This document shows, piece by piece, positions 1 to 64,000 of a stretch of 64,000 bases of DNA. The translations under genes and the position numbers were made by a program. Each line of letters begins with the position of its first letter. Positions within the stretch are counted from its first letter, which is position 1. The notes under the pieces were generated by a model. The model was not told the DNA's origin. It did not search any database and worked only from the letters and a program-made list of their open reading frames with translations. This stretch comes from Ruegeria atlantica (GTDB lineage Bacteria > Pseudomonadota > Alphaproteobacteria > Rhodobacterales > Rhodobacteraceae), in the NCBI RefSeq assembly GCF_013033965.1, contig NZ_WQFE01000007.1, positions 1-64,000 on the forward strand, read 5' to 3'.

Positions 1-14
1 GATCACGTCTGTAA

Positions 15-197
15 CTAACTTTTATCTCTTGCATCCCGGGCGGCAACCACAGAAGTCGGACGCATCGCGGTGTGCGATCCTTGGGTGTCGACGAAATTTT
101 TTTGTGCCAATTTCAGGTTTTCTGCCCGTCGCTCAGTATTTGGTGTCGGTGTCGCGGCATCCATCAGAGCTTTGAAGTCATCAAGATCATCGGTCAT
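15..197 (-). CDS. Short protein, possible N-terminal fragment of a larger protein
   Basis: This 60-residue frame begins with ATG inside the TGA stop of the upstream sigma factor gene (ATGA overlap), so it is almost certainly the next gene of the same operon. It is acidic at the N-terminus (MTDDLDDFKALMDAATPTP) and has no signal peptide or membrane segment. From memory, Rhodobacteraceae often carry a long von Willebrand factor A protein with a similar N-terminus directly behind such a sigma factor. Here the frame stops at TAG only 17 bases from the window edge, so it is either a genuinely short protein or the broken start of that longer gene. The sequence to the left would decide. Function not assigned. 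Confidence 0.45.
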   Translation of the reverse strand: MTDDLDDFKALMDAATPTPNTERRAENLKLAQKNFVDTQGSHTAMRPTSVVAARDARDKS

Positions 198-739
198 TGT
201 GCCAATTCCTCTTGTCGTAGGGCGCGCAGGCGTTTCCGGATGTCGGACATGCGCCAAGAAACGGTGCCTTCGGACACACCCAGAACTACGGCCGCTTCGG
301 CATGTGTCATTTCATCCTCTAGTGTCAGGGCCAATGTGTCCTGCAACTCTGACGGCAGCGATCGCATGGCACCTTGTAGCCAATCCACTGCTTCTGCTGT
401 TTCAGAAGCCTCTGCCCGTCGCATTTGTTCAATATCGCCCCACCCTGCGGCGGCGCGGCTATGGCTTGCCTGACGACGCCGGGCATCCTCGGCCGCGTTG
501 ACGACGACTCGATAAAGCCAGGTTGTGAACTTGGCCTGCGCCCGAAAGCCCGCGATTTTGTCAGGCAGGGCTGCACAGATATCCTGTGTCAGGTCTTCAG
601 CCTGATCGGCCCGTCCGGTCAGACGAAAGGCCAGACGAAAGACCCGGTCATAGTGGCGCTGCAACAGGGTCGCAAACGCATCGGCATCTCCGTCCGCGGC
701 GGCTTTGGCCAGGTCCTCATCCGATGTTTTCATACGCAT
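194..739 (-). CDS. ECF-type RNA polymerase sigma factor
   Basis: The product is about 181 residues, usual for an extracytoplasmic-function sigma factor. It has a region-2 like block at roughly residues 8-75 (LLQRHYDRVFRLAFRLTGRA, then DQAEDLTQDIC and FTTWLYRVVVNAAED) and a region-4 helix-turn-helix block near residues 125-175 (MRSLPSELQDTL, HAEAAVVLGVSEGTV). Possible starts are a GTG at 742, ATG at 739 and ATG at 733. None has a strong Shine-Dalgarno sequence and 739 is a compromise. It overlaps the following small gene by four bases, implying translational coupling. No anti-sigma gene is visible inside the window, so the signal it answers to is unknown. Confidence 0.85.
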   Translation of the reverse strand: MRMKTSDEDLAKAAADGDADAFATLLQRHYDRVFRLAFRLTGRADQAEDLTQDICAALPDKIAGFRAQAKFTTWLYRVVVNAAEDARRRQASHSRAAAGWGDIEQMRRAEASETAEAVDWLQGAMRSLPSELQDTLALTLEDEMTHAEAAVVLGVSEGTVSWRMSDIRKRLRALRQEELAQ

Positions 740-792
740 CACACTGGGTATGACGAATCAAAAACGTCAATCCTTGGCGAGGCCGTAAAAAA

Positions 793-2373
793 TTAAAAAT
801 GGCCCGCTGAAGCCAATTTCCAATCCGCTGCAAAGTCAGACGGTATTGCGTCGGTCAGCAATACGCCTTCGTCGATAAAGGTATAGAGTTCAGCGTATGA
901 CCGCTCCCGTTCATCTGCCGTGCGGCGGCGGATATCGCCTGGACGCAGGTCAGATACCTTCTCTTTGCCCATAGCGCCCAAAAGCTCTCGGAAACTCTCA
1001 AGCGTCGCATCGTGAAAGCGGTGCACGCGCTGGCGTTTTTGGGGAACATTGACCGCCCTGCCCCGTATCGGGTCCTGAGTGGCCACACCTGACGGGCAGC
1101 GGTTCGTATTGCAATGCAGCGCCTGAATGCACCCTACGGCAAACATCATCGCGCGGGCCGCATTGCACATGTCCGCCCCCAGCGCGAATTTCTCGACCAT
1201 ATCATAGCCTGTGGCCACCTTACCCGAACAGATAATCCGGATTTTGTCGCGCAGACCTACGCCACGCAGGCAGTTATTTACGAAGATCAGGGCTTCGTTA
1301 AGCGGCATACCCAAGCGGTTGGTGAATTCGACCGGTGCGGCACCTGTACCACCTTCGGCACCGTCGATTGTGATGAAGTCCGGCAGGATGCCTGTTTCCA
1401 GCATCGCCTTGCAAATCGCCATGAATTCCGACGGTCTGCCAATACACAGCTTGAACCCGATCGGCTTGCCGCCAGACATTTCCCGCAGATGCTGCACAAA
1501 ATTCAGCAGACCAGTCGGACCTTCGAAGGCAGAGTGGATGGGCGGTGATATCACGTCCTGATGTTCTGGCACACCGCGGATCTCCGCAATCTCCTTATCC
1601 ACTTTTGCTGCAGGCAACACGCCACCATGCGAGGGCTTGGCACCCTGTGACAGCTTGATCTCTATCGCTTTGACAACGTCCTTCTTGGCTTTTTCGGCAA
1701 ACAGGTCCTTATCGAAACCGCCATCAGACGTGCGGCAGCCGAAATAGCCCGTTCCGATCTGCCAGATGATATCGCCGCCCTCAGCCAGATGGTGCGGGGA
1801 CAGGCCGCCTTCACCAGTGTTATGCGCAAATCCGCCGTCCTTGGCTCCGCCGTTCAGTGCCCGGATCGCATTGGCACTGAGCGCCCCAAAGCTCATGGCT
1901 GATACATTCAGCCGCGATGCACTGTACGGCTGCGTGCATTGTGGCCCACCCAGCATAATCCGTTCTTCGCTTTCATCCACATGTTTGGGCGCGAGCGAGT
2001 GGTTTGCCCGATGGTATCCGACGGTCAGCACGTCGTACTGTGTACCAAATGCCTGCGTATCCACCTGCCCTTTTGCACGCGAGTAGACAAGCGATCGAAC
2101 GATCCTGTTGAAGGGGCGGCCGCTTTCGTTGGTTTCCACAAAATACTGACGGATTTCCGGACTGACAAATTCCAGCATGTACCGAAAATGCCCGAGAACC
2201 GGGTAGTTGTTCAGCACGTTGTGCTTGGTTGTCAGCATGTCATAGAGGCCGACCACGGCGTATGGAATCAGCACAACCAGCAACCAATGGGCGGGCGGCC
2301 AGAAAAACCCCCACAACAGGGTCAACGGCAGACACACGTATGTTAGGAAATAATAGAGTCTGCGTACAATCAT
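793..2373 (-). CDS. Membrane-anchored FMN-binding glutamate synthase family protein
   Basis: This is a 526-residue flavoprotein related to the synthase domain of GltB. Two hydrophobic helices lie near residues 7-24 and 27-46, so it is probably membrane-anchored. The TIM-barrel FMN domain follows (about 140-460) with NVSAMSFGALSANA, GEGGLSPHH and DGAEGGTGAAP. A C-x5-C-x4-C motif (C415, C421, C426) matches the 3Fe-4S ligands of glutamate synthases. No glutaminase domain is present, so ammonia-dependent or wholly different electron-transfer chemistry is possible; the substrate is not known. The frame is open to 2493, but ATG at 2373 is preceded by GGGAGAG at good spacing and starts the conserved hydrophobic N-terminus. 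It is transcribed alone, away from crcB. Confidence 0.85.
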   Translation of the reverse strand: MIVRRLYYFLTYVCLPLTLLWGFFWPPAHWLLVVLIPYAVVGLYDMLTTKHNVLNNYPVLGHFRYMLEFVSPEIRQYFVETNESGRPFNRIVRSLVYSRAKGQVDTQAFGTQYDVLTVGYHRANHSLAPKHVDESEERIMLGGPQCTQPYSASRLNVSAMSFGALSANAIRALNGGAKDGGFAHNTGEGGLSPHHLAEGGDIIWQIGTGYFGCRTSDGGFDKDLFAEKAKKDVVKAIEIKLSQGAKPSHGGVLPAAKVDKEIAEIRGVPEHQDVISPPIHSAFEGPTGLLNFVQHLREMSGGKPIGFKLCIGRPSEFMAICKAMLETGILPDFITIDGAEGGTGAAPVEFTNRLGMPLNEALIFVNNCLRGVGLRDKIRIICSGKVATGYDMVEKFALGADMCNAARAMMFAVGCIQALHCNTNRCPSGVATQDPIRGRAVNVPQKRQRVHRFHDATLESFRELLGAMGKEKVSDLRPGDIRRRTADERERSYAELYTFIDEGVLLTDAIPSDFAADWKLASAGHF

Positions 2374-2588
2374 TCGTGCTCTCCCAGGGTCGCGTGGTTT
2401 CCAGCCGGCTGTGGTAGGCGAAGCCTTCGTCAACGTGGGCCAAATCGCCGTTAGATTGCAAGCAATTGTGGCTGTTTTCACGCAATCAGGCAAAGTTGTG
2501 AAATGTAGCCCCGACCTCGGGCGCTGTTGATCCTGACAACGTCAGCTATTATCCCAAAAGAAACGGGATCTGGGCAGGACGACAGGCT

Positions 2589-2996
2589 GTGACACAAGAA
2601 CGAACGCATGTTCGGACCACGGCATTGATGTTTGGTGCCGTATTCATCGGTGGCGCGGCGGGCTCTCTGATGCGCGAACTGTTCTCGGTGAACATACCTG
2701 GCATCGGGTTCCTGACGCAGACCTTTGGCATTAATATCGTGGCCTGCTTCGTACTTGGTTGGCTGTATTCGGTGCGAAGCCGCGTCCATGCCCACATGCT
2801 GCATCTTGGTGCTGTTGGCTTTTGTGGCGGTCTTTCGACTTTTTCCTCTTTTGTTGCGGAATTGGAGCGATTGGCGTTGTCTAACATCTGGATTGCGACC
2901 TCGGCCGCCGCGTTGGAGATCGCGGCTGGGCTGGCCGCCGCTATACTGGGCGAGGCAATCGGACGGCGTTTTCATAGGCATGGGGCAACTGAATGA
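2589..2996 (+). CDS. crcB: CrcB/Fluc fluoride channel subunit 1
   Basis: This small four-helix membrane protein (135 residues) belongs to the CrcB/Fluc family of fluoride exporters. It carries GGAAGSLMRE near the N-terminus, an Asn in the second helix (FGIN) and the hallmark GFCGGLSTFSSF segment that contributes the Phe box. It starts with GTG; an internal ATG at 2628 is possible but would remove part of the first helix. The stop overlaps the start of a second crcB (ATGA), so the two products are made together and may form a heterodimeric channel, as described for paired crcB genes in other bacteria. No fluoride riboswitch fold could be recognised upstream. Confidence 0.88.
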   Translation: MTQERTHVRTTALMFGAVFIGGAAGSLMRELFSVNIPGIGFLTQTFGINIVACFVLGWLYSVRSRVHAHMLHLGAVGFCGGLSTFSSFVAELERLALSNIWIATSAAALEIAAGLAAAILGEAIGRRFHRHGATE

Positions 2997-3355
2997 GCGA
3001 TCTGTTCCTTCATGCCATGTTCGGATTGGGCGGCGGTTTAGGAGCCGTTTTGCGCCATTGGATCGCTCTACGCGTTGTTCATGACCTGCCATTTTCAACT
3101 CTGATTGTAAATATACTGGGTAGCCTGCTGCTGGGTCTCTGGATCGGGTATCTCGGCGACCCAATTGAGATGGGTGAAGAAGAAAAACGCTTGGTTTTCG
3201 GCTTTTGCGGTGGTTTCACGACGTTTTCGAGTTTTGCCTATCAATCGCTAGAGCTACGGCGCGAGCGGACCATCGCACTGGCGGTGGGCAACATACTTCT
3301 TAGTTTGGGCCTGTGCTGGTCCGCGCTCGCAATTGGCCTGTTCCTGATGCGTTAA
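2993..3355 (+). CDS. crcB: CrcB/Fluc fluoride channel subunit 2
   Basis: This second crcB paralogue of 120 residues overlaps the first by four bases. It shows GGLGAVLRHWIA, LIVNILGSLLLG and GFCGGFTTFSSFAYQS, all expected in Fluc channels, including the pore Asn and the Phe pair of the TTFSSF segment. It matches the family consensus more closely than its partner. Four hydrophobic helices are apparent. Its stop codon TAA shares bases with the stop of the convergent MFS gene (TTAA at 3352-3355). The likely role is fluoride efflux across the inner membrane as dual-topology or heteromeric dimers with the upstream gene. Confidence 0.9.
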   Translation: MSDLFLHAMFGLGGGLGAVLRHWIALRVVHDLPFSTLIVNILGSLLLGLWIGYLGDPIEMGEEEKRLVFGFCGGFTTFSSFAYQSLELRRERTIALAVGNILLSLGLCWSALAIGLFLMR

Positions 3356-4875
3356 TGTGCATGCACCGATGCCTGCGTTCCGGGTTTCGGTGCCTTGCAA
3401 AAGAACAGCAGCGGAATAGTCGCCAAGGCCAAAAGCCCTAGATTGTTGAAAACGGTCAGGTATGAAATCAGTTCAGCCTGCTGCGCGATCTCCTGTCCCA
3501 GAATAGCCGCACCTTGAGCACTGTCCGGCGTCAAATTCAGAGGCGCAAGATAGGCTTGCGCGGCCGGGTTATAGGGCGTCACGTTTTGGCTGAGAACAGC
3601 TGTGTTTGTCTGCAAGCCACGGACAACCCACGTCCCGACCAAGGAAATTCCAACCGATGATCCAAGCTGACGGGTCACATTGAACAAGCCGGATGCCTCG
3701 TCCTGCCGCGATTTGGATATGCTTTCGAAAGCCAATATCGACATTGGTACAAACACCAGGCCCATACCCAGACCGCTTACTGCCCCCGGCCAGGCAAGCT
3801 CCCAAAAACCCGCGTCCATGTTGAGAGCTCCCATCATGAAATTGCTGACAGCCGTCAAAAGCATTCCCAACCCAGCCAGAACACGCGGGTCATAACGCGT
3901 TACCAAAACCGCGCCGGTCAAAACCATCGAAACACCTGCAGCGACCCCTCTCGGGATAAACAAATGGCCGGATGCGATAACCGGATAGTCCAACAGGTTC
4001 TGAACAAATGTCGGCAGGATCGCGATGCCGCCGAACAGGGAAATCGCAAATCCAGCGATAACCAGATTGCACAGCGCAAAATTGCGATCCGCGAAAAAAC
4101 GCAGGTCGACCACCGGCTTTTCCGTGGTCAACACGTGCATGATGAACCCCAGCGCGCCCAAAACCGAAGCGATGACGGCAACCTGAATGACCCGCGATGA
4201 CAGCCAGTCCTTGGTTTCTCCCTGATCCAGAAAAAATTGCAGGCAGCCAATTCCGATGGCCAGAAGGGCAAGGCCGGTCCAATCAATGCGAACCTCTTCT
4301 GTTTCATCGTCTGGCAGCTCTCCGGCAAGCAAAAGTAGCGCCATCGCGGCGACCGGCAGGTTCACAAAGAACACCATTCGCCACGAGAAATACTCGGTCA
4401 GAATTGCCCCCACCGTAGGCCCCAACACCGGGGCCACGACGACCCCGAGGCCGAAGACCGCCATCGCCTGCCCGCGCTTCTCGCGGGGGAACGCGTCGAA
4501 AAGAATAGATTGGGACAGCGGGATCAAAAAGGCACCGAACATGCCCTGGGCAAGGCGAAAGGCGACGATGGTCTCAAGGCTCCAGGACAGGCCACACATG
4601 ACCGACATAGTGGCGAACCCGGCCACGGCGGTCAGGATCAAGCGTCGACGGCCAACACGGCGGGCGACAAAGCCCGTTAGCGGCATCACTACAACAGCCG
4701 ATACGATATAGCTCGTCAGTATCCACGTGGCCTGATCCGTCGTTGCGCCGAACGCTGCTTGAATATGGGGCAGCGCGACATTGACGATTGTGCTGTCGAG
4801 CACTTCAAGGATAGCGCTGAGAACAACAGCAACCACAATCACCGGATTGATGTGGCCTGCTGCCGGGGACGTCAT
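3352..4875 (-). CDS. DHA2-family MFS multidrug efflux transporter (EmrB-like)
   Basis: The product is 507 residues with about 14 predicted membrane helices, typical for the EmrB/QacA drug:proton antiporter subfamily. Seen motifs include LDSTIVNVALPHIQ in helix 1, an R-rich loop (VARRVGRRRLI) after helix 2 and an antiporter-type motif near GLGVVVAPVLGPTVGAIL, followed by WRMVFFVNLPV. The gene begins four bases inside the stop of the upstream HlyD-type gene, so the two are translated together as an inner-membrane pump plus periplasmic adaptor. Drug or metabolite specificity cannot be read from the sequence. No outer-membrane TolC-like gene lies nearby. Confidence 0.92.
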   Translation of the reverse strand: MTSPAAGHINPVIVVAVVLSAILEVLDSTIVNVALPHIQAAFGATTDQATWILTSYIVSAVVVMPLTGFVARRVGRRRLILTAVAGFATMSVMCGLSWSLETIVAFRLAQGMFGAFLIPLSQSILFDAFPREKRGQAMAVFGLGVVVAPVLGPTVGAILTEYFSWRMVFFVNLPVAAMALLLLAGELPDDETEEVRIDWTGLALLAIGIGCLQFFLDQGETKDWLSSRVIQVAVIASVLGALGFIMHVLTTEKPVVDLRFFADRNFALCNLVIAGFAISLFGGIAILPTFVQNLLDYPVIASGHLFIPRGVAAGVSMVLTGAVLVTRYDPRVLAGLGMLLTAVSNFMMGALNMDAGFWELAWPGAVSGLGMGLVFVPMSILAFESISKSRQDEASGLFNVTRQLGSSVGISLVGTWVVRGLQTNTAVLSQNVTPYNPAAQAYLAPLNLTPDSAQGAAILGQEIAQQAELISYLTVFNNLGLLALATIPLLFFCKAPKPGTQASVHAH

Positions 4876-5855
4876 TTTTGGGCCTGTGACGCTGTGGTAT
4901 CCACAGTTACTTTGCTGCTACCGCCCACGCGCAGTGGAGCGTCCGTTGGGTCAAGCTCAACCCGCACCGGAAAACGCCGCGTGACTTTGACCCAGTTGCC
5001 ACTGGCATTCTCAGACGGCAGGAGTGAGAACGTATCCCCAGAGCCCCGTCCGATAGACGCGACCTTTCCTGTCAGTGTCAGGCCCGGCAGCATGTCGATC
5101 TTGACGCTGACGGGTTGGCCGGGCCGGATGCGCGGCAGTGACGTCTCTTTGAAATTGGCGTCCACCCACCAATCAGAGGACTCTACGATCGAGAATTGCG
5201 GTGCATTGGCGGAAACCGAGGACCCCGGTCGGAGGCTCAGGTTGGCGATCCAACCATCTGCTGATGCAAAAACCTTGGTCCAATTCTGATTGGCCTGCGC
5301 GATTTCCAACTGAGCTTGCGATGACAGGATGTCATCCTGCTTGGCCGCGAGACCGCTTTGTAGGGCCAACAGGGCTGATTGGCTTGTGGTAAGTTGCGCC
5401 GCGGCGCGCGCAAATTCCGAACTCGACTGATCCAGTGACGCCTGGGCCAGATCACCATCTGAAAACAGCGCCTTAGCACGTTCCAGATTGCTTTGAGCGG
5501 TATTGTAGGCCGACTGCGTGCTGTCGACCACCGCTTGTGCGGCCGCTATTTGCGTACTGTAAGACTGCGCCTGCTGCACCGCGCTGTCGAGATTGGCCTT
5601 GGCCTGATCGACCGAAGCCTTGAATTGAGTATCGTCAATTGTGAACAACAAGTCACCGGTCTTGACCGGCTGGTTCTCAATCACCAGCACCTCTGCGACC
5701 TGACCGGTGACTTGTGGTGCCACGTAGATGATATTCGCCCCGATATAGGCGTCATCGGTCGAAGGGTAGCGTTCCTGATGACGCCAGTACAACACAAGGC
5801 CAGCGGCGATTGCGCCCACGATGACTGCAGCACCGACAACCTTGAGAGATTTCAT
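4872..5855 (-). CDS. HlyD/EmrA-type membrane fusion protein
   Basis: This 327-residue periplasmic adaptor has one N-terminal membrane anchor (about residues 5-24). A family-typical segment follows (YPSTDDAYIGANIIYVAPQV, then a biotinyl-lipoyl-like half ending in PVKTGDLLFTID). A central Ala/Gln-rich coiled-coil hairpin covers about residues 75-190, followed by the second lipoyl half and a beta-barrel. It would link the MFS pump encoded directly downstream (4-base overlap) to an outer-membrane channel. Only 32 bases separate its start from the end of cyoD on the same strand, so it may be read through from the quinol oxidase operon. Confidence 0.92.
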   Translation of the reverse strand: MKSLKVVGAAVIVGAIAAGLVLYWRHQERYPSTDDAYIGANIIYVAPQVTGQVAEVLVIENQPVKTGDLLFTIDDTQFKASVDQAKANLDSAVQQAQSYSTQIAAAQAVVDSTQSAYNTAQSNLERAKALFSDGDLAQASLDQSSSEFARAAAQLTTSQSALLALQSGLAAKQDDILSSQAQLEIAQANQNWTKVFASADGWIANLSLRPGSSVSANAPQFSIVESSDWWVDANFKETSLPRIRPGQPVSVKIDMLPGLTLTGKVASIGRGSGDTFSLLPSENASGNWVKVTRRFPVRVELDPTDAPLRVGGSSKVTVDTTASQAQK

Positions 5856-5887
5856 GAACCCGTTCCTTCACTTGGTGCGGTCAGACG

Positions 5888-6214
5888 TCACATCGGAATA
5901 GTATGCATACGAACCGCCAGATTTCCCATGATCCAGACCGTGCCCAGGATGATGATCAGCAGCACCATCGTGGAAAACAAGATAAGGTCCAGGTCTTCGC
6001 GACTGCTGCGCCGCCGGTCGATATGCAGAAAATAAACCAGCTGTACGATCAACTGAGCCAATCCAAGCAAACTGATTGCAAGGTAAACACCCGGTGTCTC
6101 AATACCGTATCGATAAGCAATTCCGAATACTGCAAAGGTCAACAAAAGCGACCCACCATAACCGATCACATAGCGGCGGCGTTCGCGGCGATGCATTTCG
6201 CTGCGTTTATCCAT
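5888..6214 (-). CDS. cyoD: Cytochrome o ubiquinol oxidase subunit IV
   Basis: This 108-residue protein has three hydrophobic helices (SLLLTFAVFGIAYRYG, VYLAISLLGLAQLIVQLVYF, LFSTMVLLIIILGTVWIMGN), the size and topology of CyoD. The segment LAQLIVQLVYFLHID is characteristic of the family. The start overlaps the stop of cyoC by eight bases (ATGGATAA). It is the last cyo gene here: no cyoE (haem O synthase) follows, and an EmrA-like gene begins 32 bases on. Subunit IV assists assembly of the CuB centre in the E. coli enzyme. Confidence 0.92.
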   Translation of the reverse strand: MDKRSEMHRRERRRYVIGYGGSLLLTFAVFGIAYRYGIETPGVYLAISLLGLAQLIVQLVYFLHIDRRRSSREDLDLILFSTMVLLIIILGTVWIMGNLAVRMHTIPM

Positions 6215-6839
6215 AGGTCAGCCCTCCGAAGTAAACGATCGTGATGATGCCGATCCAGATTAGGTCCAGAAAGTGCCAGAATAGCGCCAGCCGTACCACG
6301 CGCGACATCAGCAGATCGGTCAGGCCAAAGACCCGCAGCTGAATACCCAGCACGATCAACCATATACACCCGGCCGTGACATGAAGCCCGTGCAGGGGCA
6401 CCAGCCCATAGAACGCAGATAGAAATCCGCTGCGCTGCGGGATGCCGCCCTTCTCGGCCATGGACATGAAGTCGCGAATTTCCAAAAACAAAAAACAGAG
6501 CCCAAGAACCAATGTCACGCAGAACCAGAACACGATCCGCCACCGCGGCAGGTTGTATTTGAGAGCAAGCATTGCAAGACCGACAGTCAGACTGCTGGTC
6601 AAAAGAATAAGCGTCTGGGCAAAAATGCTTTTCAGGTCGAACAATTCAGCCGGTCCCGGTCCGCCAGCCTGTGCGTCGATCATCGTGATGTAGATCGCGA
6701 ACATCAGGCCGAAATAGACCAGATCGCTCATCAAGAAGACCCAGAACCCGAACGTAACGACTTCGCTTGCCTTGTCGGCGCTTGCGTGCCGTCGTCCAAG
6801 GTTCAGACCGGGATAGCTATGGGTGGGCGCGCGTTTCAT
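6207..6839 (-). CDS. cyoC: Cytochrome o ubiquinol oxidase subunit III
   Basis: This 210-residue subunit III of a haem-copper quinol oxidase has five hydrophobic helices. It includes FGFWVFLMSDLVYFGLMFA near residue 30 and the closing FWHFLDLIWIGIITIVYF typical of CyoC. It overlaps cyoB upstream by four bases (ATGA) and cyoD downstream by eight, so the subunits are translationally coupled. The N-terminal cytoplasmic stretch (about 20 residues, basic) is normal for the family. It carries no redox centre itself and stabilises the core. Confidence 0.93.
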   Translation of the reverse strand: MKRAPTHSYPGLNLGRRHASADKASEVVTFGFWVFLMSDLVYFGLMFAIYITMIDAQAGGPGPAELFDLKSIFAQTLILLTSSLTVGLAMLALKYNLPRWRIVFWFCVTLVLGLCFLFLEIRDFMSMAEKGGIPQRSGFLSAFYGLVPLHGLHVTAGCIWLIVLGIQLRVFGLTDLLMSRVVRLALFWHFLDLIWIGIITIVYFGGLTYG

Positions 6840-8926
6840 GTCGCGGCCTCCAGATCCGGGCGGGCCAAACCGCGGTTTTCGGGTGCTGTTTCGTAATCAC
6901 GATCAACAGGCTGAGAGTTATGGACCAGATCCAACCAGGCTTCGTGCTGCCTGCGTATCTCTTCGGCCGGAATGATCCGTTCCGTTTCGGACTTGAACGT
7001 CCATGCGATAAAGGACGCAAGCATCAGGACTGACATCAACAAAGCCAGCCACCAGATCCACCAGACCAACGCAAACATCCAGACCCCGCTGAGCACGCAA
7101 AGAATAAAACCAATGCCGGTGTTCAGCGGCACCGAGATGTCTTCATAGGCATCTGGTGACGGGTACGCGGTGCCGCGCTCTTTCGCAGCAGCAAAGTTAT
7201 CGCGATCGGTGACATGGGGGATGATGGCAAAGTTATACGGGGGCGGCGGCGCCGGGATGGACCACTCCAATGTGCGCGCATCCCAAGGATCACCCACTGG
7301 AACACGTGTCTTTTCCCGGTTACGGATACTGATCCAAAGCTGGACAACGACCGAAAGCAAGGCGGCCAAGATGATCAATGCGCCGACGACCGCGATAATC
7401 ATGTATGGGTGGAAGCTCGGGTCCTCCCAACTGAATGACCTGCGGGGCATTCCCATCAGTCCAACGAAGTACAGCGGCAGGAACGTCACCATGAATCCGA
7501 CGGTCCACAACGCGACCGAGACTCGGCCCCAAGCCTCGTTCAGACGGAACCCAAAGGCTTTGGGGAACCAATAATTGTACCCGGCAAGCAACCCGAACAG
7601 CACCCCCGGCAATAAGACGTTGTGAAAGTGGGCGACCAGAAACAGAGTGTTGTGAACCTGATAGTCCACCGTGGGGTTGGCAAGGATCACGCCAGAAAGG
7701 CCACCGATCACAAACAGCATCAGGAAAGAAAGGCCGTAAAGCATAGGCACAGAGAACCGGATACGCCCCCGGAACAGCGTCGCCATCCAGTCATAGACTT
7801 TCACGCCGGTCGGAATGGCAATCAGCATTGTCGCGATGCCAAAAACTGCGTTGATTAGCGCGCTTTGACCCATCGTGAAAAAGTGGTGCAGCCAGACTGT
7901 GAAGGACAGCACCGCAATCGACATCGTGGCGATGACCAACGAGTTATAGCCGTACAAACGTTTAGCCGAGAACGTGGCAAACACCTCGGAATAGATGCCG
8001 TAGGCCGGCAAAACCAACAGATAGACCTCGGGGTGACCGAACAGCCAAAACAAGTTGGCATAGTTCATCATATTGCCGCCAAGGTCGTTGGTGAAAAAAT
8101 GGAAGTCCAAATACCTGTCAGCCGCCAGCATGAGCGCTGCAACCCCAAGAGGCGGCATGGCAAAAACGATCAGGATCGAACTGCAGATGATTGTCCAGCA
8201 ATACATGGGCAGCCGCATGAATTTCATGCCCGGCGCACGCAGCTTGTAAATTGTGACGGCAAAGTTGATGCCCGTGAGTGTCGTTCCGATGCCGGATACA
8301 ACGATCGCCCAGATCCAGTAGTCTGGGCCGACACCGGGATTGAACGCCGCACCGGTGTAGGGCGGATAAGCTGTCCAGCCGCCGGTCGAAAACTCGCCCA
8401 CCACCAGCGAGACCATCAGCATCATCCCGGCCGAAACGGTCAGGCCAAGGCTGATCTGGTTCATCACCGGAAAAGCAACATCACGCGCACCGATCATCAG
8501 TGGGACCAGGAAATTCGCGAGGCCGAACACAAAGGGAACGGCCACAAAGAAGATCATGATCGTGCCGTGGGTGCTAAAGAGTTCGGCGAAATGCTCAGCC
8601 TCTAGAAACCCGTCGCCCGGTCCCGCCGCCTGTTGCGCCCGCATGACAACGCCTTCCAGCACGCCGCGCGCCAGCATGACGATTGCGAACACGATATACA
8701 TGATGCCGATCTTCTTGTGATCCGTGCTGGTCAGCCAGTCACGCCACAATGGCCCCCAAAGGCGAAACCACGTCAATGCCCCGACGACGATTATGACGCC
8801 GACGATCACAATTGCAGCCGCCGCATTGGCAACGATCTCGTTCGTGTTGGGATTCTGTATAAGTCCCGCAATCGGGAAAGAGTCCCAATCCAGACGGCCA
8901 AAGAAGCCAGAACCATTGGTGGTCAT
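6836..8926 (-). CDS. cyoB: Cytochrome o ubiquinol oxidase subunit I
   Basis: This 696-residue catalytic subunit reduces oxygen with electrons from ubiquinol and pumps protons. Visible ligands are H120 (STHGTIM) and H435 region for the low-spin haem and haem o (HFHN, H433/H435), and H298, H347 and H348 for CuB. The Tyr cross-linked to His is in GHPEVYLLVLPAYG (Y302), and E300 is the channel glutamate. At the quinone site, where I recall R71, D75 and H98 in E. coli, this protein has R87, Glu91 and H112, so the Asp appears replaced by Glu. The length is about 30 residues above E. coli CyoB. It overlaps cyoA and cyoC by four bases each. Confidence 0.95.
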   Translation of the reverse strand: MTTNGSGFFGRLDWDSFPIAGLIQNPNTNEIVANAAAAIVIVGVIIVVGALTWFRLWGPLWRDWLTSTDHKKIGIMYIVFAIVMLARGVLEGVVMRAQQAAGPGDGFLEAEHFAELFSTHGTIMIFFVAVPFVFGLANFLVPLMIGARDVAFPVMNQISLGLTVSAGMMLMVSLVVGEFSTGGWTAYPPYTGAAFNPGVGPDYWIWAIVVSGIGTTLTGINFAVTIYKLRAPGMKFMRLPMYCWTIICSSILIVFAMPPLGVAALMLAADRYLDFHFFTNDLGGNMMNYANLFWLFGHPEVYLLVLPAYGIYSEVFATFSAKRLYGYNSLVIATMSIAVLSFTVWLHHFFTMGQSALINAVFGIATMLIAIPTGVKVYDWMATLFRGRIRFSVPMLYGLSFLMLFVIGGLSGVILANPTVDYQVHNTLFLVAHFHNVLLPGVLFGLLAGYNYWFPKAFGFRLNEAWGRVSVALWTVGFMVTFLPLYFVGLMGMPRRSFSWEDPSFHPYMIIAVVGALIILAALLSVVVQLWISIRNREKTRVPVGDPWDARTLEWSIPAPPPPYNFAIIPHVTDRDNFAAAKERGTAYPSPDAYEDISVPLNTGIGFILCVLSGVWMFALVWWIWWLALLMSVLMLASFIAWTFKSETERIIPAEEIRRQHEAWLDLVHNSQPVDRDYETAPENRGLARPDLEAAT

Positions 8927-9921
8927 TGCTGTACCTCCTGCCCGAATTCTACCGTCCCCGGCTGTTGCTCGGCGCTCAGAGCTTTGCCACCGTGATACCG
9001 ATGCACAATTGATTGAAACAGGTTGCCGTCCTCGAGCGTGAAGTACAAAACGTTTTCAGGCATTTGCGCGGTTCCCAAGGCGGCCTGCACCTCGTCCCTG
9101 TCCGACCGCATGGCCAAAATGCGATACGTTTCATCGTTCAGTGCTATACCGTTGTTGCGCACTTTTTCGACCCACGAACTGAATTCTTCGCTTGGCATGG
9201 AGACGGTTTGAAATTTCTGCTTGGTAAACCCACGTCCATTGTACTGCGTGTTCTCGCCCTGCATTGTCGCGGGCACATCCGACACGACATGCAATTCTGT
9301 CGTCATGCCGGGCATAGCGTAAATCTGGCCAGCCAATGCCGGGATCATGAATGACTGCATGACGGTATCGGTCGTCAGCGTCATCGCGACCTGTTGTTTG
9401 ACCGGTATTCCAAACTCTCCGACGCTGGCGATGCCAAGGTCGGGGTAGATGAACAGCCATTTCCAGTCCAGCCCAACGACCTGAACGTTCAACGCAGGCA
9501 TTTCACCAAAGCGATCTGAATAGGGATCCAATCGGTGGGTCGCCTTCCAAAGATAAAATGACAGCAGCGCGACAATCAGGACCGGCACGCCCCACATAAC
9601 GAATTCCAGTTTCCCGGAGAAATCCCACTTGGGCCGATAAAGGGCACTGCCCTCTTTGCGGCGCCGATATCGGATAGCAATCAGCGGAACCAAAACAAGA
9701 ACCGGAACAACGGCTAGCAGAATCAGAGCAGTGGCACGCAAAAGATGCACCTTTTGGACAGCGGCAATCGGACCTTGTGGGTCCATGAAACTGTCACTGG
9801 CGCAAGCAGTATGCGCCATTAAGGAGAGAGCCGCGGCAGTGGTCACGACATGCATCGCCTTTGGTGACATTCGGAATAGGGCCACGCCTGATAGTCCTCC
9901 TGAAGCAACCTCTCGGGCCAA
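8923..9921 (-). CDS. cyoA: Cytochrome o ubiquinol oxidase subunit II
   Basis: This is subunit II of a quinol (not cytochrome c) oxidase. The cupredoxin domain (about residues 130-260) keeps the fold signature FMIPALAGQIYAMPGMTTEL but lacks the CuA cysteine pair. It has an N-terminal signal-like segment ending near AHTACAS, a weak candidate lipobox, and two membrane helices (LLRATALILLAVVPVLVLVP and VMWGVPVLIVALLSFYLW). The longest frame starts at 9921; an internal ATG at 9870 is equally plausible because it sits directly before the signal segment. It is the first gene of the cyo operon, and about 150 bases separate it from the divergent transglycosylase gene. Confidence 0.92.
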   Translation of the reverse strand: MAREVASGGLSGVALFRMSPKAMHVVTTAAALSLMAHTACASDSFMDPQGPIAAVQKVHLLRATALILLAVVPVLVLVPLIAIRYRRRKEGSALYRPKWDFSGKLEFVMWGVPVLIVALLSFYLWKATHRLDPYSDRFGEMPALNVQVVGLDWKWLFIYPDLGIASVGEFGIPVKQQVAMTLTTDTVMQSFMIPALAGQIYAMPGMTTELHVVSDVPATMQGENTQYNGRGFTKQKFQTVSMPSEEFSSWVEKVRNNGIALNDETYRILAMRSDRDEVQAALGTAQMPENVLYFTLEDGNLFQSIVHRYHGGKALSAEQQPGTVEFGQEVQQ

Positions 9922-10072
9922 CTATCGGCAGACAAATGAAATTTCTCAAGGCTTTTTCCCAAATGCCCGGTCTGCTGCCACTGACGCTGACCAACGACAG
10001 CAACAAGTGCAGACAAAAACTTCAAGTAAGCTGCTGTTGACTTGCCGTTCTGGCCGAGACAGACCTTAGGTG

Positions 10073-11308
10073 ATGCGTTGGATAGCTTTCATCCTTGGTC
10101 TTTGGTGCCTGTCCACAAGTGCAACCGCGCAGGATCGTGCTGCGGTCGAAAGGCAATTTCAGTTTTGGTTGCAAGAAACCGTCTGGCCGATGGCCCGAGC
10201 CGAGGGTGTTTCTAAACGCACGATGCTACAGGCCTTTGACGGTGTGACACTCAATTGGAAATTGCCGGATCTGGTGCCGCCCGGGCAACCGGTCAAATCT
10301 CCGAAACAGCAAAAGCAAGCTGAATTCGGGTCTCCGGGTCGGTACTTCAGCGCGGGTTCCGTTCAGGGCACAACATCTGTTGGGCGCAAGATGGCCCGAA
10401 GACACGCGGCAACCTTATCGCGCGTCGAAGCCGAAACCGGCGTGCCAGGCCGCATTATTCTGGCCATTTGGGGTCGTGAGAGCGGTTATGGGCAAGTTGC
10501 AATTCGGCACAACGCCTTTCAGGTGCTGGGTACCAAAGGATTCATGAGTACCCGCGCTGACTATTTTACCGCAGAGTTGATCGCGGCGCTGCAGATCGCT
10601 GAAGCAGGCGATGCACCGCCGGGTACAATGAAAAGCAGCTGGGCGGGTGCGTTAGGCCAGCCGCAATTCATGCCATCCAATTTTCTGACCTATGCGGCCG
10701 ACGGAAACGCAGACGGGAAAACCGACATTTGGACCTCGGCCGAAGATACGATTGCGTCGATCGGGAATTACCTGGCGCAACACGGGTGGAAAACCGGACG
10801 CGATTGGGGGTTCGAAGTCATCGTTCCCGACACCATTTCCTGCGCGCTGGAAGGCCCCGATCAAGGCAGGCGCATACGGGACTGGGCCAAAATGGGTATT
10901 GTACGCGTGTCAGGCAAACCATTTCCTAAGCACGAGTTGGGCGGAGAAGGATTTTTGATGATGCCCGCTGGCCGGAACGGCCCGGCCTTTATCGTCACAC
11001 CCAACTTCTATGTCCTCAAAGAATACAACAAGAGCGATCTCTACGCCTTGTTCGTTGGGCATGTCGGTGACCGTATTCAATACAACGTTGGCGATTTTTC
11101 GGGGCGATGGGGCAAGATCGACGCCATGTACAGGTCCGACATCGCGGCCATGCAGCGTACACTGGAACAACAAGGGCACGACGTAGGCGGCGCAGACGGC
11201 CTGCCAGGGTTCAAGACCCGCCGCTCGATCGGACGCTGGCAAGAAACAATTGGTCAGGTTCCGACCTGCTTTCCGGACGCGGGCATGAAGGCCACGCTGA
11301 TCCGGTAG
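10073..11308 (+). CDS. Lytic murein transglycosylase B-type, with peptidoglycan-binding domain
   Basis: The product is 411 residues and secreted (signal peptide about residues 1-20, IAFILGLWCLSTSATAQ). The MltB/SLT_2 catalytic domain covers about residues 25-320. The catalytic Glu is in WGRESGYGQVAIRHN, with further family motifs in AGALGQPQFMPSNF and DGKTDIWTSAEDTIASIGNYL. A C-terminal peptidoglycan-binding domain (about 345-400, AAMQRTLEQQGHDVGGADGL) follows. It cleaves glycan strands with formation of 1,6-anhydromuramic acid during cell-wall turnover. A GTG lies directly before the chosen ATG. It is transcribed divergently from cyoA and stands alone. Confidence 0.93.
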   Translation: MRWIAFILGLWCLSTSATAQDRAAVERQFQFWLQETVWPMARAEGVSKRTMLQAFDGVTLNWKLPDLVPPGQPVKSPKQQKQAEFGSPGRYFSAGSVQGTTSVGRKMARRHAATLSRVEAETGVPGRIILAIWGRESGYGQVAIRHNAFQVLGTKGFMSTRADYFTAELIAALQIAEAGDAPPGTMKSSWAGALGQPQFMPSNFLTYAADGNADGKTDIWTSAEDTIASIGNYLAQHGWKTGRDWGFEVIVPDTISCALEGPDQGRRIRDWAKMGIVRVSGKPFPKHELGGEGFLMMPAGRNGPAFIVTPNFYVLKEYNKSDLYALFVGHVGDRIQYNVGDFSGRWGKIDAMYRSDIAAMQRTLEQQGHDVGGADGLPGFKTRRSIGRWQETIGQVPTCFPDAGMKATLIR

Positions 11309-11710
11309 CGATTCGCCCTGATCCTGAGACCCCTGTGTTGTTTGACCATGCGGAAACAGCCAAACTGAAATCTTCGTGCTTCACTAAAATGTCACGAAGC
11401 CTTGGGGTTTCGGTACAAAAATTCCGCTGAACCCCGAAATTCTATCACAATCCACCTCTGGTTGCTCAATTTGCAGGCAAAGGCTTTAACCTTTTTTGAA
11501 ATAGTGCCACCTTCTGCGTCAGTGAAAGGCGACTTTTGCAAACACGTTCCCGACTGCAAACCGAAAGACTGCGACGCGGTGTTCATTGCGATCTGAAAAA
11601 GCAAAATTCGAACCAGTCCCGGTCTCTTTCTGGGTCGGACAAACATGGTGGCCTTCAGCCATCCTGAAGGGATGCGCGTGGGTCGCTGAAAAAAACGGGA
11701 GTTGAAACAC
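11309..11710. other. Intergenic region upstream of the peptide transporter operon
   Basis: These 402 bases between the transglycosylase and the binding-protein gene hold no convincing gene on either strand and no tRNA or obvious rho-independent terminator. A Shine-Dalgarno GGGAG lies at 11697-11701 before the oppA-like ATG. The promoter of the opp operon should lie in the right-hand half, but I cannot point to a clear -35/-10 pair. Confidence 0.5.
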
Positions 11711-13339
11711 ATGAACAAGTATATTCGTACATCTCTTGCGGGGCTTCTGACCTCGACCATGATTACAGGCGCTGCCTTTGCCGCAGGTACCCACCCGGAA
11801 ACCGGCGAAGCGCTGGCGGATGATCAGACTTTTACCTATCGTATTCTGGACGAACACAGCTCGGTCGACCCTCAGGTTGTCGAAGATGTGTCCGGCGCCG
11901 AGATCGTGCGTGATCTGTTCGAAGGCCTGATGAACCAGGACGAAGACGGCAACCTGGTCCCAGGTGTTGCGACCAGTTACACCACTAACGACACCAAAGA
12001 TGTCTACACCTTTACGCTGCGCGACGATGCGAAATGGTCGAACGGTGATCCGGTAACTGCCGGCGATTTTGTGTTCGCCTGGAAACGTGCCGTCGATCCC
12101 GCTCTGTCTTCGCCTTACGCGTGGTTCATGGAGCTGATGTCGATCGAAAACGCATCTGAAATCATCGCGGGTGACAAGCCGGTTGACGACCTGGGCGTAA
12201 AAGCCATCGACGACCATACACTTGAAGTGACTTTGAGCGCCCCTCTGCCGTATTTCGCGCAGATGACCACGCACTCGACCACTTTCCCTGCCCCGCAAAA
12301 AGTCATCGAAGAGTTTGGCGACGCCTGGACAAAGCCTGAAAACATCGTTTCGAACGGTGCTTATGTCCTGACCGAACATCTGCCGCAGGAACGTTCGGTT
12401 CGTGAGCGGAACGAAAACTACTGGGACAACGACAACACCATCATCGACAAGGTTGTCGCCTTGGTCATCAACGATGAAAACGTCGCCTTGACCCGTTACC
12501 TGGCAGGTGAGCTGGATCGCACCGAAGTTCCCGCCGGTCAGTTCCCACGCCTGCAAAAAGAGCACCCGGAAGAGGCAATCAGCTTCCCGCGTCTGTGTAA
12601 CTATTATTACACGTTCAACCTGTCCGATGGCGGCCCCGAGGCCTTCAAAGACCCGAACGTCCGTCAGGCGCTGTCCCTGGCCGTAGATCGCAAGATCATC
12701 ACTGAAAACATCATGGCAGGTGGACAGCCTCAGGCTTATACCTTTGCTCCGGCAGCGACCGCTGGCTTTGACGTTCCGGACGTAGAAATGGCGTCCATGT
12801 CTCAGGCCGAGCGTGACGAACTGGCCAAAGAGCTGCTGGCTGCAGCTGGTTATGGTCCCGACAACCCACTGAGCTTTGAGATGGTTTACAACACCTCGGA
12901 GGCACACAAGAAGGTCGCCGTGGCGCTGAGCCAGATGTGGAAGCAAAAGCTGGGCGTCAACGCTGAGCTGGCCAACATGGAATGGAAGATCTTCCTGGAA
13001 GAGCGCGGCAACCAGAACTTCGATCTGGCCCGTGGCGCATGGTGCGGCGACTACAACGAAGCCTCGACCTTCCTTGACCTCCTGCAGTCGGACTCTGGTT
13101 ATAACGACGGCAAGTACAACAACGCACGCGTTGACGAGCTGCTGTCCGAAGCCAAAACCTCTGACGATGCGGCACCTCTGTACACCGAGGTTGAGCGCAT
13201 CATTGCGCAAGAGACCCCCGTTATCCCGATCTATCACTATGCTGGTGTCTACATGATGGACAGCGATGTCGGTAACTGGCCGGTCAACAACGTAGAGCAG
13301 AACTGGTATTCCAAGAACCTCTACAAAGTCGCCGAATAA
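11711..13339 (+). CDS. oppA: Oligopeptide ABC transporter, periplasmic binding protein
   Basis: This is a 542-residue extracellular solute-binding protein of family 5. A signal peptide ends after about residue 24 (TGAAFA|AG). The family-typical start of the mature part, ETGEALADDQTFTYRILDEH and VDPQVVEDVSGAEIVRDLFEGL, and the later RQALSLAVDRKIITENIMAG fit OppA/DppA. The ligand is most likely oligopeptides of 2-5 residues, but murein peptides or other substrates cannot be excluded. A TTG at 11702 is in frame; ATG 11711 is preferred because GGGAG lies about nine bases upstream. It is the first gene of a four-gene operon and is followed by a strong stem-loop. Confidence 0.9.
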   Translation: MNKYIRTSLAGLLTSTMITGAAFAAGTHPETGEALADDQTFTYRILDEHSSVDPQVVEDVSGAEIVRDLFEGLMNQDEDGNLVPGVATSYTTNDTKDVYTFTLRDDAKWSNGDPVTAGDFVFAWKRAVDPALSSPYAWFMELMSIENASEIIAGDKPVDDLGVKAIDDHTLEVTLSAPLPYFAQMTTHSTTFPAPQKVIEEFGDAWTKPENIVSNGAYVLTEHLPQERSVRERNENYWDNDNTIIDKVVALVINDENVALTRYLAGELDRTEVPAGQFPRLQKEHPEEAISFPRLCNYYYTFNLSDGGPEAFKDPNVRQALSLAVDRKIITENIMAGGQPQAYTFAPAATAGFDVPDVEMASMSQAERDELAKELLAAAGYGPDNPLSFEMVYNTSEAHKKVAVALSQMWKQKLGVNAELANMEWKIFLEERGNQNFDLARGAWCGDYNEASTFLDLLQSDSGYNDGKYNNARVDELLSEAKTSDDAAPLYTEVERIIAQETPVIPIYHYAGVYMMDSDVGNWPVNNVEQNWYSKNLYKVAE

Positions 13340-13357
13340 TCATCCTTAGACCACGTG

Positions 13358-13383
13358 TTGCCCCGGAGTTTTCTTCGGGGCAA
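13358..13383 (+). terminator. Stem-loop between oppA and oppB
   Basis: TTGCCCCG pairs perfectly with CGGGGCAA, and three further pairs (GAG with CTT, one G-T) close on a TTTT loop, giving about 11 base pairs. There is no T-run after it, so it is better read as an mRNA-stabilising or partial attenuating hairpin that raises binding-protein mRNA over the permease genes than as a full terminator. Confidence 0.7.
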
Positions 13384-13405
13384 TGCCAATAATTGGGGGC
13401 ATGAA

Positions 13406-14329
<924 letters not shown>

Positions 14330-14338
14330 GGGCTGGCA

Positions 14339-15268
14339 ATGCTTGGTAAATCACAAAAAGCCGCCCATCTGGCCGAAGATATCACCGATTACACGGTCAT
14401 TCAGGGGCGTTCACTCTGGCAAGACGCACGTATGCGTTTTGTTCGCAACAAAGCGGCCATGGCCAGCCTGTTCATTCTGGCAATGATCGTGTTGTTCACA
14501 ATCATTGGTCCTTACTTTGCCGTATGGAGCAACGAGGAGATTGACTGGAATGTCATGGGCGATGTGCGCGGCTTGGGAATGCCGTCCACGGAGACCGGAC
14601 ATTTCTTCGGCGTCGACGATCTGGGCCGCGATCTTTATAGCCGCGTCATTCAGGCAACCACCACATCTCTGCTGGTGGGTCTGATCGGCGCTGCGACTGC
14701 CCTGATTGTCGGTACCTGCTACGGTATTGCCGCGGGTTATATCGGTGGCCGCACTGATGGCGTGATGATGCGCTTCGTCGATATCTTGCTGGCTATTCCG
14801 GCGACTCTGGTCATCATACTGTTGTTGGTCGTTGCCGGCCGGTCGTTCGTAATGCTGTTCATCGCACTTGGCGCGGTCGGCTGGTTGACGATGGCACGGA
14901 TTGTTCGGGGGCAAACCCTGACCCTGAAGAACCGAGAGTTCATCGAGGCCGCACGCGCAGCTGGGGTTAGCGAGTTCACCATCATGTATCGCCATATCCT
15001 GCCCAACCTTCTGGGTGTGGTGATCGTGTACGCCTCGCTGCTCGTGCCTGAAATGATCCTGACGGAAAGCTTCATCTCGTTCCTCGGCCTTGGGATTTCT
15101 GAGCCCTATACCTCGCTGGGTCGACTGATCGCCGAAGGAGCCGGAACGATGGGCTATGGCACCTTGTGGCAGCTGTTGTTCCCACTAACATTCTACGTCG
15201 CAATCATCATAACCATGTTCTTCATCGGTGATGGGCTGCGTGACGCTCTGGACCCGAAGGATCGCTGA
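14339..15268 (+). CDS. oppC: Oligopeptide ABC transporter permease 2
   Basis: This 309-residue permease is of the OppC/DppC type. An N-terminal cytoplasmic stretch ([20 protein letters not shown]) is typical of OppC, followed by a helix near residues 42-62, a periplasmic loop with GTDDLGRD-like [17 protein letters not shown], and five more helices. The coupling loop is [21 protein letters not shown]. It pairs with the preceding permease to form the channel. It sits nine bases after oppB; the ATPase gene begins directly after its stop. Confidence 0.93.
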
Positions 15269-15269
15269 T

Positions 15270-17075
15270 ATGAGTCTGTTTTCCGTAAAAGATCTGGGCG
15301 TCCAGTTCAACACGCCCGATGGCGTTGTTGAGGCTGTAAAAGGCATCAGTTTCGATATCAATCCGGGCGAATGCCTGGGCATCGTAGGCGAAAGTGGCTC
15401 CGGCAAAAGCCAGACCTTCATGGCTGCAATGGGCTTGTTGCCACCCGCCGGGCAAGCAACCGGTTCCGCCATGCTGAACGGTCAGGAAATTCTGAACCTG
15501 CCGGTAAACAAGCTGAACCAAATTCGTGGCGACGATGTCGGCATGATCTTTCAGGATCCTCTCACTGCCCTGACCCCGCACCTGCGGATTGGCCAGCAGA
15601 TGCGTGAAGTTCTGCAGGTTCATGAAGGGCTGCAAGGTTCGGCTGCGCGGGCACGCTGCCTTGAATGGCTGGATCGCGTGCGCATCCCCGAAGCCAAGCG
15701 GCGACTGGACCAGTATCCGCATGAGTTGTCCGGTGGTATGCGCCAGAGGGTCATGATCGCAATGTCCATGCTGTGCAATCCCAAGCTGCTGATCGCGGAT
15801 GAACCGACAACAGCCTTGGATGTGACCGTTCAGGCCGACATTCTGGATCTGATGGTACGCCTACAAAAAGACGAAGGCACGGCGATCGCCCTGATCACAC
15901 ATGACATGGGTGTCGTCGCGCGTATGTGCGACCGCGTCCAGGTCATGCGATTGGGTCAATTCGTCGAGTCGGGTGAGACACGCGAGATTTTCCGCGCGCC
16001 GAAGCATGAGTACACCCAGACGTTGCTGGAAGCGATGCCGCGCATCGATGCCGGCGATGCGCCTAAGGCGCTTGAAAAAGTCGATGATCCGCTGCTGAAA
16101 GTCGATGACGTAAAGGTGCACTTTCCGATCCACGTTTCGGGCGGGCTGTTTGGACACAAAGTTCCGCTGAAAGCCGTCGATGGAGTCAGCTTTGACATCC
16201 GCAAGGGCGAAACGCTGGGTGTTGTGGGCGAGTCTGGTTGCGGCAAGTCCACTTTGGCGCGGGCCGTTTTGCAACTGATCGAGCCCAGCGCGGGCAACGT
16301 CAGTTGGCTGGGCCATCCCATCGTCGGGCTGAAACGGCGCGAACTGAACAAATACCGTAAGGATTTGCAGATCGTGTTCCAGGATCCATTGGCCAGCCTC
16401 GATCCGCGTATGACCATTTCGGCCTCGATTGCTGAGCCATTGAAGACCTATCGCCCTGACCTGACTGAGCGGGAACGCAAAAAGCTGGTCTCCGAAATGA
16501 TGGAGCGGGTCGGTTTGAAAGCTAACATGATCAACCGATATCCGCATGAACTGTCCGGCGGCCAGAACCAGCGTGTCGGTATTGCGCGAGCGATGATCAA
16601 CAAACCCAAACTCATCATCTGTGACGAAGCTGTGTCGGCACTGGACGTGTCAATTCAGGCGCAGATCGTGGAGTTGCTACGTGAGTTGCAACAGGAATTT
16701 GGTCTGTCGATGATCTTCATCAGTCACGATCTGTCTGTTGTTCGGGCGGTATCGAACCGGATCATGGTGCTTTATCTGGGCCGGATCGTGGAATTGGGTG
16801 ACGGAGAAGTGATCTGTTCTGATCCGATCCACCCGTACACGAAATCGCTGATCTCGGCCGTTCCCATTCCGGACCCGGACGTTGAGCGTAGTCGTACACG
16901 CCTGAAATTGCCGGGCGAATTGCCTTCACCGATGGATCCCAAAGCGGCATTGAGGTTCCTGCCAAGTCGTTTGGCGGCTGGGGAGACGAACTATGTTCCA
17001 CGGTTGAGCGAAGTGAAACCCAATCATTTTGTGGCCGAACACGACTCGCTCGAAGCGATCATGGCAAAGGCATAA
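15270..17075 (+). CDS. oppDF: Fused dual ATPase of oligopeptide ABC transporter (OppD-OppF)
   Basis: This 601-residue protein contains two complete ABC domains in tandem. Domain 1 has GESGSGKS at residues 40-47 and LSGGMRQRV, and domain 2 has GESGCGKS near residue 320 and LSGGQNQRV. Both end in the oligopeptide-transporter C-terminal extension ([18 protein letters not shown] and [17 protein letters not shown]). In E. coli these are separate proteins OppD and OppF; the fusion supplies both nucleotide-binding sites from one chain, as in YejF. The reading frame is open upstream within oppC; ATG 15270 immediately follows the oppC stop and starts the conserved domain. It is the last gene of the operon. 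Confidence 0.93.
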
Positions 17076-17082
17076 CTTCCCT

Positions 17083-17111
17083 GCCCCGAAGCAAGTTATT
17101 GCCTTCGGGGC
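17083..17111 (+). terminator. Stem-loop after oppDF
   Basis: GCCCCGAAG pairs with CTTCGGGGC, extended by GCAA/TTGC across one bulged C. It lies eight bases after the oppDF stop and probably ends or protects the operon transcript, although no T-run follows. Confidence 0.55.
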
Positions 17112-17385
17112 GGGTTCCTCCCGGCTATATGAAGGATTCTGAACTGTTTCTGCATTGCGGCCAATATGCACCATTCAGCGATCTTTGTACTGACAAGCAG
17201 CAGCTACAGAGGCTATGACTTAACCGGCATCTACACAGCATTTTGACTTCTGATTTCACCGGTGGCACGATTTCTCCTAGTTGTTTGGCATTGCCTATTT
17301 GCGTTGATTGTTCTAGCCGCGCGCACTAAGAGGTGGCATCAACAAAACGCATACATTCGAACAAGATATTTTGCTGAGAGGTAGC
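17112..17385. other. Intergenic region upstream of galU
   Basis: Together with the hairpin this spans about 310 bases between oppDF and galU. It is AT-richer than its neighbours and contains no gene-like frame. The galU ribosome-binding site (GAGAGG just before ATG 17386) lies at its right end. It presumably holds the galU promoter; no confident motif was identified. Confidence 0.4.
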
Positions 17386-18279
17386 ATGGTACGTAAGGTC
17401 ACAAAGGCGATTTTCCCGGTTGCAGGTCTCGGCACGCGCTTTCTGCCCGCGACTAAATCGGTACCTAAGGAAATCATGACCCTAGTCGATCGCCCGCTGG
17501 TTCAATATGCAATCGACGAGGCCCGAGCCGCCGGAATTACCGAGTTCATTTTTGTAACGTCCCGCGGGAAATCTGCGCTTGAGGACTATTTTGACCACAA
17601 TCAGATCCTTGAGCAGTCGCTCAAGGAAAAAGGCAAAGATGACCTGCTGGCAACGCTGAATGCGACCAACATGGAAAGCGGGGCAATCGCCTATATTCGG
17701 CAACACAAGGCGCTGGGTTTGGGCCACGCCGTATGGTGCGCGCGTCGCCTGATCGGAGATGAGCCATTTGCGGTCATGCTGCCTGACGACGTCATCGCCG
17801 GGGAAAAACCCTGCTTGCAGCAGATGATAGAAGCCTATGAGGAAACCGGCGGCAACATGGTTGCCACTATGGAAGTTCCCTCGGAAAAAACAAGTTCTTA
17901 CGGCGTTCTGGATGTCGGCGACAATATCGGCACAGTGGTGCGCGCGCGCGGAATGGTCGAGAAACCGAATCCCCAGGAAGCACCTTCCAACCTGGCGGTT
18001 ATCGGTCGTTACATTCTGAGACCTTCGGTTCTGTACAACCTTAACCAGAACAAACAGGGGAGTGGTGGCGAGATTCAACTCACGGACGCCATCGCGGAAG
18101 ATATCAGAAACGGTGTTCCGGTTTTCGGTTACAAATTCGATGGCCAGCGGTTCGACTGCGGATCCAAGGCGGGTTTCCTGCAGGCAACAGTTGCGTTTGC
18201 GCTGGCGCGCGACGACCTTCGAGAGGATTTGCAAAAATACCTACACGATGTTGCCGCCACCGGTCAGGCTGCTCAGTAA
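17386..18279 (+). CDS. galU: UTP--glucose-1-phosphate uridylyltransferase
   Basis: This 297-residue nucleotidyltransferase makes UDP-glucose from glucose-1-phosphate and UTP for polysaccharide and glycolipid synthesis. Seen motifs are the nucleotide-binding start FPVAGLGTRFLPATKSVPKE, then FVTSRGKSALEDYFD, MLPDDVIAG, and the sugar-binding GSGGEIQLTDAI and FDCGSKAGFLQAT, all typical of bacterial GalU. The frame is open to 17371 via TTG, but ATG 17386 follows a GAGAGG ribosome-binding site. It is monocistronic with a strong terminator about 45 bases behind it. The fucose-nucleotide genes further right lie on the opposite strand. Confidence 0.95.
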   Translation: MVRKVTKAIFPVAGLGTRFLPATKSVPKEIMTLVDRPLVQYAIDEARAAGITEFIFVTSRGKSALEDYFDHNQILEQSLKEKGKDDLLATLNATNMESGAIAYIRQHKALGLGHAVWCARRLIGDEPFAVMLPDDVIAGEKPCLQQMIEAYEETGGNMVATMEVPSEKTSSYGVLDVGDNIGTVVRARGMVEKPNPQEAPSNLAVIGRYILRPSVLYNLNQNKQGSGGEIQLTDAIAEDIRNGVPVFGYKFDGQRFDCGSKAGFLQATVAFALARDDLREDLQKYLHDVAATGQAAQ

Positions 18280-18325
18280 CCAGAGGCCGCAACCTCGCAT
18301 ACGAGGTAATCAGCACAGACAGAAG

Positions 18326-18361
18326 GGGCAAGCTGCGGGCAACGCGCTTGCCCTTTTTCTT
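18326..18361 (+). terminator. Rho-independent terminator of galU
   Basis: GGGCAAGC (18326-18333) and GCTTGCCC (18346-18353) form a perfect eight-base stem, directly followed by TTTTTCTT. This is the clearest intrinsic terminator in the window. Confidence 0.88.
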
Positions 18362-18528
18362 GCGATGAGGTTGCAAGCGCCCTTCGAATTGTTGGGCACC
18401 CGTTAACCCAGGAAAATCTTGGCAAGACGTTAACCGGACGAACCCATTGGTCAGGCGGGTTTCATGGGCAGCGCGGCAGTGTAGCCCGCAATGCAAATGT
18501 CGATCCGATAGCCAACGGAGGATGCCCC

Positions 18529-19605
18529 TTGTCCCAGAATTCGCCCAAGTTGAACCTACCATTTCTACAACCTTCTCAGGCGCAAAAACACATCACGCAC
18601 AACGAAGCCCTGAGACGTCTTGATCTGATCGTCCAACTAAGTATCGCGTCAACCGGTGCCTCTACACCGCCCTCAGTGCCGGAACAGGGTGAGCTCCATG
18701 CCATTGGGTCGTCACCCGCCGGAGACTGGGCGGGTCACGAAGGAGAACTTGCCGCCTGGCTGGATGACGGCTGGCATTTCGTAACACCTGAATTGGGCTG
18801 GCGTGCGTGGGATCAGGAAAGTGATCGCCTGAAAATTTGGGACGGTTCAGCATGGATTGAACCCCCGACCGCGACGCAAAATCTTCCGGGTGTTGGTATT
18901 GCCACCGGGCACGACAGTACAAATCGCCTGTCCGTTCGCGCACCCGCGACTTTGCTAAGCCACGAGGGCGGCGGGCACCAACTAAAGATCAACAAGGCAA
19001 ATGCTGTTGAGACCGCTTCTCTGCTGTTTCAATCCAATTGGACCGGGCATGCCGAAATGGGTTTGTCGGGTAATACAGGTTTTTCCATCAAGGTCTCGCC
19101 AGATGGCACCAACTGGTCCGAAGCGCTGAGCATTGATCCAGCGTCCGGGGTGGCCTCAGGCGCGGCGGTGCAAAGCAGCGCAGATGATACAACTACGGGG
19201 CGCCTGATGCGGGCAGACTATGGCTACGGGCCCGGTAATGTTCTCGGGACCGTCACGCAAAATGGCGGAACCCCAACCGGCGCTGTGATTGAGCGCGGAA
19301 CCTCTGCGAGTGGTGAGTTTGTCCGGTTTGCTGATGGCACTCAGATTTGCACGGCCACGCTGAATGCTACTGCCTGCACAAATTCCGAAGGTGCCCTGTA
19401 CGCCAGCACGTCGGACACCTGGGCCTTCCCGGCTGTTTTTGCGGCTGGCACCAACCCGGCGATCAGCGGCAGTGGGGGCGCAACTGGGAGGTTCTTGGGG
19501 GTGGATGAGCCGACCGAAACTCAAGTCGCGTACAAAGTACTTTCGTCCGCTTCCGACACAACGGTCCTCCCCCCAACCGCCATAGCCATCGGCCGCTGGT
19601 TCTAA
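18529..19605 (+). CDS. DUF2793 domain-containing protein
   Basis: This 358-residue protein begins with a family-like segment (LNLPFLQPSQAQKHITHNEAL) followed by ELHAIGSSPAGDWAGHEGELAAW and WRAWDQESDRLKIWDGSAW, features I associate with DUF2793 proteins of Rhodobacteraceae and phage-like tail regions. The C-terminal half is Gly/Thr/Ser-rich and resembles beta-structured surface or appendage domains. There is no signal peptide. The start is TTG at 18529: GGAGG at 18517-18521 is seven bases upstream, whereas the ATG inside that segment is out of frame. It is convergent with fcl. Function is unknown; a role in surface polysaccharide or phage/GTA-like particle attachment would be speculation. Confidence 0.8.
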   Translation: MSQNSPKLNLPFLQPSQAQKHITHNEALRRLDLIVQLSIASTGASTPPSVPEQGELHAIGSSPAGDWAGHEGELAAWLDDGWHFVTPELGWRAWDQESDRLKIWDGSAWIEPPTATQNLPGVGIATGHDSTNRLSVRAPATLLSHEGGGHQLKINKANAVETASLLFQSNWTGHAEMGLSGNTGFSIKVSPDGTNWSEALSIDPASGVASGAAVQSSADDTTTGRLMRADYGYGPGNVLGTVTQNGGTPTGAVIERGTSASGEFVRFADGTQICTATLNATACTNSEGALYASTSDTWAFPAVFAAGTNPAISGSGGATGRFLGVDEPTETQVAYKVLSSASDTTVLPPTAIAIGRWF

Positions 19606-19617
19606 TCCGTTAGACTG

Positions 19618-19635
19618 CCCGGATCATATTCCGGG
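19618..19635. terminator. Short palindrome between convergent DUF2793 and fcl genes
   Basis: CCCGGA and TCCGGG form a six-base stem around TCATAT. It lies between the two convergent stop codons and could act as a bidirectional terminator, but no T-run flanks it on either side. Confidence 0.35.
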
Positions 19636-19638
19636 TGG

Positions 19639-20634
19639 TCACTTTGCGCGAATATCCGCGTCAGCTTGTTCCAGGAACCACGCGTAGGTTTCGCGAATTC
19701 CGTCTTCCAGACTGATATTCGCCCGCCAACCCATGGTTGCCAGACGGGAAACATCCATCAGCTTGCGCATCGTGCCGTCAGGTTTGCTGACATCTTGCGT
19801 GATCCGACCGGTATATCCTGTCACATTAGCCACCATACCCGCGAGCTCCGCAATTGAGACGTCCACACCGCATCCAACATTGATATGGCTTAGCATGGGT
19901 TGGGTGTTGGCCTCATACTCATCACGGGACAAGTCCAGTACGAATAGTGAAGCCTCAGCCATATCGTCGACATGCAAAAACTCGCGTCGTGGCTTACCAG
20001 TGCCCCAAATGACAACCTCATCCAAACCATCACGCTGCGCCTCGTGGAATCTGCGGATCAGGGCGGGCAAGACATGACTGTTTTCGGGGTGAAAATTGTC
20101 GCCAGGCCCATAAAGGTTTGTCGGCATAACGGAACGATAGTCTACGCCGTGCTGCCGATTGTAGCTTTCGCACAGTTTGATGCCGGCGATCTTCGCCACC
20201 GCGTAGGGTTCGTTCGTGGGTTCTAGCACACCGGTCAGCAAAGCATCTTCCCGCATCGGCTGTGGAACAGCGCGGGGATAGATGCAGGAACTGCCCAATT
20301 GAAGCAGGTATTTAACGCCCACAGAAAACGCCTGATGAATCACATTGCACTCGATCATCAGGTTTTCGTAAATAAAATCTGCAGGATAGGTGTTGTTGGC
20401 ATGAATGCCGCCGACTTTGGCTGCGGCCAAAATGACGACGTCGGGACGCTGAGCTTGCATGAAATCTCGGACAGCAGCTTGATTGGTCAGATCAAGTTCC
20501 GAATGCGTCCGCGTCACAAGCTCCAACGCCTCGCCCGATGCCTGGCGGTCCTGCAGACGGCGCAGGATCGCACCGCCGACCATTCCGCGGTGCCCGGCCA
20601 CGTAGATCTTACGCACGCCGCCCGCCTCAGCCAT
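19639..20634 (-). CDS. fcl: GDP-L-fucose synthase
   Basis: This 331-residue short-chain dehydrogenase-type epimerase/reductase completes GDP-L-fucose synthesis from GDP-4-keto-6-deoxymannose with NADPH. It has the Rossmann motif [10 protein letters not shown] near the N-terminus, [30 protein letters not shown] and the catalytic [25 protein letters not shown]-like residues ([16 protein letters not shown]) match GMER proteins. The frame runs open to 20658, but ATG 20634 overlaps the gmd stop by eight bases (ATGGCTGA), indicating coupling with gmd. Product use (capsule, exopolysaccharide or O-antigen) is not shown by neighbours. Confidence 0.94.
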
Positions 20635-21751
20635 TTTCCAGCGTGACCGGCAATTCATAGCCGTGCTCTTTCAGCAAGGCATGACGCTTGGCCGTCTTGA
20701 GGTCCTCGACAACCATTTCAGAGCACATTTCCTGAACCGTCAGTTCCGGTTCCCATCCCAATTTGTTTTTGGCGTTCGAAGGGTCGCCAAGCAATGTCTC
20801 CACTTCCGCCGGGCGGAAATATTGTGGGTCGATCCGCATGATCACATCACCTGGTTCCAATGCAGGCGCGTCGTCGCCTTCAACGGATTTGACCGTGGCG
20901 ATTTCATCGACACCCTCGCCTGAAAATTCAAGCGTTACCCCAAGTTCAGCTGCAGACCATTCGATGAACTGACGCACCGAGTACTGCACGCCGGTTGCAA
21001 TTACGAAATCCTCAGGGGTGTCTTGCTGCAACATCATCCACTGCATACGGACGTAGTCCTTAGCGTGCCCCCAATCGCGCAGGCTGTCGATATTGCCCAT
21101 GTACAGGCAATCCTCGAGACCCTGAGCAATGTTGGACAGACCACGAGTGATCTTGCGCGTCACAAAGGTTTCGCCACGGCGCGGACTTTCGTGATTGAAC
21201 AGGATGCCGTTGCAGGCATACATGCCATACGCTTCGCGATAATTCACAGTGATCCAATAGGAATAAAGCTTGGCTACCGCATAAGGGGAACGCGGATAGA
21301 ACGGCGTTGTCTCGCGCTGCGGTGTCTCTTGTACCAAACCGTAGAGTTCGGACGTGGACGCCTGATAAAAGCGCGTCTTTTTCTCAAGACCCAGAAAACG
21401 GATCGCCTCAAGCAAGCGCAACGTACCGATTGCGTCCACATCGGCAGTGTATTCGGGCGATTCAAAACTGACCGCCACGTGGGACTGGGCGCCAAGGTTA
21501 TAGACCTCGTCGGGCTGAACCTCCTGAATGATGCGGGTCAAGTTCGAGGTATCGCTCAGATCCCCATAGTGCAGGTGAAGACGCGGATTGGGTACATGCG
21601 GATCCTGATAGATATGATCAATGCGCTGTGTGTTGAACGAAGATGCACGGCGCTTGATTCCATGAACTTCATATCCTTTTTCCAGCAGAAACTCGGCAAG
21701 ATAGGATCCGTCTTGCCCAGTGATACCGGTTATCAGTGCTGTTTTGGTCAT
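20627..21751 (-). CDS. gmd: GDP-mannose 4,6-dehydratase
   Basis: This 374-residue SDR enzyme converts GDP-D-mannose to GDP-4-keto-6-deoxy-D-mannose. It shows [19 protein letters not shown] at the NADP site, [16 protein letters not shown], the catalytic region with STSELYG and YAVAK, and [16 protein letters not shown], all typical of Gmd. It is followed by fcl with an eight-base overlap, so the pair is the standard GDP-fucose module. About 125 bases separate its start from the end of the PhyH-type gene upstream on the same strand. Confidence 0.96.
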
Positions 21752-21876
21752 GGTTGCGTTCCAGGAAGTTCACGATACGTGTGTGTAATCTCTGAAACAG
21801 CAATATCCGCCTGAATGCAAGCCAAGGACGCTGTCAGGTGTTGATATCTCGTCAGCAAGCGGTTCGAGCCGAGGAA

Positions 21877-22761
21877 TCAAGTCGACGCATAAAGCGGCAC
21901 CGATCCCTTGGCCCCTTCCGCCAGCGCTTTGCTCTGATCGCTGCGAACCCTCTCATACAGGGCCAAAGCATCCGCAGAAAACAGCTCGGTCGGCGGATCA
22001 ACGTGAACAAAATTGCTTTGGCTGTCCTGCCCGCGTACCAACAAAGCATAGTCGCGTTCCGCGACCAGTTGCTTGGCATTCGGGTTGAGATAGCGGATCG
22101 CAAGTCCAATACGCCGGTCATCGGATTGATTGGGACCAGACCCATGGATCGTCAGCCCGTGATGCAGAGACATCTGCCCTGGTGCCAGTTCAATGTGGGT
22201 TTTGTCTTCCTCGTCGACGTCCACCGCAACCTCCTGTCCGCGCGACAGAAGATTGGTGTCAGAGTACGTATCATTGTGCGGAAGAATTGGGTTCTTATGG
22301 CTGGCGCGCACAAAATCCATGCACCCACTTTCAACTGTCGCCGGAGACAACGCGATCCATGCGGTAACCTGATCCGGGGTTTCGCCCATCCCCCAGTAGG
22401 TCAGATCCTGATGCATCCCGACCGTATGGGCTGTTTGCGGTTCCTTGATGAAGAATTCGGCCGACCAAATCATGATGTCCGGCCCCAACACGCCCTCCAC
22501 CACATCCAGAACGCGGGGATCCATCGCGACACTTGCTGCAAGCGGCATCACCAGATGCGCGTTGACCCGCTTGTAGGTATTCAGCGGCAAAGGCAGATCA
22601 GCATCAAGCCATTCCCGCTCAATCCGCTCCAGCTCTGCGCGACGCTCGGCGACTTCTTCTTTGGAAAAGATGGTCAGCGGAAAAAGAAACCCATCCTCCC
22701 AATACTTATCAGATTGCTCTTGGGTAAGTGCGACGTCACTCGATGAGTTGTTTTCAGACAT
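21877..22761 (-). CDS. Phytanoyl-CoA dioxygenase family protein (upstream of gmd)
   Basis: This 294-residue protein has a double-stranded beta-helix Fe(II)/2-oxoglutarate oxygenase pattern. The HxD pair is in GMHQDLTYWG, and the distal His region is LHHGLTIHGSGPNQSDDRRIG with the 2-oxoglutarate-binding Arg nearby (RIGLAIRY). The substrate is unknown; PhyH relatives hydroxylate acyl-CoAs, ectoine, mitomycin-like compounds and others. ATG 22761 is chosen because GGAGGAAG precedes it; the frame is open to 22815. It is transcribed in the same direction as gmd but with a 125-base gap, so cotranscription is uncertain. Confidence 0.85.
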   Translation of the reverse strand: MSENNSSSDVALTQEQSDKYWEDGFLFPLTIFSKEEVAERRAELERIEREWLDADLPLPLNTYKRVNAHLVMPLAASVAMDPRVLDVVEGVLGPDIMIWSAEFFIKEPQTAHTVGMHQDLTYWGMGETPDQVTAWIALSPATVESGCMDFVRASHKNPILPHNDTYSDTNLLSRGQEVAVDVDEEDKTHIELAPGQMSLHHGLTIHGSGPNQSDDRRIGLAIRYLNPNAKQLVAERDYALLVRGQDSQSNFVHVDPPTELFSADALALYERVRSDQSKALAEGAKGSVPLYAST

Positions 22762-23017
22762 CTGACTTGCTTCCTCCAATGCTTGTTCTACCAGAGAAAT
22801 TGCGCTGCGCTGCACACGGAGTGCCTAACTTACCTGCGACGATATGTTCAGCTTTGCCATTTGGGCAAATCACCTCCCGTTTCAATTCTGACACGGTTTC
22901 GTGTCTTCGCTGTTCCAGCCGCGCCGGGCACAGCCCCCCACAAGAACAGGTTCAATTTGCTGTCAAATCCCCCGGATCAAAGAGGGTATGTGACAACCAA
23001 TCTTCAAAATTCGTGTG

Positions 23018-23887
23018 TCAACACCCCAACAGGTTCAACAGACCAGCACCGTCTGAATTCACCAGCTCTCCACCATCGCCGCAGCGGATAACTTCAGTGT
23101 TTTGGTCAATCATCTCGGGCTGATCACTGAATGCGATCAATCCGCTTCCCAACACCGTGTACAAGCCGCTGGGTTGAGGCTCTGAGTAAAAGCCCTGAAC
23201 CTGAACAACTCCAATCGCTCCGGCGAATAGTCCCGCTTCCAGTCGTTCCGCTCTGATTCCGTCCGACGTCGGCTGTCCGATCACTCGGACAAGATCACCC
23301 GGCGACAAATGTTGAGGCTCAATTCCGCTGATAACGCTTGCCCCTATCAAAGTTCGCGCCTGTGGATCAGACCCCAGATATGTTCCCGACAACCTCGCCG
23401 GATACACATCGCTTGACAGTTTTTCGACACGTGACGCGCGCACTTTATGACCCCGCCACAACCCGCTGATCGCGACCCAATCGCCAACCTGGACGTCAAC
23501 ACTCCATTCGACCGTAACGTCGGTCCCAAGAACCGAAATTTGGCCGTCCTGCACACTGGACACTGGTCCGACCAGAGGCAAGACTTGACGGATGTGTCTT
23601 GCGTGCCATTCGTCATTTTCATACGTCGCAACAATTGCGACGGTGTGACCCGGCTTCAACTCGTCCGCCCTGATCGGGGGAACCGCATTGGCAACCGGCA
23701 TTTGGTCATCGAACAGAATACGCTGTCCATTCACATGGATGCTGCCCAGATGGGTGATTGTGCCCACAATACCCGTACCGATAATACCGCCTTCACGCTC
23801 AGAATTGCCTTTGTCCTCAGCCTGAAGCGGAACGGATAGCCAGGTCAATAAGGCAAGCATCGCGAACAAACGCAGGAAAACACCCAT
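23018..23887 (-). CDS. Secreted DUF5666-type protein
   Basis: This 289-residue protein has a signal peptide (MGVFLRLFAMLALLTWLSVPLQA) and repeated small beta-rich units of about 60-70 residues, each with GxVxxI...V.G..I patterns (for example GTGIVGTITHLGSIHVNGQRI, PVSSVQDGQISVLGTDVTV, GAIGVVQVQGFYSEPQPSG). This matches the OB-like DUF5666 repeats as I remember them. It is probably periplasmic. It begins two bases after the stop of the DUF6502 gene upstream, so the pair forms an operon. No enzymatic residues are recognisable and its role is unknown. Confidence 0.75.
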   Translation of the reverse strand: MGVFLRLFAMLALLTWLSVPLQAEDKGNSEREGGIIGTGIVGTITHLGSIHVNGQRILFDDQMPVANAVPPIRADELKPGHTVAIVATYENDEWHARHIRQVLPLVGPVSSVQDGQISVLGTDVTVEWSVDVQVGDWVAISGLWRGHKVRASRVEKLSSDVYPARLSGTYLGSDPQARTLIGASVISGIEPQHLSPGDLVRVIGQPTSDGIRAERLEAGLFAGAIGVVQVQGFYSEPQPSGLYTVLGSGLIAFSDQPEMIDQNTEVIRCGDGGELVNSDGAGLLNLLGC

Positions 23888-23889
23888 AA

Positions 23890-24720
23890 CTACTCATCCT
23901 CTTTCGTTCTTTTTAGTTGGGCTTTTTGTGGTGAGGGCAGGACAAAAGCACCCATTGCGAACCGGCCGCTGTGATCACCGTTACTGTCTTTTTCCTGCAG
24001 TTCACGGGCGAGAGTATTGACCTCTTGCAGCAACGTTTGCGCCCGATCCGACGAGAATTGGAGCAATTGCTCAATCGACTCTGACGACAGGTGCGAATAG
24101 CGTACCGCGCGGTCAAAATTGCGTTGAGAATCCGGTTCAGCCAGCAGGTTCTGCGTTGCCGCCTGTAAATGAGCGGACAGCGTCGCCTCATAAGCGGCCA
24201 CTTGTTCGGCGCTGCCACTAGACGGAAGAAAGGCTGGGGAAAGCAGGCGAAGTTTTCCTTTTTCATCCTGCTCCACACTCTTTTGGTCAACCAACGTTTC
24301 CAGAACGGTGCCGGGCGCCATGTCCACACGTGTCCGCCGTACCAGATCGTCAAATCCCGGGCCAGTTTCGTCGCCCTTGCGGCTCAGGACCCGAGGCGCG
24401 CCTGCACCATCCAGAAATTCAGGCGTCGTCGACCAATAGCTGACAACCAATGCCGCTGCGTTACTGCGGCGTTTCAAGGGTGCATCATCGTCGACATTTC
24501 GCAGTCTTTTGACATCCTTTCGATGCAGGCCCGTCAAAAGGCTGGCGCGACTGTCGCTCAGCTTTCCTTGCGTGCTTTGTTCCGCTGCCGTCAGCAAGGC
24601 TTGTTTGAGCGCTTCGGTCACGGTTCCAAGTGTGACCCCATGCGCAACCATTGCCTGCGCCAGTGGTACCAGCAACGCAGACAGCGCGGTCTCAAGGGGA
24701 GGTTTGGGGTCATTCGACAT
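23890..24720 (-). CDS. DUF6502 family protein
   Basis: This 276-residue soluble protein is largely helical. The N-terminal part (LLVPLAQAMVAHGVTLGTVTEALKQALL) and TGLHRKDVKRLR resemble a DNA-binding-like domain of the DUF6502 family, where a helix-turn-helix has been suggested. The middle holds VSYWSTTPEFLD and the C-terminal third is coiled-coil-like (QTLLQEVNTLARELQEKDSN). A GTG at 24735 would add five residues; neither start has a good Shine-Dalgarno sequence. It is upstream of the DUF5666 gene (two-base gap) and divergent from the adenylation-enzyme operon. It could be a regulator, but this is inference. Confidence 0.72.
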   Translation of the reverse strand: MSNDPKPPLETALSALLVPLAQAMVAHGVTLGTVTEALKQALLTAAEQSTQGKLSDSRASLLTGLHRKDVKRLRNVDDDAPLKRRSNAAALVVSYWSTTPEFLDGAGAPRVLSRKGDETGPGFDDLVRRTRVDMAPGTVLETLVDQKSVEQDEKGKLRLLSPAFLPSSGSAEQVAAYEATLSAHLQAATQNLLAEPDSQRNFDRAVRYSHLSSESIEQLLQFSSDRAQTLLQEVNTLARELQEKDSNGDHSGRFAMGAFVLPSPQKAQLKRTKEDE

Positions 24721-24873
24721 TTGAGAACTCGTCACGGATGCTTATCAGATAACATTTTCCTAGAATTAACGAATTCAACGCTTTCGTGTTCAAAATGTGA
24801 TCGAATGTGAACTTTAATGGGATTTTTTCCCATTATCACTAAGGTGTGACCCCTTCTTGAACTGGAGAATGAC

Positions 24874-26499
24874 ATGCACCTTATCGCAACCGATCCCCAG
24901 ACAAACTATGCCCCCCTGACACCAACAGATCTAGCCAGTGCAGCCGGGCAAGATGCGTTGAACGCACTGAGCCCCGAAGATCAAGAGTTGTTTCTTTCTT
25001 TTGGCTGGGGGCCGCAGGCTTCACCCCGGCATGCGACAATAGCAGACGCGCTGCGCCACGCGTTGCGGGATCAGCCCGATGCCGCCGCACTGGAATGTGC
25101 TGGCCATAGCCTCAGCTATCGGGCGCTGGACGAAGCCTCAAACCGGTTGGCGAATGTCATGCGCGCGCACGGCGTAAAACGCGGCGACGCCGTGTGCTTG
25201 TTCCTGCATCGTTCGGTCGAGATGGTCGTGGGTATTGTCGCGGCAATCAAACTTGGGGCGGCCTATGTCCCGCAGCATGTCGGCGTTGCACCGACGGAAA
25301 CCCTGCGCCACGTAGCGAAGGTCACCGGTTCAAAAATAATCCTAAGCCTCAGCGATTTGACAGATCAAATCCCGGTTGGTCTGGATCAGACGCTGATCAC
25401 CATTGATACGACAATGTTCGATCCAATGTTGGACGCGCCAGCACCCGGCTATACACATCGGGCCAGTCCCGACGACCTGGCGATGATATTGTTTACGTCT
25501 GGCACGACCGGCGTTCCGAACGGTGTACAAGTCAATCACCGAAATCTGGCGAATATCCTGCTGACTAGCCCTGGCGATCTGGGGATGCGACCGGGCCAGC
25601 GAGTTGGACAGATCCTTTCGATTTCGTTCGACATGGCGGCATGGGAAATCCTAGGCGCTTTGTCCAATGGCGCAACGCTGGTCGTCCGAGGCAAATCGAT
25701 TCAGGAAACAGCCGAGAATGTGGACGTTCTGATTGCCACACCTTCGATCCTGAACGCGCTGGACCACACGCGCTGTACCCAGGTCCAAACAGTTGCTGTA
25801 GCAGGCGAACCCTGCCCCCGCCCGCTGGCAGATCGGTGGTCGAGCTTTTGCACCTTCTACAACTCATGTGGTCCGACCGAGACTACGATCATCAATACGG
25901 CCGAACCCCATTTCGCAGACAAGCAGGTTCTGTCAATCGGGCGCCCGACGCCGAACAACACGGTCTACATTTTGGACGAAAACCTGCGCCCGGTGCCCAT
26001 CGGCGAGAAGGGTGAGATGTGGGCAGGCGGCGATTGCGTCACGGCAGGTTACCTCGCAAACCCTAAGCTGACGGCCGAGCGTTACCGACCCGACCCATTC
26101 CGGCCGGGCCATATGATGTTCCGCACCCGTGATCTGGGCCGTTGGACGGAAACCGGCGAGTTGGAGCATTTCGGGCGCGTTGATGACCTCGTGAAGGTGC
26201 GCGGGTTCCGGGTTGAGTTGGACGGCGTTACAACCGCCCTTGAGGCGTCACCTTGCTGTCAGCAAGCGGTGACCTTGCAATACGACAACCGCAATCTGGT
26301 CAGTTTTATCTCGCCATCTTCGGCCTGCCCGAAACGGGCAGTGCAATGCGTATCAGATCGACTGCCGTACTACTGCAGCCCTACCGTTGTTGTCCCCATG
26401 GACACCCTACCCCGCACACCGCGCGGCAAGCTGGATAAACGTCTTTTGCTGGATATGGCACGCAACCATATCGCCGAAACCGGTGCGGAGTTAAACTGA
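24874..26499 (+). CDS. NRPS-like amino-acid-type adenylation enzyme (stand-alone)
   Basis: The product is 541 residues. After about 50 residues of unfamiliar N-terminus comes a full AMP-binding domain: A3 LFTSGTTGVPNGV (207-219), A4 FDMAAWE (252-258), A5 NSCGPTETT (330-338), A7 FRTRDLGRW (416-424), A8 GRVDDLVKVRGFRVEL (434-449) and A10 RTPRGKLDKR with the catalytic Lys near 519. The Asp in A4 corresponds to the residue that binds the alpha-amino group in amino-acid-activating domains, so an amino-acid-like substrate is inferred. No carrier-protein domain is present. Its stop overlaps the start of the membrane oxidoreductase (TGATG), linking the two. Confidence 0.85.
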   Translation: MHLIATDPQTNYAPLTPTDLASAAGQDALNALSPEDQELFLSFGWGPQASPRHATIADALRHALRDQPDAAALECAGHSLSYRALDEASNRLANVMRAHGVKRGDAVCLFLHRSVEMVVGIVAAIKLGAAYVPQHVGVAPTETLRHVAKVTGSKIILSLSDLTDQIPVGLDQTLITIDTTMFDPMLDAPAPGYTHRASPDDLAMILFTSGTTGVPNGVQVNHRNLANILLTSPGDLGMRPGQRVGQILSISFDMAAWEILGALSNGATLVVRGKSIQETAENVDVLIATPSILNALDHTRCTQVQTVAVAGEPCPRPLADRWSSFCTFYNSCGPTETTIINTAEPHFADKQVLSIGRPTPNNTVYILDENLRPVPIGEKGEMWAGGDCVTAGYLANPKLTAERYRPDPFRPGHMMFRTRDLGRWTETGELEHFGRVDDLVKVRGFRVELDGVTTALEASPCCQQAVTLQYDNRNLVSFISPSSACPKRAVQCVSDRLPYYCSPTVVVPMDTLPRTPRGKLDKRLLLDMARNHIAETGAELN

Positions 26500-27812
26500 T
26501 GACCACGCAAACGACAAACCTAGATACCGGCGGTCTGAACTGGAGGCGTGTGACCCGCCACCCCGCCCTGATGGAATACCGCCGCCTTGCAATGCTGGTT
26601 GCGGTGGCGAATCTGGTCGTGTTCGTGGTTGGACTGCGCGACGGGGTTTGGTTCGCCAACAGCGCTTTCGCACTCAGCCCGATTGCGAACATGGCGCTGA
26701 TCAACCTCAGCCTTGGCATACTGATCCGACAGCAGCGGGTGATCAACGCCCTGTTCTGGCTGGCCACCCGCATTCCGACGTCATGGCCTCTGTGGATCCG
26801 TTGGGGGGCTGGCAAGGTGTTCCACTTCGGCGGGCTGCATTCAGGGGGCACCGTTGCCGGGACCATCTGGTTCAGCTTTCTTCTTTTTGCGATGGTTTGG
26901 AACCGTGCCAACGGGTCTGCCGTACCCTCGGATCTGACACTTGTCCTAAGCGCGACCATGGTCGCCTTGATGACATTGATGGTGACATCGGCCCTCGGAC
27001 CGATCCGCGCGCGGTTCCACAATGTGTTCGAGAAAATACACCGCTTTGTCGGCTGGACGGTTTTGGGACTGTTCTGGGCGCAGACAGTCTCGGTCACAAA
27101 TGACGCCGGGGGTATGTTGCTTCACAGCGCGGCTTTCTGGATGCTCTGCCTGATCACTTTATCAATCCTGTCTCCCTGGCTGACCCTGAAACGTGTGGAT
27201 GTCAGGATCGAGAAGCCCTCAAGCCATGCGGTGATTGCACAGTTCGACTATGGGGATACGCCATTTCCCGGCAGTTCGAACGCCATCAGCCATACTCGGT
27301 TTGGAGAGTACCATTCGTTCGCCAATATCCCCGCTCCGGACCGGTCGGGTTACCGATTGGCCATTAGCCGCGCTGGTGACTGGACTGGCCGATTCATCGA
27401 TAACCCACCAAACAAGGTTTGGGTCAAGGGGATCACGACATCGGGTGTGGCACGGATCGAAGTGCTTTTCAAAAAAGTGGTATATGTGGGCACCGGGTCG
27501 GGCATCGGACCAATCCTGCCGCATCTACTGGCCAAGGATGTGCCAAACCGTTTGATCTGGTCCACCCGCAGCCCGCGCAAAACCTATGGTGACGCGCTGG
27601 TGGATGAGATCGAGGCCAATACCGAGCAGCCTTTGATCTGGGACACAGACAAAGACGGCAAACCCAATCTGTCGGCCCTAGCCTTGCATGCCGTTCGAGA
27701 AAGCGGGGCCGAAGCCGTTATCGTGATCTCGAACCAAAAGCTGACCCGGAAGGTTGTGCACGACATGGAAAGCCTGGGCATTCCTGCCTATGGCGCAATT
27801 TGGGATAGCTGA
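26499..27812 (+). CDS. Membrane flavo-oxidoreductase with ferric-reductase-like NAD domain
   Basis: This 437-residue protein has six hydrophobic helices (about residues 31-47, 55-76, 118-134, 146-166, 182-199, 206-227). A cytoplasmic C-terminal half follows that looks like a divergent ferredoxin-reductase module. The nucleotide-binding motif VVYVGTGSGIGP lies at 328-338, and a poorly conserved FAD region lies around 280-310. Histidines H109, H114, H174, H181 and H209 near the membrane could bind haem, but spacing does not match the classic ferric-reductase pairs. From memory it recalls the fungal TmpA family of membrane flavoproteins. It overlaps the adenylation gene upstream and is two bases from the crotonase gene downstream. 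Confidence 0.7.
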   Translation: MTTQTTNLDTGGLNWRRVTRHPALMEYRRLAMLVAVANLVVFVVGLRDGVWFANSAFALSPIANMALINLSLGILIRQQRVINALFWLATRIPTSWPLWIRWGAGKVFHFGGLHSGGTVAGTIWFSFLLFAMVWNRANGSAVPSDLTLVLSATMVALMTLMVTSALGPIRARFHNVFEKIHRFVGWTVLGLFWAQTVSVTNDAGGMLLHSAAFWMLCLITLSILSPWLTLKRVDVRIEKPSSHAVIAQFDYGDTPFPGSSNAISHTRFGEYHSFANIPAPDRSGYRLAISRAGDWTGRFIDNPPNKVWVKGITTSGVARIEVLFKKVVYVGTGSGIGPILPHLLAKDVPNRLIWSTRSPRKTYGDALVDEIEANTEQPLIWDTDKDGKPNLSALALHAVRESGAEAVIVISNQKLTRKVVHDMESLGIPAYGAIWDS

Positions 27813-27814
27813 GC

Positions 27815-28576
27815 ATGTTTGAGACAATCGAAACCGAAACACAGGGGCGGGTCGCCACGATCCGCTTCAATCGGCCCGATCAGCTGAATGCGCTGAACAC
27901 ACAACTCATGCACGAAGTCCTGACCGCCGCCACCGAATTCGACAAGGACCCCGGCATCGGATGCTTGATCCTCACGGGCAATGATCGTGCTTTTGCTGCC
28001 GGGGCGGATATCGGCGAGCTTGCGGTGCAAACCTACGCGACCATGCAGACCAACGACTACTTTGCCGAGTGGGACAGGTTTGCAGCCTTTCGCATACCCA
28101 AGGTGGCGGCGGTTAGTGGCTATGCTTTGGGCGGCGGGTGTGAAGTTGCACTGATGTGCGACGTCATTTTGGCCTCAGACACCGCCAAATTCGGTCAGCC
28201 CGAAATTAAAATCGGTTGCATTCCGGGCATTGGAGGCACCCAGAGGCTAACGCGGCTAATCGGTCGTGTCAGGGCCATGGACATGATCCTGACCGGACGC
28301 ATGATTGATGCGTCCGAGGCCCTGCAGATTGGTCTGGTCAGCCGGGTTGTCACGCAGAACACCCTGTCGGACACGGCTTATGAGGTGGCCGAAATCATCG
28401 CAGACTACGCCGATGACATCGTAAGCATGGCGCGCACCTGTGTAAATATGGCCGAACAGAGCACGCTTGAATCAGGTTTGCGGTTTGAACGGCAGATGTA
28501 TCACGCGCTTTATGGATTGCCCGCCCAACAAGAAGGCATGAACGCATTTCTGGAAAAGCGAGACCCTCGGTTCTGA
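27815..28576 (+). CDS. Enoyl-CoA hydratase/isomerase (crotonase family)
   Basis: This 253-residue crotonase-fold protein has the oxyanion-hole segment FAAGADIGEL (60-69) and both catalytic glutamates of classical enoyl-CoA hydratases, E110 (GGGCEVALMCD) and E130 (GQPEIKIGCIPGIGG). A hydratase rather than only an isomerase is therefore likely, acting on a 2-enoyl-CoA. It starts two bases after the membrane oxidoreductase and ends the three-gene operon. Its partners suggest a role outside ordinary beta-oxidation, perhaps on an activated amino-acid- or acyl-derived intermediate, but this is inference. Confidence 0.9.
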   Translation: MFETIETETQGRVATIRFNRPDQLNALNTQLMHEVLTAATEFDKDPGIGCLILTGNDRAFAAGADIGELAVQTYATMQTNDYFAEWDRFAAFRIPKVAAVSGYALGGGCEVALMCDVILASDTAKFGQPEIKIGCIPGIGGTQRLTRLIGRVRAMDMILTGRMIDASEALQIGLVSRVVTQNTLSDTAYEVAEIIADYADDIVSMARTCVNMAEQSTLESGLRFERQMYHALYGLPAQQEGMNAFLEKRDPRF

Positions 28577-28655
28577 CCTCAAACCCGTAAACTTGCTTCC
28601 AGTGACAAAAATCACCGTTCGGAAACCGAGCGGTGATTTAAGTGACCTGATCACC

Positions 28656-29765
28656 TCAGTGAGTTTTCGCTGCCGCGCTAAGTTCAAAGTCAGCGACCTT
28701 GCGGGCCATGGATTCAGAATCCACGATCAGGTTCGCAAAGATCGTTTCAACCCACGACAATGCGCCTGAAGTCAGCAAGAACGTCTCGGGGATAACGATC
28801 CATTCGCCGATCCACATACCACCCGACCGTTCGTGCTGATGGGTTGTGAATTCGCCAATCTGTTCGGAACGCTGGCGCCCAAGCCGGGCGACAGCCTCTC
28901 CGAATTCCGATGCGCGCTGGTTCTGTTTGTGTGCCATAGCAGAAGAAGCGCCCTTACCGGCTTGGTGTACCTCAGACAATTCTGAAATATCTGACGAGGA
29001 CAACAGATTGACGTTGTGCGAGATCTTGCACAGCGTCGCACACAAACCTCCCAATGCAGTTACAACATCGGCAAGCCCGTCACGTGCGTTTTGCCAGTGC
29101 GGTTCGACGACATTCAAACCCAAGGTGGCCGCGATGCCTTCCTTGATGCGATGACCTGTCCCGTTTTCGTAACCCCGCAGATCTCCAACGGGACCACCGA
29201 TCTGGACATTCAGACCCCGCGCGCCCGCTTCTTCCAATGCTTGCGCGCGCCGCTGCAATTCGACTTTCCAGACGGTCAGCTTGGTGCCAGCGCGTATGGG
29301 CAAGGCATGTTGCCCATTTGTGCGACCAATCATGGCTGTATCGTCAAGCTCGTCGACTTGTTGCTCAATAGCGCTGGTCAGTCTTTGCAACCCGGTCTGG
29401 ATGTGTTCCAGACCGATCTTCATCTGCAGCGCCAGAGCAGTGTCCATAATGTCCTGCGTTGTCGCCCTGTAGTGGACTTTCGCCGCATGGTCGCCGACTT
29501 GCCTTTTCAGTTGTTCGACCAGTCCAACGATCGGACGCCCGACAAGCATCATGTCTTCGTGCAAGCGCTCTGTGTCCAGATTGCAGACCGAAATTGCCTC
29601 CAGCGCATCCGCTGCTTCTTGTGGGATCAGGTTTTCCAGCGCCTGATGACGGGCCAGTGTCTGTTCAACCTTCAGCCAAGCGGAAATCGTGGCATGTTGC
29701 GACCAGACAGACCGCATATCGGCACTGGAAAAGCAGTCGCGGTAAAGACCGTGTTCAAGCATCAT
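28656..29765 (-). CDS. Fumarase/aspartase superfamily lyase, PcaB-like
   Basis: This 369-residue protein resembles 3-carboxy-cis,cis-muconate cycloisomerase: RATTQDIMDTALALQ, GRTNGQHALPIRAGTKL, NVQIGGPVGDL, then QHERSGGMWIGEW and PETFLLTSGAL. The flexible signature loop reads GASSAMAHKQNQ (270-282) where the superfamily norm is GSSxMPxKxNP, so the conserved Pro is Ala and NP is NQ. The length is shorter than typical members of about 450 residues, but comparable truncated PcaB types exist. It begins inside the end of tctA (11-base overlap), so it is coproduced with a tricarboxylate transporter. A C-C or C-O lyase or cycloisomerase on a polycarboxylate is inferred; true PcaB function is doubtful. 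Confidence 0.72.
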   Translation of the reverse strand: MMLEHGLYRDCFSSADMRSVWSQHATISAWLKVEQTLARHQALENLIPQEAADALEAISVCNLDTERLHEDMMLVGRPIVGLVEQLKRQVGDHAAKVHYRATTQDIMDTALALQMKIGLEHIQTGLQRLTSAIEQQVDELDDTAMIGRTNGQHALPIRAGTKLTVWKVELQRRAQALEEAGARGLNVQIGGPVGDLRGYENGTGHRIKEGIAATLGLNVVEPHWQNARDGLADVVTALGGLCATLCKISHNVNLLSSSDISELSEVHQAGKGASSAMAHKQNQRASEFGEAVARLGRQRSEQIGEFTTHQHERSGGMWIGEWIVIPETFLLTSGALSWVETIFANLIVDSESMARKVADFELSAAAKTH

Positions 29766-31269
29766 CCAACGCTCCCTTTGCGATCTTGCGCTCTTTCATG
29801 ATCCCACGGATGCGGAAGGCAATTGCGCCTGCACCAATAACCAGGAAGGCCAGAGCGATCGGGCGTTCGACAAAGATCAAGGCACCACCATCGGACATCA
29901 GCAACGACTGGCGAAACGTCTCTTCTGCGCCTTTGGCCAGCACGAAAGAAATGACAAAGGCCGCAACGTTGAAGTCGTATTTGCGCATCAGCCAGCCAGC
30001 AAAGCCTGCACAGGTCATAACTGTGACATCAAACATTGATCCACGCGCTGAATACGCTGCAACAAACGCAGTCAGGAAAATCAGCGGATAGAGGACATTG
30101 GTCGGGATCCTCAGGATAATTCGCGCAACCTGAGTGGCACCGAAATAGCCGACCAGACCATAAGCCAGGATACCCAGCATCCCGCATGCAAACAGTTTAT
30201 AGACCAGCTCTTTGTCGGTCAGGAACAAGGTTGGCCCAACCTGAATTCCGTGGATCAGGAAAACACCCAAGAGGATCGCACCGATCGTCGAACCCGGAAT
30301 ACCGAGGGTCAGCAGCGGAGCCATCGACGGACCGGAAACCGCGTTATTGGCGGCCTCTGGGGCTGCAACGCCTTCCAATGCACCCTTGCCCCATTTCTCG
30401 GGGTTTTTCGCCCGGCGCTTACCTTCACCGTATGAAATGAATGCAGCGATGGCTGAACCCAGACCGGGCAATACACCGATACCTGCGCCAATAAAGCCGC
30501 CACGGAAGGCATGGGGCAAGCAAGGTTTGTACTCTTCCCAGGTCAAGTTGTTGCCTTCTGCAGTGCTTTCATTCTCTTGTGTCTCGCCTGTGGCCTTACG
30601 CCGGGATTCCAATTGAGCAAAAACCTCGCCCAGAACGAATACGCCGATCATAAGGGGAACAAGGCCAATCCCATTGGACAGATCAAACGAGCCGAATGTA
30701 TAACGCTCTTCGCTTGAGATGGGGTCCAATCCGACCATAGCGATCAGAATGCCCATCAGAGCAGATGCCAATCCTTTGACGATCGAATTTCCGATAACCG
30801 AACCGATGACCACAAACGCCGCAAAGTAGATGGCAAATGTCTCAGGCGGCCCCAGTTTCAATGCGATGGCCGCAATAAAACCGACACCAATGACCAACAG
30901 GATGTCCCCCATAAGGTCACCGATGACTGACGAGATGGTCGCGACTTTCATCGCCTTTCCGGCTTTGCCGGCGCGCGCAAGCGGATACCCGTCGATCTGT
31001 GTGGCAGCGCTGGCCGCCGTGCCGGGCGTATTGAACAAAATAGCCGCAATCGAGCCGCCATAGCGGCCGGATTTACCGATCACATACAGGAAGGCCAGCG
31101 CGAAGAGTGGCGACATGTAGAAGGTGATGGGCAGCAACATCGCAATCGCTGCCGAGGCGGTCAGACCGGGTGTGGCCCCAACAATCATGCCCACGACTGC
31201 GGCCAGCACGATGGCAAAAAGCAGGCTGGGATCAGTTATGACCGAAAGAAGTGCGGGAAAAATTTCCAT
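29755..31269 (-). CDS. tctA: Tripartite tricarboxylate transporter large membrane subunit
   Basis: This 504-residue membrane protein has about 12 helices and the TctA signatures GATPGLTASAAIAMLLPITF near the N-terminus and the internal repeat GVLPGLGSAIAAFISYGEGKR with PEAANNAVSGPSMAPLLTLGIPGS. It forms the carboxylate channel together with TctB and uses TctC as periplasmic receptor. It sits six bases after tctB and overlaps the lyase gene downstream. The substrate could be citrate, tricarballylate, an aromatic acid or another carboxylate and is not defined by sequence. Confidence 0.95.
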   Translation of the reverse strand: MEIFPALLSVITDPSLLFAIVLAAVVGMIVGATPGLTASAAIAMLLPITFYMSPLFALAFLYVIGKSGRYGGSIAAILFNTPGTAASAATQIDGYPLARAGKAGKAMKVATISSVIGDLMGDILLVIGVGFIAAIALKLGPPETFAIYFAAFVVIGSVIGNSIVKGLASALMGILIAMVGLDPISSEERYTFGSFDLSNGIGLVPLMIGVFVLGEVFAQLESRRKATGETQENESTAEGNNLTWEEYKPCLPHAFRGGFIGAGIGVLPGLGSAIAAFISYGEGKRRAKNPEKWGKGALEGVAAPEAANNAVSGPSMAPLLTLGIPGSTIGAILLGVFLIHGIQVGPTLFLTDKELVYKLFACGMLGILAYGLVGYFGATQVARIILRIPTNVLYPLIFLTAFVAAYSARGSMFDVTVMTCAGFAGWLMRKYDFNVAAFVISFVLAKGAEETFRQSLLMSDGGALIFVERPIALAFLVIGAGAIAFRIRGIMKERKIAKGALDDA

Positions 31270-31275
31270 AGTGAT

Positions 31276-31743
31276 TTACCCCTGAATCCAGCTGAGCAGG
31301 TCAAAGACTTCGCCATAAGGCGGGTACACACCAAGCAAGACAAAAAAGATGAGGTGGAAGATCAGCGGGCAAAGGACGACAGATAGCGCCAGACCGATCC
31401 AGCTGCGTACTCCGAAGAAATACAGGACAATCGGTGCCGCAATCGCTGTTGGCAACAGGTAGCCAAACCAGCGAAACGACTGCTGATAGATCAGGGCAAT
31501 GATGAACAGCCCGATGATCTGAAGGGTGGCACCGTTGTCCTGCTCCTGACCAGTGTCGCCTGCCGTTTGACGAACGGCGCTCAAAAGCAACAGACCGGAA
31601 AGAAACAACAATGCAATTGAGGCTGAAAATGGGACGATGCCAGCCCAGGTATCCCCCGGTGAAGCTGCTGGCACTTGCCAAGCGCCCCAAATGGCAACAA
31701 TGGAAATAAGGGCAAGCACAAGGCCTTCTGCATAGGCGCGCAT
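31276..31743 (-). CDS. tctB: Tripartite tricarboxylate transporter small membrane subunit
   Basis: This 155-residue membrane protein has four hydrophobic helices, the size and topology of TctB. It starts with AEGLVLALISIVAIWGAWQVP and includes RWFGYLLPTAIAAPIVLYFFGVRSWIG. The frame is open to 31797, but that extension would cross the hairpin after tctC; ATG 31743 has GGGAGGA at good distance and gives the normal N-terminus. It is coexpressed with tctA (six-base gap). Confidence 0.9.
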   Translation of the reverse strand: MRAYAEGLVLALISIVAIWGAWQVPAASPGDTWAGIVPFSASIALLFLSGLLLLSAVRQTAGDTGQEQDNGATLQIIGLFIIALIYQQSFRWFGYLLPTAIAAPIVLYFFGVRSWIGLALSVVLCPLIFHLIFFVLLGVYPPYGEVFDLLSWIQG

Positions 31744-31776
31744 ATCATTCCTCCCTGATTGCGTTAGATACAAAAA

Positions 31777-31803
31777 GGCCGGGGGAAGAATATCCACCCG
31801 GCC
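31777..31803 (-). terminator. Stem-loop with T-run between tctC and tctB
   Basis: Read on the minus strand, GGCCGGG pairs with CCCGGCC across a 13-base loop and is followed by TTTTTG, which has the form of an intrinsic terminator. Because tctB and tctA lie directly behind it, it probably acts as a partial terminator that lets more tctC mRNA accumulate. Confidence 0.72.
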
Positions 31804-31812
31804 CCGAGGACT

Positions 31813-32772
31813 TTAGTTGGTCAAGCTTTCGACCAGGGGAGCGGCGTCCTCTTTCATGGCGGACAACGTCGCTTTGGCGTCCGCACCATTCTGATAGACT
31901 GGGCCTGTGCCACGCGAGGCGAGAAGTTCGGCAAATTCGGGTTTTGCGGCGATTTGCTCCAACGCGGTTTCCATCGCGGCAACGACCTCGGCCGGTGTGC
32001 CCTTCGGAGCAAACACGATCACCGGTGAGGAGACGGCGGCAAACGGAATACCCAGCTCACCAAACGAGGGAACGTCTTTCATGATGCCATCGCGATCCTG
32101 GCTGTTAACCGCCAGAGCGCGGAGTTGCTCTTCAAAACCTGCCAACTGCTGTACCCCCAGGAAACCAAAGTCAGCCTGTTCGCCGATCAGTGCTGCACGG
32201 GTCGGTCCGCCACCTTTGAACGGTACGTCCTGCGCTTCGATGTCGTTATTGGCCAGGAAACCCATGCCGCCAACGTGGTGGAAACCTCCGCGGCCCGAAT
32301 GAGCCCAACGCAGTTGGCCCGGGTTAGCTTTGGCCGCGTCGATCACGTCCTGAACCGACTCGAAGGGGCTGTTCAACGGCACCATCAGCGACGTTTGCAG
32401 CTGACCGACCTGAGCAACAAACTCAAAGCTTTCCAGCGCGTCAATATCGGTGTCGCGTGTCATGGTCGACAACAGGAACGAACCGCCGGACGTCATCATC
32501 AAGGTATAGCCGTCGGGACGTGCACCCACGACCGAGTTTGCGCCGTTCAGGCCGCCCGAACCGGGCTTGTTCACGACTACAACCGGTACATCCAGAATTC
32601 CTTCAGCCGCGGCCGAAATAGCGCGGGCATAGGCGTCTGTACCGCCACCAGCCTTGTAGGGGACAACCAGATTGATCGGGCGTTTCGGCCAATCGGCTGC
32701 GAAACTTGCCGTTGCGGTTGCAGTTACGGTTACTGCCGCAAGAACGGCGGTGAGAATAGTTCTACGCTTCAT
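31813..32772 (-). CDS. tctC: Tripartite tricarboxylate transporter periplasmic receptor
   Basis: This 319-residue secreted receptor of the TctC/Bug family has a signal peptide ending after about residue 25 (TASFA|AD). The family start is WPKRPINLVVPYKAGGGTDAYAR, with later NKPGSGGLNGANSVVGARPDGYTL. The two loops that clamp the carboxylate are recognisable. It is the first gene of the operon tctC-tctB-tctA-lyase and is divergent from a LysR gene 99 bases away. Ligand unknown. Confidence 0.95.
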   Translation of the reverse strand: MKRRTILTAVLAAVTVTATATASFAADWPKRPINLVVPYKAGGGTDAYARAISAAAEGILDVPVVVVNKPGSGGLNGANSVVGARPDGYTLMMTSGGSFLLSTMTRDTDIDALESFEFVAQVGQLQTSLMVPLNSPFESVQDVIDAAKANPGQLRWAHSGRGGFHHVGGMGFLANNDIEAQDVPFKGGGPTRAALIGEQADFGFLGVQQLAGFEEQLRALAVNSQDRDGIMKDVPSFGELGIPFAAVSSPVIVFAPKGTPAEVVAAMETALEQIAAKPEFAELLASRGTGPVYQNGADAKATLSAMKEDAAPLVESLTN

Positions 32773-32803
32773 AGCATCCTCCCTGAGATATACCTAAATT
32801 AGG

Positions 32804-32859
32804 GCAAATCTTGTGTTAAAAAAAATGCAAATGTGTTATCTTCTCTTGCAAAATCGTAA
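32804..32859. promoter_or_regulatory. Repeated GCAAA elements in the tctC/LysR intergenic region
   Basis: Three similar elements occur between the divergent genes: GCAAATCTTGTGTTA from 32804, GCAAATGTGTTA from 32827 and GCAAAATCGTAA from 32848. The spacings are 23 and 21 bases, close to two helical turns. This phased arrangement on one DNA face is what a LysR-type tetramer could occupy. Assignment to the adjacent LysR protein is inference. Confidence 0.4.
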
Positions 32860-32871
32860 AGAGTTCTAGGG

Positions 32872-33786
32872 ATGAACATCAAAGCTTTGCGCGCCTTTCG
32901 CGCAACCCTCTCCGAAGGATCGCTGATCGCGGCATCTGAAATCCTGCACCTGAGCCAGCCGGCAATCAGCCGTTTGATTTCCGGACTGGAGGCAGAATTG
33001 GGCCTGACCCTTTTCGATCGCAGTGGCCGCAACCTGACACCCACGCGTGAGGGTTTGGCGTTCTACCGCGAGGCCGGGCGTATCCTGGATAACCTTGACG
33101 AAGTACCCCGCATCGCAGCCGAGATCCGCGCAGGACGCACAGAAACACTGCGCGTTGTAACGATGCCTCGTATCGCTCGGGCAATTTCCGCACCAGCACT
33201 AGCAGTTTTTTTGCAAGCTCATCCTGATACCAATGTAACTCTGGATATACGCGCCCGGCGTGAGGCCAGCAAATGGCTTGCCGGCCGTGAATATGACATC
33301 GGCATCGGCGCATTGCCGGTCGAGCACCCGGGCGTGAGAACAAAACCTCTGCTGCGGGTTCGGGCGCAGGCCATTCTGCCAGTCGCGCACCCATTGTCCG
33401 ACCGCAACACAGTCACAGCCACAGATCTTGCCCGCGAACCGGTCATTCGCCTGATGAACGGGCTTTTGCTGCGCGAGCAGCTTGATGACATCTTCCGGTC
33501 TGCAGGTGTCAATCCCCGACATACCTGCGAAGTCGCAGCCTCTCAGCTCGCCTGTTCACTTGTCGCAGAAGGCGCTGGCATCACAATAGCTGACGAGTTG
33601 GTCGCGGCACAGGAATCCACAGCGGGTTTGTCCCTGGTTCCCATCGTTCCAGAGCGTTGGATGACATTTGGCTTGCTGTACCCCGCGACACAGGAAAAGT
33701 CCCAAGCGCTTCAAGATTTTGAGGACGTCCTGTTTTTGCGGGCATCCGAACTATGCAAGAACAGCCCAACATTGGCTCTTGCCTGA
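32872..33786 (+). CDS. LysR-family regulator of the tct operon (inferred)
   Basis: This 304-residue regulator has an N-terminal winged helix-turn-helix (about residues 1-60: LRAFRATLSEGSLIAASEIL, LSQPAISRLISGLEAELGLTLFDR) and a substrate-binding effector domain (about 90-300). It is divergent from tctC, the usual arrangement for a LysR protein controlling its neighbour with an operon substrate or intermediate as coinducer. ATG 32872 is preceded by a weak GTTCTAGGG. The effector is unknown, presumably the carboxylate imported by TctABC. Confidence 0.9.
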   Translation: MNIKALRAFRATLSEGSLIAASEILHLSQPAISRLISGLEAELGLTLFDRSGRNLTPTREGLAFYREAGRILDNLDEVPRIAAEIRAGRTETLRVVTMPRIARAISAPALAVFLQAHPDTNVTLDIRARREASKWLAGREYDIGIGALPVEHPGVRTKPLLRVRAQAILPVAHPLSDRNTVTATDLAREPVIRLMNGLLLREQLDDIFRSAGVNPRHTCEVAASQLACSLVAEGAGITIADELVAAQESTAGLSLVPIVPERWMTFGLLYPATQEKSQALQDFEDVLFLRASELCKNSPTLALA

Positions 33787-34066
33787 CAGGCGTTGTCATA
33801 CGAAGCGACCGAACTCATGCTTTTTACCGCAGCACATTTATTGCCCCGACTTTAGCCAACGCCAAACAAGAGGCATATCATTAACAATTTTGGTAAGTCA
33901 GAAAGTCCGACGGATAGGACGGATAGGAATGTGATTTGTCTCCAAGAGTTGAAATCCGTAGCAACGATTGCAACACCGCCGAAGCTCAAGCATCTATATT
34001 TCTCCGAACAAAGACAACTCATCAGCTGCCGAGTTTGCTTGGCAACGCCTTACGGACATCAGAACT

Positions 34067-34822
34067 ATGAAGCTAAGCGCGACCGTTTCAGACTGCCGGG
34101 TTATCAATTTACCCGAAAACAAAAGCAGGCGGCTTCATATGACCAGCCTGATGAACGATCACGGTATCAAGTTTACGTTTTCGGATGGAGTAAACGGTCA
34201 GAGCCATGCGCTGAACTGCGCCCGGGCCCACCTTGCGGCTCTGGACTCCATCAAAACGTTCCCAGCCTTGGTGCTGGAGGATGATGTATCCCCTGCAACT
34301 GGAAACCTGACTATTCCCGAAGTCCCCAAAGATGCCGATATTGTATATTTGGGCGTTTCACCCTTCGGTTGTTTTCCCTGGGCACGTCCATACGTACAAC
34401 GCTTCGGCCATCGCGCACTTTACAACCTTGCACTTGCTTCCACGGAAAACAGCGATTGGCTGCGATTGCACTCAATGGCCGGCGCAATAGCAATTCTGTA
34501 TATGACCCCAACCGGTCTGGAAGCGTGGCGGATGGCTATTCTGGCGGCCATAAAGCGGAGTAAGCCATTCGATGTGTTCACCGCTTACAAAATGACATCT
34601 CTGAACGTTTACGCACCTCACCGACCCGTTTTTCTTGAAGAACCCAGTCTGCAACGCCCTCTTAAGCATGTGACGCCGGAGCAACGTCTTAGATGGACGG
34701 CAACACCCTTGTCGCCAGTCGAAGAAGGAATGATCGTCAATGCACCCACCAAAGGCGGGACAATTCGGGCTCGGGCTGACCGGCGCAGAGATCACCATCT
34801 TGAATGGTCATTGCTTCAATGA
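34067..34822 (+). CDS. Glycosyltransferase family 25 (LPS-type) protein
   Basis: The product is about 251 residues. The N-terminal CRVINLPENKSRRLHMTSLMN and FTFSDGVNG are the nucleotide-sugar-binding start typical of GT25 enzymes, and ALVLEDDV supplies an acidic DxD-like motif. SHALNCARAHLAALDSI also fits (usual GCxxSHxxxW-like segment, here altered). FDVFTAYKM occurs in the C-terminal half. It would transfer a sugar, often galactose, during lipopolysaccharide or surface glycan assembly. The open frame extends to 33968, but the extra residues are not family-like; no strong Shine-Dalgarno marks ATG 34067. It stands alone between two regulators, and the 280 bases before it hold only a 9-bp tandem repeat (GACGGATAG twice near 33910). 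Confidence 0.72.
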   Translation: MKLSATVSDCRVINLPENKSRRLHMTSLMNDHGIKFTFSDGVNGQSHALNCARAHLAALDSIKTFPALVLEDDVSPATGNLTIPEVPKDADIVYLGVSPFGCFPWARPYVQRFGHRALYNLALASTENSDWLRLHSMAGAIAILYMTPTGLEAWRMAILAAIKRSKPFDVFTAYKMTSLNVYAPHRPVFLEEPSLQRPLKHVTPEQRLRWTATPLSPVEEGMIVNAPTKGGTIRARADRRRDHHLEWSLLQ

Positions 34823-34945
34823 GTTCGGCGATGGGATGCCATCAAGCTGTTGATTGCGCTACGTCACAGTCGTGGCGTTTGATGCACTTGCTGAAACAAA
34901 TGCGGGTCCAGTTTCAATGAACCCAACGTCTTTGTGGACATTACC

Positions 34946-34961
34946 TTGCAACCGATTGCAA
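34946..34961. promoter_or_regulatory. LacI-type operator in front of the inositol-locus regulator gene
   Basis: TTGCAACCGATTGCAA is a near-perfect palindrome (one base away from the copies at 38337 and 50140). It ends 74 bases before the LacI ATG and suggests autoregulation. Confidence 0.75.
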
Positions 34962-35035
34962 ACCTGACCCATTAGAGCATAGTATTTCCTCATGAATTTG
35001 ACTGATAGCCATCCCCGAACCCGTCGGTGCCAGCC

Positions 35036-36034
35036 ATGAGTGTGACCCTCAAAGAAGTGGCCGCACTGGCCGGTGTATCCCGCTCTGCCGTATCTCGAAC
35101 ATTTACCGAAGGCGCATCAGTTTCACCAAAAACACGCAGCAAGGTGGAAAAGGCGGCGGCTGAACTGGGTTACAGCCCAAACGCATTGGCCTCATCGCTG
35201 ACAACCGGACGCACGAAGCTGATCGGGTTGATTTCCAACAACTTTCACAACCCTATCTTTCTTGAGGTTTTCGACCAGTTCACACGCGCTCTGCAAGAAC
35301 GTGGACTGCGCCCGCTGATTGTGAATCTGACCGATGAAACCGAACCGGCAAATTCGGTCCGAATGCTACGGCAATATTCTGTGGATGCTGCTATCGTCGC
35401 CTCGTCCACCCTACCGCCCAGTTTTGCCAAGGCGTTCCACGATGCGGGGGTTCCCGTCGTGCACACTTTCGGTCGATCGGCGACTTCACCTGAGGTGCAT
35501 GTTGTTGGCATCGACAACGTCGAATGTGGACGTATGGCCGCGCGCGAGCTTTTGGCGCGGGGGTATCGTCGTATCGGCTATTTGGGCGGTCCGAAAGATG
35601 CGACATCGGCGATGGATCGATATCGCGGGTTCATGGAAGAAGTCGAAAAACACCCGGAACTCGATGTGACGCATTGTTTCGCAGGCGCCTATTCCTTTGA
35701 AGCCGGGCGTGCCGAAATGCTACGGCTGCTGGCAGAGGGACCTGCTGAGGGCTATTTCTGTGGCGACGATATTCTGTCCATAGGCGCCCTGTCCGCATTG
35801 TCCGACAATGGTCTTAAACCGGGTAAGGATATCGGCATCATCGGTCTTAACGACATGGAAATGTCGCGATGGGAGAGCGTGGATCTTACGACGATCCATC
35901 AGCCCATCAAGCAGATCATCACGTCGTCGGTTGATCTGGTCGAAGAGATGCTGAAAGACCCCGAACGTTACCCCGAGGCCCGTATTTTCCCGTGCCGCGT
36001 AATCGAACGGGGCACATTGCGGCCCCGCCCCTGA
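35036..36034 (+). CDS. LacI-family transcriptional regulator of inositol catabolism (inferred)
   Basis: This 332-residue regulator has an N-terminal helix-turn-helix plus hinge (about 1-58: VTLKEVAALAGVSRSAVSRTF, PKTRSKVEKAAAELGYSPNALA) and a periplasmic-binding-protein-like effector domain. GTG at 35027 would add three residues; ATG 35036 is preferred. A palindromic LacI-type operator lies upstream and identical or near-identical sites front the iol genes, so it is the likely local repressor with inositol or a catabolic intermediate as inducer. Its stop directly abuts the stop of the convergent dehydrogenase gene. Confidence 0.92.
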   Translation: MSVTLKEVAALAGVSRSAVSRTFTEGASVSPKTRSKVEKAAAELGYSPNALASSLTTGRTKLIGLISNNFHNPIFLEVFDQFTRALQERGLRPLIVNLTDETEPANSVRMLRQYSVDAAIVASSTLPPSFAKAFHDAGVPVVHTFGRSATSPEVHVVGIDNVECGRMAARELLARGYRRIGYLGGPKDATSAMDRYRGFMEEVEKHPELDVTHCFAGAYSFEAGRAEMLRLLAEGPAEGYFCGDDILSIGALSALSDNGLKPGKDIGIIGLNDMEMSRWESVDLTTIHQPIKQIITSSVDLVEEMLKDPERYPEARIFPCRVIERGTLRPRP

Positions 36035-37168
36035 TCACCGGAACATCGGCGGGCGCGCGTCCGTCCATGCTCCGTCATTTTTCGACGACGCCACTGCGGC
36101 ATGCACCGCTGCAATCGACCGCACCCCGTCAGCGGGTGTCGGCAGGCCATCGCGTGCCTCACCGCAAATGGCATTGGCTAGATCGCAGTAGATATTGGCA
36201 ACAGCGAGCGGAAACCCCTCGGGGTGGGCAATCGCGACGCGGGACAATCGTTGCGCATCGTCGTGTAGACCACCCTCGCCTTTTTCGATGATCTGCGTCC
36301 GGCCACCAACTGGCGTGTAGATCAACTGATTGGGCTGCTCGGACGCCCAGCGAAGACCTCCGGTTTCGCCGAAAACCTGTATGTCGAACCCGTGCTGACG
36401 CCCAATTGCCACGGAAGAGGTCCACAACCGCCCGACAGCACCGCCTTCGGTTCGAAAATTGACCATCGCGTCATCTTCCAGCTCGCGACTTGAAATGGTC
36501 GACGCCATATCGGCAGACAGGGACTTCACCTCATCATCACTGATGAAACTGGCCATGTGCAGCGCGTGAATGCCACAATCGGCGAACTGGCCGGACACAC
36601 CTGCCATCGCCGGATCATAGCGCCAGCGCACACGTGGGTTGTCGGCATCCGTGGCGTCGCCGTGATGGCCATGGCTGAAATTGGTCACGACCAGACGGAC
36701 CTTGCCAATCTCGCCAGCACGCACCATTGCACGGGCCTGACGCACCATCGGATAAGCGGAATAGCAGTAGTTTACAGCGCAGATCTTGCCCGAAGCCTCG
36801 GCCACCCGAACGATTTCTTCGCCCTCTTCCACGGTCATGGTCATGGGCTTTTCGCAGAGTACGTTGAACCCGGCCTCAAGGAACGCCTTGGCGATCTCGA
36901 AGTGGGTTGAGTTTGGGGTGGCAATCGTCACCAGGTCAATTCGGTCGGCGCGATCTTTTTCTCCAGCGAGCATATCCTGCCAATTTCCATAAGAGCGATC
37001 CTCGGCGACGCCCAACCTCTGGGCGTATTCGCGACCAACATCGGGCCGATGATCCAGTGCTCCGGCGGCGAATTCAAACATCCCATCCGCCAAGGCGCCC
37101 AAGCGGTGCGCTGGCCCGATCTGGCTACCTTCGCCACCACCAATCATTCCCCATTTCAGCTTTGCCAT
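36035..37168 (-). CDS. Gfo/Idh/MocA-family dehydrogenase 1
   Basis: This 377-residue NAD(P)-dependent oxidoreductase has a Rossmann start WGMIGGGEGSQIGPAHR, the diagnostic NVLCEKPMTMTVEEGEEIV and the substrate-domain segment GVSGQFADCGIHALHMASFI with the catalytic His. It is probably a sugar or inositol (scyllo-, chiro- or myo-) dehydrogenase given its place in the inositol locus. It lies 144 bases downstream of a second family member on the same strand. It abuts the convergent LacI gene without a spacer. Confidence 0.9.
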   Translation of the reverse strand: MAKLKWGMIGGGEGSQIGPAHRLGALADGMFEFAAGALDHRPDVGREYAQRLGVAEDRSYGNWQDMLAGEKDRADRIDLVTIATPNSTHFEIAKAFLEAGFNVLCEKPMTMTVEEGEEIVRVAEASGKICAVNYCYSAYPMVRQARAMVRAGEIGKVRLVVTNFSHGHHGDATDADNPRVRWRYDPAMAGVSGQFADCGIHALHMASFISDDEVKSLSADMASTISSRELEDDAMVNFRTEGGAVGRLWTSSVAIGRQHGFDIQVFGETGGLRWASEQPNQLIYTPVGGRTQIIEKGEGGLHDDAQRLSRVAIAHPEGFPLAVANIYCDLANAICGEARDGLPTPADGVRSIAAVHAAVASSKNDGAWTDARPPMFR

Positions 37169-37208
37169 GGATCTAGTCTCTCTTAGGTGTTTTCGTTGTT
37201 TCCAGCGC

Positions 37209-38312
37209 TCAGAAGGCGCTTACCTCTTGCCACTGCCGCCGCTCTGACGATTTCAGCGCAGCGTCCAGAACGCAATTGACCTCATGCCCGTCACGGAATG
37301 TGGGCCAGATTGTCTGGCCTGAATGGATGGACTCAAGGAAATCCTTGGCCTCGATGATGATCTGGTCTTGATACCCGGTGCCGTGCCCTGGTCCCTGGCA
37401 GAAGGGCTCGTAATCCGGATGGGCTGGGCCTGTCAGAATCTTGGTAAAACCACGATGCGCCTCTGGGCCTTCGTGGCGATAGAACCAAAGCGCGTTCTGA
37501 TCTTCCTGGTCAAACCTGATTGCTCCTTTGGTGCCCGTGATTTCATAGGCATATCCCATCTTTCGCCCCGTCGCGATCCGACTGACATAGATATTGCCCA
37601 TCGCGCCATTCGCAAAACGGCACATGATCTGGGCATGGTCATCGTTTGTGACTTTCCCGCCCGGGCGTTCGTGATGAACGGTTTCCACTTCGGCCATAAC
37701 CTCGGCAATCGGGCCAATCAGAGCCAACGCACCGTTGACCATATGTGGGGCGAGATCGCCAATCGTACCGTTGGCCATTCCGGTGGTCCGCCATGTGGCC
37801 GGAGCTTCGGGATCGGCATAGAAATCTTCGGTATGCTCACCACGAAACCATGTTACTTCGCCCAATTCCCCCTGCGAAATCAGGTGGCGCGCGAACTGGG
37901 TGGCAGGAGTCCGTACATAGTTGAACCCGACCATATTGGTGACGCCAGCGGCTTCTGCCGCTGATACCATGGCTCGCCCGTCATCCAACGAAGATCCAAG
38001 GGGTTTTTCGCACAGCACCGGCTTGCCCAACGCAAACGCAGCCTCAGCAATCTGACGATGCGTTGTTTGCGGTGAAGCAATCACTACGGCCTCGACCGCC
38101 GGGTCGTTGACCAACATGCGCCAATCCTCGGTCGCGCGACGGAAGCCGTAGGCCGCTCGGTATCGCTCGGCACTTGCGGGGCTGGACGCGCAGATCATTT
38201 CAAGTCGCGGTCGCAACGCCGTGTTGAACACCGCGCCAACTGCCGACATCGCGACCGAATGAGCTTTGCCCATATAGCCGCCGCCAATGATTCCAATTCC
38301 GATTTCAGGCAT
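37209..38312 (-). CDS. Gfo/Idh/MocA-family dehydrogenase 2
   Basis: This 367-residue NAD(P)-dependent oxidoreductase has IGIIGGGYMGKAHSVAMSAV at the N-terminus, KPVLCEKPLGSSLDDGRAMV, and a substrate-binding part with GTIGDLAPHMVNGALALIG. The frame is open to 38342, but the extension covers part of the palindromic operator region; ATG 38312 gives the standard Rossmann start. A perfect LacI-type operator lies 24 bases upstream and is shared with iolC on the other strand. It probably oxidises or epimerises an inositol isomer; the exact substrate is open. Confidence 0.9.
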   Translation of the reverse strand: MPEIGIGIIGGGYMGKAHSVAMSAVGAVFNTALRPRLEMICASSPASAERYRAAYGFRRATEDWRMLVNDPAVEAVVIASPQTTHRQIAEAAFALGKPVLCEKPLGSSLDDGRAMVSAAEAAGVTNMVGFNYVRTPATQFARHLISQGELGEVTWFRGEHTEDFYADPEAPATWRTTGMANGTIGDLAPHMVNGALALIGPIAEVMAEVETVHHERPGGKVTNDDHAQIMCRFANGAMGNIYVSRIATGRKMGYAYEITGTKGAIRFDQEDQNALWFYRHEGPEAHRGFTKILTGPAHPDYEPFCQGPGHGTGYQDQIIIEAKDFLESIHSGQTIWPTFRDGHEVNCVLDAALKSSERRQWQEVSAF

Positions 38313-38336
38313 CTGCAACGGCTCCGAACAATGTAT

Positions 38337-38352
38337 TTGCAACCGGTTGCAA
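38337..38352. promoter_or_regulatory. LacI-type operator between dehydrogenase 2 and iolC
   Basis: TTGCAACCGGTTGCAA is a perfect 16-bp palindrome placed 24 bases before dehydrogenase 2 and 75 bases before iolC, so one site can repress both divergent units. Confidence 0.82.
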
Positions 38353-38427
38353 AATCAGTATCGTGTGAATCGATTCAACGCAAGGACCAACGATCCTCGC
38401 CAGCCCCTTTTTGCCGGAGGACATGAC

Positions 38428-39408
38428 GTGAGCGCTTTGATAGACGGTATCAAAGGAAACCGGTTTGCGGTCTTCGGACGCGCGGGCATGGACCTTTATG
38501 CCGATCCCGTTGGTGTCAAAAGCGAAGATGCCGACGCATTTCACGCCGACCTTGGTGGGTCATCGGCAAATATCTGCGCCGGTTTGGTCAAACTGGGCAG
38601 CCAGGCGTCGCTGATCACTTCGGTCTCAGACGATGCTGTTGGCCGCTTCTGCCTGAACAAGCTGACGCACTATGGTGTAGACACCTCTTACATCCGGATC
38701 GTCGGTGGTGAATACCGCATGTCGCTGGCGGTTTACGAAAGCCGGATCGAAGATTTCCAGAACGTCATCTACCGCAATGGCGCCGTCGACTTTCAGGTGA
38801 CCGAGGAGGACATGGACAAGGTCGATTACGGTGAATTTTCAGCAGTGATATCTGCCGGAACCGTATTTGCCGCAGAACCCTCGCGCAGTGCCTCGTTTCG
38901 TGCCTTTGACAATGCCCGCAAGGCAGGGTTGCCAGTGATTTTTGACATCGACTACCGCCCCTACAGCTGGCCATCCCCTGAGGTGGCTTCCGAGGTCCTG
39001 TCGCGCGCAGGCGAGGCAAGCGATCTGATCGTTGGCAATGACGAAGAGTTCGGGTTCATGGCAGGCGGCATTGACAAAGGCTTTGAAAAGGCCAGGGAAC
39101 TCGCCGCGAAACCGGGTCGGATCGTGATCTACAAAATGGGCGAAAAAGGCGCGGTAACCTTTGTGGATGGACAGGAAATCGAAACAGGTATCTATCCGGT
39201 CACCGCCGTCAAACCCAACGGTGCCGGTGACAGCTTTATGGCGGGTCTACTGGCCTCTATCGCCGCCGGGAGCGAGCTTAAGGATGCGGTCATGCGCGGC
39301 TCAGCCTGTGCCTCGATCGTCGTGTCCAAACCGGGCTGCGCTCCGGCCATGCCAACAACGCCGGAACTGGACGCATTTCTTGCCTCCCATCCCGGCCCAA
39401 CGACATAG
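38428..39408 (+). CDS. iolC: 5-dehydro-2-deoxygluconokinase
   Basis: This 326-residue PfkB-family kinase phosphorylates 5-dehydro-2-deoxy-D-gluconate in myo-inositol degradation. It has the N-terminal glycine motif DLGGSSANICAGLVKLG, the central DIDYRPYSWPS and the C-terminal PfkB signature NGAGDSFMAGLLASIAAG with the catalytic Asp. The open frame extends upstream across the operator; GTG 38428 is chosen because GGAGG lies seven bases before it. It is not fused to DUF2090, unlike many proteobacterial IolC proteins. It is the first gene of iolC-iolB-like-aldolase, the next gene starting nine bases on. Confidence 0.9.
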   Translation: MSALIDGIKGNRFAVFGRAGMDLYADPVGVKSEDADAFHADLGGSSANICAGLVKLGSQASLITSVSDDAVGRFCLNKLTHYGVDTSYIRIVGGEYRMSLAVYESRIEDFQNVIYRNGAVDFQVTEEDMDKVDYGEFSAVISAGTVFAAEPSRSASFRAFDNARKAGLPVIFDIDYRPYSWPSPEVASEVLSRAGEASDLIVGNDEEFGFMAGGIDKGFEKARELAAKPGRIVIYKMGEKGAVTFVDGQEIETGIYPVTAVKPNGAGDSFMAGLLASIAAGSELKDAVMRGSACASIVVSKPGCAPAMPTTPELDAFLASHPGPTT

Positions 39409-39417
39409 GAACCCCTC

Positions 39418-40254
39418 ATGCACATCGCTCCCTATGACAATCAGAACAAACCGATCGTCGACGCCGAGGATTCAACCGTTCCGCTGAACTACTTCAACAT
39501 CGTCAAACTGAAAAAAGGCGAAGCGTTCGAGTATCAGGTGCCGGGCTATGAGACCTGCATCGTCCCGGCCACCGGCAGTGTTGATGTCGATGTAGAAGGC
39601 GTGCAATTCGCCAAGCTCGGCAATCGGGGCGAGGATGTCTGGGATGGTGACCCAGAAGGCGTTTACGTACCGGTTGGTGCGAAAGCCCAACTGGTTTGTG
39701 TGTCCGCCGAGGCCGAGGTTTTCGTAGCGGGCGCCAAATACGACAAGGTGCTGGAACCCTTCGATGTTCGCGAACACGATTTGGTTCAATACGGCAGCGA
39801 TGACACCAAAACGCATCGCAAGATTAAACACATCCTCGGGCAAAAACAGCACGACAAAGTCGGACGCCTTCTGGTCAGCGAGCTTTTCACCGTTGGTCAG
39901 GGCGGCTGGTCCGGGTTCCCCAGCCATAAACACGACACCAACCGTCTTCCGGACGAGACACGTCATGACGAGACCTACAATTTCCGCTTCAAACCCAAGT
40001 GGGGGTCAGGTCTGCAGATGTTGCAACGTGAGGATAACGAGCCGGGCGACGCGTACCACATCGTCGACGGATCCACGATCTGTATCGACAATGGCTATCA
40101 CCCGTGCTGCGTGCTTCCGGGGTACGAGATGTACTATTTCACCATTCTTGGCGGCCTCAGCCAGCGCTCGTTGGTGCAATTTTTCCAACCAACGCATGCC
40201 TACCAGATCGAGACAATTCCTGGCATCAAAGATATGATTGCAAAGTTCAAATGA
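39418..40254 (+). CDS. IolB/KduI-family isomerase paralogue
   Basis: This 278-residue bicupin of the IolB (5-deoxy-glucuronate isomerase) family keeps the metal-site residues in FPSHKHD, DETYNF and GYHPCCVLPGYEMYY. It differs strongly from the second, more canonical IolB encoded at 41100-41906. It sits between iolC (nine-base gap) and the aldolase (ATGA overlap), so it is certainly made with them. It may be a functional IolB, a specialised isomerase for another inositol isomer or sugar acid, or a backup copy; sequence alone does not say. Confidence 0.82.
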   Translation: MHIAPYDNQNKPIVDAEDSTVPLNYFNIVKLKKGEAFEYQVPGYETCIVPATGSVDVDVEGVQFAKLGNRGEDVWDGDPEGVYVPVGAKAQLVCVSAEAEVFVAGAKYDKVLEPFDVREHDLVQYGSDDTKTHRKIKHILGQKQHDKVGRLLVSELFTVGQGGWSGFPSHKHDTNRLPDETRHDETYNFRFKPKWGSGLQMLQREDNEPGDAYHIVDGSTICIDNGYHPCCVLPGYEMYYFTILGGLSQRSLVQFFQPTHAYQIETIPGIKDMIAKFK

Positions 40255-41090
40255 CCCTAGTCACTCTGAAAGACGTCCTGACCCCCGCTTATAAGCAAGG
40301 CTACGCCGTCGGCGGTTTGGTCACACTGGGCTGGGAAGACATGCGCGCTTATGTGGCCGCGGCCGAGGCTGAAAACGCCCCGGTGATCCTGCAGGCTGGC
40401 CCCAGCTGCCGCGAACACACGCCGCTGCCTGTTCTGGGCGAAATGTTTCGCTATCTGGCCAAAAATGCCTCGGTTCCGGTCGTGGCGCATCTGGATCATG
40501 GTTATACGTTCGAGGACTGCAAGATCGCATTGGACAGCGGGTTCACATCGCTCATGTTTGACGGGTCACGCAAGCCACTTCAGCAAAACATCGACGAAAC
40601 TGCTGCCATTGCCGAAATGGCCCACGCCGCAGGTATTTCTTGCGAAGGTGAGATCGGGTTTGTCGGCTATTCAGGTGGCGAAGGATCAAACGGGACTGAC
40701 CCAACCGAGGCCGCACAGTTTGCCCGCGAAAGCGGTGTCGACGCGATGGCCATCTCAGTCGGAAACGTCCACTTGCAACAGAACAAAGAAGGCGGTTTGG
40801 ACGAGGAACGCATCGCCGAAATCGATGCCGCGACTGAGGTTCCGCTTGTCATTCATGGCGGCTCGGGCGTGCCTGTGGAACAGCGCAGCCGTTTGGCGCG
40901 GGAAACGTCGATCTGCAAATTCAATATTGGCACCGAGCTGCGTATGGCTTTCGGCAACGCGCTGCGCGAGGCAGTCAACCACGACACTGACAGATTTGAC
41001 CGTGTTGCGATCCTGAAAGAGACCCACGACCCGGTCGAGGCCGCGGCCCGTATGGTCATTCGGGCCTTTGGTGCGCCCGCGCAAAGGTAA
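40251..41090 (+). CDS. iolJ: Class II aldolase, 6-phospho-5-dehydro-2-deoxygluconate aldolase-like
   Basis: This 279-residue zinc-dependent aldolase of the fructose-bisphosphate class II family has PVVAHLDHGYTFEDCK (zinc and substrate residues), ISCEGEIGFVG, VIHGGSGVPVEQRSRL and CKFNIGTELR. As the third gene after iolC it most likely cleaves 6-phospho-5-dehydro-2-deoxygluconate to dihydroxyacetone phosphate and malonate semialdehyde. The frame is open far upstream inside the preceding gene; ATG 40251 overlaps that gene's stop (ATGA) and begins the conserved domain. It is convergent with iolB on the other strand, nine bases apart. Confidence 0.87.
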   Translation: MTLVTLKDVLTPAYKQGYAVGGLVTLGWEDMRAYVAAAEAENAPVILQAGPSCREHTPLPVLGEMFRYLAKNASVPVVAHLDHGYTFEDCKIALDSGFTSLMFDGSRKPLQQNIDETAAIAEMAHAAGISCEGEIGFVGYSGGEGSNGTDPTEAAQFARESGVDAMAISVGNVHLQQNKEGGLDEERIAEIDAATEVPLVIHGGSGVPVEQRSRLARETSICKFNIGTELRMAFGNALREAVNHDTDRFDRVAILKETHDPVEAAARMVIRAFGAPAQR

Positions 41091-41099
41091 GCGTGGGCG

Positions 41100-41906
41100 T
41101 TACGCGTCGCGCTCCATGATCCATTCAACTTCGGGGGCCGGAACAAAGCGCCATTTGCGCAGGGGGCCGGCCATAACGTTCAGATAGTACATCTCGAACC
41201 CATAAGGTGCACCGCAGGGATGATGACCGCGGGGAACGCATACCACATCGCCGTCCGATACCGCCATTGTCTCGTCCAACTGCCCATCATCGGTATAGAC
41301 ACGCTGAATCCCGAACCCGTTCGCCGGGTTCAGGCGATGATAGTAGGTCTCTTCCAAATATGTGATCCGCGGAAAATCATCCTCGTCATGACGGTGGCTG
41401 GGATATGATGACCAATGCCCGTTTGGCGTAAACACTTCGGTCACCAGCAGACTATCGGCATAGTCCTCATTCTCCATCGCTATGTTGTTGATATAGCGCG
41501 TGTTCACGCCCCTACCGCGCTCGGTCAGGGTTATGCCATCGGGGCCGATGCGACGCGCAGCGTGGCCACCTTTGCCAGGGGCAGAACACACCGCAATCAC
41601 GCAATCCGTTTCGGCCGTGGCCGTCCATTCGGCGCCGTTTGGAAGATAAAGACAATGCGGCGGCGTCTTTTCAAAAACGTTCATCCGATCGCCCAGAATA
41701 CCCCAGTCGCGGTCAGCTCCGGCGATACGAGCCTTGCCCTCGACAATGACCAGAATGACCTCGCGATCACCCGTCGCCTCGGCCACTGTATCGCCTGCCC
41801 GAAGGTGGTAAAGCCCAAACCCCACATAACGCCAACCGGCACTGGCCGGAGTGATGTCGTGCACTTTACCTCTGGTCCCAAAGGGCTTTTTGAGCAGATC
41901 GGCCAT
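41100..41906 (-). CDS. iolB: 5-deoxy-glucuronate isomerase
   Basis: This 268-residue canonical IolB has PSHRHDEDDFPRITYLEETYYH with the metal ligands, then GFGIQRVYTDDGQLDETMAV, GDVVCVPRGHHPCGAPYGFEMYYLNVMAGP. It isomerises 5-deoxy-D-glucuronate to 5-dehydro-2-deoxy-D-gluconate. It is the last gene of the large minus-strand operon (binding protein, permease, ATPase, iolD, iolE, PhyH-like, iolB). A paralogue on the opposite strand lies 850 bases to the left. Confidence 0.94.
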   Translation of the reverse strand: MADLLKKPFGTRGKVHDITPASAGWRYVGFGLYHLRAGDTVAEATGDREVILVIVEGKARIAGADRDWGILGDRMNVFEKTPPHCLYLPNGAEWTATAETDCVIAVCSAPGKGGHAARRIGPDGITLTERGRGVNTRYINNIAMENEDYADSLLVTEVFTPNGHWSSYPSHRHDEDDFPRITYLEETYYHRLNPANGFGIQRVYTDDGQLDETMAVSDGDVVCVPRGHHPCGAPYGFEMYYLNVMAGPLRKWRFVPAPEVEWIMERDA

Positions 41907-41953
41907 GTGTTTTTCTCCGTGTAAGGCGGGCTGGAAAGCCCGCCCGTATTCCC

Positions 41954-43135
41954 TCAGGCAGCTTGCCTTGTTTGCAGCGCCGAGAACGTCTCGGACAGTT
42001 GTGTTTCGGTCCAGCCTTCAGACACAGCGCGACGCAGAATATCGGCCTGACTTTCCGGTGCGTTGCCCCCTACAGGCGGGTCCGTATCCAGATTGGTCGG
42101 GAACGGATATCCCTCGGCCGTGGCGGCGATGGCCGCATCCAATTCGGCACCTACCAACACGCCCCGCTGTTTCAACGCGACGAGCCAGGGGAACACCGCC
42201 TCAGACATGGACCTTCGGTCAATTGCTTCCATCGCGCGGCCAAAGGCGGACGAGATCTGTAACAGGTTCGCCATCCGGTCGATATCTGCACTGCAGTTCT
42301 CACCAGCGGCATGAAACAGCGCAGGGTTAAAGAACACAGCATCCCCCTTGTCCAGTGCCAGCTGGATATAGCTGTTCTCGAAATATGCGCGATGATCTTC
42401 GTCGTGAAACGCCAGATAGCCCGGGGGATAAAGCTGCGAAAAAGGGAGCAGTTTGGTCGGGCCGCTTTCAATCGGCATGTCGCAATGGGCAACCGCCCCC
42501 TGCAACGTTAGTGATGCTGTGACCAGATGCGCGTGCGCGGGATAGCGCGCAGCGCTACCCGCACTTTGAAACCCAAGGTGGTAATCCCTGTGCGCCTGTT
42601 GCGCCTTTCCACCTGGACGCACCTGATTGATCTGCGCGGTAACTTGATAATTCGGCCCCAACCATGCCTCGCAGGCTGCAGCAACAGCCGTATTCCCGAA
42701 ATAGAGCGCAAAGCCCTCGGGGTCACGCAGACATTGCTTTTGCAGGGCGTTCCATATCCGATCATTGGCCCCGGACGCGGCAAAGTGATCGCCCTCGCCC
42801 GCGTCGCTTTGTCTTTCGTCAATTATGATCTGGCGAAAGACATCGGTGGCGCGATCAATAACAGAGGTATCAGCGAACGCAGTTTTCAGAACAATCACAC
42901 CCGCCAAATTGTTCAAAACATGCCCCCACTCTGCCAGCAGAGCTTTGCGCTTACCGGTGTCCTCCAGTGCAGGGCGCAGCGCGTACATATCGTAGATTGG
43001 AACATTTTTTTCGATCGCGGCGGCGTGCGGGACGTCCGCGGCCAAAAGGTTTTGCGAGGTCAACACCTTGAATTCATCCAGATCACAGGATTCCCGGTCG
43101 AAATAGCCGACAAAACCTAGTTCCTGATTTACCAT
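41954..43135 (-). CDS. Phytanoyl-CoA dioxygenase family protein in the iol operon
   Basis: This 393-residue protein with a PhyH-like oxygenase domain has AHRDYHLGFQ (HxD pair) at about residue 185 and a distal His in PALFHAAGENCSADIDRMANLL. An N-terminal part (about 100 residues, DMYALRPALEDTGKRKALLAEW) lies outside the core. It stands between iolE and iolB on the same strand, within about 50 bases of each, so it belongs to the inositol operon. No step of the classical iol pathway needs a 2-oxoglutarate oxygenase. It may process a methylated or otherwise modified inositol. The substrate is unknown. Confidence 0.82.
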   Translation of the reverse strand: MVNQELGFVGYFDRESCDLDEFKVLTSQNLLAADVPHAAAIEKNVPIYDMYALRPALEDTGKRKALLAEWGHVLNNLAGVIVLKTAFADTSVIDRATDVFRQIIIDERQSDAGEGDHFAASGANDRIWNALQKQCLRDPEGFALYFGNTAVAAACEAWLGPNYQVTAQINQVRPGGKAQQAHRDYHLGFQSAGSAARYPAHAHLVTASLTLQGAVAHCDMPIESGPTKLLPFSQLYPPGYLAFHDEDHRAYFENSYIQLALDKGDAVFFNPALFHAAGENCSADIDRMANLLQISSAFGRAMEAIDRRSMSEAVFPWLVALKQRGVLVGAELDAAIAATAEGYPFPTNLDTDPPVGGNAPESQADILRRAVSEGWTETQLSETFSALQTRQAA

Positions 43136-43185
43136 GAGAGTTCTCCTTTTTCATGGCTTCGGTGTTAACCCCACAGGGAGTGTTT

Positions 43186-44085
43186 TTAAGCCCGAACCTC
43201 CAATCCTGCCCGCCCGCAAACGTCGAGGATGTGCTCGTAGCCTTTCTTGGAGTATTCATACGGCGGAGCCTTAGCCGGATCCTGTTCGGCCTCAACCACA
43301 ATCCAGCCGTCGTAGCTCATGGACTTAAGGGCGTTCGCTACGGCCTGAAAGTCGATACAACCGTCACCCGGCACGGTGAACGCTCCGCCGACGACCGCGT
43401 CCAGAAAGCTGCGATCATTGTCCTTTACGTCCTGCACCACAGCCGGGCGGATATCTTTGAAATGCACATGGTGCACACGGTCGCCCCAGCGGTTGAGGGT
43501 CGCCATCACGTCCCCGCCCCCGAAAAGCAGGTGACCGGTATCAAAGCACAAGTTCACCTCGGGACCCGAACCTTCCATCAACCAGTTCACGTCATCCTCG
43601 GTCTCGATGATGGTGCCCATGTGATGATGATAGGCCATCGGCATACCTTGGTCGGCCATCCATTTGGCCAGCTCAGTGATCTTGGCGGCATAAGCCAACA
43701 CTTCGTCTTTGGACAGCTTGGGTCGGTGGTTCACCGGCGTGCCAGCCAGACCCTGAACGGTGTTTGAGCATTCGGCATAGACGATACATGGGCTGCTCAG
43801 CGCAACAAACTGTTCAACCTGCTCCCGCACAGCTTCGCGTTCTGCCGCAAAATCATTGACCAGCGAGGCACCCGAGCACCACCCGCCACAGAGCGCGATG
43901 TCATTGCCTTCCAGATAGGCACGCAGCCCTTCAGTATCGCTGGGCATCCGCTGACCACGCTCGACACCGGTGTACCCGATCTCGCGCGCCTCTTTCAGGG
44001 CCTGTTCCATCGTGTACGCCGCCGTCAGGTCCGGCAAATCGTCATTTTGCCAGGCGATCGGAGAAATCCCGATTTTCACGCTCAT
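43186..44085 (-). CDS. iolE: Inosose dehydratase
   Basis: This 299-residue TIM-barrel protein of the AP-endonuclease-2/IolE type has the N-terminal IGISPIAWQNDDLPDLTAAY, GYTGVERGQRMPSD, MAYHHHMGTIIETEDDVNWL, and the metal residues in NLCFDTGHLLFGGGDV and HHVHFKDI. It dehydrates 2-keto-myo-inositol to the diketone substrate of IolD. It overlaps the end of iolD by four bases, so the two consecutive pathway enzymes are coupled. Confidence 0.94.
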   Translation of the reverse strand: MSVKIGISPIAWQNDDLPDLTAAYTMEQALKEAREIGYTGVERGQRMPSDTEGLRAYLEGNDIALCGGWCSGASLVNDFAAEREAVREQVEQFVALSSPCIVYAECSNTVQGLAGTPVNHRPKLSKDEVLAYAAKITELAKWMADQGMPMAYHHHMGTIIETEDDVNWLMEGSGPEVNLCFDTGHLLFGGGDVMATLNRWGDRVHHVHFKDIRPAVVQDVKDNDRSFLDAVVGGAFTVPGDGCIDFQAVANALKSMSYDGWIVVEAEQDPAKAPPYEYSKKGYEHILDVCGRAGLEVRA

Positions 44086-45914
44086 TTCGTGTTTCTTTCC
44101 TTAATCGCCAGCTCATAGGCTGCGCGTTTTTCGTTCACTTCGGGGCGGATGCTGACCTCGGGCACCGCAACTTCCCACCACGTGCCGCCGTATTCGGTCG
44201 ACGGGTACGGATCGGTGTCGATGACCACCACGTAAGGGCCTTTGACATCGCCACGTTTGGCAAGCGCGTCTTCCAGCTCGGCAATCGAGCTGACCTTGAC
44301 CGAGGTCGCCCCCATCGCCGCCGCGTGGGCGGCAAAATCGATGGCCGAGGGCGTTTCGTGCACCGCGTGATCCAGCAGATTGTTAAACTCTGCCCCACCA
44401 GTGCCCATCTGCAAACGGTTGATGCAGCCAAAGCCCCGGTTATCGGTGATCACCACGGTGAACGAGATACCCATCATCGCCGCCGAAGCCATTTCCGAAT
44501 TCGCCATCATGTAGGTGCCGTCACCAGTAAAGCAGATCACGTCACGATCAGGCTGGGCCGTCTTGATGCCCATAGCGCCGGCAATTTCATAGCCCATGCA
44601 GCTAAAGCCGTACTCCATGTGATAGGCACCGGGACGCGGGGCTTTCCACAGCTTGTGCAGCTCTCCGGGCATGGTGCCCGCCGCGCACATGACGACAGTA
44701 TCGTTGTTCGAGGCTCGTTGAACCGCGCCGACCACCTGCATATCGGTCGGCAGCGCATTGCCGTCGCCGGGGGCATCCGTCAGCTTGTCGACCTTGCCAT
44801 ACCATTCCGCCTTTAGCGTATCCGCCACAGGATTAGCGCGGTATCCCTGCAGCGCCGCGCCCAGCTCTTCCAACCCGACCCGTGCGTCTGATTGCAGCGG
44901 CACCGCGCCGTGTTTGTCCACATCGTAGGCGGCCGTATTCAGGCAGATCATCTCACGTTCAGGGTTCGAAAACAGGCCCCACGAGCCGGTGGTGAAATCC
45001 TGGAGGCGAGAGCCGACCGCCAGCACCAGATCCGCCTCGGAACAGATCGAGTTAGCCGGCTCGCCACCAGTCACACCCACCGGTCCAAGGTTCAGCGGGT
45101 GGTCCCACGCCAAGGCGGACTTACCAGCCTGCGTTTCCGTAATCGGGATATTGTGTGTTTCCACAAAACTCTGCAGCGCATCGGTCGCGTCAGAGTAATG
45201 AACACCGCCTCCGGCCACGATTACCGGGCGCTTTGCCGCCTTGATGGCCGCGACAGCGCGGGCCAGTTCGCCTTCATCCGGGCGGATGCGGCGCTGATAC
45301 CAGACGCGCGGCTCAAAGAAGCTTTCGGGGTAATCATAGGCCTCGGCCTGCACATCCTGACAAAAGGCCAGTGTCGCCGGGCCACAATCGGCAGGGTCCG
45401 TCATGGTGCGGAACGCCCGCGGCAACGCGGTCAGCAGATGTTCCGGCCGCGAGATGCGGTCGAAGTACCGGCTGACGGGTTTAAAGCAATCGTTAGCGCT
45501 GACTGTTCCGTCGCCAAAACTCTCGATTTGCTGCAACACCGGGTCGGGGCCACGCGTTGCAAATACGTCGCCAGGAATAATCAGAACCGGCAAGCGGTTC
45601 ACATGCGCCAGCGCAGCGGCTGTCACCATATTGGTCGCACCCGGCCCGATGGACGAGGTCACCGCCATCGCCCGCGTGCGCCGCATTTGCTTGGCATAGG
45701 CAATGGCACAATGCGCCATTGTCTGTTCGTTATGGCCGCGATAGGTCGGCAGGCTGTCTTTCACAGCGTGCAGCGCCTCACCCAAACCGGCCACGTTACC
45801 GTGGCCGAAAATAGCCCAGACGCCTGCGATAAACGGCTCTCCGGCCTCGTTCATTTGCGCGCCCAGATAGCGGACCAGAGCTTGCGCTGCGGTCAGTCTG
45901 ATAGTTTTGCCCAT
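44082..45914 (-). CDS. iolD: 3D-(3,5/4)-trihydroxycyclohexane-1,2-dione acylhydrolase
   Basis: This 610-residue thiamine-diphosphate enzyme hydrolyses the cyclic dione to 5-deoxy-glucuronate, opening the inositol ring. It has the IolD start TIRLTAAQALVRYLGAQ, RGHNEQTMAHCAIAYAKQMRR with the catalytic Glu, and the ThDP motif CFTGDGTYMMANSE...TDNRGFGC (GDG to N). The ORF continues to 45932 by an alternative start, but ATG 45914 is preceded by AAAGGGATC at proper spacing. It follows the transporter ATPase gene by about 80 bases on the same strand. Confidence 0.95.
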   Translation of the reverse strand: MGKTIRLTAAQALVRYLGAQMNEAGEPFIAGVWAIFGHGNVAGLGEALHAVKDSLPTYRGHNEQTMAHCAIAYAKQMRRTRAMAVTSSIGPGATNMVTAAALAHVNRLPVLIIPGDVFATRGPDPVLQQIESFGDGTVSANDCFKPVSRYFDRISRPEHLLTALPRAFRTMTDPADCGPATLAFCQDVQAEAYDYPESFFEPRVWYQRRIRPDEGELARAVAAIKAAKRPVIVAGGGVHYSDATDALQSFVETHNIPITETQAGKSALAWDHPLNLGPVGVTGGEPANSICSEADLVLAVGSRLQDFTTGSWGLFSNPEREMICLNTAAYDVDKHGAVPLQSDARVGLEELGAALQGYRANPVADTLKAEWYGKVDKLTDAPGDGNALPTDMQVVGAVQRASNNDTVVMCAAGTMPGELHKLWKAPRPGAYHMEYGFSCMGYEIAGAMGIKTAQPDRDVICFTGDGTYMMANSEMASAAMMGISFTVVITDNRGFGCINRLQMGTGGAEFNNLLDHAVHETPSAIDFAAHAAAMGATSVKVSSIAELEDALAKRGDVKGPYVVVIDTDPYPSTEYGGTWWEVAVPEVSIRPEVNEKRAAYELAIKERNTK

Positions 45915-45994
45915 ATTGATCCCTTTCAACACAAGGCCACCCGGCCAGTCCGTTGAATACCAGTTTTCGAAAGCTGGGTCTGCGCGGGACCGCG

Positions 45995-46813
45995 TCAGAC
46001 CGTTCCGCCCAAAGACCCTTCCAGCTCGGCCAATTCCTGACCACCTGCCATCAGGTCTTGCAATTCTTCGGGCGAAATTTCGCCGCGTTTGGCCGTGCCC
46101 AGCGTTTGACCCCGGTTCAACACAGTAAACCTGTCGCCGACGGCCAATGCATGGCGCACATTGTGGCTAATAAAAACCACACCCACACCCTGACTGCGCA
46201 CTTTGTCGATGGTCGCTAGAACGTTCGAAGTCTGGCGCACACCCAGCGCCGAAGTCGGCTCGTCCAGGATTAGGATCTTGGCACCAAAATGCACTGCGCG
46301 TGCAATAGCAACTGTCTGGCGCTCTCCGCCTGACAACGTACCCACAGCCTGATCAGGGCCACGCAGGTTGATGCCCATCTTGCGCATTTCTTCCATGGTG
46401 ATTTCGTCAGCAAGTTTCTTGTCGAAGAAATTGATCCCTGCGACCTTGCGAGTTGGCTCATTGCCCATGAAGAAATTTCGACTGACACTCATCAACGGGA
46501 TCATCGCCAGATGTTGGTGCACCGTTGCGATACCGGCTTCGATCGCATCGCGCGGGTCTTCAAAATGCATCGGCTTATCTTCAAAGATGATCTCACCCGC
46601 GGTCGGCTTGTGGACCCCGGACATGGTCTTGATGAAAGTCGATTTGCCTGCACCATTATCGCCCAGCAGACAGTGACACTCCCCTGGCTTCAGATCAAAG
46701 CTGACCCCGGCAAGAGCGATCACAGAGCCAAAGTGCTTTTGGATGTCGATCATCCGGATGATCGGTTCTTGAGCATTTGTATCGCCGTGATGGAATTTGG
46801 AATCTTCGGTCAT
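45995..46813 (-). CDS. Sugar/inositol ABC transporter ATPase (single-domain)
   Basis: The product is 272 residues with one complete ABC domain: Walker A GDNGAGKST, Q-loop VHQHLAM, signature LSGGERQTVAIAR, Walker B ILILDEPTSALG and switch His in SHNVRHAL. Many RbsA/XylG-type ATPases have two ABC domains; this one has a single domain and probably acts as a homodimer. It lies one base after the permease gene and before iolD in one operon with inositol genes, so inositol or a relative is the likely cargo. The C-terminal tail (about 25 residues) is Glu/Gly-rich. Confidence 0.92.
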   Translation of the reverse strand: MTEDSKFHHGDTNAQEPIIRMIDIQKHFGSVIALAGVSFDLKPGECHCLLGDNGAGKSTFIKTMSGVHKPTAGEIIFEDKPMHFEDPRDAIEAGIATVHQHLAMIPLMSVSRNFFMGNEPTRKVAGINFFDKKLADEITMEEMRKMGINLRGPDQAVGTLSGGERQTVAIARAVHFGAKILILDEPTSALGVRQTSNVLATIDKVRSQGVGVVFISHNVRHALAVGDRFTVLNRGQTLGTAKRGEISPEELQDLMAGGQELAELEGSLGGTV

Positions 46814-46814
46814 C

Positions 46815-47939
46815 TCAGCGTTCTCCTGTGATGATGCGACGGATGTAGGTGTTGAGGATCACAGCACCCAGCAGGATCACGCCCAGGAACACCCGGAATA
46901 GTGAGCTTTCGACCCCAGCAAAGAACAGTCCCTGCTGCACCACGCCAAAGATCAGCGCCCCAAGAGCCGCCCCCAGAACCGAGCCGTATCCGCCGGTCAG
47001 CAGTGCGCCACCGATCACCACTGCGATGATCGCCTCGAATTCCTTCAGCAACCCGCGATCCGCTCCGGCCGAGCCAAATTCCATGACCTGACAGGTTGCA
47101 AAAACTGTCGCGCAGAAGGCTGTGAACATGAACATCAGGATTTTGACCCGGTTCACAGGAACACCAGAGTTCCGCGCGGCTTCGGCGTCACCGCCCGAGG
47201 CAAAGATCCAATTTCCGAATTTTGTTTTTGTCAGCAGCACGTGGCCAAAGATAATGATCGCCAGCGCCCAGATCAGCAGCATCGGAATGCCATCAACCAC
47301 GGGCTGCCCTTGGCGCGTACCGCGCTCAAAAGTCTCGATTAGGCCGTTGTCACCAAGCCAGACGAAAAAGCCTTGCCCGACTTTACCGCCGAAGATGGAC
47401 GCGAGCCAGTCACCCTCGGCCACGTCCCGGATACCGCCAATGATGGTCTTCCGTTCGATGGTCTGGGGCAGGTAGATGGTGAAGCCGCGCAGGATGAACA
47501 GGAAGGCCAGCGTCACGATAAAGCTGGGCAATCCGGTGCGTACGACGATGTACCCGTTGACTGCCCCGATCGAGACACAAAGCGCAAAGGTCACGATGAT
47601 GGCCATCCAAACCGGCCAGCTGAGCGTGACTGAGAAGATCGCGATCATCATGCCCGCAAACCCGATCATCGAGCCGACGGACAGGTCAAACTCACCTGCG
47701 ATCATGAGCAAACAAGCACCAACGGCGATGATCATGAACTGCGCAGAAACCACGGACCAGTTCATCACGCCCTGACTGGTGAACATGCCGCTGTCAAAAG
47801 CAAACAGCAGGAAAAACGTGAAGACCGCAACGGTACCAACCATACCGCCCAATTCTGGGCGGATCAGGGCCCGGCGCAGGGGTGAGATCTCTTTTATCCG
47901 CTCGTCACCACCAACTGCGGATTGCGCTGACTCAGCCAT
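46815..47939 (-). CDS. Sugar/inositol ABC transporter permease
   Basis: This 374-residue inner-membrane permease of the ribose/xylose/inositol class (BPD_transp_2) has about ten hydrophobic helices and LLMIAGEFDLSVGSMIGFAGM, the class signature. INRVK-type coupling is seen in RNSGVPVNRVKILMFMFTA, and GYGSVLGAALGALIFGVVQQGL is also present. A larger periplasmic insertion (about residues 165-220, DVAEGDWLASIFGGKVGQG) is present. It is one base from the ATPase gene and about 80 bases after the binding-protein gene. Inositol transport is inferred from context. Confidence 0.93.
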   Translation of the reverse strand: MAESAQSAVGGDERIKEISPLRRALIRPELGGMVGTVAVFTFFLLFAFDSGMFTSQGVMNWSVVSAQFMIIAVGACLLMIAGEFDLSVGSMIGFAGMMIAIFSVTLSWPVWMAIIVTFALCVSIGAVNGYIVVRTGLPSFIVTLAFLFILRGFTIYLPQTIERKTIIGGIRDVAEGDWLASIFGGKVGQGFFVWLGDNGLIETFERGTRQGQPVVDGIPMLLIWALAIIIFGHVLLTKTKFGNWIFASGGDAEAARNSGVPVNRVKILMFMFTAFCATVFATCQVMEFGSAGADRGLLKEFEAIIAVVIGGALLTGGYGSVLGAALGALIFGVVQQGLFFAGVESSLFRVFLGVILLGAVILNTYIRRIITGER

Positions 47940-47981
47940 TGTTGCCTCCTTGGCGCGTGCGTCTGAATGCTTGCATCAGGT

Positions 47982-48010
47982 GGTGCGGACACACATTCGG
48001 CGTCCGCACC
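47982..48010 (-). terminator. Stem-loop after the inositol-type binding-protein gene
   Basis: GGTGCGGAC (47982-47990) and GTCCGCACC (48002-48010) form a perfect nine-base stem with an 11-base loop, 11 bases after the binding-protein stop on the minus strand and before the permease. No T-run follows on that strand, so partial attenuation or 3'-end protection of the binding-protein mRNA is more likely than full termination. Confidence 0.7.
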
Positions 48011-48020
48011 ATTTTGAAGA

Positions 48021-48962
48021 TCAGCGGTATTCGCCCGCAAACTCTTCGATCTTTTCCAACCCGTCCGCGGTTACGAAACCTGGTCCCGAGTTGATGTTGT
48101 TGCCCGGCAGCACGCCATAACGGTGGTAGTTCGCCATTACGACGACAGGCAGGTAGGCCTGCAGGAAGGGCTGCTGGTCGATGCCCCACTGGATCACGCC
48201 GCTTTTGATGCCTTTGACGATCTCACCACCCAGATCGAAGGTGCCAAAATAGATGTCGCCGGCCATGCCGTTCTCTTCCAGCGCCAGAATGGTCGGGTCT
48301 GCCGAGGTCGGGCCGAGCGTCAGAACGGCGTCCGTTTCGGGGTTCGCCGACAAGTACGCTAGAACACGGTTCTTGATCTCGGCCGGGTCCTGGCCTGCGT
48401 CGATCATCTGCTCACCGAGTTCGATGCCCAGGCCATCTGCAAAGCCCTGACAGCGTTCTTGACTGGATGGCTGCACGATGTAGTGGTTCACACACAGGAA
48501 AGAACCGATACCATCATCTTTGGCCCGCTGACCTGCAGCAAAACCCGCGTCATATTCCGGTTGGCCGACATACATCAGCGCACCAACTTCGCGCGCTTTT
48601 TCCGGCGTACCGGTGTTCATGATGATAACGTCAATGCCGGAATCCACGGCAGCCTTAATCGGGCCTTCCAGAATATCCGGATCAGCCAGAGTTGTGATGA
48701 TGCCATTCGGCCCCGATGCCGCAGCCTGATCGATGATCCGCGCCATGTCGGCAAGGTCGCCGGTTGGCGGATTGCGGTATTCGACCTCAACCCCCATCTG
48801 ATCGCCCGCCAGGGCAATACCGTTTTTGATGGTGTTCCACCAGCTGTCGCTGTCCGGAGCATGGCTGACCAGAATGTACTTCTCGCCTTCTGCCGCAACG
48901 CCGGTGGCACCGGCAAATGCGACTGCGCTGGCCATCAGCACCCCTTTTACGAACTTCTTCAT
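48021..48962 (-). CDS. Sugar/inositol ABC transporter periplasmic binding protein
   Basis: This 313-residue secreted protein of the periplasmic-binding-protein family 4 type has a signal peptide ending after about residue 24 (GATGVAA|E). The mature part starts YILVSHAPDSDSWWNTIKNGIALAG, with later QRAKDDGIGSFLCVNHYIVQPSSQERCQGF and two cysteines that could pair. Two ATGs compete; ATG 48962 leaves six bases after GGAGG, whereas ATG 48968 would leave only one, so 48962 is chosen. It is the first gene of the seven-gene operon that runs to iolB. An imperfect LacI-type operator lies 125 bases upstream. Confidence 0.92.
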   Translation of the reverse strand: MKKFVKGVLMASAVAFAGATGVAAEGEKYILVSHAPDSDSWWNTIKNGIALAGDQMGVEVEYRNPPTGDLADMARIIDQAAASGPNGIITTLADPDILEGPIKAAVDSGIDVIIMNTGTPEKAREVGALMYVGQPEYDAGFAAGQRAKDDGIGSFLCVNHYIVQPSSQERCQGFADGLGIELGEQMIDAGQDPAEIKNRVLAYLSANPETDAVLTLGPTSADPTILALEENGMAGDIYFGTFDLGGEIVKGIKSGVIQWGIDQQPFLQAYLPVVVMANYHRYGVLPGNNINSGPGFVTADGLEKIEEFAGEYR

Positions 48963-49086
48963 TTCCATTCCTCCCAATAGAAAAGTCAAACTTGTCGCCG
49001 GGTCAGCCCGGCCATTCGGCTAAACCGAATCTCCTTCGCTCCGATCCGTGATCGGGCTTCCCTCAGTTTCCGGAATTCCGATCATT

Positions 49087-49102
49087 TTGCAACCGGTTTC
49101 AA
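49087..49102. promoter_or_regulatory. LacI-type operator before the inositol transporter operon
   Basis: TTGCAACCGGTTTCAA differs from the perfect palindrome at one position. It overlaps the last bases of iolG and lies 125 bases before the binding-protein start, appropriate for controlling the transporter-iolDE-iolB operon. Confidence 0.72.
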
Positions 49103-50097
49103 AAAACTTCCTCCATTGCAACCGGCCGTCCGGACCGCGCCGAACGTGTTGCGGCTTCGGCCATCGCCAACGCCGCGACGCCGTCCTTGAGCGTCACCGG
49201 CATGTCCGACCCGGATTGAACAGCGCGGGTAAACGCATCCCATTCGGCACGGTAAGCAGACATATAGCGCTCAAGAAAAAAATATGTGGGCTTTGCGCCC
49301 GTCACACCGTCAGCCGTAGACTTAACAACCGAATTCTCAAGGATATTATGCGCCTGCAAAAGCCCCTGTGACCCAAGCAATTCGACCCGTTGATCATACC
49401 CGTAGGCCGCCCGTCGCGAATTCTTGATGACAGCCAGACTTCCGTCCGCGTAAGTCATTGTTACGACGGCTGTATCCACGTCTCCAGCTTGCCCAATCTC
49501 CGGATCAACAACCGAGGTTCCCACGGCTGAAATCGTGACGGGCATCTGCCCCATCAGGTAATTGGACATATCAAAATCATGGATCATCATGTCCCGGTAC
49601 AAACCACCGGATACCTTGACGTAGCTCACCGGAGGCGGTGCCGGATCAAACGACGTAATTGACAACAGCTCGGCTTTCCCCACTTCGCCTGAATCAAAGG
49701 CAGCTTTCAGCGCTTGAAAATTGGGGTCGAAGCGACGATTGAAACCCAGCATGACCGGTTGACCAGTTGCGGCGGCAGCCTTTTGGCAAATCTTCGCTCG
49801 CTCAAGGTCCAGGTCGACGGGTTTTTCACACAGAACCGCTTTTCCGGCCTGTGTTGCCGCCTCGATCAGTTCGGAATGAGTGTCGGTTGGCGTTGCGATC
49901 AGAACCGCATCTATTGTTGCATCACCGATAATCTCTTCCGAGCTTTGTACTCTGGCTCCGTATTCCCCAGCCAAATCAACAGCAGCGGCATTCACCGCGT
50001 CTGAAATAGCCGTCATTTCGGTTTGGGGGTGCGCCGAAATTGCTTCCGCATGCACGCGACCAATTCGTCCAGCCCCCAGCAATCCGATTTTTAGCAT
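49099..50097 (-). CDS. iolG: Inositol 2-dehydrogenase
   Basis: This 332-residue Gfo/Idh/MocA dehydrogenase closely follows the IolG pattern: LKIGLLGAGRIGRVHAEAIS, KAVLCEKPVDLDLERAK, GFNRRFDPNFQALKAAF, GGLYRDMMIHDFDMSNYLMG (catalytic Asp/His region) and RYMSAYRAEWDAFTRAV. It oxidises myo-inositol to 2-keto-myo-inositol with NAD+. It is the most IolG-like of the three family members in the locus. A perfect LacI-type operator lies 42 bases before the start codon. It precedes the transporter operon on the same strand. Confidence 0.92.
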   Translation of the reverse strand: MLKIGLLGAGRIGRVHAEAISAHPQTEMTAISDAVNAAAVDLAGEYGARVQSSEEIIGDATIDAVLIATPTDTHSELIEAATQAGKAVLCEKPVDLDLERAKICQKAAAATGQPVMLGFNRRFDPNFQALKAAFDSGEVGKAELLSITSFDPAPPPVSYVKVSGGLYRDMMIHDFDMSNYLMGQMPVTISAVGTSVVDPEIGQAGDVDTAVVTMTYADGSLAVIKNSRRAAYGYDQRVELLGSQGLLQAHNILENSVVKSTADGVTGAKPTYFFLERYMSAYRAEWDAFTRAVQSGSDMPVTLKDGVAALAMAEAATRSARSGRPVAMEEVF

Positions 50098-50139
50098 ACG
50101 GTTCCTCGAATCAATTCTTCGATGACACCATCATGATTT

Positions 50140-50155
50140 TTGCAACCGGTTGCAA
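50140..50155. promoter_or_regulatory. LacI-type operator in front of iolG
   Basis: TTGCAACCGGTTGCAA, identical to the site at 38337, lies 42 bases before the iolG start on the minus strand. Confidence 0.82.
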
Positions 50156-50407
50156 GATTTAATTTTGGACAGATAGAAATCCACTAGCGCGGCTTGGATC
50201 GCACGCTAGCAAAACCCTTGCTCTTGTCAGTCGGCGGCAGCGCTATCTTCGGTGAACGTCAGGCCAATCGGGCAATAGAGTGATTTCCGCCCGCCGATAC
50301 GGTGACCCGTCAGAACAACAGGAGAGTTTCCGCGCCAAATACCGAATGCGATGTAACGCAATCCGACACACCAATCACAGGAATCAAAACAACCGAATTG
50401 AGGGTGA
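50156..50407. other. Intergenic region between iolG operator and LysR gene
   Basis: With the operator this leaves roughly 310 bases without a supported gene. One minus-strand frame (50227-50430, 67 codons) overlaps the end of the LysR gene. It ends in RIGGRKSLYCPIGLTFTED and has no recognisable ribosome-binding site or family, so I do not call it a gene. Confidence 0.4.
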
Positions 50408-51310
50408 TCAATCTGCTTTGAAAACCTCAAGGCTTTCTTGAAACAGTTCGATGAACTCCAGGGTCACCAGCGACGGTTGCTTCAAAATCGGGCGTACGAG
50501 TGAAAGGGTATGCGGTAAAAACGGCTTGAAAGGTCGATAACTTAGCCCATGCGCAGTGTACTGTACGGCATCCAGTTCGCTCACGACAGAAACGCCCACA
50601 CCTTTCACGGCCAGTTCACATGCCGCCGTGAATTGCCTGACCTCGATATGCGAGTTCAGTTCGACATTGGCATTTAGAAACGCCTTGGAAAGGCGTGCAA
50701 AAAAGTCGCTATCACGTCGCGTATGGATGATTTTCGCATGCGCAAGGTCGGCTGGCGTCACTTCTGGGACGTGTTCAAGATCGTGACCCTTGGGGAACAC
50801 ACAAACTGTGCGCACATTGATGTTTCTGCTTTCCACGGCCGGATGGCCATTAAAGCCGTCGGTGATCCCAAAGTCATATTGCTCGCCGATCATCCATTCC
50901 AGAATGCGTTCCGGCCTGTCAGGCTCGATCGTCATGGTGACGCCGGGCCGGTTTTTGAGAAAATCGGCGACGACGTTTGGCAGGTGACTGGTGGCAAATC
51001 CAGGCAGGCAGGCCACGCGGATATGACCGGCTTTTCGTTGCGTGATGTCTTGGCTGACATCCGAAATCTGCTTCATCAACTCCAGAACACGCTCTACGCT
51101 GGGTTGCAGATAACGCACCTCCTGCGTTGGAACCAATCGACCCTCGCGCCGGTCAAAAAGTTGAAACCCAAGTGATTTTTCAAGATCGGATAGGAGCCTG
51201 CTGACGGCGGGTTGACTGACCCCAAGGTCCATCGCTGCCGCCGTTACCGAGCCATTTGTGGATACCGCCATAAGCGCTTCCAGCTGTCGGATCCTCAAAG
51301 TTTGACTCAT
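50408..51310 (-). CDS. LysR-family regulator divergent from ugp
   Basis: This 300-residue LysR protein has a helix-turn-helix at about residues 1-60 (LRIRQLEALMAVSTNGSVTAAAMDLG, VSQPAVSRLLSDLEKSLGFQLFDRREG) and an effector domain from about 90. It is divergent from ugpB with 179 bases between starts, so it may regulate the ugp operon, though ugp genes are classically under PhoB. The effector domain contains HTRRDSDFFARLSKAFLNAN and gives no ligand clue. Confidence 0.9.
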   Translation of the reverse strand: MSQTLRIRQLEALMAVSTNGSVTAAAMDLGVSQPAVSRLLSDLEKSLGFQLFDRREGRLVPTQEVRYLQPSVERVLELMKQISDVSQDITQRKAGHIRVACLPGFATSHLPNVVADFLKNRPGVTMTIEPDRPERILEWMIGEQYDFGITDGFNGHPAVESRNINVRTVCVFPKGHDLEHVPEVTPADLAHAKIIHTRRDSDFFARLSKAFLNANVELNSHIEVRQFTAACELAVKGVGVSVVSELDAVQYTAHGLSYRPFKPFLPHTLSLVRPILKQPSLVTLEFIELFQESLEVFKAD

Positions 51311-51395
51311 TTTCCAACCGATTTCGTTGTCTGCTTACTTACTGCATAATGTTATGTTATGTTTTTCTCAAAAAATAAATGCTTGAATTATAAAA

Positions 51396-51428
51396 CTGTA
51401 ACGTTAACGTCGTGAAATCGTCATGTGT
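51396..51428 (+). promoter_or_regulatory. Candidate Pho box upstream of ugpB
   Basis: Three consecutive 11-base units, CTGTAACGTTA, ACGTCGTGAAA and TCGTCATGTGT, each begin with a partial match (5, 4 and 5 of 7) to the PhoB half-site CTGTCAT. The 11-base phasing is that of a Pho box. It lies about 62 bases before the ugpB start. The match is imperfect, and the neighbouring LysR protein is an alternative controller. Confidence 0.35.
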
Positions 51429-51489
51429 GCCGATTACGCGTTGCGGTCGGTATTCAACGAAGCATCGAGCCTGATGCATGGGAGGAATC

Positions 51490-52800
51490 ATGAAAAAGAA
51501 TTTTCTCGGCGCTCTCGCCGTCACAACTGCCTTGTCCCCGGTGGCGGCAATGGCGCAAACCGAAGTCCAGTTCTGGCATGCCTTCACAGGGCGGCTGGGT
51601 GAACTGGTGAAAGCTCAGGTTGAAGAGTTTAACGCCAGCCAGGATGAGTTTGTCGTAGTCGAAAGCCACAAAGGAAACTACTCGGAAACCCTGAACGCGG
51701 GCATCGCCGCCTTCCGCGCTGGTGAACAACCGCACGTCCTGATGGTCTTTGAAGTTGGCACCGCTACGATGATGTCGGCCGAAGGCGCGATCAGGCCGGT
51801 CTATGAAGTGATGGCAGAAAGCGGCGCGTCATTTGATCCGGACGCATATATTGGCTCTGTCAAAGGGTATTATACGACCACTGACGGTGACATGCTTTCG
51901 CTGCCCTTCAACTCGTCCACACCGGTTCTGTGGGTCAACCGCAACGCGTTCGAGGCGGCAGGAGTCGATCCTGACACGGACCTGTCCACTTGGGAAAAAG
52001 TTGGTGACGTGCTTGAGCAGCTGAAAGCTGGCGGAGAAGACTGCCCGCTGGTCACCGCGTGGCAAAGCTGGATTCACCTTGAAAACATGTCGGCCTATCA
52101 CGACGTCCCGTTTGCCTCACAGGACAACGGCTTTGCCGGTCTGGATACCGAGCTGATGCTGAACGGCCCGGCGCAAGTGGCACACCTGACCGCGATGGGC
52201 GACTGGGCCAAGGATGGCAAGTTCATCTACACCGGACGCAGAAACGAGGGTGGAGCTAACTTCCGGTCAGGTGAGTGTGCTTTGTTCACCGAAAGCTCTG
52301 CCGGATACGCGGGCATCAAAGCAGAGGCCGAGTTTGATTTTGACGTGCGTCCCCTGCCCTATTGGGAAGCTGTCACCAGCGAGCCGCAAAACACCATTAT
52401 CGGTGGTGCATCCCTTTGGGTTATGGAAGGCCATGATCCCGAAGAGTACAAAGGCGTTGGTGAATTCTTGAGCTTCCTGTCCTCGTCCGACGTTCAAGCC
52501 AATTGGCACCAGAACACGGGTTATCTTCCGATCACGGCTGAAGCGGGTGAGGTGACCCGAGCAGCGGGCTTCTATGACGAAAACCCCGGCACCGACATCG
52601 CCGTTATTCAGATGACCGCGAAAGAGCCGACTGCGAATTCCAAAGGTCTTCGGCTCGGATCCTTCGACCAGATCCGCGGCATCATCGACGAAGAGCTTGA
52701 AGCCGTCTGGTCCGGCGAAAAAACCGCTCAGGAAGCGATGGACAGCGCAAAAGAACGCGGTGATGCGCTGCTGCGCCGGTTCGAATCCGCCAATCAATAA
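51490..52800 (+). CDS. ugpB: sn-glycerol-3-phosphate ABC transporter binding protein
   Basis: This 436-residue family-1 solute-binding protein has a signal peptide ending after about residue 22 (PVAAMA|Q). The UgpB-like start is TEVQFWHAFTGRLGELVKAQVEEFNASQ, followed by YSETLNAGIAAFRAGEQPHVLMVFEVGTATMMSAEGAIRPV. Length matches E. coli UgpB (438). ATG 51490 has GGGAGGA at good spacing. It heads the operon ugpBAECQ; the presence of ugpQ supports glycerol-3-phosphate and glycerophosphodiesters as substrates. A stem-loop follows the gene. Confidence 0.93.
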   Translation: MKKNFLGALAVTTALSPVAAMAQTEVQFWHAFTGRLGELVKAQVEEFNASQDEFVVVESHKGNYSETLNAGIAAFRAGEQPHVLMVFEVGTATMMSAEGAIRPVYEVMAESGASFDPDAYIGSVKGYYTTTDGDMLSLPFNSSTPVLWVNRNAFEAAGVDPDTDLSTWEKVGDVLEQLKAGGEDCPLVTAWQSWIHLENMSAYHDVPFASQDNGFAGLDTELMLNGPAQVAHLTAMGDWAKDGKFIYTGRRNEGGANFRSGECALFTESSAGYAGIKAEAEFDFDVRPLPYWEAVTSEPQNTIIGGASLWVMEGHDPEEYKGVGEFLSFLSSSDVQANWHQNTGYLPITAEAGEVTRAAGFYDENPGTDIAVIQMTAKEPTANSKGLRLGSFDQIRGIIDEELEAVWSGEKTAQEAMDSAKERGDALLRRFESANQ

Positions 52801-52811
52801 GTCGTAATTTC

Positions 52812-52836
52812 ATGCGGGCCCTCTTAAGGCCCGCAT
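52812..52836 (+). terminator. Stem-loop with T-run between ugpB and ugpA
   Basis: ATGCGGGCC and GGCCCGCAT form a perfect nine-base stem around CTCTTAA, followed by TTTCC. It lies 12 bases after ugpB and resembles an intrinsic terminator, placed where partial read-through would keep binding protein in excess of the membrane subunits. Confidence 0.75.
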
Positions 52837-52861
52837 TTTCCTTCTTCGGTGGGTTTTCAGG

Positions 52862-53743
52862 ATGGAAAAACGCGTCACTTTTCGCGGCTGGCTGTTGCCA
52901 TTGGCGCTGATCGCCCCTCAGGTCATCATCTCCGCCGTCTTCTTCTTTTATCCCGCTGGTCAGGCCGTTTGGCAGTCTCTGTTCATACCTGACCCCTTCG
53001 GCCTGTCATCTCAGTTTGTGGGGCTGGGAAACTTTGAATTCCTGCTCAGCGACAAGTATTATCGCGCTTCTTTCGTCACAACGGCCGTGTTTTCGACGCT
53101 TGTAACACTCTGTTCGATGATCCCGGCGCTGTTTCTGGCGGTTATCGCAGACCGGCTGATCAAAGGGTCGGGCGTTTATCGGACATTGCTGATTTGGCCT
53201 TACGCAGTTGCCCCCGCCGTAGCCGGTGTGCTGTGGCTATTCATGTTCAATACACGCGTCGGCGTGGTGTCATGGTATCTCAGCCAGCTTGGTTATGACT
53301 GGAACCATGTCTTGAATGATACCGAAGCTATGGGGTTGGTTGTTGTCGCCTCGGCCTGGGGCCGCATCAGCTATAACTTCCTGTTCTTCTTTGCAGCGCT
53401 TCAATCCGTACCCCGCTCGGTCATCGAGGCTGCGGCGATCGACGGGGCCCATTTCTGGCGCCGGTTCTTCACGATTGTATTGCCGCTGCTATCCCCGACA
53501 GCCTTCTTCTTGCTGGTAGTCAACGTTGTTTACGCCTTCTTTGAAACCTTTGGCGTTATCCACACAATCACCGGCGGCGGCCCGCAACAGGCGACTACGA
53601 TTCTTGTCTACAAGGTCTTCTCAGACGGGTTTGTCGGACAAGACCTTGGCTCATCCTCGGCGCAATCGGTCATTCTGCTGATCGTGGTCGGCCTGCTGAC
53701 CGTGATCCAGTTCAAATACGTGGAAAAGAGGGTGCATTACTGA
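52862..53743 (+). CDS. ugpA: sn-glycerol-3-phosphate ABC transporter permease UgpA
   Basis: This 293-residue permease is equal in size to E. coli UgpA (295). It has six hydrophobic helices, [26 protein letters not shown] at the start, and the EAA loop [22 protein letters not shown] that docks to the ATPase. The stop TGA overlaps the start of ugpE by one base (TGATG). It is the first membrane gene after the hairpin. Confidence 0.94.
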
Positions 53744-54600
53744 TGGCGGCCCAACAACACGGAATGGTCGAAAAGCGCGGCGCGGGCATCTGGTTGACCC
53801 ATGCGTTCATGATACTTGGCGTTCTGATCATCTTTTTCCCGATCTGGCTGGCCTTTGTGGCTTCGACCGTGACACAAGCCGATATCGTCTCACCGCCCAT
53901 GCCAGTTGTGCCGGGCGATCAGTTTTGGGTGAACTACAAGGCGGCGCTGTTCTCGGGTATTAACGTGCCCGTCGCGACGATGTTGTTCAACAGTCTGGTG
54001 ATGGCCATTGGCATTGCTGTGGGTAAAATAGTCATCTCGCTACTGTCCGCTTTTGCGATCGTCTATTTCAAGTTTCCCGGCCGGACGACATTTTTTTGGC
54101 TGATCTTCCTGACCCTGATGTTACCGGTTGAAGTGCGGATCGTTCCCACCTTCGAGGTTGTAGCGGGGTTTGGCATGCTCAACAGCTATTACGGGCTGAT
54201 CTTCCCACTGATCGCCTCTGCAACTGCAACGTTCCTGTTCCGTCAGTTCTTTCTGACAATCCCGGATGAGTTGGCCGAAGCCGCCCGCGTGGATGGCGCG
54301 CGCCCCATGCGATTTTTCATCGACATCGTGGTGCCCATGAGCCGGACCAATATCGCGGCGCTGTTCGTGATCCTGTTCATATATGGCTGGAACCAATACT
54401 TGTGGCCGCTGCTGATCACGACAGATCCTGAAATGAACACCATCGTGATGGGCATCAAGCAAATGTTCCCGTCCGGAGACGACTTTGCGCACTGGCCGAC
54501 AATCATGGCGACTTCAATTCTGGCGATGATCCCTCCGGTCATCGTGGTGGTGTCGATGCAAAAGCTCTTTGTCCGCGGCCTTGTCGATAGCGAGAAATAA
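53743..54600 (+). CDS. ugpE: sn-glycerol-3-phosphate ABC transporter permease UgpE
   Basis: This 285-residue permease has six helices and the EAA loop EAARVDGARPMRFFIDIVVPMS. The end segment GWNQYLWPLLITTDPEMNTIVMGIKQM is characteristic of UgpE. It pairs with UgpA. It is followed three bases later by ugpC. Confidence 0.94.
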   Translation: MAAQQHGMVEKRGAGIWLTHAFMILGVLIIFFPIWLAFVASTVTQADIVSPPMPVVPGDQFWVNYKAALFSGINVPVATMLFNSLVMAIGIAVGKIVISLLSAFAIVYFKFPGRTTFFWLIFLTLMLPVEVRIVPTFEVVAGFGMLNSYYGLIFPLIASATATFLFRQFFLTIPDELAEAARVDGARPMRFFIDIVVPMSRTNIAALFVILFIYGWNQYLWPLLITTDPEMNTIVMGIKQMFPSGDDFAHWPTIMATSILAMIPPVIVVVSMQKLFVRGLVDSEK

Positions 54601-54603
54601 GAA

Positions 54604-55659
54604 ATGGCAACAGTAACCCTTGAGAATGTCAAAAAGAGCTTCGGCCCGACGGATGTGATCCACGGAATCGATGTCCATATCGCAGATGGAGAGTTCATCG
54701 TGATCGTCGGCCCCTCGGGTTGTGGGAAATCCACGCTTTTGCGGATGGTGGCGGGGCTTGAAACGATAACCTCCGGAGAAATTCGGATCGGCGAAGAACG
54801 GGCCAACGAGAAGGAACCGATGGATCGCGACATCGCCATGGTGTTCCAGAACTATGCGCTTTATCCGCATATGTCCGTGCGCCAGAACATGGGTTATGGC
54901 CTGAAAATTGCCGGGTTGCCCAAAGATCAAATCGATCAAAAAGTTACCGAGGCGGCCAAGCTACTGCAGCTTGAAGCCTTGCTGGACCGCAAGCCGCGGC
55001 AATTGTCAGGCGGTCAACGCCAAAGGGTGGCAATGGGTCGTGCCATCGTACGTGAACCGGCAGTTTTCCTGTTTGATGAGCCGCTCTCGAACCTAGACGC
55101 CAAGCTGCGGGTTCAGATGCGTTTGGAAATTCGCGAGCTTCAGGAAAAGCTCGGGATCACCTCGCTGTATGTTACTCACGATCAGGTCGAAGCTATGACG
55201 ATGGCAGACCGGATGATCGTGATGAATGGTGGCATAGCCGAACAAATTGGAACGCCCTTAGAGGTATACGAAACACCAAGAACCCTTTTCGCGGCCCAGT
55301 TCATTGGTAGCCCCGCAATGAATGTATTTGAAGCCCAGCGTGAAAATGGGGCAATCAAAATCGGCGATATAGAAGTTGGCGCGTCCCCGGGGCCAGATAC
55401 CGCGATAAAGCTGGGGATACGGCCAGAGCACCTGTTGTTGGATGACAAGGGTCCGATGGAAGCCGCGATTCAGATGGCCGAACCATTGGGGGCGAACACG
55501 TTATTGCACGGCCAGCTTACCGGTTCTGGCGGTGCGATTACGATAAGCCTTCCGGGTGTCCACCCGATCGAAGGCCGGCACCCGAAAATGCGGTTTTCGG
55601 TCGCCGCGGAGAACATGCACCTGTTTGACCACGCGACGGGCGAAAGGCTGGAAAGCTAA
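54604..55659 (+). CDS. ugpC: sn-glycerol-3-phosphate ABC transporter ATPase
   Basis: This 351-residue MalK/UgpC-type ATPase has Walker [11 protein letters not shown]-loop [17 protein letters not shown], signature [16 protein letters not shown], Walker [16 protein letters not shown] and switch His in [13 protein letters not shown]-terminal regulatory OB-like domain runs from about residue 240. The stop overlaps the ugpQ start by one base (TAATG), linking uptake to diester hydrolysis. Confidence 0.95.
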
Positions 55660-56603
55660 TGGCATTTCCACAGGTTGAAGCCTTTCGGGGCGGTGAAAAC
55701 CTGATCCGGGTTGTGGGACATCGCGGGGCAAGAGGCGTTCTACCGGAAAACAGCATGATCGGCTTTGACTTTTCACTGTCGATCGATGTCCCGCTTCTTG
55801 AGTTTGATGTCGTTCTGACGGCAGATGACGTGCCGGTCATAACCCACAACCACCGGCTACATGCGCCGACTTTTCGTGATACCACTGGTCGGTTTTTAGC
55901 GGGGGAAGAACCCAAGGTCTCGTCCCTGACCGTCGAGCAGATTCAGCAATTCGACATCGGGCGATTGGACGGTCAATCTGCCTATGGTCGTCGCTTCCCG
56001 GATCAGGCTCAATTGGATGGTATTCGTGTTCCGACGCTTATGAACTTGCTGGAACTGGTCGAAAGTCCAAAATACGGCAATGCCTGCTTGATGCTCGAAC
56101 TTAAGTCGGATCCCGACTTGGCCCATGATGCATCCCATAGGCAGAAATTCGTAAAGTGCGTGCTTCAAGAACTTCGTGCGAAAAGCATGTCATCACGCGC
56201 GGTCCTGCACAGCTTTGATTGGAATTTGTTGGAGGAATGCCAGCATCAGGCTCCTGATATGCCTTCTTCTTACTTGACGCAGTTGCCAGATAACTCAGAC
56301 GACGTAGGCGAGGACTCTTCGAAAGCTGTTTGTCCGGACTTTCGTGGCCGTCGCGACGAAATCCCAGTGTTGGTCAAGGAAGCCGGTGGTTCACTTTGGT
56401 GCCCGTACTTCGCGGATGTGACAGCTGAAAATGTGGCATTGGCAAAAGAGCTAGGCCTGTGCGTCGCGGTTTGGACCGTCAATGAACACGATGATATCTG
56501 CAGGATGATTGAACTGGGCGTGGATGCAATAGTGTCTGACTATCCTGGCCGCGTCCAAAGGCATCTGTCGGATTTGGGTATAAGGTGGAGAACCGCCCAC
56601 TAG
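55659..56603 (+). CDS. ugpQ: Glycerophosphodiester phosphodiesterase
   Basis: This 314-residue GDPD-family enzyme without signal peptide is therefore cytoplasmic like E. coli UgpQ. It has the catalytic residues in GHRGARGVLPENS (H21, R22, E30), LEFDVVLTADDVPVITHNH (E48, D50, H63) and LMLELKSDP. It hydrolyses imported glycerophosphodiesters to glycerol-3-phosphate and an alcohol. It is longer than E. coli UgpQ (247) by a segment around residues 200-245. It is the last gene of the ugp operon. Confidence 0.93.
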   Translation: MAFPQVEAFRGGENLIRVVGHRGARGVLPENSMIGFDFSLSIDVPLLEFDVVLTADDVPVITHNHRLHAPTFRDTTGRFLAGEEPKVSSLTVEQIQQFDIGRLDGQSAYGRRFPDQAQLDGIRVPTLMNLLELVESPKYGNACLMLELKSDPDLAHDASHRQKFVKCVLQELRAKSMSSRAVLHSFDWNLLEECQHQAPDMPSSYLTQLPDNSDDVGEDSSKAVCPDFRGRRDEIPVLVKEAGGSLWCPYFADVTAENVALAKELGLCVAVWTVNEHDDICRMIELGVDAIVSDYPGRVQRHLSDLGIRWRTAH

Positions 56604-56794
56604 CAAAGCCGAGCCACACAAAAACGCCCCAAACACGTTCCTTGTCGCCGGGAAACCTAAAACAGCTGACCACGACTCAGTTGGTTGCCGGAAAACCATT
56701 TCAGAAACTTGGGAACCTTTTCGTCTGCGGCGCATCCAATATCACAGGTGCCAAAAATTACGCACCGGATGTGAAGCCTGGAAAGGACAAGCCC

Positions 56795-57214
56795 ATGACT
56801 AAAATCTCTATGACTGCAATAGGACTGTTGTTCGTCTCGACAACGCTTGCCAATGCGCATGACGAAAAAGCCCTTATGAATGCACCCGCCGGTGAGCCTT
56901 ATGTGAAAGTAAGCGATGTGCTGCCTCTGCCAGAATTCATCCCGGGCCTTGGCACGCTGTTTGTAGACCCTGCCACCCTGCCCGCCGGTCCGTTTCTGGC
57001 GTATGATCGCGACGGACGGTTGTCGGCGACGGTCTACATGACTCCGCTCGACGACCTGCAGAATGGAGTTTCATTCGACGGGCTCAATCTTGGATCGCAC
57101 ACCGTCAGTTCGACCGATGTCTATTTCAATGCCGGTCACCCCGGAGTGGAGAAACCCCACGCTCATGTTGTGTTGTTTCATGATGAGGGGGCAAAAGAAC
57201 GGCTGGCTGAATGA
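56795..57214 (+). CDS. Secreted DUF5602/TTHB210-like protein
   Basis: This 139-residue secreted protein has a signal peptide ending after about residue 21 (TLANA|H). The mature part holds PLPEFIPGLGTLFVDPATLPAGPFLAYDRDGRLSATVYMTPLDDL and ends with PHAHVVLFHDEG, a pattern I associate with DUF5602 (Thermus TTHB210-like) proteins. Those are, as I recall, under ECF sigma control in Thermus. Here it is coupled by ATGA to a cupredoxin and then an ECF sigma gene. The open frame extends far upstream, but ATG 56795 has AAAGGA eight bases before it and starts the signal peptide. Its role is unknown; His residues near the end could bind metal. Confidence 0.7.
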   Translation: MTKISMTAIGLLFVSTTLANAHDEKALMNAPAGEPYVKVSDVLPLPEFIPGLGTLFVDPATLPAGPFLAYDRDGRLSATVYMTPLDDLQNGVSFDGLNLGSHTVSSTDVYFNAGHPGVEKPHAHVVLFHDEGAKERLAE

Positions 57215-57741
57215 ACTGTACACGACGTCATGCACTGTGGCTCGCAGGTGGTACGATCGCCGTCTGCGCAGTCACACGTTCCTCAGGCGCGCAAACGGTT
57301 ACTGATGTCAAAATGCGCGGCAGCGCCCGTGGAGAGAAGGTTTGGTTTGATCCGCTCGGCCTTTCGGTGACGCCGGGTTCAACCGTTCGTTTCACCAACC
57401 GGGACCCGGGAAACAGCCATACGGTGACCGCCTATCACCCTAAATATTTTGACCGAAAACGCCGAATTCCCGCAGGGGCGGAACCCTGGGATAGCGACTT
57501 TCTGCTGCCCGATGAGTACTTCGAGGTCACGCTTACCGTTCCCGGCGTGTATGATTACTATTGCCTGCCGCACGAAATGGCGGCGATGGTCGGCCGCATC
57601 GTGGTTGGAACTCCGGCCGATGCAGGTTGGGAAGGCCTCTCGGAAGATCAGACCGACGTGTCCGATCAGGTTCTGGCGGCTTTGCCATCGGTAGAAGATA
57701 TCATCGCGAATGACGCCATCACGCGAAAGGACGGATCATGA
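57211..57741 (+). CDS. Plastocyanin/pseudoazurin-like cupredoxin
   Basis: This 176-residue protein is a probable periplasmic type-1 copper protein. The N-terminus has a twin-arginine-like TRRHALWLAGG and a hydrophobic stretch to about residue 27. The copper ligands are all present: H70 (GNSHTV), then C118, H121 and M126 in YYCLPHEMAAM (C-x2-H-x4-M as in pseudoazurin). A C-terminal tail of about 40 residues (DQTDVSDQVLAALPSVEDII) follows the domain. It overlaps both neighbours by four bases. An electron-transfer or copper-handling role is inferred. Confidence 0.85.
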   Translation: MNCTRRHALWLAGGTIAVCAVTRSSGAQTVTDVKMRGSARGEKVWFDPLGLSVTPGSTVRFTNRDPGNSHTVTAYHPKYFDRKRRIPAGAEPWDSDFLLPDEYFEVTLTVPGVYDYYCLPHEMAAMVGRIVVGTPADAGWEGLSEDQTDVSDQVLAALPSVEDIIANDAITRKDGS

Positions 57742-58439
57742 CGATCGGGACAAATCGCAAGACAGAAACACATTTTGAATCGGTAAAATCCGAAGCAGAG
57801 CTTGTAGCCGACGCCCGGAATGGAAACGAAATGGCCATCCGTGAGCTTGTCCGGCGTCTGAATCCGCGTCTGTTCCGCGTTGCGCGCGGTATCGTCGAAA
57901 CAGATGCCGAGGCCGAAGACGCACTACAAGAGGCTTACTGTTCCGCTTTCAGCAAAATCGACAGTTTCAAGGAGCGTGCAAGCTTTTCGACCTGGATTAC
58001 CCGGATCGTCATCAACACCTCGCGCATGCAACGAAGGCGTATGCGGCCAGAGGAAGAGTATGACACAGTCGAGGAAACTGACCTGTCGCGGGTCCTGACG
58101 TTTCCTGGTCATAATCCGGAGCTTCCCGATGCGGCCATAGGCCGGGCACAGCTTCGCGGATTATTGGAGGCTGCGGTTTCCGAACTGCCACCCTACTTGC
58201 GCCTTCCGTTTTTGTTGCGGGAATCCGAGGAGATGAGCGTTTTGGCCATCGCTCGTGAACTTCAGATCAATCCGATCACCGTAAAAACACGTCTATTTCG
58301 CGCCCGTCGCCGACTGCGCTCAACACTTGAACGACAGGTGCGGGGCGGGTTCGAAGCTATCTTTCCCTTCGGGGGCAAAAGATGCGCAAACATGGCTAAC
58401 CGCGTGGTCGGGCACCTACGGGCAGATGGAAGGCTCTGA
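57738..58439 (+). CDS. ECF-type RNA polymerase sigma factor, coupled to cupredoxin
   Basis: This 233-residue sigma factor has region 2 at about 35-100 (LFRVARGIVETDAEAEDALQEAYCSAF, SFSTWITRIVINTSRMQRR) and region 4 at about 145-195 (ELPPYLRLPFLLRESEEMSVLAIARELQINPITVKTRLFRARRRL). A basic C-terminal extension contains FGGKRCANMANRVVGHL, which recurs in some alphaproteobacterial ECF factors. It is the last gene of a three-gene unit, and no anti-sigma gene is next to it. It is convergent with znuB across 285 bases that show no other gene. It may drive its own operon in response to redox or metal stress, which is inference. Confidence 0.88.
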   Translation: MTIGTNRKTETHFESVKSEAELVADARNGNEMAIRELVRRLNPRLFRVARGIVETDAEAEDALQEAYCSAFSKIDSFKERASFSTWITRIVINTSRMQRRRMRPEEEYDTVEETDLSRVLTFPGHNPELPDAAIGRAQLRGLLEAAVSELPPYLRLPFLLRESEEMSVLAIARELQINPITVKTRLFRARRRLRSTLERQVRGGFEAIFPFGGKRCANMANRVVGHLRADGRL

Positions 58440-58724
58440 GTGCCAAGCATCCCAAATGATTGGTCCTCCGATCCTCGAAGATTTGGGCGTTGTTAATGCA
58501 ATGGTTTGCGTTGAACGGACGAGTGCTATCATTAATCTTCTCCGGCCGAGCAGGAAAGCCAAGATCAATCGTCAAAGCACGCGGACATATCGTACGTCCC
58601 ACCATGCTTGGCTCGACCGAACTTGAGCTTTGCTCCCACTGCGAACAACCTGCATTCTGGCTATTCCCACAGGCTGTGAAAGTTTACGCGTTGGCATCCC
58701 GTTCGTTTCACATCTGGGCTGGTA

Positions 58725-59522
58725 TTAATACTTGGAATGACGTTGCCACCCAATCAGGCTGAAACAGGCAAACAGAATGGCAGCCACACAGACGATCGAG
58801 GGCCCGGCGGGCGTGTCGAAGACATAAGCGGCCCGTAACCCCGCCACAGCGGACGTCGCCCCGATTGCGGCCGCGATCAGCGCCATCGACTCCGGCGATC
58901 GTGCCAGACTGCGCGCCGCAGCAGCCGGTATGATGAGCATTGCCGCAATCAGCAGAACGCCCACAACCTTGATGGCGACTGCCACAGTGATGGCCAGTGC
59001 TAGCGTCAGTATCAATTGTTCACGCTTAGGGTCGAACCCGCTGGCATAGGCCAGTTCTTCGTTCAACGTTGCCGTCAAAAGTTGGGACCACCGCCAGACG
59101 ATCAAGATTACGACCAATGCTGCGCCGCCCCAGATCACGGCCAGATCCGAACGGGATACGGCCAGAATGTCGCCAAACAGGTAGGCCATCAAATCGATCC
59201 GGACACCAGAGAGGAATGAGACCGCGACAAGACCAAATGCCAAGGCGGAATGTGCCATGACACCTAGCAACGTATCCATTGCGTATCCACGACCGGCCAA
59301 CAGCGTCACGGTCAGCGCCATCAGAAGGGCCACTGCCAGCGCACCTGTGAAAACCGACATCTGAAAAGTCAGCGACAAAGCTACGCCAAGAATAGCTGCG
59401 TGCGCCGTGGCGTCGCCAAAGTAAGCCATGCGGCGCCAAACAACGAAACATCCCAACGGCGCTGCGGCAAAGGCCACGCCAACACCGGCCAGCGTGGCCC
59501 GGGTCATGAAATCATCAAACAT
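58725..59522 (-). CDS. znuB: Zinc ABC transporter permease
   Basis: This 265-residue permease of the metal ABC-3 class has about eight hydrophobic helices. It starts MTRATLAGVGVAFAAAPLGCFVVWRRMAYFGDATAHAAILG, the typical segment with His in TAHAAILG, and has later KVVGVLLIAAMLIIPAAAARSL. It overlaps the end of znuC by one base and forms the zinc channel. It is the last gene of zur-znuC-znuB. Confidence 0.94.
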   Translation of the reverse strand: MFDDFMTRATLAGVGVAFAAAPLGCFVVWRRMAYFGDATAHAAILGVALSLTFQMSVFTGALAVALLMALTVTLLAGRGYAMDTLLGVMAHSALAFGLVAVSFLSGVRIDLMAYLFGDILAVSRSDLAVIWGGAALVVILIVWRWSQLLTATLNEELAYASGFDPKREQLILTLALAITVAVAIKVVGVLLIAAMLIIPAAAARSLARSPESMALIAAAIGATSAVAGLRAAYVFDTPAGPSIVCVAAILFACFSLIGWQRHSKY

Positions 59523-60274
59523 TATTCTGCGGCTTCCTGAGACTCTGCTCCGTGGTCATGATCGTGATCGTGGTGGTGATCATGGTCGTGACGGTAAAGT
59601 GCAAGCGCACCACCTGTTCCGGTTCCGAACAGCGCGCGGTATTCGGGGGCCGACGCCACCACCGCCGGCGAGCCTTCGCAACAGACATGGCCGTTCAGAC
59701 AAATAACCCTGTCCGAGGCACTCATCACCACGTGGAGTTCGTGGCTTATCATGATAATCGCGCAACCTGTTTCCTGACGGACGTCTTCGATCTGCCTATA
59801 AAACGCCGCCGAACCGGGCTGATCCAGACCTTGTGTGGCCTCATCCAGCAATAGGATTTCGGGCCGGTTGATCAAGGCTCGCGCCAGCAGCACGCGCTGG
59901 AATTGCCCGCCTGAAAGCTGTGACATCTGGCGCTTGAGCAGATCGGGCACACCGGCTGTTTCCAACGCATTCGTGCAATCGTTCTTCGACGCACGATGGG
60001 TCAACCGCATGAACCGTTCGACCGTGATCGGCAGGGTCGGGTCGATATGCAGCTTTTGCGGGACGTATCCAATTTTCAGCCCTGGCTTTCTTTTGACCTG
60101 CCCCGCAGACGGTCTGGTCGCACCGATTATGGCGCGCAGCAGGCTTGTCTTACCCGAACCGTTGGGGCCGACAATTGTTACAATTTCACCAGGTTCGACC
60201 CCCATGTTGACATGTTTCAACACGGTGTTTGCCCCATAGCTTACGCTAAGGTCTTCTACGGTAATCAGGTTCAT
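59522..60274 (-). CDS. znuC: Zinc ABC transporter ATPase
   Basis: This 250-residue ATPase has Walker A GPNGSGKTS at residues 36-44, Q-loop GYVPQKL, signature LSGGQFQRVLLARAL, Walker B ILLLDEATQGLD and switch His in MISHELHV. The C-terminus ends in a histidine/aspartate run (about RHDHDHHHDHDHDHG), expected to bind zinc and perhaps sense cytoplasmic metal. The frame continues into zur; ATG 60274 lies two bases after the zur stop and opens the conserved domain. Confidence 0.94.
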   Translation of the reverse strand: MNLITVEDLSVSYGANTVLKHVNMGVEPGEIVTIVGPNGSGKTSLLRAIIGATRPSAGQVKRKPGLKIGYVPQKLHIDPTLPITVERFMRLTHRASKNDCTNALETAGVPDLLKRQMSQLSGGQFQRVLLARALINRPEILLLDEATQGLDQPGSAAFYRQIEDVRQETGCAIIMISHELHVVMSASDRVICLNGHVCCEGSPAVVASAPEYRALFGTGTGGALALYRHDHDHHHDHDHDHGAESQEAAE

Positions 60275-60276
60275 TT

Positions 60277-60789
60277 CTACGCCTTTTTGGTGCAGTCGGG
60301 GCACACACCTTCGGCTTCTACAACCGTCCGCTCAATCTCGAAACCCACCGCGCGTGCAGCCTCACCAAGCTCTCCTTTTGCAGGTGCGGAATGAGTCTCG
60401 GCCACGGCGTCACATTTCCTGCAAATCATGAAGGCCGGAGAATGCGTTGCTCCGGGATGCGTACATGCGACAAACGCGTTCAAACGTTCGATTTTGTGGA
60501 CAAACCCGTTCTCAACAAGAAAATCGAGGGCGCGATAGGCCACTGGCGGCTGCGACCCGAAGCCCTCTTCGCGCAACCGATCAAGGATTGTATAGGCACC
60601 CAAGGCCCGATGTTCCTGCAGCAGCATTTCCAAAACCTTCCGCCGAACCGGCGTCAGCCGCAGACCTTCGTCTTTGCACCGGGTCTCGGCAACGGTCAGG
60701 CTGCTTTCGACACAATGCGCGTGGTCATGCTTTTGAAATCCGACAAGGGCGGAGTCATCAGCAGGTGCAGGTCTCGTCTTACTTGTCAT
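60277..60789 (-). CDS. zur: Fur-family zinc uptake regulator
   Basis: This 170-residue Fur-family repressor of zinc uptake has a winged helix around residues 30-90 (LRLTPVRRKVLEMLLQEHRALGAYTILDRL, QPPVAYRALDFLVENGFVHKIE). The metal-site segment is CTHPGATHSPAFMICRKCDAVAE, with CPDC at the C-terminus giving the two-Cys-pair structural zinc site. The reading frame allows starts at 60819, 60804 and 60789; the first lies inside the Zur-box-like palindrome, so 60789 is favoured. It precedes znuC by two bases and is divergent from znuA. Confidence 0.9.
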   Translation of the reverse strand: MTSKTRPAPADDSALVGFQKHDHAHCVESSLTVAETRCKDEGLRLTPVRRKVLEMLLQEHRALGAYTILDRLREEGFGSQPPVAYRALDFLVENGFVHKIERLNAFVACTHPGATHSPAFMICRKCDAVAETHSAPAKGELGEAARAVGFEIERTVVEAEGVCPDCTKKA

Positions 60790-60815
60790 GTTATTCCATA
60801 TCATGTATGCCGCTC

Positions 60816-60833
60816 GCAACGTTATAAAATCAC
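60816..60833. promoter_or_regulatory. Zur box-like palindrome between zur and znuA
   Basis: GCAACGTTATAAAATCAC is an imperfect 18-bp palindrome matching 14 of 18 positions of the alphaproteobacterial Zur pattern GTAATGTTATAACATTAC as I remember it. It lies 13 bases before the znuA start and 27 before zur, so Zur with zinc could shut both divergent units. Confidence 0.6.
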
Positions 60834-60845
60834 ATAGAGGGTTTG

Positions 60846-61934
60846 ATGTCCAGAAAGCTTCTTCCGGTTTCGATCACGGCTGCATTGATGGGGGGTACAG
60901 CAATGGCCGGCGCCCCCAGTGTTGCAGTTGATATTGCTCCAATACATTCGCTGGTGGCCCGCGTGATGGACGGTGTTGGCACACCGAACCTAGTCGTGCA
61001 ACCCGGCGCGTCGCCGCATGAATACAACCTCCGCCCCTCTGAGGCAGCGGCCCTGCAGGGTGCGGATCTCGTATTCTGGGTGGGCGAGGATCTGACCCCA
61101 TGGATGGAAGGCGCGGTCGCGACGTTGGCCAGCGGCGCGACAATTACAACTTTGCTGGAATCGGATGGCACCGTCCTTCTGGAGTTCCGCGAAGATGCCC
61201 TGTTTGAAGCACATGATCATGGCGATGAAGATCACGCTGAAGATAAGGATCATGATCACGAGGATCATGACGACGACAAAGATCATGACGATCATGGCCA
61301 CGGCGACGAAGACCACGCTGAGGGAGACGACCACGATCATAAACACGAAGAGCATGCTGACGGTGAAGAGCACGATCACGACGAACATGCCGACCACGAC
61401 GACCACCATGACCACGCACATGGCGAACACGATCCCCATGCCTGGCTTTCTCCCAAAAACGCCGAAACTTGGCTAAACGTGATTGCCGCGCAGCTTTCAG
61501 CTGCGGACCCGGAGAACGCTGGTCAGTATTTCGCAAATGCAGCAGCAGCCGGCGAAGAGATGGCGGTCTTATCCGCTGAGGTGAGTGAAACTCTGGACCC
61601 GGTTCGCGGAAGCAATTTCATCGTCTTCCATGATGCCTATCAGTATTTTGAGAATGCATTCGACTTCCCCGCATCGGGTGCAATTTCGCTCAGCGACGCG
61701 TCGGATCCCAGCCCGGCACGGATTTCCGAAATCCAGGCCCGCATTCGTGAAGAAGGGATCAATTGCGTTCTGTCGGAACCCCAGTTCAACCCAGGCCTCG
61801 TGGCCACTGTCATGGACGGGACCGAGGCGAAGACGGCTTTGATTGACCCGCTTGGCTCTGATCTTGAGCCCGGCGCTGCGCTTTACCCGCAAATGATCCG
61901 CAACATTGCAAAATCGCTAGCTGATTGCTTGTGA
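60846..61934 (+). CDS. znuA: Zinc ABC transporter periplasmic binding protein with very long His-rich loop
   Basis: This 362-residue cluster A-I metal-binding protein has a signal peptide ending around residue 22 (GGTAMAGAPS). The mature zinc site includes the His in IAPIHSLVARVM, GASPHEYNLRPSEA, VFHDAYQYFENAF and the Asp in LIDPLGSDLEPG. Between the usual third and fourth strands, about residues 121-198 form a charged loop with around two dozen His plus Asp/Glu, much longer than the E. coli ZnuA loop. ATG 60846 follows AGAGGG. It is divergent from zur-znuCB and would capture zinc in the periplasm. Confidence 0.94.
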   Translation: MSRKLLPVSITAALMGGTAMAGAPSVAVDIAPIHSLVARVMDGVGTPNLVVQPGASPHEYNLRPSEAAALQGADLVFWVGEDLTPWMEGAVATLASGATITTLLESDGTVLLEFREDALFEAHDHGDEDHAEDKDHDHEDHDDDKDHDDHGHGDEDHAEGDDHDHKHEEHADGEEHDHDEHADHDDHHDHAHGEHDPHAWLSPKNAETWLNVIAAQLSAADPENAGQYFANAAAAGEEMAVLSAEVSETLDPVRGSNFIVFHDAYQYFENAFDFPASGAISLSDASDPSPARISEIQARIREEGINCVLSEPQFNPGLVATVMDGTEAKTALIDPLGSDLEPGAALYPQMIRNIAKSLADCL

Positions 61935-61944
61935 TCTGATCAGT

Positions 61945-61977
61945 CAGCCCGTTTTGGTTGAAATCCGGAGCGGGCTG
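61945..61977 (+). terminator. Possible terminator after znuA
   Basis: CAGCCCG pairs with CGGGCTG seven base pairs across a long 19-base loop, 11 bases after the znuA stop. No T-run follows, so this is a weak candidate. Confidence 0.35.
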
Positions 61978-62189
61978 GCTATCGTCTGGGACAACAAGGT
62001 ATCTCGTACACTTGTGATGGCGCGTTTTGTTGCCCCGGGGCACTTACGCCGGAAGGCCGAGGCAGGCGAAATCTATTCGAAAGGAACGCTATCCCACCGT
62101 TCACAGTCTGTTTCGGTGACAAAAACCCGTGTTTTCAATTTGATGCTTTCTGAAGGTCTTGTTGCGGTATCTTTCTAAATTCGACACGG

Positions 62190-62688
62190 CGTGTCATCTC
62201 GTGACCTGGAAGAGATCATGGCGAACGGGCGAGACTTACATCACGGTATAGGGATCATGGGTTTATCTTTATCGAGCCGTCGACAAAAAACGGTAAAACG
62301 CTTGATTTCATATTTTTTCGACGTCGCAATAAATCGGCCGCCGCAAAGTTCTTCGCCAGGATGCTGGAACTCAACGACCAACCCTTAAAGACTGCCATCG
62401 ACAAAAAGTAGCGCCAACACAGCTGGCAGCAAAACTATCAACAAGATGTTCAAAAGATTTGGTTGCCCGATTCCGATCGAGATGGTGAGGCGGAAAAATC
62501 TCAGTAACATTGTCGAACAGGATTACCGTTTCATCAAGAGACGCACTCGGTCGATGCTGGGGTTCAAGGCCTTCGCCTCAGCATCGGCAACGCTAGCAGG
62601 CATCGAGGTTGCGCACATGATCCGGAAACAGCTATTCACCAGCGTTGCGGCCTCGGACATTCGGATGTTTGCTGAGATCGCAGGATAA
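62190..62688 (+). pseudogene. Decayed IS6-family transposase
   Basis: Pieces of an IS6-type transposase are found in three reading frames. SRDLEEIMA begins the remnant near 62194. After an apparent internal deletion of the helix-turn-helix and first catalytic Asp region come ETYITV, an in-frame stop, and GSWVYLYRAVDK. Then, in a new frame, NGKTLDFIFFRRRNKSAAAKFF runs to a stop at about 62408. Finally, in the next frame, NIVEQDYRFIKRRT and MLGFKAFASASATLAGIEVAHMIRK carry the family's terminal region with the catalytic Glu in VEQD. At least two frameshifts, two stops and one deletion show it is inactive. It lies between znuA and an XRE regulator. Confidence 0.85.
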
Positions 62689-62722
62689 CTGCGCCCAGTA
62701 GGACGCTGACTCTGGCTTTCAC

Positions 62723-62740
62723 AATTTTTGCGACATAACC
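62723..62740. repeat. Candidate right terminal repeat of the IS6 remnant
   Basis: AATTTTTGCGACATAACC lies 35 bases after the transposase remnant, where IS6 elements end, and resembles the TTTGC...CC inverted ends of that family. No matching left end (GGTTATGTCGCAAAAATT) is visible between znuA and the remnant, so the left end appears lost. Confidence 0.45.
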
Positions 62741-62993
62741 GGGGGGCGCTGCGTCGTGTGAATGCCTTTCCCCGTAGATACCTCAAACATGGTTCCGGCC
62801 GATTATCGTCGGTGACTGGGCTCTTGATGTGAACACTCTGCGGGACAGTCGGGTACTTTCAGAATGGTGTATCGCTACTCTGCTGAGTGGCCTTCACTAA
62901 CCTGACAAAGACTAATTGACTGAATGCCAAAAATTGACACAACTAAAGCAAACAATCTTCTAAGCAACAACAGCAGTATCGGCACTGAAAACC
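62741..62993. other. Spacer before the XRE-cupin gene
   Basis: About 250 bases between the IS6 remnant and the next gene contain no supported frame. The last 60 bases are AT-rich and probably hold the promoter of the XRE-cupin gene; no precise motif is claimed. Confidence 0.35.
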
Positions 62994-63572
62994 GTGATCA
63001 AACAAAGAGATATCGAGCGTGACGTCGGGCAAACCTTGCAAAGGCTGCGGCAGGAACGCAATCTGATCCTCTCTGAGCTGGCGACAACATCGCAGGTCTC
63101 GACCTCGATGATTAGCCGTATTGAGAATGGTAGCGTCTCTCCGTCTCTTGGCACGCTACAGGCATTGGCCGACGCGATGGATGTTCCTCTGCTGGCCTTG
63201 TTTGCGGACACCGAAGTTTCGGCCGACGTACATCATGTCAAAGCAGGCGAAGGTCTCATGTCCCGGCGTATTACGCAGGGCCACGTGCATAACTACCTGT
63301 TGCTTGGTAAACATGGCGGGCCGGGAGGTCTGTTTCAATCTGCCCGTATCACCATTTCAAAGGACCAATCTGGGACATTGCCCAGTTACCAGCACGAAGG
63401 TTGTGTTTTTCTTTATATGATAATGGGCGACGCTATATACAGGTGTGGCACCGAGGATTTTGTTATGGCAACTGGCGACACCCTAAGCTTCGATGCCAAG
63501 CTGCGTCACGGGTTTTGCAAGATCATGTCGGATGAGATCGAATTCATCACTGTATCAACTCGCCCGCAGTAA
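62994..63572 (+). CDS. XRE-family regulator with C-terminal cupin
   Basis: This 192-residue regulator has a Cro/C1-type helix-turn-helix at about residues 12-68 (VGQTLQRLRQERNLILSELATTSQVSTSMISRIENG, SPSLGTLQALADAMDVPL) and a cupin_2 effector domain (about 110-188, with HEGCVFLYMIMGDAIYRCG and GDTLSFDAKLRHGF). This architecture often controls amino-acid or polyamine metabolism. Start is GTG at 62994, the only in-frame option, with a weak ribosome-binding site. It follows the decayed IS6 remnant by about 300 bases. Its target is not evident; the divergent or downstream neighbour gives no strong clue. Confidence 0.88.
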   Translation: MIKQRDIERDVGQTLQRLRQERNLILSELATTSQVSTSMISRIENGSVSPSLGTLQALADAMDVPLLALFADTEVSADVHHVKAGEGLMSRRITQGHVHNYLLLGKHGGPGGLFQSARITISKDQSGTLPSYQHEGCVFLYMIMGDAIYRCGTEDFVMATGDTLSFDAKLRHGFCKIMSDEIEFITVSTRPQ

Positions 63573-63690
63573 ATCAGACCGTGATTTGGCGCCCTCAGAC
63601 CGTATAACCTATCGGACCCGTTTCATATTCTTGTATTATGTGAAACTATGAATAATCCGACCGCATATCCCAATCAGGCACTGAGCCCCC

Positions 63691-64000
63691 ATGAAAATTA
63701 CCTTCAAACAGGTTGATGCATTTCGAACCGTCGTCTCCACCGGAACTGTAACCGAAGCGGCGGCGATGCTGGGAATCTCACAACCCGCGGTCAGCCGCCT
63801 GATCTCGGATTTCGAGGCCGAAGTCGGTTTTCAGCTGTTTCAGCGCTCGGGCCGGGTCCTGGTACCCACGGATGAAGCACGTCTGCTCGTGGAAGAAGTT
63901 CGGCAGGCCGTCAGCGGCATGGAGCACATAAAGGAATCCGCCACAGCTATTGGCAAGTTCGGTCACGCGCGACTTAACCTCGTCATCACCCCGGGGGTGT
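63691..64000 (+). CDS. LysR-family regulator, truncated by the window end
   Basis: The first 103 codons are present and run off the right edge. The N-terminal helix-turn-helix is clear (FKQVDAFRTVVSTGTVTEAAAMLG, ISQPAVSRLISDFEAEVGFQLFQR), followed by the linker helix and the beginning of the effector domain (ARLNLVITPGV). ATG 63691 is a normal start for the family. It is transcribed in the same direction as the XRE-cupin gene, 118 bases away. The regulated genes are probably outside the window. Confidence 0.9.
   Translation, partial: MKITFKQVDAFRTVVSTGTVTEAAAMLGISQPAVSRLISDFEAEVGFQLFQRSGRVLVPTDEARLLVEEVRQAVSGMEHIKESATAIGKFGHARLNLVITPGV

Follow-up and report, generated by a model that had tools for sequence, protein, structure and literature searches.

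The 64,000-nucleotide stretch of Ruegeria atlantica DNA analysed here (the window) carries an operon that encodes a stand-alone NRPS-type adenylation (A) enzyme, a membrane flavoprotein and a crotonase, which we read as the split bacterial counterpart of fungal TmpB/TmpL (ChNPS12), the fungal side being compared by published description. Taken as a whole, and together with a divergent regulatory region, this split TmpB/TmpL-like system probably (about 60%) constitutes a self-contained, regulated pathway leading to a modified amino acid. The A enzyme, the fold and fusion of the flavoprotein, the dedicated crotonase and the alphaproteobacterial DUF6502-DUF5666 pair with its palindrome were established by sequence, comparison and modelling.

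The three genes lie as the original prediction had placed them (Table 1), the A gene overlapping the flavoprotein gene by 1 base (TGATG) and the flavoprotein gene being separated from the crotonase gene by a 2-base gap, and the assignment of all three to one transcription unit holds up. The parts list of that prediction also stood: an adenylation enzyme that keeps the A4 Asp and has no carrier domain, a membrane flavo-oxidoreductase with six helices and GTGSGIGP, and a crotonase with both catalytic Glu residues, as did its link to TmpA/TmpB. The chemistry it suggested, in which an activated amino acid would be reduced or modified at the membrane, stays a hypothesis. It did not include the divergent regulator pair, the DUF6502 and DUF5666 genes by which the unit extends upstream on the other strand, or the operator-like palindrome, and so described too small a unit. 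No Rfam families were found between positions 17000 and 36000.

Table 1. Features of the operon and its divergent region (positions in the window).
Feature	Position	Strand	Remarks
Stand-alone NRPS-type adenylation (A) enzyme, 541 aa	24874..26499	+	Pocket code D-M-W-A-A-A-S-I-I-K
TmpA-like six-helix membrane flavo-oxidoreductase, NADPH-oxidase fold, 437 aa	26499..27812	+	
Codons for NAD(P)-binding motif GTGSGIGP, residues 331-338 of the flavoprotein	27489..27512	+	
Crotonase / enoyl-CoA hydratase, 253 aa	27815..28576	+	Cassette-specific clade; Glu110 and Glu130
DUF6502 protein, 281 aa	23890..24735	-	Divergent from the operon; putative winged-helix DNA-binding regulator (modelling)
DUF5666 protein, 289 aa	23018..23887	-	Signal-peptide-like N-terminus; second gene of the divergent pair
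Operator-like palindrome TAATGGGA-n5-TCCCATTA	24815..24835	no strand	Core TGGGATTTTTTCCCA at 24818-24832

Comparison of 57 database loci from Alphaproteobacteria, Gammaproteobacteria and Bacteroidota revealed the A gene directly upstream of the flavoprotein gene wherever the sequence extends that far, with an overlap of 1 base in 37 and of 4 bases in 9 of the 47 loci measured. The search for conserved adjacency proposed with the original prediction thus found the genes together almost always rather than rarely. In Aquimarina longa the A and flavoprotein parts form a single ORF of 1019 aa with the crotonase gene adjacent downstream, and in a second Bacteroidota genome the three genes are separate. 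Of about 54 loci where it could be tested, 45 have the crotonase gene next in line; it is absent or broken in about nine carrier loci, and is therefore not strictly required; short remnants of it were seen in four loci lacking an intact copy. Its absence from some carriers is what could be said for regarding the genes as unrelated neighbours in an operon with no joint function. That reading is already contradicted by the adjacency across phyla, the bacterial fusion, the dedicated crotonase clade and the same trio in fungi, as described in PMC4804170; the gene set is conserved and is not a chance grouping. The PhyH, PcaB-like and TctABC neighbours were discounted as members of the pathway, since only close Ruegeria share them. 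Literature searches turned up no work on this operon in bacteria.

The A enzyme matches TIGR01733 with 327.5 bits, above the cut-off of 317.4, and is a complete NRPS-type A enzyme with its core motifs. Its A4 Asp is D253 (equivalent to GrsA D235) and its A10 Lys is K519 (the K517 equivalent); since only 22 residues remain after K519, there is no carrier domain. The pocket code is near-invariant across 53 A-enzyme sequences, and the pocket looks suited to a hydrophobic alpha-amino acid. Stand-alone A domains are known to act in trans, and the genome itself encodes a large NRPS-type ORF of 3280 aa, which would fit an enzyme that loads a carrier protein encoded elsewhere, with the operon providing only an uncommon precursor for a larger NRPS. 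We consider such in-trans loading quite improbable: no carrier gene accompanies the cassette, and in the A. longa fusion a stretch of about 55 residues, and no carrier domain, separates the A domain from the membrane protein.

The flavoprotein has six membrane helices with the N-terminus inside, and the core residues of its GTGSGIGP motif are invariant across the family. Pfam gave no domain above its cut-off, Pfam and NCBIfam together gave no confident family, and a phmmer search against the PDB returned designed-protein matches only. A fold search with the model recovered the NADPH-oxidase fold over the full length (SpNOX, Z 22.7, 367 residues), and a profile search gave a weak match to NOX2 and DUOX across the FAD motif; H181 aligns with the inner-haem His of NOX2, and H272 and GDWT with its FAD motifs. 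In all 57 flavoprotein sequences the inner His pair H114/H181 is invariant and no His occupies the outer position of helix 3. NADPH oxidases bind two b haems through His pairs on helices 3 and 5, spaced by about 13 residues, an arrangement that the flavoprotein does not share. Fold and profile searches put the flavoprotein among the NADPH oxidases, minus the outer haem ligands. Two further flavoprotein matches were set aside, one of 18 bits as chance and one as a 49-residue fragment with an in-frame stop. The full-length NOX fold, and the altered superoxide levels and oxidant sensitivity of fungal tmpL mutants (PMC2766074), would suit a protein that chiefly reduces oxygen, iron or quinone in the manner of an NADPH oxidase, with the A enzyme and crotonase making its controlling ligand or substrate. 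This is improbable, as the whole family is without the outer haem ligands that electron transfer across the membrane requires and, according to PMC4804170, A. nidulans tmpB mutants are not oxidant-sensitive.

The crotonase matches PF00378 (enoyl-CoA hydratase/isomerase superfamily), and both catalytic residues, Glu110 and Glu130, are kept in 44 of 44 family members; against PRK05862 it reaches 351.8 bits, under the cut-off of 396. Twenty-three sampled cassette crotonases, drawn from three bacterial groups, form one clade (support 100/96) apart from housekeeping paralogues. With activation, flavin and crotonase in an order that resembles beta-oxidation, a crotonase closely resembling genuine enoyl-CoA hydratases such as EchA8, and a tricarboxylate-type transporter and a PcaB-like lyase adjoining the operon in the window, the genes might instead degrade a hydrophobic or aromatic carboxylic acid, the A enzyme acting as an acyl-CoA ligase and the product entering central metabolism. 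We regard degradation as unlikely, because the cassette has no thiolase or 3-hydroxyacyl-CoA dehydrogenase, the transporter and lyase adjoin it in close Ruegeria only, and the A enzyme is NRPS-type and carries the alpha-amino-binding Asp. The sporadic occurrence of the cassette and its private operator are also better fitted by a specialised product.

The divergent DUF6502 and DUF5666 genes are conserved in 45 alphaproteobacterial loci. The DUF6502 model (61) gave weak HetR/BusR/PcaR-type matches, the best Foldseek E-value being 0.011 (HetR). Because 33 of 296 family genomes have DUF6502, and most of these 33 lack the operon, the pair was rejected as an exclusive operon partner; the DUF6502-operon association is strong (Fisher P 3.5e-6), and DUF6502 is often accompanied by DUF5666 in other contexts too. 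The palindrome TGGGAWWWTTTCCCA is present once in the 4.67-Mb genome, and its core begins 56 bases upstream of the A start codon. It was found in 46 of 46 intergenic regions of loci with DUF6502 (two with one mismatch) and is missing where DUF6502 is missing. Specificity is limited to this AT-centred form, the broad form TGGG-n7-CCCA being unspecific with 67 copies in the genome. No consensus sigma-70 promoter was found in the divergent intergenic region. From co-occurrence only, we infer that DUF6502 binds the palindrome.

In the pathway that we propose, the A enzyme would activate a large hydrophobic or aromatic alpha-amino acid, which would go on as the adenylate or, if the A enzyme is assumed to transfer it, as the CoA derivative. 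The flavoprotein would oxidise the activated acid at the inner membrane face, most likely by alpha,beta-desaturation or hydroxylation, with NAD(P)H, FAD and no more than one inner b haem. Hydration or rearrangement of the unsaturated CoA thioester by the crotonase would then give the product, a small and modified amino acid that may be a signal, and DUF6502, bound to the palindrome, would control both divergent transcripts. Flavoproteins of the NADPH-oxidase fold normally use NAD(P)H to reduce an acceptor, which makes direct desaturation chemically awkward and counts against the proposal; the specific redox chemistry, taken alone, is doubtful. Equally tentative is the wider idea of a carrier-free nonribosomal chemistry at the membrane, in which the A enzyme would hand over to a NOX-fold flavoprotein with an inner haem only, yielding a signal shared by bacteria and fungi, and the genes would have moved between them with fusion.

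In fungi, normal sporulation depends on TmpB and TmpL, and in two pathogens virulence depends on TmpL. The bacterial set matches the fungal pathway piece for piece, so that the pathway's chemistry is now open to study in bacteria, where a compact operon, with its soluble, membrane and CoA-stage steps on separate proteins and with a candidate switch, makes it directly testable. The set is carried by marine bacteria with what may be their own private DNA switch, through which the uncharacterised DUF6502 family gains a candidate regulator role and DNA site, and its NOX-fold protein, without an outer haem site, seems to work in biosynthesis.

Among known systems, the flavoprotein resembles the NADPH oxidases (SpNOX, NOX2, NOX5 and DUOX) in its six-helix domain, FAD/NAD(P) dehydrogenase domain, inner-leaflet His pair and FAD motif around H272 and GDWT, and differs from them in lacking outer haem ligands and in the linkage of its gene to those for an A enzyme and a crotonase. 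The crotonase shares its fold and both catalytic Glu residues with the EchA8/PRK05862 group and differs in forming a separate, cassette-only clade. Published bacterial single A domains related to the NPS12 type are like the A enzyme of the window and, in the available text, are reported as stand-alone only.

The fungal relatives TmpB and TmpL are fusions of an A domain with a six-helix FAD/NAD(P) protein (PMC2766074, PMC4804170). TmpL of Alternaria brassicicola and Aspergillus fumigatus has an A domain, six helices and an FAD/NAD(P) domain with GSGIGP, reported as its NAD(P) motif, a fragment of it binds flavin, and as here there is no thiolation or condensation domain (PMC2766074). Unlike the window proteins, TmpL is fused and sits in fungal peroxisomes and Woronin bodies, and the words crotonase and enoyl-CoA are absent from its description (PMC2766074). 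Aspergillus nidulans TmpB is described in PMC4804170 as an A domain joined to a TmpA domain, with a hydrophobic amino acid predicted as its substrate; the available text mentions no DUF6502/DUF5666 pair or palindrome. As in the window, its A domain is carrier-free with the alpha-amino-binding Asp and catalytic Lys, its membrane oxidoreductase is TmpA-like, and an enoyl-CoA hydratase gene adjoins tmpB, in several Aspergilli. TmpB, compared here by its published description, is one fused protein where the Ruegeria window has two. The TmpA/TmpB link of the original prediction is supported by this architecture and by A. longa, whose A plus TmpA-like fusion with an adjacent crotonase gene has the layout published for fungal TmpB and its neighbouring enoyl-CoA hydratase gene.

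Reading of the ORFs bore out the original prediction of three genes, the first two overlapping by 1 base and the last two lying 2 bases apart (coordinates in the table). The first encodes a complete NRPS-type adenylation (A) enzyme scoring above the TIGR01733 cut-off, and the third a crotonase in which both catalytic Glu residues are present, as had been claimed; for the flavoprotein encoded between them, a Pfam domain search found no family above cut-off. Genes around the operon in this 4.67 Mb genome are up to 97-98% identical to their counterparts at Ruegeria loci. A PhyH-family dioxygenase gene adjoins the cassette in close Ruegeria loci only, and its product weakly matches chlorinating enzymes (75 bits vs a cut-off of 226).

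A scan of ~85,000 species yielded 57 flavoprotein loci, carried among others by Ruegeria, Leisingera, Pseudovibrio, Roseibium, Rhizobiaceae, Halomonas, Endozoicomonas, Microbulbifer and Aquimarina; many carrier genera associate with marine animals or algae. Occurrence is sporadic: among 296 genomes from the family to which this one belongs, the flavoprotein is present as 9 full-length copies. The adjacency check came out in favour of a conserved unit: an A gene, whole or fragmentary, lies directly 5′ of the flavoprotein gene wherever the locus includes the upstream region, overlapping it by 1 base in 37 and by 4 bases in 9 of the 47 junctions measured. By manual count, the crotonase gene follows directly 3′ in 45 of ~54 testable database loci. 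It was probably lost from four others, since short remnants persist just 3′ of the flavoprotein gene (clear decayed fragments in L068 and L070, very short traces in L036 and L058). On a Pantoea piersonii plasmid, a TmpA-like gene of 45% identity, with no accompanying adenylation gene, is flanked by an MFS transporter gene and an amino-acid-transporter-like gene annotated as AAA ATPase. Cyanobacterial plasmids encode a distant TmpA-like protein (~28% identity), again without an adenylation gene, and each such gene is followed by one for an HlyD-type membrane-fusion protein (for L082 and L084 the presence of HlyD domains was confirmed).

Coordinates of the operon and of related features
Feature	Locus	Coordinates	Strand
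A gene	window	24874-26499	+
Flavoprotein gene	window	26499-27812	+
Crotonase gene	window	27815-28576	+
DUF6502 gene	window	24735-23890	-
DUF5666 gene	window	23887-23018	-
Palindrome	window	24818-24832	
PhyH-family dioxygenase	window	21877-22815	
Long NRPS-type ORF (L102, L103)	G000:C47 (window's genome)	166182-175583	
Decayed crotonase fragment	L068	~9300-9615	
Decayed crotonase fragment	L070	~9310-9490	
Pantoea piersonii TmpA-like locus	L081	7820-13231	
Cyanobacterial TmpA-like locus	L082	11890-14641	
Cyanobacterial TmpA-like locus	L083	11869-14584	
Cyanobacterial TmpA-like locus	L084	6475-9078	
DUF6502-DUF5666 pair without operon	L177	5187-7646	
DUF6502-DUF5666 pair without operon	L178	4478-6923	
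DUF6502-DUF5666 pair without operon	L183	4833-7231	

The ten specificity positions of the A enzyme, placed by motif in what we take to be GrsA numbering, read D-M-W-A-A-A-S-I-I-K. With Asp at 235 and Trp at 239, the pocket probably accepts an alpha-amino acid that is hydrophobic or aromatic, the class also proposed for fungal TmpB; naming the amino acid would be a guess. Across 53 sequences the changes are small and confined to four positions, and this near-invariance suggests a single substrate for the family. The window's genome also contains a long NRPS-type ORF (~3280 aa), a possible partner of a trans-acting adenylation enzyme.

Structure prediction of the flavoprotein gave a good AlphaFold2 model (pLDDT 87.5) matching SpNOX (Z 22.7, 367 residues), human NOX2 and NOX5 over its whole length. 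A profile search of PDB sequences placed DUOX and NOX2 on top, weakly (E ~0.06-0.09) and in register, so that H181 falls on the His within the THHLF segment of NOX2, presumably its inner-haem ligand H209, and the motif of the FAD domain that contains H272 and GDWT falls on its counterpart. H109, H114, H174 and H181, invariant in 57 sequences, all lie at the cytosolic end as judged by charge distribution, and the outer haem ligands are absent from the family and from the 28%-identical cyanobacterial relatives; the protein can therefore be predicted to hold at most one NOX-type haem beside FAD, unlike the two-haem build of transmembrane NADPH oxidases.

The 23 cassette crotonases sampled, Endozoicomonas and Aquimarina included, form one clade (support 100/96) nested beside housekeeping enoyl-CoA hydratases of the same genomes. 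Since both catalytic Glu residues are kept in 44/44, these enzymes are expected from sequence to act as true hydratases of a CoA thioester, and the activated acid would thus reach CoA at some stage.

Divergent from the operon, DUF6502 and DUF5666 genes are kept in 45 alphaproteobacterial loci, and the palindrome TGGGAWWWTTTCCCA lies between the DUF6502 and A genes. TGGG-n7-CCCA is exact in 44 of 46 such intergenic regions (window included), with one mismatch in L046 and L065; the AT-centred form, with a chance expectation of 0.01, occurs only here in the whole genome. The palindrome is absent from loci without DUF6502 and from ten further DUF6502 loci, most of them more divergent, and lies just upstream of two DUF6502 genes in other contexts (L177, L184), a pattern that ties it, as a candidate operator, to cassette-type DUF6502. 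In its predicted structure DUF6502 consists mostly of helices and weakly resembles DNA-binding regulators, so such a role is likely. DUF5666 begins with a signal-peptide-like stretch. At L177, L178 and L183, pairs without the operon adjoin or diverge from genes for proteins that look like small fasciclin-type lipoproteins, and the two genes together seem to form a regulatory module that is portable.

Comparison thus far establishes co-inheritance, fusion, fold, pocket conservation, the dedicated crotonase and the candidate operator. As a mechanism we propose that an amino acid would be activated by the A enzyme, passed to CoA, oxidized at the inner membrane face and hydrated, giving a signal-like product. 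Degradation is the main rival because activation, redox and hydration follow one another as in beta-oxidation; however, the cassette lacks the later beta-oxidation enzymes, the A pocket is NRPS-type and a private candidate switch stands beside the operon, and we therefore favour biosynthesis.

We found no description of the bacterial operon itself in the literature. In Aquimarina longa, the A domain and membrane flavoprotein form one 1019-aa ORF, without a carrier domain and with only ~55 residues from the A10 motif to the membrane part, and the crotonase gene is next; in a second Bacteroidota genome, a genome search found the three genes colinear and unfused. The Aquimarina longa arrangement is the TmpB plan published in PMC4804170, in which the A domain and a TmpA-like oxidoreductase make up one protein and an adjoining enoyl-CoA hydratase gene is kept in several Aspergilli. 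TmpL binds flavin, has the domains of TmpB and shares the NAD(P) motif GSGIGP with the bacterial flavoprotein (PMC2766074), and stand-alone bacterial A domains were earlier reported to nest among NPS12-type domains (PMC2823734). Architecture, gene neighbourhood and published motifs argue for homology with the fungal proteins, in line with the likeness first suggested. The system is real and well conserved, and probably a bacterial variant of the fungal pathway, its likely regulatory half newly recognised.
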